Positions 1 to 33,866 of a stretch of 33,866 nucleotides of DNA are shown here, piece by piece (the first letter of the stretch is position 1; every line of letters starts with the position of its first letter). Location of the stretch: contig CALUYW010000020.1 in NCBI GenBank assembly GCA_944325105.1, forward strand, positions 1 to 33,866, given 5' to 3'. The translations under genes and the position numbers were made by a program. The stretch is from Candidatus Gastranaerophilales bacterium (GTDB lineage Bacteria > Cyanobacteriota > Vampirovibrionia > Gastranaerophilales > Gastranaerophilaceae). The notes below the pieces were generated by a model that was not told where the DNA came from, did no database searches, and saw nothing but the letters and a program-made list of their open reading frames with translations.

Positions 1-1178
1 TTACCGCCACTACCTATCGTTATCTCAAACACATCCTTAGGCAGAACATTAATTGTCTTCTCCATCACAGCACCTGAGGAACCACCTGCGCCGCTATATC
101 TGTTCATACGATTGAGGGCACGGACACAACGGACGGAAAGTGCGTCTTCATTTCCTTTGTTAACAGCACCGTTGTTACACGCACCATGTCTTATATAAAT
201 TTTTTCAGCTCTGCCCCATATATACGCCTCTTTACAATAATCATCAGGTGCTCCTGAGCACCCCCTAGCAATATTACAAATTGCCGTTCTTGAATCTTCA
301 CCTGAGGAACATCCATAATTGTCATTATGAGAACAAAGTTGCAAACCTCCTGAACCTGCTCCCACACTCCAATCACTAAAATACTTAGCTATCTTGCCCA
401 GCTCAACATTGCCAGGAAGTGTATATGTTGAGCGATTTTCTATTTTTGTTGCTTTATATGCAAGACAAACTCTTGATGCAGCCGCATATGTACATACAGG
501 TCGATTACAACCGCTCGCTGAACTACCTTGGCTAGGGGAAGTGCAATAAGAGCTACTACCTTCCCAACAACAAACACCACTTCTGATGCAAGGTTGTCCT
601 CTTTCTACATCAGGAGTCAGGTCTAGTCCAGGTCTTCCAGCAACATCAGGATAGCTCAAATTACGCTTTGTATAGCATAAATCCTCTTCACTCTCTGCTC
701 CTCTTATTGCCAAAAACTCATCACTCAGGCATTTATCATTATAAACATTGGGGTTTTTTGCATTTACACTCGGATTAGCACTTCCATTACTTCCCCCTCC
801 ACCACCACCTGAACCTGTGATAGTAAGAGTAACCTGATTAACACCACTTGGTATTGTCCAGTTAGCAGAAGAAGTAAAAGAAATACTTTTATCAACATAA
901 GTAGAACCTCCTCCACCTCCAGCTCCTCCCGAACCTTGAATAAATAATGTATTAATACCGACAGGAACATCAAATGTATAAGTACCCGGATTGGTATATA
1001 TCTCTAACCCCTCTCTATTATCAGTCTGTACGGTAATATTATCTTTCATCCTCTTTGTTATAACAGGAGCTAACGCCACCATAATAACCGATATCACAAG
1101 TACTGCAGTTAAAAGTTCTGCAAGTGTAAACGCAGCAAAAACATGACACTTGCGTGCAAAATTCGTATCTCTATTCAT
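1..1178 (-). CDS. Type IV prepilin-like protein with glycine-rich repeats (C-terminus outside window)
   Basis: The reading frame stays open for 392 codons from the ATG at 1176-1178 to the window edge, so the C-terminus is missing. The N-terminus has a class III (prepilin) leader: a short basic segment, then A16|F17 followed by TLAELL with Glu at +5 and a hydrophobic helix to about residue 40. A PilD-type peptidase would be expected to cut before F17, making this a pseudopilin or minor-pilin-like surface protein. Residues 65-91 and 106-130 are two similar units, each a short beta-like segment (TYTFDVP, NWTIPSG) ending in a run of glycines; the rest is rich in cysteine, glycine and serine. GGAG lies 5-9 nt before the ATG. 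A large glycine-rich domain on a pilin stem suggests an adhesin-like tip or a secreted substrate; that role is inference. Confidence 0.75.
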   Translation of the reverse strand, partial: MNRDTNFARKCHVFAAFTLAELLTAVLVISVIMVALAPVITKRMKDNITVQTDNREGLEIYTNPGTYTFDVPVGINTLFIQGSGGAGGGGGSTYVDKSISFTSSANWTIPSGVNQVTLTITGSGGGGGGSNGSANPSVNAKNPNVYNDKCLSDEFLAIRGAESEEDLCYTKRNLSYPDVAGRPGLDLTPDVERGQPCIRSGVCCWEGSSSYCTSPSQGSSASGCNRPVCTYAAASRVCLAYKATKIENRSTYTLPGNVELGKIAKYFSDWSVGAGSGGLQLCSHNDNYGCSSGEDSRTAICNIARGCSGAPDDYCKEAYIWGRAEKIYIRHGACNNGAVNKGNEDALSVRCVRALNRMNRYSGAGGSSGAVMEKTINVLPKDVFEITIGSGG

Positions 1179-1216
1179 AAAATTCTCCAGGTTAATCTAA
1201 AAAAATAATAACTTAT

Positions 1217-1259
1217 TTACTGGATATTGTCCAGTAATTTTATTGGGAGTTTTCCAGTA
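1217..1259. promoter_or_regulatory. Palindromic operator between prepilin gene and XRE regulator
   Basis: TTACTGGA (1217-1224) and TCCAGTAA (1230-1237) form a perfect 8-bp inverted repeat around a 5-nt centre. A second right half-site, TCCAGTA, sits at 1253-1259, 23 bp (about two helical turns) further on, with only a degenerate left half. The element fills the 91-bp gap between two divergent genes, one encoding an XRE repressor, which is the usual place for an autoregulatory operator. Binding by the adjacent regulator is inference. Confidence 0.6.
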
Positions 1260-1269
1260 GTCTAAAATT

Positions 1270-1485
1270 ATGGATGAAGATATTTTCTACCAAAAACTTG
1301 GTGCAAGAATAAAATTTTTACGTGAAAAAGCCGGTATGACACAGGAAAAACTCGCGGAAAAATCAGGCATAAGTCTTGATTACATGGGGAAAATTGAAGT
1401 AAATATAAATAAGCCCGGACTAAAAACAATAATAAAACTGGCAAATGCCCTAAAGATTGAGCCCTATAAAATTTTCAAATTTTGA
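1270..1485 (+). CDS. XRE-family helix-turn-helix transcriptional regulator
   Basis: A 71-residue protein made almost wholly of one HTH_3 (Cro/C1) domain: LGARIKFLREKAGMTQEKLAEKSGISLDY spans helices 1-3, with MTQEKLAEKSG as the turn motif and recognition helix, followed by the conserved GKIE and P.L.T.IKLANAL segments. Such single-domain proteins bind palindromic DNA as dimers. It is divergent from the prepilin gene and has a perfect inverted repeat directly upstream, so it probably controls itself and perhaps the prepilin. No Shine-Dalgarno sequence is visible before the ATG. The terminator downstream belongs to the opposite-strand tRNA. Confidence 0.85.
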   Translation: MDEDIFYQKLGARIKFLREKAGMTQEKLAEKSGISLDYMGKIEVNINKPGLKTIIKLANALKIEPYKIFKF

Positions 1486-1489
1486 CAAT

Positions 1490-1514
1490 AAAAAATCCCG
1501 CATTTATGCGGGAT
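1490..1514 (-). terminator. Intrinsic terminator of tRNA-Leu
   Basis: Read on the minus strand, ATCCCGC and GCGGGAT (1495-1514) form a 7-bp stem with a 6-nt loop followed directly by a run of six T. It begins 3 nt past the encoded CCA end of the tRNA. There is no T-run on the plus side, so it does not serve the XRE gene. Confidence 0.85.
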
Positions 1515-1517
1515 ATA

Positions 1518-1607
1518 TGGTGCCCTGGGCCAGACTTGAACTGGCACGAGGTTATTAGCCCCATTGGATTTTAAGTCCAACGTGTCTACCGATTCCACCA
1601 CCAGGGC
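1518..1607 (-). tRNA. tRNA-Leu (anticodon UAA)
   Basis: The minus strand gives a 7-bp acceptor stem GCCCTGG/CCAGGGC, discriminator A, and an encoded CCA at 1518-1520. The anticodon stem TTGGA/TCCAA encloses CT-TAA-AA, so the anticodon is UAA. A long variable arm (class II tRNA) and a T loop GTTCAAGTC are present. The gene is uninterrupted, without the group I intron that many cyanobacterial tRNA-Leu(UAA) genes carry in the anticodon loop. Confidence 0.95.
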
Positions 1608-1622
1608 AAAATTAGCCATTTC

Positions 1623-1651
1623 ATTCTAATATAAAAATAAAATGATGTCTA
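1623..1651 (-). promoter_or_regulatory. Sigma-70-type promoter of tRNA-Leu
   Basis: On the minus strand TAGACA (1646-1651) and TAGAAT (1623-1628) are separated by exactly 17 nt, each 5/6 to consensus. Predicted transcription starts near 1616, about 9 nt before the mature 5' end. The -35 box overlaps the TAG stop of the upstream DUF1858 gene. Confidence 0.7.
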
Positions 1652-1858
1652 GCTATTTTTTTCAATTAATTCGTTTATCTCAGCCACCATTTGTTCAGGG
1701 TCTACACCATGAACCTTTGCACCCGCTTCAAGATTTTCAAATCTTGCAGCTGCACAACCAATGCAACCAAGACCATATTTAGCAAAAACTTCAAGACTTT
1801 CAGGATGATTCTGAACAATCTCGATTATACCCATGTCTTTAGTAACTTTTCCCATCAT
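1649..1858 (-). CDS. DUF1858 domain protein (CxxC, small)
   Basis: A 69-residue protein beginning MMGKVTKDMGIIEIVQNHPE. The pattern of an N-terminal helix, P-E, then GLGCIGCAAA and a C-terminal helix matches DUF1858, often found alone or beside redox or hybrid-cluster proteins. C32 and C35 form a CxxC pair that could bind metal or an Fe-S centre or act in thiol chemistry; the real function is unknown. Either of two adjacent ATGs (1858 or 1855) could start it, after AAAAAAGGC. No redox partner lies next to it; the neighbours are a tRNA and a nuclease gene. Confidence 0.85.
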   Translation of the reverse strand: MMGKVTKDMGIIEIVQNHPESLEVFAKYGLGCIGCAAARFENLEAGAKVHGVDPEQMVAEINELIEKNS

Positions 1859-1885
1859 TTTGCCTTTTTTAAACTCGTCATTAAC

Positions 1886-1915
1886 ATATTACTATGAAAT
1901 ATTTTGAATTTGCAA
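1886..1915 (-). promoter_or_regulatory. Putative promoter of DUF1858 gene
   Basis: On the minus strand TTGCAA (1910-1915) and TAATAT (1886-1891) are spaced by 18 nt, upstream of the gene starting at 1858. Expected start of transcription is about 1879. Confidence 0.5.
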
Positions 1916-2038
1916 CCGAAAATTTTATTGGCTTACACTCACTTCAGAAACAATTTGCAAGAAACAACTTCACTTTTAGAGAAAATAAGCACTCAAAAAT
2001 CTATACCACAAAGCTTTTTATTCTAAAATGCATAAAAA

Positions 2039-2551
2039 CTATTGATCGGATTCAAAGTTTTTTTTCATTAATTTTTCAAAATCAGAAGGCTTAATGTCCT
2101 TAATGAAGTTTTTAAACTCTGCGGCTTCTTCTTCATCTTTTTGAGTATCCGTTGAAACTACCCCTGCAGCAAGCACATTTTCGGTAACAAAAATCGGAAC
2201 ATCAGCCCTTATTGCAATAGCAATTGCATCAGAGGGTCTGGCATCAACTTGCACTTCTTTATCGAGCAAATCATTATACATAAAAATTGTAGAGAAGTAA
2301 GTCTGTTCATCAACATCATTTATCTCAACTTTTGTAATTAAATAACCCGCAGACTCCGAAAAATTTAAAAATAAATCATGTGTCATGGGTCTTGAAGAAG
2401 GTATATTTTCAATCTTTCTTATAATAGAACTCGCCTCAGCCGAGCCTATCCAAATAGGTAGCGCCCTTCTGTTTTCTAAATCATTTAAAACCACTATGGG
2501 TGAACCGCTCCTAGTGTCTAGCGCAATTCCCATAACTCTCATTTCAATCAT
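2039..2551 (-). CDS. Bifunctional nuclease family protein (DUF151/BFN domain)
   Basis: The 170-residue protein starts MIEMRVMGIALD and follows the BFN (DUF151) domain closely: S.SPIVVLND, then R.LPIWIGSAEA, PMTHDLF, and in the C-terminal half DARPSDAIAIAIR. Family members are small proteins described as combining RNase and DNase activity in plants and occur in cyanobacteria, actinobacteria and thermophiles; the cellular role in bacteria is not settled. Residues about 140-170 form an acidic, Lys-rich tail. The start is supported by AAAGGAG 7 nt upstream and a TATAAT box at 2574-2579. Confidence 0.9.
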   Translation of the reverse strand: MIEMRVMGIALDTRSGSPIVVLNDLENRRALPIWIGSAEASSIIRKIENIPSSRPMTHDLFLNFSESAGYLITKVEINDVDEQTYFSTIFMYNDLLDKEVQVDARPSDAIAIAIRADVPIFVTENVLAAGVVSTDTQKDEEEAAEFKNFIKDIKPSDFEKLMKKNFESDQ

Positions 2552-2573
2552 AGTAATACTCCTTTATATGAGT

Positions 2574-2579
2574 ATTATA
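2574..2579 (-). promoter_or_regulatory. -10 box (TATAAT) of the bifunctional nuclease gene
   Basis: The minus strand reads TATAAT at 2579-2574, giving a predicted start near 2567 and a leader of about 16 nt that includes AAAGGAG. The -35 region is poor (TTTTTA at 17 nt). Confidence 0.6.
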
Positions 2580-2611
2580 CAATCAAAACATATTTTTAAA
2601 AACAAGGATTT

Positions 2612-3685
2612 TTATTCTTCGCCCATTGCCTTATTATAAATATCAATCAGCTTGCCTTCTCCGCTCATAAAACTGAAGTCTTTTTGAATTGCGGTTTTAA
2701 AATCCATCTCATCTGCGTATGGGCTATTATTATAATATTCTATTACTTGTTTTAATGCGTCTTTGTCAAGATTCATAACTTGCCATACAGCCTCTTCATC
2801 CGTACCCCACTGACCGCGTGTTGCATCGTAGAATTTTGAAGCCATTTGTTTTAAGAACTCTTCAGAGAGCACATCTTCAGACGCTGCATCGTCGACATAT
2901 TTTGCTCCTGAAACATTACCGTTTTCATCGTATTCAAGAACTGCTTCAAGCGAGTTTTTAATTTTAGCAACATACTTATCTTCAGTAGAAAAACTAAACT
3001 CACCTCTTACCATGCTTTCAAGGCTTTCGCCGTACTTAGCTTCGTAAGCTTGAGCCACCGCTGCCATTTCCGCACCATTTAGAGCAGTGTATGAATCTGT
3101 ACCGTCAAAATATTTTTCAAATACACTTTCGTTTGTACCCCAGCCAAATATTCCGGGTTCTGAAGCCCCGTGCAACGAGGTAGCTATAGCATCAGCATCA
3201 AAGCCGCTACGGACTTGTTCTGATCTTAACAATTCAACTTGTGGTTGCTGGTCTTGATTATCGCCCGAGCCGTCTGCACCGCTTACTTCTCCCGAAGCAC
3301 CCTGACTGCCGGCTGCATCTCCATATGCATTATCACCGGTTAAGTCACCATCAGAGCCTCCCACTTGAGTATCGGAACCGTCACCCGTTTGTCCGCCTTG
3401 CGAACCCGTAACATCTGAACCATCAGAAGTTTCATCATCTTGAGCTTGCATTTCAGCAAGTGTTTTATGGAACTGGTCAAATATGGCATCGTATGATGAA
3501 GAATAATCCACATCGCCACCAAATATACTTCCATAAGGAGAAGTTGTGTAAGACTCCGTTGCAAATACACTTGTATCATCTTGATAGTCGTATGAGTCGT
3601 AACCTGAATTCGTATTTGTTTTGGTGTTGTAATTGTTATCATCCCAATACTGACCAAAAGACATTATACTGTAGTTACCTGACAT
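2612..3685 (-). CDS. Annexin-like repeat protein with acidic low-complexity linker
   Basis: A 357-residue, very acidic protein in three parts. Residues 1-80 are rich in Asn, Tyr, Ser and Asp and contain GGDVDYSSSYDAIFDQF (56-72), which recurs in the next gene upstream. Residues 82-148 are a Gly/Asp/Ser/Gln linker. Residues 163-245 and 278-354 are two repeats resembling annexin repeats: GWGTNES (181-187) and GQWGTDEE (291-298) match the G.GTDE Ca-binding loop, followed in repeat 1 by AYEAKYGESLESMVRGEFS, typical of the later helices (Y..KYG..L......E.SG). Annexin repeats bind membranes through calcium; bacterial versions exist but are poorly characterised. No Sec signal or membrane helix is seen. 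AGGAGA precedes the ATG. Membrane binding and export are inference. Confidence 0.65.
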   Translation of the reverse strand: MSGNYSIMSFGQYWDDNNYNTKTNTNSGYDSYDYQDDTSVFATESYTTSPYGSIFGGDVDYSSSYDAIFDQFHKTLAEMQAQDDETSDGSDVTGSQGGQTGDGSDTQVGGSDGDLTGDNAYGDAAGSQGASGEVSGADGSGDNQDQQPQVELLRSEQVRSGFDADAIATSLHGASEPGIFGWGTNESVFEKYFDGTDSYTALNGAEMAAVAQAYEAKYGESLESMVRGEFSFSTEDKYVAKIKNSLEAVLEYDENGNVSGAKYVDDAASEDVLSEEFLKQMASKFYDATRGQWGTDEEAVWQVMNLDKDALKQVIEYYNNSPYADEMDFKTAIQKDFSFMSGEGKLIDIYNKAMGEE

Positions 3686-3742
3686 AACTTTCTCCTAATG
3701 TTTATATCTTGTATATATATAAAGTATTTATGATGATAAAAA

Positions 3743-3847
3743 TTGACATATTTTTTATATATTAAGATAAAACTCAATAGAATTAGGTATTTTCGGATTC
3801 ACATTTCTTTACATACTAAAAATGCCCCTTGCGGGGCACTTTCATTT
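3743..3847 (+). ncRNA. Possible short transcript (promoter plus hairpin) between two minus-strand genes
   Basis: TTGACA (3743-3748) and GATAAA (3766-3771) lie 17 nt apart on the plus strand, predicting a start near 3778. The bidirectional hairpin at 3823-3838 followed by CTTTCATTTTTA could end it after about 70 nt. No plus-strand gene follows. The -10 box is weak and no secondary structure beyond the terminator was seen, so this is only a candidate. Confidence 0.2.
3816..3840 (-). terminator. Intrinsic terminator of the glycine-rich protein gene
   Basis: TGCCCC and GGGGCA (3823-3838) form a 6-bp GC-rich stem with a 4-nt loop. On the minus strand it is followed by TTTTT and lies 20 nt past the stop of the gene ending at 3858. 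Confidence 0.85.
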
Positions 3848-3857
3848 TTACTTTTCA

Positions 3858-5429
3858 TTATTCTGCAGAACCAATACTAAATGCATCTTCTACAAAAGTT
3901 CTAAATACCAGATTTGTCTTATAATCAGTTGTTTGTTTCATCGCCTCATAAGCTGCCTTAAATTCACTTGCAGTTGAATTAACCTTACCTGTAAAAGCTT
4001 GCTTTATATCTTTAGGAGACATATCTTTAATATTTGCACCTTTCTTAAATAATTCAACTACATTATTTCTTGCTTTTGCAGCCATTTGACCGAATGTGAG
4101 ATTTGCAGTTCCTTCCGGAGATGTTGGCGCCTCAGGTGCGGCAGGTGTAGTAGGAGTTTGAATTTCTTTTATTTGTTTTAATGCCTGTCTGTATGCATTA
4201 CCACTTCCCATTGTTGTTTTTGCTACCCCTACATTTCCGTCAAAGAACTTTAACAGGTCAGCTTCTGATGTAATTTTTCCTTCTTGTATAAGGTTGTTAA
4301 TATATTCTCTTTTTTGAGCAGTTGTCATATTTTTAGCTTGCTGAGTAAATGCAGAAACCTCAGAATCTATATCAACCTTAGGGGTCGAAGCTATTGCCTC
4401 ATCGGCTGCATCAGCTGCAGAGTTAGCTGCTTTATTTGCGCCATGCGCCCTAACACCTGCAGTAAGACCACCAATCGTACCACCTACAACAGCACCGCCA
4501 GCAGCGCCTGTTACTGTATTAGATACAAGTCCGCCAAATGTAAACTCATCACCATCAAATACGGCATCAGCAGTGTAATTTGTCGCACCCATAACGGCAC
4601 CGTCTATGGCACCTGCTTTGGCACCTGCAATAGCACCTTGTTTTACAGTTTCTTTAACAAGAACTTTGCCGCCTTCTTTAACAACAGTAGCGCTTGCACC
4701 TATACCGGCAGTTGCAGCCGTAACCACGCCACCTACGGCACCTGTAACACCGTCTTTAAGTCCGTCTTTTAGCGAATAATCTCCTTCAACATTATTAGTG
4801 GCAGCGTTACTTGCTTTTACGCCAACTTTGACCGCAGCGCCAACTCCGGCACCAATTGCCAAACTTGCACCAAATGAAACCGGAGCCAAAATAACACCTG
4901 CTGCAACAGCAAGACCTGATGCTATGTTAGCAAAGACATCAACTACAGAGCCTTGTTTAGAAGCATATGTATTTAATTTTTCAACGGCAGCTTCATATGA
5001 TATTTCACCTGCCGCAGCTTTATTTATTGTATCTTCCACGGCATTTGAACCGTTACTGTGTCCAAAGAAATTTTTAATACCGTTCCAAGCTTTACCTACC
5101 CAACCTTGTTGGTCTTGAACTTGTTGATAAGCAGCTCTCAGTTGTTCTATTTGCTCTTCAGTTGCCTTAGTGCCGCCGTCAGCCGCAAGCTCACCGCTTT
5201 GACCGGAACCTTCCGTTGATGAATCGCCTGAGCCATCGCCTGAAGAATCACCTGCAGCAGATGAAGAAAAGTTATCTAATATTGAATCATAACTGCTTGA
5301 GTAATCAACATTGCCAAACAAAACTTCGTTATCGGCAACATTTTCAATTTTCTTTTGTATGGCATTTGCCATGTTTTGTCCGTTTTGATACGCAGTTAAA
5401 CTGTCAGCATAAATGGTGCTGTAGCTCAT
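3858..5429 (-). CDS. Glycine/alanine-rich hydrophobic protein sharing an N-terminal motif with the annexin-like neighbour
   Basis: I do not recognise this 523-residue protein as a named family. Residues 38-54 (FGNVDYSSSYDSILDNF) repeat the motif of the neighbouring annexin-like protein, again followed by an acidic Gly/Ser linker (56-86). Residues 93-160 look helical (QQGWVGKAWNGIKNFFG, then a segment with GEISYEAAVEKL). Residues 164-330 are long Ala/Gly/Val-rich hydrophobic stretches with glycine-zipper spacing (AGGAVVGGTIGGLTAG at 310-325), as in membrane-inserting or pore-forming proteins. The C-terminal 180 residues are soluble, mainly helical, with a Pro/Ala linker at 426-440. GAGAGGA precedes the ATG and a strong terminator follows. 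The shared tag with different C-terminal parts suggests a common export or sorting route; this is inference. Confidence 0.6.
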   Translation of the reverse strand: MSYSTIYADSLTAYQNGQNMANAIQKKIENVADNEVLFGNVDYSSSYDSILDNFSSSAAGDSSGDGSGDSSTEGSGQSGELAADGGTKATEEQIEQLRAAYQQVQDQQGWVGKAWNGIKNFFGHSNGSNAVEDTINKAAAGEISYEAAVEKLNTYASKQGSVVDVFANIASGLAVAAGVILAPVSFGASLAIGAGVGAAVKVGVKASNAATNNVEGDYSLKDGLKDGVTGAVGGVVTAATAGIGASATVVKEGGKVLVKETVKQGAIAGAKAGAIDGAVMGATNYTADAVFDGDEFTFGGLVSNTVTGAAGGAVVGGTIGGLTAGVRAHGANKAANSAADAADEAIASTPKVDIDSEVSAFTQQAKNMTTAQKREYINNLIQEGKITSEADLLKFFDGNVGVAKTTMGSGNAYRQALKQIKEIQTPTTPAAPEAPTSPEGTANLTFGQMAAKARNNVVELFKKGANIKDMSPKDIKQAFTGKVNSTASEFKAAYEAMKQTTDYKTNLVFRTFVEDAFSIGSAE

Positions 5430-5609
5430 ATTAATCCTCTCTTAATTGTGTTTTGTAAATTAATAAAAAATATATTTCATATAAAATTGATATACTAAAT
5501 GTATATACATCAAATAAAAGTCCTGATAATGTGCACCATTACTGGAAAAAAATCTAATTTACAAAAGTTAACATTAGCAATTATTAACTTTTTTTACAAT
5601 TATGCAATT

Positions 5610-5637
5610 TTGACTTATAAGTTTTTTTTATTAATAC
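5610..5637 (+). promoter_or_regulatory. Putative promoter of the HD-domain gene
   Basis: TTGACT (5610-5615) and TAATAC (5632-5637) are 16 nt apart, predicting a start near 5644 and therefore a leader of under 20 nt before the GTG start. Confidence 0.35.
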
Positions 5638-5661
5638 ATAACTTGTGTGTGGTTTATAGAA

Positions 5662-6450
5662 GTGAACGTAGAAAGAATTACAACAACAGGTTTTCGCCCT
5701 GTAAGTACAGTTGCATATAATTCGGGAGCCATAGGCGGAAGATACATATTAAACGCCGATACTTTTGTGCGCGAGAAATCAAAAATTAATCCTGCGGCAC
5801 AAAACCCGATTTATGCCATAAGAGATGATTTTTTAGTAAAACTCTTTCCGCGCGAATTTGTAGGAAAATACTCTAACCCCTATGTACTTAAATCAGCCTT
5901 AGGAGAAAATCATGATTTACAAAAACTACTCGCAGCAGAATTAAGTGCAAGTAATATTTATCCTCAAAATGTATCAGGGGAAGTATATCCTCACTTTGTA
6001 CCTACAGCAAAAGCTGCTCAAGGCATAATGAAGCACTATGGAAAAAGCTTCAGCAATAAAGATTTTACCACAATGAACAAAGCGGCATTACTACATGATG
6101 TGGGAAAGGCATACATCCCTGATGCTATTTTAAATAAAAACGGCAGACTTGATGATTGGGAAAGAAAAATAGTAGATAAGCACGCTCATCTTGGTTATGA
6201 AACCCTAAGGAGCGCAGGGGTTGAAGCTCCGGTACTGAAACTTGTAAAAAATCATCACACGTACTCAAACTCAAATGAGCCAATGGTTCAAATCCTGCAA
6301 ATTGCAGATATTTATAGTGCCCTTAAAGAAGAAAGACCATATAAAGCCTCAATGAGTGATAAAAAAGCTCTTGATATCTTAAGAGGCAGAGCGCAGGGCG
6401 GAGAATTTGAAAAAGAATATGTCAGAGCTCTTGCAAAATCACTTTCTTAA
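5662..6450 (+). CDS. HD-domain phosphohydrolase, HD-GYP-like but without the GYP signature
   Basis: Residues 136-228 (from GTG 5662) form an HD domain: KAALLHDVGKAYIPDAIL with H145/D146, a conserved GRL..WER, then H.HLGYE, KNHH and ILQIADIYSAL..ERPYK. This order matches HD-GYP proteins, which hydrolyse cyclic-di-GMP, but HHTYSNSN replaces the usual HHE...G.GYP, so substrate and activity are uncertain. The N-terminal 130 residues match nothing I recognise. The first possible start is GTG 5647, adding five residues; I prefer GTG 5662 (protein starts MNVERITTTGF) because transcription probably begins near 5644. Neither has a clear ribosome-binding site. A PilZ protein encoded at 13.3 kb would be a possible partner in c-di-GMP signalling. 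Confidence 0.8.
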   Translation: MNVERITTTGFRPVSTVAYNSGAIGGRYILNADTFVREKSKINPAAQNPIYAIRDDFLVKLFPREFVGKYSNPYVLKSALGENHDLQKLLAAELSASNIYPQNVSGEVYPHFVPTAKAAQGIMKHYGKSFSNKDFTTMNKAALLHDVGKAYIPDAILNKNGRLDDWERKIVDKHAHLGYETLRSAGVEAPVLKLVKNHHTYSNSNEPMVQILQIADIYSALKEERPYKASMSDKKALDILRGRAQGGEFEKEYVRALAKSLS

Positions 6451-6538
6451 TTAAATTCCCCACATTTATTACCTCTTATGGCAATTGAATGTTTTAAATC
6501 AAAAATTTAAACTTATTCAATATTTAGGAGGATTAAAG

Positions 6539-7777
6539 ATGAAATTTGAGGATTTTTTGTATACACAAGAGGGGGAAGACCTTTTTGAAAAAACGGAAGG
6601 TCTTGATAAAGTACTTTCAAGCTCACAAATGACGGGTAGCGAAGGCCTTGGAGTACAAATACTGGAAAAAGCAGGCCCAAGCGTCAAAATAAAAGAGAGA
6701 AGCGGATGCGAGCATGAAGTAATTATGTTAGGGTCAAATTCCTACCTAAATCTAACAACAAACAAAAAAGTCTGCGAAGCAGCCATAAAAGCAATAGAAA
6801 AATACGGCTACGGCATGGGTGCAGTTTCAGTTTATGCTGGTATCAGCGACATCCATAAAGAACTTGAAAAAAGAATTGCAAATTTTTATAAAACAGAAGA
6901 TGCGGTACTTTTTCCAAGCGGCTACGGCACAAATATAGGTGTAATTTCGGCACTGTGTTCAAAAGAAGATATTATAATTAACGACAGTGCAAACCATGCT
7001 TCAATCTTTGACGGCTCAAAATTATCAGGCGCAGATGTCAGAGTGTATCCGCACAACGATATGAAAGCACTTGAGCATATACTTGAAAAATGTGACAAGT
7101 TAAATAAGCCAAAACTTATAATAACAGACGGTGTTTTTTCAATGTACGGAGATATTGCCCGTCTGGATAAAATCTGCGAACTTGCACACAAATGGGGTGC
7201 CAAAGTAATGGTTGATGACGCCCATGGGCTTGGAATAGTAGGTGCTACAGGCAGAGGAAGCGCTCAGGTGTACGGAGTTGAAAATAAAATTGACTTAAAT
7301 GTAGGCATGCTAAGCAAAACCGCAGGAGCAGTCGGCGGCTATTGTGCAACAACAAGAAAAATAGCTCAATATTTAAGGCATTATGCAAGAAGTTTCTTTT
7401 TCTCAACAGCACTACCAGCGCCTACTGTAGCAGGGTTAAACGAGGTATTTAAACTTCTTGAACATGACAGAGCGGGCAGAAAAGAGCTCTGGCAGAATAT
7501 AAACTACATAAAAGAAAAACTCAACAAATTAGGCTTTAACACTGGCAAAACTCAATCGGGTATTGTACCGATTATAATAGGAGATGAACAAATTCTCTTT
7601 AAAATGTATCAAGACCTAAGGCTAAGCGGAGTATACACAAATATCGTTACATACCCTGCAGTCAGAAGAAAAGAGTGCAGATTAAGGCTTTGCATTATGA
7701 AAGATTTAACTCGAGCTCAAATAGATAAAGCAGTAGAAATTATTGCAAAAATAGGCAAAAAGTACGGCATTATTTAA
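6539..7777 (+). CDS. Alpha-oxoamine synthase family PLP enzyme (KBL/BioF/SPT-like)
   Basis: A 412-residue fold-type I PLP enzyme. Visible landmarks are LGSNSYL (64-70), YGMGAVSVYAGISDIHKELE (91-110), FPSGYGTNIG, NHASIFDG with the ring-stacking H153, VMVDDAHGLG with D226 and H229, and LSKTAGAVGG with the PLP lysine K260. The family joins an amino acid to an acyl-CoA: 2-amino-3-ketobutyrate CoA ligase, 8-amino-7-oxononanoate synthase or serine palmitoyltransferase. The segment TGKTQSGIVPIIIGDE and the end YPAVRRKECRLRLCIM lean toward SPT-like members, but no neighbour in biotin, threonine or sphingolipid pathways is present to decide. ATG 6539 is chosen over an in-frame ATG 54 nt earlier because TTTAGGAGG lies 6 nt before it. 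Confidence 0.85.
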   Translation: MKFEDFLYTQEGEDLFEKTEGLDKVLSSSQMTGSEGLGVQILEKAGPSVKIKERSGCEHEVIMLGSNSYLNLTTNKKVCEAAIKAIEKYGYGMGAVSVYAGISDIHKELEKRIANFYKTEDAVLFPSGYGTNIGVISALCSKEDIIINDSANHASIFDGSKLSGADVRVYPHNDMKALEHILEKCDKLNKPKLIITDGVFSMYGDIARLDKICELAHKWGAKVMVDDAHGLGIVGATGRGSAQVYGVENKIDLNVGMLSKTAGAVGGYCATTRKIAQYLRHYARSFFFSTALPAPTVAGLNEVFKLLEHDRAGRKELWQNINYIKEKLNKLGFNTGKTQSGIVPIIIGDEQILFKMYQDLRLSGVYTNIVTYPAVRRKECRLRLCIMKDLTRAQIDKAVEIIAKIGKKYGII

Positions 7778-7792
7778 TGATTTTTAAAAATA

Positions 7793-7801
7793 TGCTATAT
7801 T
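7793..7801 (+). promoter_or_regulatory. Extended -10 promoter implying a leaderless GNAT mRNA
   Basis: TGCTATATT forms an extended -10 element whose last base is 7 nt before the ATG at 7809, so transcription should start at or next to the A of ATG. No Shine-Dalgarno sequence is present. Confidence 0.55.
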
Positions 7802-7808
7802 AAAACCT

Positions 7809-8309
7809 ATGAGTGAATTCATAGGTTTTTCTAAAGCAGTTGAAGACGACATAAAAGAGCTTGCCGCTCTTGGTAATGACATCTGGCGCGAACATTATTC
7901 AAGCATTTTAAGCGAAGAACAGATTGATTACATGCTTGAAAAATTCCAATCCGAAAGCGCCATAAAAGAGCAAATAGAGCAAGGTTATGAATATTATTTT
8001 ATAAAAGAGGACTCAAACAGTATAGGCTACATTGGACTTTGTAAAAAGCCCGAGCATTTATTCTTATCAAAACTCTATATAAAACAAGACTACCGCTCAA
8101 AAGGCTACGGCAAAAAAGCTTTTAACTTTGTATGCACAAAATGTAAAGACTTTGGTCTTGATAAAATCATACTAACAGTCAACAAAAACAATCTGAATTC
8201 TATTGCATTTTACGAAAAAATTGGTCTTAAAAAAACCGACTCCGTTGTTTGCGACATTGGAGACGGTTTTGTTATGGATGATTATATTTATACTTATTCC
8301 ATATCTTGA
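7809..8309 (+). CDS. GNAT-family N-acetyltransferase
   Basis: A 166-residue protein with a typical GNAT layout: N-terminal helices, SIGYIGLC (beta 4), then motif A LSKLYIKQDYRSKGYGKKAFNFV with the acetyl-CoA loop RSKGYGKK, and motif B LTVNKNNLNSIAFYEKIGLKK. It resembles the RimI/PaiA-like group and would acetylate a small-molecule amine or protein N-terminus with acetyl-CoA; the acceptor cannot be told. The -10 box adjoins the ATG, suggesting a leaderless transcript. Its last 16 bp overlap tail-to-tail with the convergent secreted-protein gene. Confidence 0.9.
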   Translation: MSEFIGFSKAVEDDIKELAALGNDIWREHYSSILSEEQIDYMLEKFQSESAIKEQIEQGYEYYFIKEDSNSIGYIGLCKKPEHLFLSKLYIKQDYRSKGYGKKAFNFVCTKCKDFGLDKIILTVNKNNLNSIAFYEKIGLKKTDSVVCDIGDGFVMDDYIYTYSIS

Positions 8310-8650
8310 GTTTGACGTCTTACTCTTACTTCTCTGCCGCGCACATCGTAGTATTTACCGTTGCCGTTTTTATCTTCAACGTAAGTACCTGACTTTCTGC
8401 CGCGAGCATCATACATGGTAAAGTTGTCCGTATCACCGTTTCTAACCGCACGCCCCAGACTTCTGCCGCGTCCGTCCTCAATGTCTTTAACTTTTACTTT
8501 TTTCTCTTCATCAACTTTCGCTGCCGCCTGCACTTTTACTTTCTTTTGCGGGGTAATCTTGTGTCCGTATTTATCGTACTTTGTTCTTGCTAAAGCAGGC
8601 GCACTGAGTACAAAAATCATAACCACAAATAATGTAAAAATCTTTTTCAT
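8294..8650 (-). CDS. Small secreted protein with YD.RGR repeats
   Basis: A 118-residue protein with a clear Sec signal peptide: MKK, a hydrophobic core (residues 4-17), then a PALA cleavage site before RTKYDKYG. The mature part is basic and contains related short units: YDKYGHK, DGRGRSLGRAV, YDARGRKSGTY and YYDVRGREVR, suggesting small beta hairpins. I do not recognise a named family. AGGAG lies 7 nt before the ATG. It is divergent from def and convergent with the GNAT gene, overlapping it by 16 bp. Confidence 0.75.
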   Translation of the reverse strand: MKKIFTLFVVMIFVLSAPALARTKYDKYGHKITPQKKVKVQAAAKVDEEKKVKVKDIEDGRGRSLGRAVRNGDTDNFTMYDARGRKSGTYVEDKNGNGKYYDVRGREVRVRRQTQDME

Positions 8651-8726
8651 GTCGTTCTCCTGTTGTATTTATTTAAAACACAAAGACAATAAATCTTGCC
8701 TAATATTATAATTATAATATATTTTG

Positions 8727-8735
8727 TGGTAATAT
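8727..8735 (+). promoter_or_regulatory. Extended -10 promoter of the def operon, implying a leaderless mRNA
   Basis: TGGTAATAT (TGn plus TAATAT) ends 6 nt before the ATG at 8742; no ribosome-binding site is present in front of that ATG. Confidence 0.55.
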
Positions 8736-8741
8736 TTAACT

Positions 8742-9332
8742 ATGGCTATATTAAAAATTTTAAAGTACGGAGACGAGAAGCTCCGTTTGAAATCTAAAGA
8801 AATATCAAAAGTATCAAAAAAGATTAAAACACTGGCGCATGACATGATAGATACCATGTATGCAAACAACGGCGTCGGCCTTGCGGCTCCTCAGGTTGGC
8901 GAAAATTTAAGAATGTTTGTAATAGATGTGTCTATGGATGATGAACCGCTCAATCCTATAGTTTTTATAAACCCAAAAATCATTAAAAAAAGCGGCGCAA
9001 TAAAAAGTAACGAAGGCTGTTTAAGTTTTCCTCAAGCATATGTTGATGTAAGAAGATACAAAAATGTCATGGTAAAAGCAATGGACATAAACGGCAGACC
9101 TTTTGTACTTGAGGCAAAAAACGGAGAGTTGTTAGCTAAAGCTATTCAGCATGAATATGACCACCTGGATGGTATTCTTTTTATTGACCATTCAAGAAAT
9201 ATTTTTGATGCGATAGAAGTGTTAAAACAAAACAATCTTCCCTCGATTGAGCAAGAAAAACTTATTGACGAGCCCGAGCTTGAAGAAGAGATTTTAAAAA
9301 ACGAAAAACACAGGACAAGGAATAATCATTGA
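8742..9332 (+). CDS. def: Peptide deformylase
   Basis: Removes the formyl group from the N-terminal methionine of new proteins. All three family motifs are present: GVGLAAPQ (44-51), EGCLS (91-95) with the metal ligand C93, and QHEYDH (136-141) with metal ligands H137 and H141 and catalytic E138. Length (196) is slightly above the usual 165-190 because of an acidic, charged C-terminal tail. It opens an operon with fmt, whose TTG start overlaps the def stop by 4 nt, so formylation and deformylation are made together. The transcript appears leaderless. Confidence 0.97.
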   Translation: MAILKILKYGDEKLRLKSKEISKVSKKIKTLAHDMIDTMYANNGVGLAAPQVGENLRMFVIDVSMDDEPLNPIVFINPKIIKKSGAIKSNEGCLSFPQAYVDVRRYKNVMVKAMDINGRPFVLEAKNGELLAKAIQHEYDHLDGILFIDHSRNIFDAIEVLKQNNLPSIEQEKLIDEPELEEEILKNEKHRTRNNH

Positions 9333-10270
9333 AAATAGTATTTTTTGCAACACCCGATATAGCGATAGAGTCATTTGAATACTTTATAAAATCCAAAGAT
9401 TACGAGGTCTGTGCCCTTGTCACTCAACCGCCAAAACCCTCTAACCGCGGCAAAAAGATTGTGGAAAGAGAAATAAAAACAATAGCGCTCGAAAATTCAA
9501 TTGACGTTTTTGAACCTCAAAAAATCTCAAAAGAGCCTGAAATAATTGAAAAACTAAAACAATACGGGTGTGATTTTTTCATAACTTTTGCCTTTGGTCA
9601 AATTCTCTCCCAAGAGGTTATTGATATTCCAAAATACGGAACAATCAACCTCCATGCTTCACTTTTGCCGCTTTATAGGGGAGCAAACCCCATATGTGAG
9701 GCTATTTTAAACGGAGAGAAAAAAACAGGCATCACAACTATGAAAACAGCTCTTGAACTTGATGCAGGGGATATTTGTCTGCAGAAAGAAATTGACCTTG
9801 ATGAAGAGATTAACACTCCTGAACTTATGCAAAAAATCTCAAACATGTCGCCAAAAGTTCTGGATGAAACCCTAAAGGGGCTATACAGCGGTAAATTAAC
9901 ACCAAGAAAACAAGAGCACAACAAGGCAACATTTACTAAAAAAATAAAAAAAGAAGATAAAAACATCGACTGGGAACAATGCGCGAAAAAAATACACGAC
10001 AAAATCCGTGCTATGCACACGATTAACACTAATCATACAAAGTTTAATTCTAAACTTGTAAAAATTTTAAAAACCAAACCCATTAAATGCTCACAGGGCA
10101 AAAAGTGCGGTGAAGTAATAAGCATAGATAAAAACGGCATTTGCGTATGCTGCGGTGAAGATGCACTCTTGCTTGTAAGCGTAAAACCCGAGGGCAAGGG
10201 GGAAATGAGTGCATACAACTGGAGCTTGGGTGCAAAAATTAAAACAGGAGATATTTTCGAACAATGTTAA
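9329..10270 (+). CDS. fmt: Methionyl-tRNA formyltransferase
   Basis: Formylates Met-tRNA(fMet) with 10-formyl-tetrahydrofolate. The N-terminal formyltransferase domain shows FFATPDIAIES, GTINLHASLLPLYRGANPI with catalytic N107 and H109 and the folate-loop SLLP (111-114), and LDAGDI with D145. The C-terminal OB-like domain runs from about residue 205 to 313. Length 313 is normal. The start is TTG at 9329, overlapping the def stop (TTGA), with AAGG about 8 nt upstream. The downstream aroH start lies within the fmt stop region. Confidence 0.96.
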   Translation: MKIVFFATPDIAIESFEYFIKSKDYEVCALVTQPPKPSNRGKKIVEREIKTIALENSIDVFEPQKISKEPEIIEKLKQYGCDFFITFAFGQILSQEVIDIPKYGTINLHASLLPLYRGANPICEAILNGEKKTGITTMKTALELDAGDICLQKEIDLDEEINTPELMQKISNMSPKVLDETLKGLYSGKLTPRKQEHNKATFTKKIKKEDKNIDWEQCAKKIHDKIRAMHTINTNHTKFNSKLVKILKTKPIKCSQGKKCGEVISIDKNGICVCCGEDALLLVSVKPEGKGEMSAYNWSLGAKIKTGDIFEQC

Positions 10271-10629
10271 CACGAGGAATCAGAGGAGCAATAACACTTG
10301 AGAGTAACGACAAAACAAGCATAAAAGAAGCAACTGTTGAGCTTTTAGAACAAATGCTAGAGAAAAATAATATTGAAACTCAAGACATAGCTTTTGCGAT
10401 TTTTACAGTTACATCTGATATTGACACAGAATTTCCCGCAAAATTTGCAAGAGAATACTGCGGTTTTGAAAATGTTCCCATGATGTGTTATCGGGAAATG
10501 GACGTAAAGGGCGCTATTAAAATGTGTCTTAGGATACTCCTTAGCGTAAACACAACAAAATCTCAAACAGAAATTAAACACCAATACTTAAAAGGCGCGG
10601 CAAAACTTCGCCGCGACATAACGGAATAA
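10264..10629 (+). CDS. aroH: Chorismate mutase, AroH class
   Basis: Converts chorismate to prephenate in phenylalanine/tyrosine synthesis. At 121 residues it matches the monofunctional Bacillus-type AroH (trimeric pseudo alpha/beta barrel). From memory of the B. subtilis sequence, the active-site residues fall at the same numbers: R7 (RGIRGA), R63 (FPAKFAR), C75, E78 (EMDV), R90 and Y108. The ATG overlaps the last 7 nt of fmt, so it is probably translationally coupled; a sequence AGGAG lies rather far (13 nt) upstream. It shares an operon with translation and protease genes rather than other aromatic amino acid genes. Confidence 0.95.
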   Translation: MLTRGIRGAITLESNDKTSIKEATVELLEQMLEKNNIETQDIAFAIFTVTSDIDTEFPAKFAREYCGFENVPMMCYREMDVKGAIKMCLRILLSVNTTKSQTEIKHQYLKGAAKLRRDITE

Positions 10630-10637
10630 GAGGAAAA

Positions 10638-11975
10638 ATGTCAAACTACATTAAAAAAGAAGAAGTAACATACCCTTATCTTGATAAGCCCGTAAATATC
10701 TACACATATCCAAACGGGCATAAAATTGTCATTGCAAAAAAAGATTCACACATGGCAAACATCAGCACCTGGGCAAAAACAGGCTCAATTAATGAAAACG
10801 AACAAAATAACGGCGTATCACACTTCCTTGAACATTTAATGTTTAAAGGCACAACAAAATATAAAGCAGGAGTTTTTGACAGAACCCTTGAATCTAAAGG
10901 CGGTATAATTAACGCTGCAACTTGGAAAGACTACACATACTACTATGTAACCATTCCAAAAAGAGCTTTTGATACGGCAATAGAAATGCATGCCGATATG
11001 ATGGTTGACTCCATAATTCCTGAAGATGAAGTGGGACCGGCTTTTAAATTTGGCAGCGAAATACCAGAACAAAAGCGCGAAAGATATGTTGTCATTGAAG
11101 AAATCCGCATGGGAAAAGACAATAACTGGCGAAAAGTATACTCGGCGCTTAACGATGCAATGTATGAAAAGCACCCATACAAAAGAGAGGTAATAGGCAC
11201 GGGGGAAATTATAGCATCCATTCCAAGGGATGAAATAATGCGCTATTATAAGACGTTCTACTCTCCGAATAACCTAACCACAATTGTTGTCGGAGATTTT
11301 AAGGACGAGGAAATTCTTGCTAAACTTGAAAAAGAATTTAAGTTTAAGGATTATTCAAACATTGAAAAATGCACGTCGGATGAAAAAATACCCGAAACTA
11401 TTAACAAAAACCCCAAGAATATTGAACTAAAAGGAGATGTAAACACCGGCTATTTAATGGCAGGATTTTTATGTGACAGTGCAAAAAACTTAAAAGAAAC
11501 AATAGCGCTTGATGTGATTTCAATAATTTTAGGCGAAGGCAAAAGCTCAAGACTGCAAACAAGATTTATTGAAAATCCAAAAGAGCCCTATGTATATCAA
11601 ATAGAAACCTGTCACTATCAGTTCCGTGACGGGGATAATTTCTTTATAGAGGCCAATTTTGACCCAGAAAAAAAAGATGTATTTATAGAAGAAATAAAAG
11701 AAGAGCTTGAAAAACTCTGCTCAATAAGCGAGGAAGAACTTAAAAAAGCAAAGAAAAGAGCAAAAGTAAACTTTGCTCAAGAGGCTGAAACCGTCTCTGA
11801 TATAGCAGATTCTATAGGCTATTATATGACTGTATGTGAAGATTTAAAACCTGCATCAATCTACCTTGATACACTAAATGAAATTGACACAAACTATATA
11901 TCTCAAATAGCCTCAAAATACTTAAATAAAGACATCTGCTCAACATGTGTGCTTTTACCCCAAGGAGAAAAGTAA
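10638..11975 (+). CDS. M16-family zinc peptidase, catalytic subunit
   Basis: A 445-residue protein of the pitrilysin/mitochondrial-processing-peptidase family. The inverted zinc motif HFLEH (H62, E65, H66) is intact, and E154/E155 in VVIEEIRMG supplies the third ligand; NAAT (92-95) is the conserved substrate-edge segment. The N-terminal M16 and C-terminal M16_C domains are both present, as expected for a two-domain subunit. SD AGAGGAAAA lies just before the ATG. The next gene encodes a second M16 subunit without the zinc site and overlaps by 1 nt, so the active form is probably a heterodimer like the mitochondrial enzyme. Substrates are unknown. Confidence 0.93.
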   Translation: MSNYIKKEEVTYPYLDKPVNIYTYPNGHKIVIAKKDSHMANISTWAKTGSINENEQNNGVSHFLEHLMFKGTTKYKAGVFDRTLESKGGIINAATWKDYTYYYVTIPKRAFDTAIEMHADMMVDSIIPEDEVGPAFKFGSEIPEQKRERYVVIEEIRMGKDNNWRKVYSALNDAMYEKHPYKREVIGTGEIIASIPRDEIMRYYKTFYSPNNLTTIVVGDFKDEEILAKLEKEFKFKDYSNIEKCTSDEKIPETINKNPKNIELKGDVNTGYLMAGFLCDSAKNLKETIALDVISIILGEGKSSRLQTRFIENPKEPYVYQIETCHYQFRDGDNFFIEANFDPEKKDVFIEEIKEELEKLCSISEEELKKAKKRAKVNFAQEAETVSDIADSIGYYMTVCEDLKPASIYLDTLNEIDTNYISQIASKYLNKDICSTCVLLPQGEK

Positions 11976-13204
11976 TGGAACATATTTTAAAAAACGGTAT
12001 AGATATAATTTTAAATAACAAAAAAAACACTCCAAGAACCTCGGTATGCTTCTATTTTAAAATAGATAAGCCCGAAAAATACTCAGGCACATATGGACTT
12101 TTTGCAAAGCTGCTATTACAAGGAACAAAAACAAAAGACTCAAAAACCCTTGCCCAAGAGCTTGAAAACGAGTGCATAGATGTTTCCATAAAAACAAAAC
12201 AAGACTACCTGAAAGTAAGCTTTTTGTTTTTAAATGAAGATTTTAAACGCGCTATGGACTATGCGCAAGATATACTTTTAAACTCTACTTTTGATGAGTT
12301 TGAAAAAGAACTCTACAAGGTCAAAGGCGAGTTAAAATCTGACTTAGATAATCCAAGAATTTTAGCTACCGATACTTTTGTAAGAAACATGTTTAAAGGG
12401 CATTACTATTCAAATACCGCTACAAAAACTCTTGAAGAGATTGACTACATTAAAAAAGAAGACATGTTTGAAATTCATAAACAAATTCTTGCTTCAAAAA
12501 AAGTTATCTCAATAGCAGGCGATATTAAAGACCCGCAAGAAATGACACAGTATTTTGCGGATAATTTTGATTTTATGAAGTCAAATGAAACAGAATCTCA
12601 AATTCAAAAAATTGATGAACTTGATGATGAAAACGCAAAAATAATTAAAATCTCAAAAAATGACCTGAATCAGGCTCAGCTTTTTCAAGGCTGGATTGTT
12701 CCAAATATGCAAAGCGAACTATATCCCAAAATTTCTTTAATGAATAATATTTTAGGCGCATCAGGTTTAAGTTCAAGACTTTTTGTAGAGTTAAGAGACA
12801 AACAGGGACTGGCTTACACAGTAAGAAGCAGTTACGAAACGCTTTCAAAATCAGCTCTTTTTAGTTTTTATATTGCAACGGAACCAAAAAATATTAAAAA
12901 ATCTCTTGACGGTTTTATGTTTGAGCTAAAGAAAATCGCCGACAACCCGCCCTCACAGGAAGAAATACAAGGCGGAAAGGAAAATATAATAGGAAAACTG
13001 GAATACTTCTCTCAAACAAACTCACAGCTTGCCTCAATGGAAGGGTACAACTATCTTATGGGACTCGGACTTAACTATAGTGAGAAATTTATTGAAGAAA
13101 TAAATAAAACAAACGCAAACGATATTTGCGAAGCTGCAAGGTATATACTTAACAAAAAATCCCTAATTTGTGCACTTGCGCCTGAGGAGTTTTTAGATTT
13201 TTAA
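11975..13204 (+). CDS. M16-family peptidase-like protein, non-catalytic subunit
   Basis: A 409-residue paralogue of the preceding gene. In place of HxxEH it reads GLFAKLLLQGT, so it cannot bind zinc. The C-terminal half keeps the M16_C hallmark SSRLFVELRDKQGLAYTVRSSY, where the conserved Arg and Tyr residues help bind substrate in the partner's chamber. The ATG at 11975 overlaps the TAA of the catalytic subunit (TAATG) and follows AAGGAG by 8 nt; an in-frame start 30 nt earlier lacks such support. The coupling implies equimolar production for a heterodimer. Confidence 0.9.
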   Translation: MEHILKNGIDIILNNKKNTPRTSVCFYFKIDKPEKYSGTYGLFAKLLLQGTKTKDSKTLAQELENECIDVSIKTKQDYLKVSFLFLNEDFKRAMDYAQDILLNSTFDEFEKELYKVKGELKSDLDNPRILATDTFVRNMFKGHYYSNTATKTLEEIDYIKKEDMFEIHKQILASKKVISIAGDIKDPQEMTQYFADNFDFMKSNETESQIQKIDELDDENAKIIKISKNDLNQAQLFQGWIVPNMQSELYPKISLMNNILGASGLSSRLFVELRDKQGLAYTVRSSYETLSKSALFSFYIATEPKNIKKSLDGFMFELKKIADNPPSQEEIQGGKENIIGKLEYFSQTNSQLASMEGYNYLMGLGLNYSEKFIEEINKTNANDICEAARYILNKKSLICALAPEEFLDF

Positions 13205-13218
13205 ATTTATTTAATAAT

Positions 13219-13247
13219 TTGCATTAAAATAAACCATAAATTAGAAT
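13219..13247 (+). promoter_or_regulatory. Promoter of the PilZ gene, implying a leaderless mRNA
   Basis: TTGCAT (13219-13224) and TAGAAT (13242-13247) are exactly 17 nt apart. The -10 box ends 6 nt before the ATG at 13254, so transcription should begin at the start codon. No ribosome-binding site is present. Confidence 0.6.
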
Positions 13248-13253
13248 GTAGAT

Positions 13254-13841
13254 ATGTTAGAAGCAAAACGCGGACAAATTGTAATAATAAAATGCCCAAA
13301 ATTCCCTGAACTTGAAGGGATAATATCTGCTGTTGAAAGCGACAGATTGGAGATTTACTACTCAAAAGACTACGAAAGTTACGCATGGGCACTTAGTGAA
13401 GGGGACGAAATTTTTGTCAAAGTTCACACTCAATTTGGGATAAAACCAATGAATTCCATGGTAATTTGTTCTCCATCCGGTGACGGAAAACTTGTCATAG
13501 AAAATGCCAAAGCACTTGGTATCTACCAAAAGCGTGAATTTGTACGTGCAGCGATTGATTTTAGATTTTTTATCAAAAAAGACGGTCAGCTCATCGGGGC
13601 AAAATCTGTGGATATATCGGCAGGCGGGGTTAAGTTTGTTCCCGATGAATACATTTTTGCCGTTAATGATTTTATTGAACTTAAATTTCTCAATGAAGAA
13701 TTTGGAAAAGACATTGATTTTTCAGCACAAATTATAAACATTTTTGGCGATAAAATTATCGCAAAATACACAGAAATCAGCGAATTTGACAGAGATAAAA
13801 TAGCAGGCTTTTGCTTAAGAGTGCTAAGCGAAAAAGGCTAG
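13254..13841 (+). CDS. PilZ-domain cyclic-di-GMP receptor, YcgR-like
   Basis: A 195-residue protein with an N-terminal YcgR-type beta domain (about 1-88) and a C-terminal PilZ domain (about 92-190). Both c-di-GMP binding motifs are present: R94EFVR98 (RxxxR) and D120ISAGG (D/NxSxxG). In other bacteria such proteins slow flagella or control pili and exopolysaccharide; no flagellar genes are in this window, so the target may be pili or surface sugars. Its promoter adjoins the ATG. A TPR gene follows after 20 nt and is probably co-transcribed. Confidence 0.88.
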   Translation: MLEAKRGQIVIIKCPKFPELEGIISAVESDRLEIYYSKDYESYAWALSEGDEIFVKVHTQFGIKPMNSMVICSPSGDGKLVIENAKALGIYQKREFVRAAIDFRFFIKKDGQLIGAKSVDISAGGVKFVPDEYIFAVNDFIELKFLNEEFGKDIDFSAQIINIFGDKIIAKYTEISEFDRDKIAGFCLRVLSEKG

Positions 13842-13861
13842 TTGCATATCGGAGAAAATTT

Positions 13862-15454
13862 TTGAAAACAAATAGTAAAATAAACAGAAAAATTAACAAA
13901 CTTGCAAAAAGCGGACAAATTCAAAAAGCGATTGAATATTGTCAATCGTTGCTGATGAAAGAACCATCAAATACAGCACTATGTGTTCGCCTTGGTGACT
14001 TGTACATGGACTGGCACTTAGATGTATATCAGGCAAAACAGTACATTGATGAGGCAATAACTCAATACCAAAGAGCGTCCGAAAGTCTAATCGACGACCC
14101 ATCCATATATTACAAAATAGGTTTTGCTTTTTACCACAAGGGAGAACTGGATAGAGCCATAAATTATTTCAATATGGCATTGTCAAAAGGCGCAAGCAAG
14201 GCCCAGTGCCACTACATGATAGCCCAATGCTTAAAGAAAAAAGACCGCTACCATGATGCTCTTGATGAGGCAAATGAAGCACTGAGACATACGTTTTTAA
14301 GGTCATCAAGAATACACTATCTTAAATACAGGCTTTTAAAGGCATTATTCTTTAAGTCCACAAAAACAAAAATTGAAAGTTATATTGACCTTATTTTGTC
14401 AGTATTAACTTTACCGTTTGACACAGAAGCAATAAAAAATGTTGCAAATAAAGCGAAAATAGTTACAATATTTCCGGCGCTTATTAACGCATACAAGCAC
14501 TATGCACTTAAAGATTTTGACAAAGCAATAGGTATTTATTCACAAGCAATCGATAAAATGCCGGGCTTTGCTCCTCTATACTCACTTTTAGGAGATGTTT
14601 ACAGGGCGGTTGGCAAACATGAAGAAGCAATTGTAGAGTACAAAATGGCTCGTTGGATTGACTCTCTTTGCTTTAGTGCATACTCAGGTCTTGTCCAAGC
14701 ATATGAAGAAATGGGCGACTATGACAACGCCATTATTACATACAAAAAATTCATCTCAATTCACCCTAACAACGCAGTGTTACACAGCAACATAGCAAAT
14801 CTATACTTTATGAAAGGTGAAATTGAAGAAGCGGTTTCACACTATCAAAGTGCTATAACACTTAATCCCAAACAAGACTGGACAAGCCTTGTGGCACAAA
14901 CTTTAGGATATATTCAACAAAATGTCACAAAAAATATGCAAGCCGCCGTTTCGTCTTTTCACATAGCGCATTTACTTGCACCAAAGGAAATTGACATTTA
15001 CGTTAGCCTTGGAAGCGCCTTCTACGATGCTGAAGACTACAAAAACGCGCTTATAGTCTACAGAAGAGCTCTTGAGCTCGAACCAAACAATGCAAAAATC
15101 CACTGCAACATGGGTTATTTACACTGGGGTATGGGAGATTTAACAGAAGCTATAAAAGAATACAATCTCTCTATCAAATATGACCCACACTATGACATAG
15201 CACACAATAACCTTGGTGTTATATATCTTGATGACTTGGCACACATTTCAAACGCAATAGAATGTTTTAAGCACGCAGTAGAGTCAAACCCCAACTACGC
15301 ACTTGCATACTATAACCTTGGCAGGGCTTATGCCATAAAAGGAGAAAAAATTGAAGCCGCCAAGTATTATCAACTTGCATACGATGTTAACTCTATAACA
15401 GAAGAAATCGACCCTGCAGAAATTCAAGAAAGACTAAATAATCTTTTTGACTAA
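13862..15454 (+). CDS. Tetratricopeptide repeat protein
   Basis: A 530-residue protein made mostly of TPR units: clear copies include the segments starting DPSIYYKIGFAFYHKGELDRAI, APLYSLLGDVYRAVGKHEEAI, AVLHSNIANLYFMKGEIEEAV, DIYVSLGSAFYDAEDYKNAL, AKIHCNMGYLHWGMGDLTEAI and YALAYYNLGRAYAIKGEKIEA. There is no signal peptide, so it is likely a cytoplasmic scaffold. I take TTG 13862 as the start because GGAG lies 7 nt before it; an in-frame TTG 51 nt earlier would sit inside the PilZ gene without a ribosome-binding site. Co-transcription with the PilZ protein suggests a shared role, which is inference. Confidence 0.85.
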   Translation: MKTNSKINRKINKLAKSGQIQKAIEYCQSLLMKEPSNTALCVRLGDLYMDWHLDVYQAKQYIDEAITQYQRASESLIDDPSIYYKIGFAFYHKGELDRAINYFNMALSKGASKAQCHYMIAQCLKKKDRYHDALDEANEALRHTFLRSSRIHYLKYRLLKALFFKSTKTKIESYIDLILSVLTLPFDTEAIKNVANKAKIVTIFPALINAYKHYALKDFDKAIGIYSQAIDKMPGFAPLYSLLGDVYRAVGKHEEAIVEYKMARWIDSLCFSAYSGLVQAYEEMGDYDNAIITYKKFISIHPNNAVLHSNIANLYFMKGEIEEAVSHYQSAITLNPKQDWTSLVAQTLGYIQQNVTKNMQAAVSSFHIAHLLAPKEIDIYVSLGSAFYDAEDYKNALIVYRRALELEPNNAKIHCNMGYLHWGMGDLTEAIKEYNLSIKYDPHYDIAHNNLGVIYLDDLAHISNAIECFKHAVESNPNYALAYYNLGRAYAIKGEKIEAAKYYQLAYDVNSITEEIDPAEIQERLNNLFD

Positions 15455-15471
15455 TAATAAAATTTTAAATC

Positions 15472-15482
15472 TGGTGTAAAGT
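15472..15482 (+). promoter_or_regulatory. Putative promoter adjoining the OppB-type permease start
   Basis: TGGTGTAAAGT contains either an extended TGTAAA or a TAAAGT -10 box ending 6-8 nt before the ATG at 15489. No Shine-Dalgarno sequence is present, pointing to a leaderless or nearly leaderless mRNA. Confidence 0.4.
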
Positions 15483-15488
15483 ATTTTT

Positions 15489-16454
15489 ATGTCTATATGG
15501 AGCTACATACTAAAGAGGATTTTACAAGGTATACCGATTATTATAATCGTATCCTTTATAAGCTTCTTTCTAATAAGACTTTCTCCTGTTGACCCGCTTG
15601 CAGAACTCAGGATGAACCCTTCTATCACAAAACAAACTCTTGAAGCGGAAAAAATCCGCCTTGGGCTTGATAAACCCGTCATTGTTCAATACTTTATCTG
15701 GGGCAAAAACTTTATCCGCGGAAACATGGGTACAACAGTAAGCGGCGAAAAAGTAAGCACTAAGATAAAAAAACGTGCTTTTAATACGCTTTTACTGTCA
15801 TTCAGTGTTATTTTTTGGACTTGGATAATAGGCATCCCCCTTGGAGTTATTGCAGCCCTTAACTATAGAAGCGCATATGACAGAATATTAACGGTATTAT
15901 CAAGTATTGGCATGGCAATACCCTCTTTTTTCTTTGCGATTTTACTTTTGATTTTTGCGCAAAAATCGGGACTATTCCCGATAGGCGGACTCACATGCCC
16001 GAACTTTTCTAACTTCAGCCCCCTGCACAAAGTGCTTGACGTGGCTCATCATCTGTTTTTGCCCACGCTTGTACTCACTACAATATCTCTTGCAGGCTTA
16101 TCAAGACAGATGCGCTCAAATCTGCTTGACGTACTTGACAGTGACTATGTAAAATTTGCAAGAGCAAAAGGTTTGCCACCATCAAAAGTAATCATAAAAC
16201 ACGCCCTAAGAAACGCTATAAACCCACTTGTAACACTGCTTGGTTTTGAATTTGCAGCGCTTTTAAGCGGAGCAGCTCTTACAGAGTACGTTTTTCAATA
16301 CCCAGGGCTTGGCAGATTAATACTTGAAGCAGTTATGAAATCGGATATAAACCTTGTTATGGCAAGCCTTATGATAGGTTCATTTATGCTTATAGCAGGA
16401 AATATCCTGTCTGATATTCTCTTGAAATTGACTGACCCGAGAGTGAGGTTGTAG
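15489..16454 (+). CDS. ABC transporter permease, DppB/OppB type
   Basis: A 321-residue inner-membrane permease. It begins with the family signature SYILKRILQGIPIIIIVSFISFFLIRLSPVDP (first membrane helix), has about six membrane helices, and carries the EAA loop DSDYVKFARAKGLPPSKVIIKHALRNA that contacts the ATPase. Family members import peptides, nickel or glycosides as heterodimers with a DppC-type subunit, here the next gene, whose GTG overlaps the TAG stop by 1 nt. No substrate-binding protein or ATP-binding subunit is encoded in this window, so the substrate cannot be deduced. Confidence 0.93.
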   Translation: MSIWSYILKRILQGIPIIIIVSFISFFLIRLSPVDPLAELRMNPSITKQTLEAEKIRLGLDKPVIVQYFIWGKNFIRGNMGTTVSGEKVSTKIKKRAFNTLLLSFSVIFWTWIIGIPLGVIAALNYRSAYDRILTVLSSIGMAIPSFFFAILLLIFAQKSGLFPIGGLTCPNFSNFSPLHKVLDVAHHLFLPTLVLTTISLAGLSRQMRSNLLDVLDSDYVKFARAKGLPPSKVIIKHALRNAINPLVTLLGFEFAALLSGAALTEYVFQYPGLGRLILEAVMKSDINLVMASLMIGSFMLIAGNILSDILLKLTDPRVRL

Positions 16455-17518
16455 TGAAAAATTTCTTTAAACAATTTTTCAAAGACAAATTTGCAACCGC
16501 CTCTCTTGTAGTACTTTTACTACTTTATATATCAATATTTCTTGCAAATTTTATTGCGGTATATCCAAAAAACTACTCAAACAGAAATCTGTCCTATGCA
16601 CCGCCCTCAAACATCTATTTTATAACACCGGAGGGCAAGCTCACGCGCCCATATACATACAATTACATAAGAAAATTCGATAAAGACTCGCTCAGGATGT
16701 ATTTTATTCAAGACAGAACTCAAAAATACTATCTTAAGTTTTTTCCAAAAGGATTTGAATACAAATTTTTAGGAATTTTTAAAACAAAAAGACACTTATT
16801 TGGTGTCGAAAAGGGCGGAGATATTTTTCTTTTCGGCTGTGATATAAACGGAAGAGATAACTTCTCAAGACTGCTATATGGCGGGCAAGTTTCTCTTACA
16901 ATAGGGTTTTTAGCCTTGTTTATATCTTTCCCGATAGGTTTAATTTATGGCGGAATTGCAGGATACTTCGGGGGCAAAACAGATATGTTTATGATGCGCT
17001 TTGCAGAGGCTATAATGTCTATACCGAGCTTTTATTTACTTATAATTCTTGCAGCAATACTACCCTCCGGCATGACAAGCTCACAAAGATTTTTACTTAT
17101 AACGGTTATCCTTGCTCTTATTGGCTGGGCGGGTTTTTCTCGTGTTGTAAGAGGCATGGTTTTATCAATCAAAACCCAAGACTACGTTAAAGCAGCCCGT
17201 TCAATAGGTGCTTCAAGAGCAAGAATAATCTTAAAACATATACTCCCGCAGACATCAAGTTATGTAATTATAGCAATCACTCTAAGCATCCCCGGTTACA
17301 TTCTGGCTGAATCAGGCTTAAGTTTTTTAGGCTTAGGCATTCAGCAACCTGATGCCAGTTGGGGCAATATGCTCAAAGAAGCTCAGGAATTTACAAACAT
17401 AATGTATCGCCCCTGGCTTTTGACCCCCGGTTTTTTAATTTTTGTTGCGGTTTTGTCATTTAATCTGATAGGAGATACAATAAGGGATATACTTGACCCT
17501 AAATCACAGATAAGATAG
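16454..17518 (+). CDS. ABC transporter permease, DppC/OppC type, with long periplasmic insert
   Basis: A 354-residue partner of the preceding permease. After the first membrane helix (about residues 15-36) comes an insert of some 85 residues (YPKNYSNRNLSYAPP to HLFGVEKGGDIF) before the GCDINGRDNFSRLLYGG motif that usually follows closely in DppC. The EAA loop TQDYVKAARSIGASRARIILKHILPQ and the C-terminal GFLIFVAVLSFNLIGDTIRDILDP are typical. Longer loops of this kind occur in some OppC-like proteins, so it is a variant rather than damage. Start is GTG 16454 overlapping the previous stop. An ATPase pair must be encoded elsewhere. Confidence 0.92.
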   Translation: MKNFFKQFFKDKFATASLVVLLLLYISIFLANFIAVYPKNYSNRNLSYAPPSNIYFITPEGKLTRPYTYNYIRKFDKDSLRMYFIQDRTQKYYLKFFPKGFEYKFLGIFKTKRHLFGVEKGGDIFLFGCDINGRDNFSRLLYGGQVSLTIGFLALFISFPIGLIYGGIAGYFGGKTDMFMMRFAEAIMSIPSFYLLIILAAILPSGMTSSQRFLLITVILALIGWAGFSRVVRGMVLSIKTQDYVKAARSIGASRARIILKHILPQTSSYVIIAITLSIPGYILAESGLSFLGLGIQQPDASWGNMLKEAQEFTNIMYRPWLLTPGFLIFVAVLSFNLIGDTIRDILDPKSQIR

Positions 17519-17525
17519 AGGATTA

Positions 17526-18230
17526 ATGGAAGAGATTAACTTAATATCAGACTACAACATACTTATACTCTCACGTATAGGTTTATCAATACTTTTTGGT
17601 TTTATGTTGGGTTTTGAGCGAGAAATAACAGGTAAATTTGCAGGCCTTAGAACTCATATTCTTGTTTGTACGGGCGCGTGCGTTTTTACAATACTTTCCA
17701 TTTACGGCTTTAAAATGGCGGAGACGGTTGGTTTTGTGGGTACAAATGACCCCGCTCGTATTGCAGCACAGATAATCACTGGTATCGGTTTTATAGGTGC
17801 AGGTACAGTTATGCGAAGCGGTGCTAACATCCTTGGCATTACAACCGCTGCAACTTTATGGGTATGTGCTGCAGTCGGTATGGCATGCGGCACGGGGGAA
17901 TTTTCACTTGCTGCTATCGCCACCATTTCTACAATGGCGATTTTAATACTTATAAGAATTTTTGAAAAAAAAGTTATTCAACAGAGAATTTCACACTACA
18001 GAAACATTGAAATAAAACTCAGTACAAATATATCAAATCTGGACAAAATAAGTGCAATTCTTGAAAGAAACTTCTCAAGAATTACTAAACTTGAAAAAAA
18101 GGTACTTAACGGAACTGACTTGAAAATCAATATGACTGTAATCACAAACAAAGGACTGTACAGCATTAATGAAATTTTTGCACATCTTGAGTGCATAAAC
18201 TCCCTTGAGGTACAAGAAGTATATGAATAA
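17526..18230 (+). CDS. MgtC/SapB family membrane protein
   Basis: A 234-residue protein with about five N-terminal membrane helices carrying MgtC landmarks: LSILFGFMLGFEREITGKFAGLRTHILVC, then RIAAQIITGIGFIGAGTVMRSG, GITTAATLWVCAAVGMACG. The C-terminal 85 residues form a soluble ACT-like domain. In pathogens MgtC helps survival in low magnesium and inhibits the F-type ATP synthase; in other bacteria the role is less clear. GAGGA lies 3 nt before the ATG, 7 nt after the permease stop, so it is probably part of the same operon. Confidence 0.92.
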   Translation: MEEINLISDYNILILSRIGLSILFGFMLGFEREITGKFAGLRTHILVCTGACVFTILSIYGFKMAETVGFVGTNDPARIAAQIITGIGFIGAGTVMRSGANILGITTAATLWVCAAVGMACGTGEFSLAAIATISTMAILILIRIFEKKVIQQRISHYRNIEIKLSTNISNLDKISAILERNFSRITKLEKKVLNGTDLKINMTVITNKGLYSINEIFAHLECINSLEVQEVYE

Positions 18231-19488
18231 AGATGTAAGTGAAATAGAAGAATATATAAAAACAATAGGCTGGACGCTTTTTGTTGCAGTAATAGTTGTC
18301 TTTATTATGGTTATAGACTTAAAAATAAACGCAGGCAACAAGAAAATCCCTCTTGAAAAAAAAGAAAGAATGGAATTCAGCGATGCCAGAATGGGCTTGG
18401 ACCAACTATATTATCTTGAAAAAAGAGACCCGAGAAATTATGTCATAAACCTGAAAATAGCTTTTCTACATGAAATACTTAAGGAAAATGAAAAAGCAAA
18501 GGAAAACTATGAAAAAGCCCTTGTAAAATCAAACAATGCGCCATTTGCAATCTATAAGGCGGCGATTTTTTACGCGAAACAAATGGATACACAAAGAGCA
18601 ATAAATCTTGCACTAATGTTGCCTGCTGCAAAAGATAAAAGAACATACGAAATGAAAGCAAGGCTTTATGATGAACTTGCAAATTCATTTTTACTGGAAA
18701 AAGACTATCCAAATGCAATCAAAACATATAAAATGTCATACAAGTACGCAAGAAACACAGATGACGACCTCAAAGAAAAAATAGCAAAAAGGTATTCTAA
18801 TTCATACAGTGAATTTGCAGATTACTTTATACGCAACAATGACCCTATTCATGCTCTGCAAATGCTGAAAAATGCACTTGAAATATACCCTGACCCATAT
18901 TCTAAATACAAGCTTGGCTTAATGTATCAAAATGTAGACGACACAAAAGCGCAAAAATACATAGAAGAGGCGTATAGTGAAAATCCTGACATTGTAAATA
19001 TAGAGTTATACAACAAGCTTCTCAATAAACTTGTTGAAGATTTTAACGAGGCAGGAGAATTTTCAAAGGCAAATTTTTACAGATTAAAACTTGAAAACTT
19101 CAAAAAAAAGCTTGTAAATAACAATATATACAAAGATGACATTCAAATTTTAAATCTTAATATAGAAAAAAGAAGTAAATTCATTTTTTTAAAAAACAGA
19201 TATAACATCACATTTGACTTGAAAAACAATAGCAAATACCCGCTGAATAATCTTTTTATTAAGGTTATTATAAAACCTCGCGGCGAAAACACTTTTGAAT
19301 CGGAGAAAAAAATAATAAACAGGGACAATCCCCTTATGCCCGACAAGCTCATAAAAAGAATTCTAATACCGGTACAATGCAGGGACGATTTGTTTGGACA
19401 GTATGGAGAAATACAAATACTGGCCAAGAAAAATATACGCTCTGAATGGACAATTATTGATTATTTAACGGTGAGTTTCACAAAATAG
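18223..19488 (+). CDS. Membrane-anchored TPR protein
   Basis: A 421-residue protein with one N-terminal membrane helix (about residues 19-38, GWTLFVAVIVVFIMVIDL) and no cleavage site, so the rest probably faces the periplasm. Residues 60-260 contain TPR-like helices (NYVINLKIAFLHEILKENEKAKENYEKAL; YDELANSFLLEKDYPNAIKTYKMSYKYA; ALQMLKNALEIYPDPYSKYKLGLMYQ). The C-terminal 110 residues look beta-rich (FIFLKNRYNITFDLKNNSKYPL to the end), like a small immunoglobulin-type domain. I choose ATG 18223, which overlaps the mgtC-like stop (ATGAATAA), over an in-frame TTG six codons earlier. Function unknown; possibly scaffolding of an envelope machine. Confidence 0.8.
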   Translation: MNKDVSEIEEYIKTIGWTLFVAVIVVFIMVIDLKINAGNKKIPLEKKERMEFSDARMGLDQLYYLEKRDPRNYVINLKIAFLHEILKENEKAKENYEKALVKSNNAPFAIYKAAIFYAKQMDTQRAINLALMLPAAKDKRTYEMKARLYDELANSFLLEKDYPNAIKTYKMSYKYARNTDDDLKEKIAKRYSNSYSEFADYFIRNNDPIHALQMLKNALEIYPDPYSKYKLGLMYQNVDDTKAQKYIEEAYSENPDIVNIELYNKLLNKLVEDFNEAGEFSKANFYRLKLENFKKKLVNNNIYKDDIQILNLNIEKRSKFIFLKNRYNITFDLKNNSKYPLNNLFIKVIIKPRGENTFESEKKIINRDNPLMPDKLIKRILIPVQCRDDLFGQYGEIQILAKKNIRSEWTIIDYLTVSFTK

Positions 19489-19569
19489 TGTAAAAAACTG
19501 TACTTAATATTATGCTTGTGTTATTAATAATAGTATAAGTAAAGTATCAAAAACAGACATTGGAGCATA

Positions 19570-22074
19570 ATGAGAGTACACGAACTCGCAAAAGAACTTA
19601 ATACAACGGCAAAGGAACTTATTGAAAGGGCTAACACCAAACTCGGTGTAGTCCTCAAGTCACATAGCGCAACGGTAAGCGAAGCAAATATTGATAAAAT
19701 TAGAGCACTATATATTAAACCTGAAGAAAAAAAAGCTAAGCCAAAGGCCTTTGTTGTAAAAAAACAAAAACCGAAAACAGAAGACTCACCCGTACAAGCA
19801 AAGGAAGAAACAAAGTCAGAAAAAGCCGAACAGATAGAACCTAAGGAAGCAAAAGAAAAAGAAACGGTAATTATTGAACAACCAAAACTCAAGTCCAGAC
19901 TTGAGATAGTTCGCCCTGCTCCCAAAAAAGCCCCTATAAAAGAGCCTAAAAAACCTGAAATAAATAAGATTGAGGATATTCCTTCTCTAACAAAGAAAAA
20001 CTTTGCAAAACCACAAGTTGAACAAAAAACCGAACAGAAATCTGAAGAAAAACCCAAGAAAAACAAAGAAAACGATAAAGAAACAAAAGAAAACGGAGCT
20101 CAGCAATCAAGAGTTCCCATTAAGCGACACATAATATCTCAAGATATTTATGCAAACCAAGATTCAAGAAACAAAAAGAAAAAGAAAGAAAAATCCTACA
20201 ACAAAGAGGAAGAACAAGAAAGAATAAGTCTTGAAAAGGCAGTACAGTCTAAGCATAAAAAACATGTACAAGAGACTCAAGCGGTTGAAGAAGTAAAATC
20301 GGTTGTAATCGACAGACCGATGACAATAGGTGAATTGTCTGACAAAATCAAAAAAACACCTGCAGAAATTATAAAATTTTTAATGATGCAAGGTATCATG
20401 GTTACAGTGAACTCTCCTATTGACATCGATACTGCAAAAAAAGTTGCACAAAACTTTGAAATAGAAGTGCTTGATGAAGATATTGAAGCGTTCATTGAAG
20501 AAGAAACAATGAAAGAAGAAAAAAATAAATATCTTCTAAATGCCGATGAAAGCATGCTCGTTAAACGCGCTCCCGTTGTAACAATTATGGGTCACGTTGA
20601 CCACGGCAAGACAACACTTCTTGACTCAATTCGAGCTTCAAAACACAAAATTGTTTCAACAGAGGTTGGCGGCATTACACAAAGTATAGGTGCATACACT
20701 GTTTGGCTTGATGATAGAAAAATCGTGTTTATTGACACCCCGGGTCACGAAGCTTTCACGCAAATGAGAGCAAGAGGAGCACAATCAACAGATATTGCAA
20801 TTCTTGTTGTTGCGGCGGACGACGGTGTTATGCCACAGACTGTAGAGGCTATCAACCACGCAAAATCCGCCAATGTCCCGATTATTATTGCAGTAAACAA
20901 AATGGATAAGCCTGACGCTGACCCTGATAGGGTACTGCAGCAACTTACAGAACATGGGTTAATACCTGAAAAATGGGGCGGAGATACAATTTGTGTAAAT
21001 GTATCAGCACTGCAAAAAACAGGTATAGATGAGCTTTTAGAGTACATTCTGCTTGTTGCAGATATGCAAGAATTAAAAGCCGTTGAAAAATGCCCTGCAA
21101 CGGGTGTAATTATTGAAGCAAATCTTGATAAGGGAAAAGGCCCTGTTGCTACAATGCTTGTACAAAACGGAACCTTAAAAATAGGCGACTCTATTGTAGT
21201 TGGTACTGTGGGCGGCAAAGTTCGCGCGTTGTTGGATGACTCAGGCAGACGCGTAAAAGTTGCAGGCCCTTCAACTCCCGTTGAGATACTCGGGCTAAAT
21301 GAAGTACCGCAAGCGGGAGATACTTTTGAGGCGGTTGAAAACGAAAAAGTTATGCGCCAAATTGTTCAAGAGCGCAAACAAAAAGAACGCTCGACAAGGC
21401 TTGAGGCAATGACTGCGGCACATATTAAGAAAGAAACTCTTAATAATGATGAAATTAAGAACTTAAATCTTATCATCAAAGCAAACACGCACGGCTCTGC
21501 AGAAGCTGTTTCACAAGCAATCCAAAATGTTAAATCTACAAAAATTATACCTAAGATTATACACGTTGGTGTCGGTGACATCTCTGAAGCCGATGTTATG
21601 CTGGCATCAGCATCTAATGCCATAATTATGGGCTTTACAGTAAAAGAAGATGCAAACAGCTTACTTGCAGCTGAAAAAGAAAAGGTTCAAATTAAAAAAT
21701 ACGACATTATTTATCAGGTGCTTGAAGATGTTGAAAAAACCATGCTTTCTCTTCTTGAGCCTGAAATTGAAGAAGTTGAACTGGGTAAAGCTGAAGTCAG
21801 ACAAGTATTTACCGTTGGTAAAACTAACCGTATTGCAGGCTGCTACGTACTTGAGGGTAAAATTGTCCGCTCGAAAACTGCAGTACTCATAAGAAACGGC
21901 GAACAAATCTTTAAAGGTGAAATTGACCAGCTCAAACGCTTTAAAGATGACGTTAAAGAAGTTGCAACGGGTTTTGAATGCGGTATATCGTTTGCAAAAT
22001 TCAATGACATTCAAGAAGGCGACATTATAGAAGTTTCGACCACGAAAGAAGTTGAAAGAGTAACACTGGTATAG
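19570..22074 (+). CDS. infB: Translation initiation factor IF-2
   Basis: GTPase that brings fMet-tRNA to the ribosome. Order of parts: IF2_N-like module (1-50, VHELAKELNTTAKELIERA), a Lys/Glu-rich linker (50-240), a second IF2_N module (IGELSDKIKKTPAEIIKFLMMQGI), then the G domain with GHVDHGKTT (from 341), DTPGHE (389-394) and NKMD (443-446), and domains II-IV ending in the fMet-tRNA binding domain (GKTNRIAGCYVLEGKI.R). Length 834 is normal. GGAG lies 5 nt before the ATG. It leads infB-rbfA-truB; nusA and ylxR, usual upstream neighbours in many bacteria, are not present here. Confidence 0.98.
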   Translation: MRVHELAKELNTTAKELIERANTKLGVVLKSHSATVSEANIDKIRALYIKPEEKKAKPKAFVVKKQKPKTEDSPVQAKEETKSEKAEQIEPKEAKEKETVIIEQPKLKSRLEIVRPAPKKAPIKEPKKPEINKIEDIPSLTKKNFAKPQVEQKTEQKSEEKPKKNKENDKETKENGAQQSRVPIKRHIISQDIYANQDSRNKKKKKEKSYNKEEEQERISLEKAVQSKHKKHVQETQAVEEVKSVVIDRPMTIGELSDKIKKTPAEIIKFLMMQGIMVTVNSPIDIDTAKKVAQNFEIEVLDEDIEAFIEEETMKEEKNKYLLNADESMLVKRAPVVTIMGHVDHGKTTLLDSIRASKHKIVSTEVGGITQSIGAYTVWLDDRKIVFIDTPGHEAFTQMRARGAQSTDIAILVVAADDGVMPQTVEAINHAKSANVPIIIAVNKMDKPDADPDRVLQQLTEHGLIPEKWGGDTICVNVSALQKTGIDELLEYILLVADMQELKAVEKCPATGVIIEANLDKGKGPVATMLVQNGTLKIGDSIVVGTVGGKVRALLDDSGRRVKVAGPSTPVEILGLNEVPQAGDTFEAVENEKVMRQIVQERKQKERSTRLEAMTAAHIKKETLNNDEIKNLNLIIKANTHGSAEAVSQAIQNVKSTKIIPKIIHVGVGDISEADVMLASASNAIIMGFTVKEDANSLLAAEKEKVQIKKYDIIYQVLEDVEKTMLSLLEPEIEEVELGKAEVRQVFTVGKTNRIAGCYVLEGKIVRSKTAVLIRNGEQIFKGEIDQLKRFKDDVKEVATGFECGISFAKFNDIQEGDIIEVSTTKEVERVTLV

Positions 22075-22083
22075 GAAAAAACT

Positions 22084-22437
22084 ATGTCTTTAAGAAACGA
22101 AAGAGTAAGAAAAGCCCTTATGCGTGAGATTTCTGACATTTTGCGCACTGAAATAAAAGACCCGAAAATTGCAGGCATAGTGTCTATTACCGATGTTGAC
22201 GTTTCACCTGACAACTCTGCAGCAAGAGTTTTCTACAGTGTTTTTGGCGACGAAAAAACAAAAGAAGAGACTCGCGCCGCTCTTGAAAAAGACACGCCAA
22301 GAATTCGCCACGCCGTGGGACAGAGAATAAGGCTTCGCCATACACCCTCACTATTGTTTATTTTAGATGAATCACTTGAGCGCGGTGCAAAGATTACAGA
22401 ACTTATAGATAAAATTTCTCGCGGCGAAATCAAGTAA
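22084..22437 (+). CDS. rbfA: 30S ribosome-binding factor A
   Basis: A 117-residue RbfA with a KH-like fold: RNERVRKALMREISDILRTEIKDPKIAGIVSITDVDVSPDNSAARVFYSVFG, then R.A.GQRIRLRHTPSLLFILDESLERGAKI. It matures the 5' end of 16S rRNA and helps cold adaptation. It sits 9 nt after infB with AGGA upstream, and its TAA overlaps the truB ATG by 1 nt, which is the conserved arrangement. Confidence 0.97.
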   Translation: MSLRNERVRKALMREISDILRTEIKDPKIAGIVSITDVDVSPDNSAARVFYSVFGDEKTKEETRAALEKDTPRIRHAVGQRIRLRHTPSLLFILDESLERGAKITELIDKISRGEIK

Positions 22438-23291
22438 TGCCGATGTATTTTCTAAATGTATATAAAGAAAAAGGTATGACATCTTTTGATGTCATACATA
22501 AACTCAGAAAAATATTAAACATTAAAAAAATCGGGCACTCAGGCACTCTTGACCCTCTGGCACAAGGTGTTTTGCAAATTGGTGTAGGAAATGCCTCAAG
22601 ACTTCTTGAGTACTTAAAAGAAGATAAAAGCTATATTACTGATATAAAATTCGGCTACACAAGTAACACTTGTGACAATGAAGGAGAAAAAACATTTATA
22701 GATGAGCCAAAATTCAGTAAAGATGAGCTTATTTGTACCTTAAAAAAATTTAGCGGAAAAATTGAACAAATACCGCCAAAGTACAGTGCAATTAAAGTCA
22801 ACGGCAAAAAGCTCTGCGACCTTGCAAGGCAAAATAAACCCATGCCCGAAATAAAACCAAGGCAGGTAGAAATATTTGAAATCAAACTTTTAAATTTTAA
22901 CAACAAGGATGAAGCTCAAATTTTTGTACATTGCTCAAAAGGTACTTACATTCGCTCAATTGTAAGGGATTTAGGGCAAAAGCTTGGCTGTGGCGCATAT
23001 ATGAGCGAACTTGTAAGAACTCAAGCAGGGAATTTTAAAATAGAAAATTCTCAAAAAATTTCACCCGAGATAAAAAACTACGCCCTAAACCCCATTGATG
23101 TGCTTGATTTTAGAAAAATAAACCTAAATGAGCAAGAATACAAAAAAGTGCTTAACGGTAACTCTATAAAATCACAAGTAACGGGTGAAGAAAACGAAAA
23201 ATTTATGTTGATTTACAACAACACACTTGTGTCAATTGCAAATTTATCGGATAATATATTGAGAATGGAAAAAGTTTTTAAAGCGGAGTAG
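22437..23291 (+). CDS. truB: tRNA pseudouridine(55) synthase
   Basis: Makes pseudouridine 55 in the T loop of tRNAs. Motif KGMTSFDVIHKLRK, then GHSGTLDPLAQGVLQIGVG with the catalytic D39, YTADIKFG-equivalent ITDIKFGYTSNTCDNEG, IPPKYSAIKVNGK, and the KGTYIRSIVRDLGQKLGCGAYMSELVRTQAG signature. Length 284 is slightly short, with a reduced C-terminal part. The start could be ATG 22437 (overlapping the rbfA stop) or ATG 22443. Confidence 0.97.
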   Translation: MPMYFLNVYKEKGMTSFDVIHKLRKILNIKKIGHSGTLDPLAQGVLQIGVGNASRLLEYLKEDKSYITDIKFGYTSNTCDNEGEKTFIDEPKFSKDELICTLKKFSGKIEQIPPKYSAIKVNGKKLCDLARQNKPMPEIKPRQVEIFEIKLLNFNNKDEAQIFVHCSKGTYIRSIVRDLGQKLGCGAYMSELVRTQAGNFKIENSQKISPEIKNYALNPIDVLDFRKINLNEQEYKKVLNGNSIKSQVTGEENEKFMLIYNNTLVSIANLSDNILRMEKVFKAE

Positions 23292-23294
23292 AAA

Positions 23295-23864
23295 ATGGGT
23301 GTTTTTATAAGAACTTTAATTGTTTGCCTTGTTATATGCGTCGGCTACTATGTTTATTTGTTTTTAGGCAAAGAGAGTTATCAGCCTCTAAATACCAATG
23401 AAACAACCGTAACACGCGAAGTTAAACATGATATACCAACAACACAAAAACACTCAGAGCAAAAACCCCAAGCTCAGAAAAAAGAGGTTCAAATTTGCTT
23501 TATGAGTGACGAGAACACGGTACACTACGTAAAAAGAGAAGTTGAAACACCAACACTTGAAGATGCTATAAACGAACTTTTAAAAGGCCCTACAAAATAC
23601 GAAACATCCCATGGTGTTTACTCTGAAATACCGCAAGATGTTAAGCTTATGTGGGTTAAGGATGAAAACGGAAAAATAATAGTAAATCTTACCCGCAACT
23701 TTGAATACGGTGGAGGCACAAAAAGTATTCAAAACAGAATTAAACAAATTAAACTCACTGTTGATTCTTTTAACCTTAAAAAACCTGTCTACCTGTACCT
23801 CGATGGCAAACAAGCAGAATATATGGGCGGAGAAGGCATTTATATAGAGCAGCCTTTGAATTAG
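23295..23864 (+). CDS. GerMN-domain protein, membrane-anchored
   Basis: A 189-residue protein with an N-terminal membrane helix or signal anchor (residues 5-24, IRTLIVCLVICVGYYVYLFL), a polar linker rich in Gln/Lys/Pro, and a GerMN domain from about 66: VQICFMSDENTVHYVKREV, TLEDAINELLKGPT, then V.VNLTRNFEYGGGTKSIQNRIKQIKLTVDSF and PVYLYLDGKQ. GerMN was named from spore germination and sporulation proteins but is widespread in cyanobacteria and other non-sporing bacteria, where it is linked to the cell wall. GGAG overlaps the truB end, and the gap is 3 nt, so it belongs to the infB operon. Confidence 0.88.
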   Translation: MGVFIRTLIVCLVICVGYYVYLFLGKESYQPLNTNETTVTREVKHDIPTTQKHSEQKPQAQKKEVQICFMSDENTVHYVKREVETPTLEDAINELLKGPTKYETSHGVYSEIPQDVKLMWVKDENGKIIVNLTRNFEYGGGTKSIQNRIKQIKLTVDSFNLKKPVYLYLDGKQAEYMGGEGIYIEQPLN

Positions 23865-23914
23865 AGAAAATTAATTCCAGACTTCTTTTGCAAGTTTAAA
23901 AGCAGAACACAATT

Positions 23915-23943
23915 TTGAATAATCAGAATAGTTAGCATATAAT
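23915..23943 (+). promoter_or_regulatory. Near-consensus promoter without a downstream plus-strand gene
   Basis: TTGAAT (23915-23920) and TATAAT (23938-23943) are spaced by exactly 17 nt in the 149-bp gap between the infB operon and the convergent glycan cluster. Transcription from about 23950 would run antisense into the last glycan gene. A short AT-rich inverted repeat (GTGTT...AACAC, 23947-23966) lies at the predicted start. Confidence 0.4.
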
Positions 23944-24013
23944 ACCGTGTTTATAATAATTAACACAACATTTTCTTTACTTATTTACTGCTCTCCAGTT
24001 TCATAAACGATAT

Positions 24014-25321
24014 TTAATCAGAACATTCTTCCAGTGCTTCACGAGTAGCTATCAGATATGCATACCCATTCTTTCTATCAGGCTCCAAATGAGCACCTTC
24101 TGCCCACTCGTTCCATGTGTTAATAAAAACAATTTGCTTGTCTTTGCTGTGATTTTTCTGTGTCCATTTTATACAGTATGTTAACCATTTTTTATAAAGA
24201 GCAGGCGAAGTTTCTTCAAAAATACTACACCCAGTTTCGGCACAACGAGATGAATTATCCCAACTTGGAAAAACCGCCTGGAATAAAGTATATGGCGAAG
24301 ATATATTCTTATAAGTTTCATTTTGAATATATTTTTTCATATCATAAATAGTGGCTTTTAATTTTGGATTAACATAGCCCTTTATTTCTTTTATAGGGAC
24401 ATTATGCGCATGATTTGCATTACTTCTAAGATTGTGAGGTGGAAAATCAACCCAAGCATCAAAATCCCAATCCTTGGGATTACTATTGTAAATTCCGGTT
24501 TCAAACATGTCAGAAGTTCTACATGAGATAATATACAAATCATTTAAATTGTTTTCTTTTGCCAATACCCTTAGTCGGTTAACAAATTTTCTAACCTCAT
24601 CTTTAGGGTATTTATGTAGCTTATAAAATAATAATAGAGACTTGTCGCCTATTTTAATCCAACGGTCGTCCTTCATGAAGGGGAGAACATCTTTAAAAAA
24701 CAGGTCTGCTTCATTTGCATTAAATTCCATTTTTATCATGACTTCGTTGTTACCTGTATCCCATTTTCTGCACCAGTTTTCTAGAACCCAACAAAAACAA
24801 AACGGAAAATCCAAATCCGCATTTTTAAGAAAATTTTCAAATGGTTTTTCCAATAATTTCTTTCCTGAGAACCAATAATAATAAGAACAAAATCCATATA
24901 TGCCAAATTGCTTCGCAAGTTCAATTTGTCTTTTCATCACGTCATCATGTGATAAATCATAAAATCCAACGTCAATTGGCAAATGAGGTTGATAATGTCC
25001 TGTATATTGAGGCAAAATTTTTGCAACATTATACCATTCTGTAAACCCCTTTCCATGAAAAGCATCATTCAGTGGGATTGGGTAAAATTGCGGCAAATAA
25101 AAAGCTATTAAATGAGTATTAAAAGTTTTAGCCGGCTTAAAGCTAGGAACAACAGGAATAACATTCATAGTGCTTTCCAAAAATTTTACGTAATCAACAT
25201 ACTCATTGATTGCACGTATGGTTTTTTCTGTTTTAAATGCAATCCTCAAGCCTAATATTGTAATAACTTTGTGCATTTCTTTATTTCTAATGGAAAATAT
25301 ATTTTGTATTAGCTTTTTCAT
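24014..25321 (-). CDS. WbsX-like glycan biosynthesis protein (GH99-like domain)
   Basis: A 435-residue protein. Residues 70-430 match the glycosyltransferase WbsX family (PF14307, GH99-like fold): LIAFYLPQFYPIPLNDAFHGKGFTEW near the start, HYQPHLPIDVGFYDL, YGFCSYYYWFSGKKLLEKP, FCFCWVLENW, FPSWDNSSR and, near the end, VFINTWNEWAEGAHLEPD. Members occur in O-antigen and capsule clusters and are assumed to act on glycans. Residues 1-31 are a separate module (IFSIRN, HKVITILGLR) also found in the neighbouring protein; at DNA level the two are nearly identical. It is the last gene of the minus-strand cluster. Confidence 0.9.
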   Translation of the reverse strand: MKKLIQNIFSIRNKEMHKVITILGLRIAFKTEKTIRAINEYVDYVKFLESTMNVIPVVPSFKPAKTFNTHLIAFYLPQFYPIPLNDAFHGKGFTEWYNVAKILPQYTGHYQPHLPIDVGFYDLSHDDVMKRQIELAKQFGIYGFCSYYYWFSGKKLLEKPFENFLKNADLDFPFCFCWVLENWCRKWDTGNNEVMIKMEFNANEADLFFKDVLPFMKDDRWIKIGDKSLLLFYKLHKYPKDEVRKFVNRLRVLAKENNLNDLYIISCRTSDMFETGIYNSNPKDWDFDAWVDFPPHNLRSNANHAHNVPIKEIKGYVNPKLKATIYDMKKYIQNETYKNISSPYTLFQAVFPSWDNSSRCAETGCSIFEETSPALYKKWLTYCIKWTQKNHSKDKQIVFINTWNEWAEGAHLEPDRKNGYAYLIATREALEECSD

Positions 25322-25322
25322 G
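25251..25322 (-). repeat. Duplicated 5' coding segment, copy 1
   Basis: The first 60 codon bases of the WbsX-like gene match 26366-26425 at 56 of 60 positions, and similarity continues a little on both sides into the ribosome-binding region. It encodes the MKKL.QNIFSIRN...HKVI module. Recent duplication or recombination of gene 5' ends explains it best. Confidence 0.8.
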
Positions 25323-25409
25323 GCAACCCTTCTTTATTTTTAATTCTAATATTTTCTCAATATAGTAGGTTTAAAATTTTATACGTACTACTGTAACGCT
25401 ATTTTCAGG

Positions 25410-26426
25410 CTAGTAATTGTGAACATCTTCTAGCAAATGATTTATATAAGTGTATTTGCAATCGTCTTTTTTACAAGTTTTCCATAGCTTATGTATTGGA
25501 GATAAATTTAAAACAAGTCTAAATTTTTCTTTATCAAACTCGTTAAACATTATTTTTTGCAGTACACAATATTTTTCACACGGAATGTAGGGAATATTCA
25601 TAAAATCTAATTTAATATCTCTAGAATAAAATATCAATGTAGTTAAAAAATAATGCCAAAAAAGATAATGTATTGCTTTGTCCTCTTTTTCCCAATATGC
25701 AAATAATAAATTTAACATACCCTTCAAAATTGCATTATTAGGGGCTGATGCATGTATAAAAGATTGTGTACTTGTTATTGGCACAGGTTCATAATTACCA
25801 ATGTTAGAAAGAATCATAAATTCTTCCAAGCCCATATTTTCATCAATCATATTACCAATTCCCTCCTTAAATACAAAAAAACTTGAATTTTCAATTGCGT
25901 CAGGAATTCTATCTGACATATAGATTGTTGCATCCACCCATGTTCCACCATATTTAAACAACAGGCATGTTCTAATGATGTCACTAAAATGCTGAACCGA
26001 AACCTTACCTTCGGCATATTTTTTACATATAAAACCAGGCAACTGGACATACTCATTCAAATTTTCATTCGTTAAAAGAATAACCTGACGATGCGGATTA
26101 TTTCTTTTGACACTATTAATACAAACTCTTACAATATCGGGCATATCTTCTTTTCCTTGTGCCCAAAACTGCCAGATAACATTTTGAAATTTATCTGAAA
26201 TTTCAATATCAATATTTCTATCATAGGCAGTTATGTATTTTTTTAAATACCTAACAGTTGTATCGCCACCCTTTAGAACTTCCGGAATCTCATCGTTGCC
26301 ATCTTTTTCTATTTTTTTCTTTAAAAATTTTATGTTTAAAAACTTTATTTTTAGACCAAATATTATAATAACTTTGTGCATTCCATCATTTCTAATGGAA
26401 AATATATTTTGCATTAGCTTTTTCAT
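25410..26426 (-). CDS. Capsular polysaccharide synthesis-type glycosyltransferase
   Basis: A 338-residue protein. From about residue 85 it reads VIWQFWAQGKEDMPDIVRVCINSVKRNNPHRQVILLTNENLNEYV, then FSDIIRTCLLFKYGGTWVDATIYMSD, which matches capsular polysaccharide synthesis proteins (PF05704) related to GT32; the D-A-T of WVDAT stands at the metal-binding DXD position. It would transfer a sugar from a nucleotide sugar; donor and acceptor are unknown. Residues 1-31 are the duplicated IFSIRN...HKVIIIFGLKIKF module. Start supported by AAGGAAAG upstream. It is followed, after an 88-bp gap, by the WbsX-like gene. Confidence 0.85.
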   Translation of the reverse strand: MKKLMQNIFSIRNDGMHKVIIIFGLKIKFLNIKFLKKKIEKDGNDEIPEVLKGGDTTVRYLKKYITAYDRNIDIEISDKFQNVIWQFWAQGKEDMPDIVRVCINSVKRNNPHRQVILLTNENLNEYVQLPGFICKKYAEGKVSVQHFSDIIRTCLLFKYGGTWVDATIYMSDRIPDAIENSSFFVFKEGIGNMIDENMGLEEFMILSNIGNYEPVPITSTQSFIHASAPNNAILKGMLNLLFAYWEKEDKAIHYLFWHYFLTTLIFYSRDIKLDFMNIPYIPCEKYCVLQKIMFNEFDKEKFRLVLNLSPIHKLWKTCKKDDCKYTYINHLLEDVHNY

Positions 26427-26427
26427 G
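26356..26427 (-). repeat. Duplicated 5' coding segment, copy 2
   Basis: Counterpart of 25251-25322, offset by 1105 bp; 56 of 60 bases agree across 26366-26425. Differences cluster in the variable spacer between IFSIRN and HKVI. Confidence 0.8.
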
Positions 26428-26466
26428 GTAGTCTTTCCTTATTTATCAACCAATAATGAAAACATA

Positions 26467-27216
26467 TCAATAGGCTAAAGTATTTCTATTTCTCAGATAT
26501 TCTAAAAACTTAGCCGAATCTGCCTCTATATATAAATCATTTCTTATATCGGAAATACTTTTATAGGATAACGTCATATACTCATCTTTTATTTGACTAT
26601 AATTATCAGACAACACTTTAGAACACGGGTCTAAATTAGTTACACAACAAAGTCCAGTATATCCTTCATTCATATTTACAATTTTTAAATCAGGACGATA
26701 CTTGCAAAGTATTAGAACAATTTTAAATACATCACCAGTCCAAAACCCCTGTTTTCTTTCTCTTAACGAAGATATTTCATCAACAGGCGTAGTATCATGT
26801 AGACATATAACAGTGTTTTTATGAGAATTTTTCTCTAAATTAATAAAATCGCGCAAATAATACTCAAACAAATGCATTCCGTCAATGAATGCAAAATCTA
26901 TAGGCATACTAAATTCATTTTTTATAGAATGTTGCTCAAAAAACTCATCAGAAGTTTGGCAAAAAAGATGGGTATTTTCTTTTAAATTTTCATTCTTACA
27001 AGGCATAGGATCTATGCCAATTGAAACAGTTTGATCACCCGCAAGAACTATAGAATCACCATTTCTAACTCCAATTTCTACATACAACTTAGGCATAATA
27101 CATTCATGTAATTGTCTTAAATATTCCAAATACTTTAAATAAGCATCTATATCATATTTTCCATTAGTGTTTATGCCTTTTGAAAATAATTCTTTGAAAA
27201 ATTTTCCTATATACAT
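26467..27216 (-). CDS. Class I SAM-dependent methyltransferase (Methyltransf_24-like)
   Basis: A 249-residue protein with LYVEIGVRNGDSIVLAG (SAM motif I, about 44-60), GIDPMP at the end of beta 2, FAFIDGMHLFEYYLRDFINLEKNSHKNTVICLHDTTPVD (motif with the DGxH and HD acidic residues typical of Methyltransf_24), and a C-terminal GYTGLCCVTN. Such enzymes in polysaccharide clusters often O-methylate sugars. It lies between the aminotransferase and the GT32-like gene, 14 nt downstream of the former, in the same direction. Confidence 0.85.
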   Translation of the reverse strand: MYIGKFFKELFSKGINTNGKYDIDAYLKYLEYLRQLHECIMPKLYVEIGVRNGDSIVLAGDQTVSIGIDPMPCKNENLKENTHLFCQTSDEFFEQHSIKNEFSMPIDFAFIDGMHLFEYYLRDFINLEKNSHKNTVICLHDTTPVDEISSLRERKQGFWTGDVFKIVLILCKYRPDLKIVNMNEGYTGLCCVTNLDPCSKVLSDNYSQIKDEYMTLSYKSISDIRNDLYIEADSAKFLEYLRNRNTLAY

Positions 27217-27230
27217 TATAACTCCGTGCC

Positions 27231-28373
27231 CTATCTTGCAAATTTAATTACATTTTCCGCTATATACTCGCGTTCCTCTTTATTCACCCACCAACCAACA
27301 GGAATACAAAGGTGAGTGCGATTAAAGGACTCAACGCCAGGAAGTTTTGTTTTGAACTCCGCAAACATTGAATGCGTATCATTGCGAGCATGGACTTTTG
27401 ATGCCATAATACCCAATTCCTTAAGTTTGCCCATTAATTCATCGCGATTATTAACATGGATAGTGTATAGCCAGTATGCAGATTTTCCATCCGGATTTTC
27501 TGGACAAACAGTGATTGAAGAAACACCCTTGAAAGCATTATTATAGAAAGTTGCGTTTTCTCTGTGCTTGAGCAAAATTTCAGGTAAATGTTTAAAGTTT
27601 TCATTTCCGATAACAGCACAAACATCATTCATATGAAATTTATAACCTGCTTCCGGAACATCAATTTCGCAACGCAAATCAATACCCTCACGTATTGTTC
27701 TATCTATACCGTACCAACGTAATAATTTTGCACGTTCAAAATCTTTTTTTGATTTTAACCACAACAAACCCCCATCAACAGATGTAACATGTTTAATTGC
27801 TTGTAAAGAGTTCATTGAATAATCTGAATGATTCCCAAATTTTTGTCCTTTGTACTCCATACCCATCGAATGTGCACCATCTTCAATAGTTTTAATGCCT
27901 GCATCATGGGCAATTTTATTAATTTTTTCAACCTCGCAAGGATTACCACCCCAATGAACCATTGTTACTGCTTTTGTATTTTTAGTAATTTTACGCTCTA
28001 TATCATCAGGCAAAATACCTCCCGTTATCGGATCAACGTCTGCCCAGACAATTTTTGCTCCGTTGCTTAATATTGGAGTATTTGTTGCGGTACAAGTGAT
28101 TGGAGTAGAAATTATTTCATCCGAGTTTGTGTTGTAATAACCTTTTGAATCATTTTGATGTAGTGCAATATGGTAAGCCAGATGTAGTGCGGATGTTCCC
28201 GAATTTAGAGTACACAAATAATCATTACCAGTATAAGCTCTTAAATTTTCTTCAAACTCAGCAACCCTTGGACCCTCACCTATCCAACCACTATGAATAA
28301 CGTCCAAAAGAGGTTTATCAACATCTTTCGATACAAAAACTTTAAAAAGCGGTATTATCTTATTTTGACTCAT
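27231..28373 (-). CDS. DegT/DnrJ/EryC1/StrS-family sugar aminotransferase
   Basis: A 380-residue PLP enzyme that places an amino group on a keto-sugar nucleotide. Landmarks: IHSGWIGEGPRVAEFEENL (27-45), LNSGTSALHLAYHIA (56-70), TPITCTATNTPIL, VHWGGNPCE, IEDGAHSMGMEYKGQ with D165, and SLQAIKHVTSVDGG with the PLP lysine K194. It suggests that the surface glycan contains an amino sugar. AAAGGAA precedes the ATG. No dehydratase to make the keto-sugar is present in the window. Confidence 0.93.
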   Translation of the reverse strand: MSQNKIIPLFKVFVSKDVDKPLLDVIHSGWIGEGPRVAEFEENLRAYTGNDYLCTLNSGTSALHLAYHIALHQNDSKGYYNTNSDEIISTPITCTATNTPILSNGAKIVWADVDPITGGILPDDIERKITKNTKAVTMVHWGGNPCEVEKINKIAHDAGIKTIEDGAHSMGMEYKGQKFGNHSDYSMNSLQAIKHVTSVDGGLLWLKSKKDFERAKLLRWYGIDRTIREGIDLRCEIDVPEAGYKFHMNDVCAVIGNENFKHLPEILLKHRENATFYNNAFKGVSSITVCPENPDGKSAYWLYTIHVNNRDELMGKLKELGIMASKVHARNDTHSMFAEFKTKLPGVESFNRTHLCIPVGWWVNKEEREYIAENVIKFAR

Positions 28374-28391
28374 GATTGCTATTCCTTTCAG

Positions 28392-29720
28392 TTAATATTT
28401 AAATTCGGTTGGCATCGATTTAAGTTTTTTCAGCCTTTTATATTCTTGTTTAAATTTTAATTTTGCATTGCCAAGGGTAACCTTTGATAAAATTCGAAAC
28501 AATAACTCCTTAAATCGAGAATATGCACATAGTTCTTTTAACTTAAAAAGATCACCAACCTCTATTTTGTTTTTATCTCTGACACAAAGTTCAATATAAA
28601 AATTGTTTTGGCAATACGTTTGAAAATACAATTTATAAAATCGATTTACATATTTTAGTGGGTCAAAAGAAACATTAAAATCATCTAGTCCAAAATCTTT
28701 TAAAAATGATTTTACATATTTTGTCAAACCAACAATAAACGGACCATGCGGATGATTAACCGGCAAGGGATTTTCGTATGCTTGCACCACAAAACACTCG
28801 GCCTCTGCAGCCTCATTTACTATATATTGAGAATCATATTCCTCGTTACGGTTTAGCAAAATAAGTTGTTTACCTTTTTGCCCAAATAAGATATTGTGAA
28901 ATGCGGTTCCATTAATACCCGCTAAAACCTTTGCCCCTTTAATAATTGAAATTTGTTCTTTCAAGGAAAGATTTTGCATTTCCACGGAATGAAAACCATT
29001 TTTATTAAAAACCTTTTCTAAATTCTCCTCTCCAAAACATTTAGCAAGACCACTCCAGTGTTTGCGACTAAAAAACACTTTTTCATATGGAGCTGGTTTA
29101 ATATCTTTTGCTGCCTCGCTAAAAGGTAAAATAAAATCTTCTGTCCAATCCTTGTAATAGACACTTGATAACGCAGGACATATAACTTTTTTAAATTGTG
29201 TCGGCTTATCAACCAAAATCAAGTGCTCTGGAGGAATATTTAGCAAATCAAAAAAGTCTCGCATATATTTTGGAAGCTCTTGATTAAACACCGCAAAAAC
29301 AATAGGAGTACTTTTGTCGCAATTTTTAAGGTAATAGTAAAGACGAGTCGTGCTTTGTAGCAAGAAATGGCCATAATGAGGAATTAGCAGTCCACCCCAA
29401 ATCACTGTTTTATTGACAAAAGGAATTTCATCAGGCAATTTTAAATCAACAAAGCGCATTTCTGCCATCCCTGTACCTGGTACATATTCTCTGTTGCTGT
29501 TTAAGACGCCAACCTCAGCATTATATAGCTTGTATTCTGGAAGCTGGCGTATTACACCTTGCAAATAGTATTTGTTGACAGATGCTTGCGGAGATAAAAC
29601 AATACCAAGGTCAACACAAGTTTCTTTTTTCATTACTTGCTGGCGCATATGTTTTTTACACCACTCACCATCTACAAAAAGCTTTAAGGATTCATTATCC
29701 ATATATAAATATTTAGTCAT
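28392..29720 (-). CDS. GT61-family glycosyltransferase (DUF563)
   Basis: A 442-residue protein with the GT61 core: GGLLIPHYGHFLLQSTTRLYYYLKN (about 109-133), YEKVFFSRKHWSG (about 219-231), and EQISIIKGAKVLAGINGTAFHNILFG (about 255-280), where family members bind the nucleotide sugar. GT61 enzymes add xylose, GlcNAc or other sugars in eukaryotes and bacteria; the bacterial donor is unknown. The C-terminus is basic and may touch the membrane. The start overlaps the upstream methyltransferase stop by 8 nt, implying coupled translation. Confidence 0.85.
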   Translation of the reverse strand: MTKYLYMDNESLKLFVDGEWCKKHMRQQVMKKETCVDLGIVLSPQASVNKYYLQGVIRQLPEYKLYNAEVGVLNSNREYVPGTGMAEMRFVDLKLPDEIPFVNKTVIWGGLLIPHYGHFLLQSTTRLYYYLKNCDKSTPIVFAVFNQELPKYMRDFFDLLNIPPEHLILVDKPTQFKKVICPALSSVYYKDWTEDFILPFSEAAKDIKPAPYEKVFFSRKHWSGLAKCFGEENLEKVFNKNGFHSVEMQNLSLKEQISIIKGAKVLAGINGTAFHNILFGQKGKQLILLNRNEEYDSQYIVNEAAEAECFVVQAYENPLPVNHPHGPFIVGLTKYVKSFLKDFGLDDFNVSFDPLKYVNRFYKLYFQTYCQNNFYIELCVRDKNKIEVGDLFKLKELCAYSRFKELLFRILSKVTLGNAKLKFKQEYKRLKKLKSMPTEFKY

Positions 29721-31410
29721 CTATAGACTCTTTCCTTTTATAAGTAAATTTAATTCCAAATATCTTAATTTTGTATTTACTATCTTGTACCGTTACTGAA
29801 CCAATCCGAATTCCTAAAAAACATATTTCTTTACTTTGGTTTTTATTTAAAGGCTTGTTGAATACCTTTTCGTAATCCTCAAATTGGTCCCCACCCCCAG
29901 TAACTGCATACTGAAATGCAATTTCTTGCATAATATTAGATTTTAAATCAGGTGTATCATTGTATCGCTTACACAATTCCACATAATAATCATTCAATGA
30001 ATTGAACTGAAAATGTTCCAAATAAATAAAATAATCCGCTATATTAACAAGCGTACGGAATATAAAATAATTTCTTCTAATTTCAAAATTAGGGCAATAT
30101 TCATTATCAAAATTAATAAACTCGCCATTTAAAATTTTTACGTTCTTTGCTACTGCATCAATTGCAATAGACTGCAAAACACTGGAGTTTTCAACAGAAA
30201 ATTTTTCAAAAACAAATTCAAAGAACCTATCCAACAAGTCAAGAAAGGCTTTTTCGTTTCCATAATATGCATAATTTAACAACAACCAAGAAAGCGATTC
30301 ACCCTTATATAAAGGCTCCTTGGAAAAACAATTAGAAAAAATATCAGATGTTTCTTTGATGTTATCAGAATTAAGATACCTTTTGGTAGTGTAGTATTCC
30401 TCGTTTTTATGTATGATTTCTGTTACTACATCATTTTTTCTGCCATAAGTATACAAAAAACCCTGAACACCTTCGTTAATTACCCTGCTCAGTAATTTTT
30501 CTTTTGTTGTAGATAACACTGAATTTGAAGCAATAAACAGGTATGAATTTGAAAAATGTTCCAAAATTCCGGATTTTGCCAAGCTATTCATCGCAAGTCT
30601 TTCAGGAAACAATCGCGAACTTTTCAACCCATAATCTTCCGAGAAATAATTTGTTTCTATCTCGGCAGCAATAATTGGATTTTTTAAAACAAATTCATCT
30701 GTCAAAACAGCACGTGTACACTTGTAATCAGGAGCCAAATGGTGTGTTTCAACCGAAGCAAATCCGCATCCTGTCAATATTTCTATCATTTCTTTTTTTG
30801 AAAATGTTTTAATATCTGGGATTTCCGAATAACCGCAAAGCCCATAAAAACTTTTGCCATAATGATCTTCAGAAATGCCTGAAAAATACTTTATTCCATT
30901 TTTATTTTCTATGGATATTAAAAGCACACCATCAGGTTTTAAGAATTCTTTAGCATGTTTAATTGCCCAAACAAAAGGAGACTCATTCTTAATATACCTC
31001 CCCGCGTATTCTAAAACACCAAAAAAACATACCACATCATACTTGATATCTGTTTTGAAATCCTGATAATTGCATACAAAGCCATCCCAATTTTTTAAAT
31101 CACGTAAGCGCAGCTTAAGGCAATTAAACCTTTGCTGTGTGCCTTCAACAACTGTCAAATGGTTTGCCTTTTCGGCAATAAAACGAGATATTGCACCCAT
31201 TCCTGCGCCAAGCTCCAACACATTCAATCCTTCGAAATTTAGATGACAGACAGAATTTCTGCGCACAGAAGATAGGTGATATCTGATAGGCCAGTTGTTG
31301 TATTTGTCAGATGCAATATTTGTTGCAGAACTTAAATCTGTAGCTTCGCGCAACAATTTCTCTATATATAACTCTATATTTCCATCAGAATAGCTGATAT
31401 CTTTTGCCAT
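29713..31410 (-). CDS. SAM-dependent methyltransferase with long C-terminal region
   Basis: A 565-residue protein. SAM motif I is VLELGAGMG (64-72), followed by LTVVEGTQQRF, FKTDIKYDVVCFFGVLEYAGR and LKPDGVLLISIENKNGIKYFSG, a class I methyltransferase (Methyltransf_23-like) ending near residue 260. The remaining 300 residues are a helical region without a family I can name, closing with CFLGIRIGSV...KYKIKIFGIKFTYK, a variant of the HKVI.I.G.KIKF module seen elsewhere in the cluster. I start at ATG 31410, with AGAGGA 6 nt upstream and the previous stop overlapping (TAATG); an in-frame ATG ten codons earlier lies inside the upstream gene. Confidence 0.85.
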   Translation of the reverse strand: MAKDISYSDGNIELYIEKLLREATDLSSATNIASDKYNNWPIRYHLSSVRRNSVCHLNFEGLNVLELGAGMGAISRFIAEKANHLTVVEGTQQRFNCLKLRLRDLKNWDGFVCNYQDFKTDIKYDVVCFFGVLEYAGRYIKNESPFVWAIKHAKEFLKPDGVLLISIENKNGIKYFSGISEDHYGKSFYGLCGYSEIPDIKTFSKKEMIEILTGCGFASVETHHLAPDYKCTRAVLTDEFVLKNPIIAAEIETNYFSEDYGLKSSRLFPERLAMNSLAKSGILEHFSNSYLFIASNSVLSTTKEKLLSRVINEGVQGFLYTYGRKNDVVTEIIHKNEEYYTTKRYLNSDNIKETSDIFSNCFSKEPLYKGESLSWLLLNYAYYGNEKAFLDLLDRFFEFVFEKFSVENSSVLQSIAIDAVAKNVKILNGEFINFDNEYCPNFEIRRNYFIFRTLVNIADYFIYLEHFQFNSLNDYYVELCKRYNDTPDLKSNIMQEIAFQYAVTGGGDQFEDYEKVFNKPLNKNQSKEICFLGIRIGSVTVQDSKYKIKIFGIKFTYKRKESIDD

Positions 31411-32942
31411 TATTTTCCTCTTCTTATGCGATTTTTCCAATAACCCTTAAGCTTTATTTTTTGCAATATAGTCTTAACATTCCTTAAATTAGTATTGCTA
31501 CCGTCTGCTTGAATATTATTTCTTTCATAATTGAAACACTCGGCTATAACAAGATTCTCCCTCAATCGATAGCACAAATTTGTTTTATCTTTTAATGTCT
31601 CATTGTGTCGAATATAGAGCAAATCTACATTTGGATATTTATTGCTTAGCTTTTTTGCACAAGCAATTATTTCATTAGTCCCAATGCCACGAGATTCAAA
31701 GCCGGCAACATTTGGTAGCTCTAAGTACACCAGTAAAACTTGTTTGTCATTTTTTAACGCACTAAGAACACGACTAATTCTGCGTTGATATTTTTCTTTT
31801 ACCTTGGGAAAAACCTTGCTAAATTGTTCGCCTTTTGGAAAATCATGATTATAAACAATACCTGTTTTCTTGTTTACGTAAATATCAGCCAACCTATAGC
31901 CATTATCAATAAATTCAAAATCTTCCCTATTAAAACAAGCTTCAAAGTCTGATAATAAATAATCAATTCTTTTTGTTAAATTTGCTCCATAAAGCCAGTC
32001 AAAAGGACCGGAAAATTTTCTTAGATGATTTATTTTTAAATTTGTCGCACAAGAACATGCTTCTCCAATAGAAACAACTAAATCATACTTTTTTGTAAAA
32101 AATATTTTACTCCGCAACTTTATTTTTACTCCGCAGACAGTTATTATTTTTCTTTTTACACCGCATTTGCATTCATTTCGAATCGAAAATATTTTCTCCA
32201 TAAAGCTTGTTTTATCCATAGCCTCCTGCTTAACTTGATCTAAAGTTAGCAAGTATGGATTTTCTTTATAAATAATATTTGTGATTCTGTACGTCATTTC
32301 CTCCATTTTTGATACCACTCTGTGAGTAGTGTTATCAAAATCCCTGTAATGAATTAAAATTTCGGGCAGATTATGAAACATTGTTTTGTTCATTAATCTT
32401 GTCCACAATAAAAAGTCTTCACAGGGTGAGTAATCTTGCTCATACCTAATTCCGTTATCAATCAGCACGGATTTCCTTATCATTGAACCTGTGTGCAATA
32501 GGGCGCAAAATTTTGGCAATGCTTTTTTGATATCGATATTTTCAGTGGGAAAATTCGAGTTTTTTTTATTTGACATCCACATGAAATTACAACTAACAAC
32601 ACCAACATCCTTGTTTTCATCAAGATAACGAACTTCTTTTTTTAATCTTTCAGGCATGGAAACATCATCATGATCGAAAATTGCTAAATATTCACCTTTT
32701 GCAACTTCTAACAACTTATTTCTGCTATTTGAAATACCAATGTTTTTTTCATTTTCAAGATAAATAATTCTTTTATCATTATAAGATTTAACAATTTTCT
32801 CCAGCTCTTTATTGCCAGGAGAATCATTCAACAAAAGAAACTCAAAATCAGTGTATGTTTGATTTAAAATGCTTTCTATTGCAGCTCTCAAATATTCTTC
32901 TTTGGTGTTATACAGTGGAGTCAAAACTGATACTTTTGGCAT
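31410..32942 (-). CDS. Fusion: GT2 glycosyltransferase plus DUF1796 (papain-like) domain
   Basis: A 510-residue two-domain protein. Residues 1-235 are a GT2 (GT-A) glycosyltransferase: VSVLTPLYNTKEEYLRAAIESILNQTY, FDHDD (89-93, the metal-binding DXD site), CEDFLLWTRL. Residues 249-277 carry the IFSIRN...RKIITVCGVKIKL module as a hinge. Residues 286-500 match DUF1796, a predicted papain-like cysteine peptidase family: VVSIGEACSCATNL with C296/C298 and SGPFDWLYG, then LLVYLELPN and LLYIRHNE. DUF1796 domains occur in polysaccharide clusters, with unknown substrate. The ATG follows the upstream GT2 stop by 8 nt after AGGGGGT. Confidence 0.85.
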   Translation of the reverse strand: MPKVSVLTPLYNTKEEYLRAAIESILNQTYTDFEFLLLNDSPGNKELEKIVKSYNDKRIIYLENEKNIGISNSRNKLLEVAKGEYLAIFDHDDVSMPERLKKEVRYLDENKDVGVVSCNFMWMSNKKNSNFPTENIDIKKALPKFCALLHTGSMIRKSVLIDNGIRYEQDYSPCEDFLLWTRLMNKTMFHNLPEILIHYRDFDNTTHRVVSKMEEMTYRITNIIYKENPYLLTLDQVKQEAMDKTSFMEKIFSIRNECKCGVKRKIITVCGVKIKLRSKIFFTKKYDLVVSIGEACSCATNLKINHLRKFSGPFDWLYGANLTKRIDYLLSDFEACFNREDFEFIDNGYRLADIYVNKKTGIVYNHDFPKGEQFSKVFPKVKEKYQRRISRVLSALKNDKQVLLVYLELPNVAGFESRGIGTNEIIACAKKLSNKYPNVDLLYIRHNETLKDKTNLCYRLRENLVIAECFNYERNNIQADGSNTNLRNVKTILQKIKLKGYWKNRIRRGK

Positions 32943-32950
32943 AGCACCCC

Positions 32951-33802
32951 CTACAAGTTAACCAGCAAAATTATGGTCAAAACAAAAATGGTCACAAACT
33001 CACCAATTGCTATCAGTAATAATTTATTAAACAAATTCTTATATTTTTTCTTTTTTATATTTATTCCTTCTGTATCAGTAAGTATTTTACGAATAAAGTA
33101 CTTGTTATCAAGGTATAAATCCAAGTGATTTTTGATTATTTGTTTAAAGATTTTATGTATATTTTTATTAGAGGAATCAGTTCTGGATTCATTATGGTGC
33201 TTTCTATAATTAAACAGTATTTCATCAATTTGATACACATCTAACCCAAGCTCGACAAATGAAAGCCACAAATCATAGTCCTCCCAGCCGTGTTCCATAT
33301 TGGCTTTATAACCACCTGCTTTTACGAAATCAGACTTTCTAAACAATGCTGTACAAAATACGACATTTCCATACAGGAAACTTTCTTTACTGTATGCAGG
33401 CAAGTCCCATATTTTGTCTTCTGCTCCAAAAATTTTTGCACGACAGTATACAATACCTATATTTTTATTTTCATCTAACACCTTTACAGCTTTTTCAACA
33501 TAAGTTGGTTCTATTGTATCATCTGCATCCAGCGGCAATATATATTCACCGGCACATGCTTGTATTGCAAAATTACGTGCAGCAACAACACCCTTGTTTT
33601 CAGATTCATCAAAAAACACAATGTTCTTATACTTATTGACAAGCATTCTTATAACTTCGCTCGTTTTGTCAGTTGAACCATCATTAACACATATGATTTC
33701 TATATTTTGGTATGTTTGATTAATGGCAGACAAAACAGCCTCTTCCACATATCCTGCCTGATTATAACAAGGGATAATGATAGAAACCTTTTTCATAAGC
33801 AT
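32951..33802 (-). CDS. GT2-family glycosyltransferase with C-terminal membrane helix
   Basis: A GT2 protein of 283 residues: VSIIIPCYNQAGYVEEAVLSAINQTY, IICVNDGSTDKTSEVI, GVVAARNFAIQACAGEYILPLDADDTI with the DXD-type LDADD, and GWEDYDLWLSFVELG with the catalytic-base region ED. The last 25 residues form a membrane helix (LLLIAIGEFVTIFVLTIILLVNL), which ties the enzyme to the inner membrane. AGAGGA lies 4 nt before ATG 33802 and 10 nt before ATG 33796, either of which may be used; the frame is open further upstream to 33856 without a ribosome-binding site. It is the first gene of the cluster seen here; the operon may begin outside the window. Confidence 0.9.
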   Translation of the reverse strand: MLMKKVSIIIPCYNQAGYVEEAVLSAINQTYQNIEIICVNDGSTDKTSEVIRMLVNKYKNIVFFDESENKGVVAARNFAIQACAGEYILPLDADDTIEPTYVEKAVKVLDENKNIGIVYCRAKIFGAEDKIWDLPAYSKESFLYGNVVFCTALFRKSDFVKAGGYKANMEHGWEDYDLWLSFVELGLDVYQIDEILFNYRKHHNESRTDSSNKNIHKIFKQIIKNHLDLYLDNKYFIRKILTDTEGINIKKKKYKNLFNKLLLIAIGEFVTIFVLTIILLVNL

Positions 33803-33866
33803 AACTTCCTCTTTTGGTGCCAAATTTTGCATATAACAAATACCCTGACTCAACAAAATTACAATT

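Follow-up and report, generated by a model that had tools for sequence, protein, structure and literature searches.

We analyzed a 33,866-nt stretch of DNA (the window), which is contig C20 of a 1.76-Mb Candidatus Gastranaerophilales genome (G000, the source genome). Two genes, P0001 and P0002, lie side by side on its minus strand between a conserved gene for a bifunctional nuclease domain protein (PF02577; 2039–2551, minus strand) and a conserved, divergent gene for an HD-domain protein (5647–6450, plus strand). P0001 (2612–3685; 357 aa) consists of a leader, a short tag, an acidic disordered linker, and two annexin repeats; P0002 (3858–5429; 523 aa) has a leader, tag, and linker followed by Gly/Ala-rich hydrophobic helices and a helical C terminus. 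A first-pass annotation of this DNA had reported a common VDYSSSYD in the two adjacent reading frames, and we recovered both frames with the segment in each, at residues 59–66 of P0001 (3488–3511) and residues 41–48 of P0002 (5286–5309). The tag extends over 3440–3520 in P0001 (GGDVDYSSSYDAIFDQFHKTLAEMQAQ; a motif and profile match, with a helix predicted at low confidence over residues 65–85) and over 5241–5318 in P0002 (FGNVDYSSSYDSILDNFSSSAAGDSS; a motif and profile match). The leaders open with a further segment, block 1, at 3644–3685 in P0001 (MSGNYSIMSFGQYW) and, by its pattern, at 5382–5429 in P0002 (MSYSTIYADSLTAYQN). The acidic Gly/Ser linker that the annotation had placed after the tag is present in both proteins, as an acidic Gly/Ser/Asp stretch at 3224–3430 in P0001 (low pLDDT) and at 5172–5264 in P0002 (read from the sequence). 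Elsewhere in the window (3–1178) and at the end of contig C3 (L093:19085–19903) are two prepilin-like proteins (FTLAELL...), nearly the same over their N-terminal regions and rich in glycine in their bodies, a repeat at two contig ends that may have broken the assembly.

The C-terminal part of P0001 is an annexin-like domain of two repeats (2615–3208). It has a family match to the Pfam annexin model PF00191 (29 bits at a cut-off of 25, E = 1.1e-6), and a profile search of the PDB returned annexin VI (E = 1.5e-12). The AlphaFold model shows the five-helix repeat fold, with five helices in residues 164–246 and five plus a short one (322–325) in residues 275–354; residues 1–154 were modeled with low confidence and include the helix at 65–85. 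Annexins were the top Foldseek matches of this model (E = 7e-6, probability 1.0), with a low whole-chain TM of 0.2–0.3 because P0001 has only two repeats and a disordered half. Neither profile nor model contains the four-repeat core of canonical annexins, and on this evidence we class P0001 as an annexin-domain protein with two repeats and not as a canonical annexin. In the sequence, two GxGT-like loops, GWGTNE and QWGTDE, fall where annexins have their type II Ca2+ sites; Ca2+-dependent lipid binding is a putative activity of P0001.

Annexin matches were found in 21 of 117 relatives, 12 of them above the family cut-off, and came from several genera of the order. In one relative (G045), a 1060-aa protein (L053:3975–7157) carries annexin repeats at its C terminus (Pfam E = 8e-22). 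The sections consulted of a published survey of bacterial annexins (PMC3894181) list Bacteroidetes/Chlorobi, Gemmatimonadetes, beta- and delta-Proteobacteria, and Actinobacteria, and do not name Gastranaerophilales. The proteins described in those sections have annexin repeats, as P0001 does, and some come in neighboring pairs or carry fused toxin, protease, or lipase domains; a tagged leader like that of P0001 is not mentioned there. A literature search combining annexin with Melainabacteria returned no paper with annexins of this lineage in its title.

P0002 had no match over any cut-off in Pfam, NCBIfam, or the PDB, and its AlphaFold model was poor (pTM 0.23). Its conserved body (4395–5159; QGWVGKAWNGIKNFFGHSNGSNAV... 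and glycine-zipper-like segments) also occurs in untagged relatives elsewhere in the order, and its C-terminal helical segment (3861–4112) is kept in most congeners. The annotation had called this protein glycine-zipper and membrane-active: the Gly/Ala-rich hydrophobic helices are there, and membrane activity stays putative. Its description of the two C-terminal parts as unrelated agrees with these helices and with the Pfam and PDB matches of P0001. A relative in a congener (L137; overall identity to P0002, 38%) retains block 1 and lacks the tag. A Lachnospiraceae match (L138) was taken as unrelated, being a phage tape-measure-like protein of which only a WNGIKNFF-like helix aligned. Three untagged relatives of the P0002 body (L056:4303–6690 on contig C3 of the source genome, L054:3209–5587, and L055:3383–5761) end in a different domain of ∼340 aa with conserved GDA.GTR and ELQ.RGT...AE.EHIPYD, and each has a small adjoining gene. 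The domain had no database match; together with the small gene, it looks like a toxin-like module with a candidate partner. Motifs resembling those of RelA/SpoT proteins had suggested such a reading for the C terminus of the P0002 paralog on C3, which we do not claim given the null Pfam and PDB searches.

Similarity between the two leaders is well beyond what composition would produce. The best ungapped N-terminal match of P0001 and P0002 (GDVDYSSSYDAIFDQFHKTLA and GNVDYSSSYDSILDNFSSSAA) scored 69, a value reached in 0 of 2000 composition-preserving shuffles (maximum 60; Gumbel fit p ∼5e-5). At the DNA level, identity over the 60 bases surrounding the tag is only 58% (35/60), with silent differences in most of the eight codons for the identical residues. 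The tag is thus not a recent DNA copy, and its retention at the protein level over such diverged DNA shows selection on the peptide. These shuffles and silent differences, together with recurrence across the genus, led us to reject a chance origin.

Exact and relaxed DNA patterns located the strict motif in the source genome only in the P0001 and P0002 genes. At the syntenic locus, all 15 genomes of the genus (14 searched congeners and the source) have one to four tagged genes. The first set of loci read yielded 27 tag-bearing reading frames with the consensus VDYSxxYDxI[LF]D[NQ][FY], in which Y, S, and Y are invariant across unrelated families. We built a profile from 25 window-locus tags and searched 117 genomes of 76 genera: matches at E < 1e-5 came from the genus only, from all 15 of its genomes, and all from the window locus. 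No match in the other 102 genomes was significant; the best (E = 0.016) was a tag-like FSSYDNIFKDFQSSL near residues 21–35 of L074:1438–3051 in a member of another family (G036), which could be a distant tag or chance. Its restriction to one genus means that no widespread secretion system uses the tag as a general signal. The C-terminal types at the locus comprise two divergent annexin-like types, the P0002-type glycine-zipper, a coiled type (in G001 and G007; L039 5807–7390 and L045 4172–5767), and one further type in G009. Four tagged genes are found in G001, and one protein of G014 bears two tags. The annexin/glycine-zipper pair is not obligate: in G008 and G010, the locus includes one tagged gene of annexin-like type and lacks a glycine-zipper gene. 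The tagged set with varied C termini that the annotation had proposed looking for in the source genome therefore exists at the level of the genus, and not strictly within that genome.

A tandem arrangement of one to four copies at one locus is what simple common descent would give: a gene family with swapped C termini whose N terminus was inherited and signals nothing. We consider this improbable, as the DNA of the tag has diverged while its Y, S, and Y stayed invariant, which shows that the tag is under selection. The few invariant positions in the disordered half of the A4 set point the same way, falling in block 1 (M1, Y5, F10, and Y13), a serine (S49), the tag (D60, Y61, and Y65), and one linker aspartate (D105). 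Common descent at one locus also sits poorly with weaker copies of the tag at unlinked loci.

The profile made from window-locus tags alone detected such copies, as sub-threshold matches at conserved loci, in adjacent CHAP/EF-hand and SLT proteins of G012 (E = 6.6e-4 and 7.6e-4) and in rpmB-adjacent proteins of five genomes (E = 0.0028–0.0124); because some of these sequences went into a second profile (A2), the E-values that it gives them are circular, unlike those of the first. Pfam confirmed CHAP with EF-hand and SLT domains in weakly tagged proteins, with CHAP found in L099 and L128 and not confirmed in L111. Tagged proteins that combine an EF-hand and a coiled coil with a terminal CHAP or CHAP-like part follow macAB genes in G002, G004, G005, G006, G009, and G010, and a Tyr-rich tagged protein lies beside rpmB in G000–G006 and G012 (the G011 contig stops short of rpmB). 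Some of the latter, such as L100, are largely repeated tags; L100:3632–4240 and L110:4028–4441 are small and Tyr-rich, with YFxxxF at the end and one or more tag-like repeats. In the source genome, the rpmB-neighbor copy scored E = 0.004, and the CHAP copy is degenerate. The tag of CHAP proteins follows the EF-hand, at about residue 123. Of the matches to a regular expression for the tag, 44 fell within the first 150 residues and three beyond; many of these loci had been retrieved on account of the tag itself, and overlapping retrievals enter the count more than once. We dropped the weak profile matches in L076, L080, L085, L087, L107, L108, L116, L121, and L124 as chance or ambiguous. Separately, the combination of EF-hand, long coiled coil, and CHAP or CHAP-like end adjoining macA-macB-like genes (L102, L106, L111, L112, L114, and L122) recalls FtsEX-PcsB.

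No Sec-type hydrophobic stretch was found in the 10 tagged proteins sampled: the maximum 10-residue hydropathy over residues 1–55 was at most 1.12, compared with 3.15 for a signal-peptide-like and 3.25 for a prepilin-like control, and a Sec or Tat signal is therefore not indicated. Ser, Asn, Tyr, and Asp are abundant and Lys, Leu, and Val scarce in their first 50 residues, a trend resembling that of type III signals. Block 1, formulated as ^M[ST]x5-10[FLYM]xx[YF], was found in 24 of 27 tagged proteins and two of 166 background reading frames; the pattern was chosen post hoc and the congeners are related, so these are not independent counts. Endolysin-like CHAP and SLT proteins and hydrophobic glycine-zipper partners, all without Sec signals in the sample, could alternatively be stored or assembled by means of the tag and released on lysis. 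This has little chance of being right, given that tagged genes occupy chromosomal core-gene neighborhoods (BFN nuclease, rpmB, and macAB) conserved across the genus, around which we saw no phage-like genes.

The explanation we tentatively place first is that the tag marks substrates, in this genus only, for Sec-independent export, with a flagellum- or type III-type gate as the probable route. The N-terminal ∼60–85 residues would form a bipartite, mostly disordered leader, composed of block 1 (residues 1–14, M[ST]...[F/L]xxY) and then DYSxxYDxI[LF]D[NQ][FY], running into a short predicted helix. A dedicated cytosolic factor, either a chaperone or the export gate itself, would recognize the tag, and proteins with unrelated bodies would leave the cell without a Sec signal, most likely by one of two type III-type (flagellum-related) gates. 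The cargo of Ca2+-dependent membrane binders, hydrophobic glycine-zipper proteins, and wall hydrolases would act at the envelope or beyond it. Wall hydrolases can act only once outside the cytoplasm, and their weak tags, together with the missing Sec-type stretch in the sampled proteins, favor a role in export. This is the strongest indirect argument we have, and it hinges on the weak tags being homologous. The annotation's reading of the tag as a delivery signal thus holds in part: its varied cargo exists at genus level and the sampled leaders have no Sec-type stretch, but the tag is narrowed to a single genus and export itself is a step we infer. Points against an export tag are that the source genome has only two strong tags, that L137 lacks it, and that the CHAP proteins carry it as far in as residue ∼123.

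Much of the same evidence would suit a docking motif through which P0001, P0002, and others join one complex on a common cytosolic or envelope partner, with no bearing on membrane crossing. We regard this closest rival as a distinct possibility, if a doubtful one. A short conserved motif with a predicted helix inside a disordered region, adjacent genes in conserved order, and a genus-limited spread all agree with docking, and L100, the rpmB neighbor made mostly of repeated tags, resembles a multivalent scaffold. Docking accounts less well for the weak tags on CHAP and SLT enzymes, whose wall-cutting role requires them to exit the cytoplasm, and for a common block 1 at the extreme N terminus, the usual place of export signals.

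Genes for a candidate export route are widespread, with FlhA homologs in 57 of 58 genomes searched and three in the source genome. A high-scoring FlhA lies on C15 with FliP, FliR, and FlhB; a second lies on C2 with FliH, FliF, FliE, and an SLT protein, and FliO, FliP, FliQ, and FliR are on C3. The third (L093:8282–9730 on C3; 482 aa) is an FlhA C-domain without the membrane part, residues 130–474 of which match the FlhA cytosolic half (FHIPEP positions 321–656). Similar short C-domain matches occur in many relatives; in G045, such a gene stands beside genes resembling fliJ, fliK, flgD, and flgE. By gene content, the source genome encodes two type III-type (flagellum-related) export gates. The high-scoring FlhA type tracks flagellin, and 12 flagellin-less genomes (G015, G016, G017, G020, G021, G023, G024, G026, G027, G028, G031, and G032) keep the other type without the first, a retention suggesting that the second gate is flagellin-independent. 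FliE/FliF/FliH/FlhA-like clusters are kept in G016 and G020 (Pfam was run on G020 only). The second cluster of the flagellin-bearing G045 additionally encodes rod proteins and the export ATPase, making it flagellum-like. Retention of a gate without flagellin fits the incomplete flagellar gene sets reported in some members of the lineage that lack a functional flagellum (Soo et al. 2014, PMC4040986). We saw no tagged genes beside gate genes in the loci read, and we rejected the tag as a general flagellar or type III signal because it is genus-limited whereas FlhA-type gates are order-wide, and because its profile did not report flagellin genes. Contractile injection particles are known to have varied cargo with N-terminal tags; we searched the source genome and 12 congeners for the contractile sheath gene (PF04984), found none, and rejected a packaging tag of this kind as extremely improbable.

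Two known systems offer partial parallels. Flagellar and type III systems export FlgJ-type wall hydrolases, which likewise have a peptidoglycan-cutting domain behind a non-Sec N terminus, whereas the tagged CHAP/SLT enzymes lie in several genomes beside macAB and not in flagellar operons. The major and minor translocators of type III systems share a class II chaperone motif (IpaB PELKAP, PopD VELNAP, and YopD PELIKP) (PMC3443056). As there, two proteins here have a common short motif near residues 50–70 in the leader, one partner (P0002) is strongly hydrophobic, Sec signals are missing, and type III-type gates are present. The differences are a DYSxxYD in place of the PELxxP-like hexapeptide, with no shared PxLxxP-type chaperone motif, an annexin-like second partner with further cargo types, and gates that are flagellum-like, through which secretion of tagged proteins is our proposal. 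A search with the LcrH/SycD chaperone model returned only general TPRs, below the cut-off, which swamp such a search. By analogy, the tag may work like a translocator motif that binds one chaperone, but P0001 and P0002 do not qualify as a translocator pair.

The broadest version of our proposal is that the flagellum-derived type III-type apparatus kept by flagellin-less lineages is a secretion system in gut Gastranaerophilales, and that this genus uses a tag of its own (DYSxxYDxILDxF with M[ST]..FxxY) to export annexin-like, membrane-active, and wall-cutting proteins through it. We hold it to be unlikely as a whole. If the tag does direct export, it would open an easy way into the secretome of a gut lineage that is related to cyanobacteria and mostly uncultured, would predict the release of Ca2+-dependent membrane-binding proteins in the gut, and would give a job to the partial flagellar gene set that Soo et al. 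2014 (PMC4040986) found in members whose flagellum is not functional. Should it be a docking site only, the tag still marks out a protein family that lacks annotation and points to a binding partner worth seeking.
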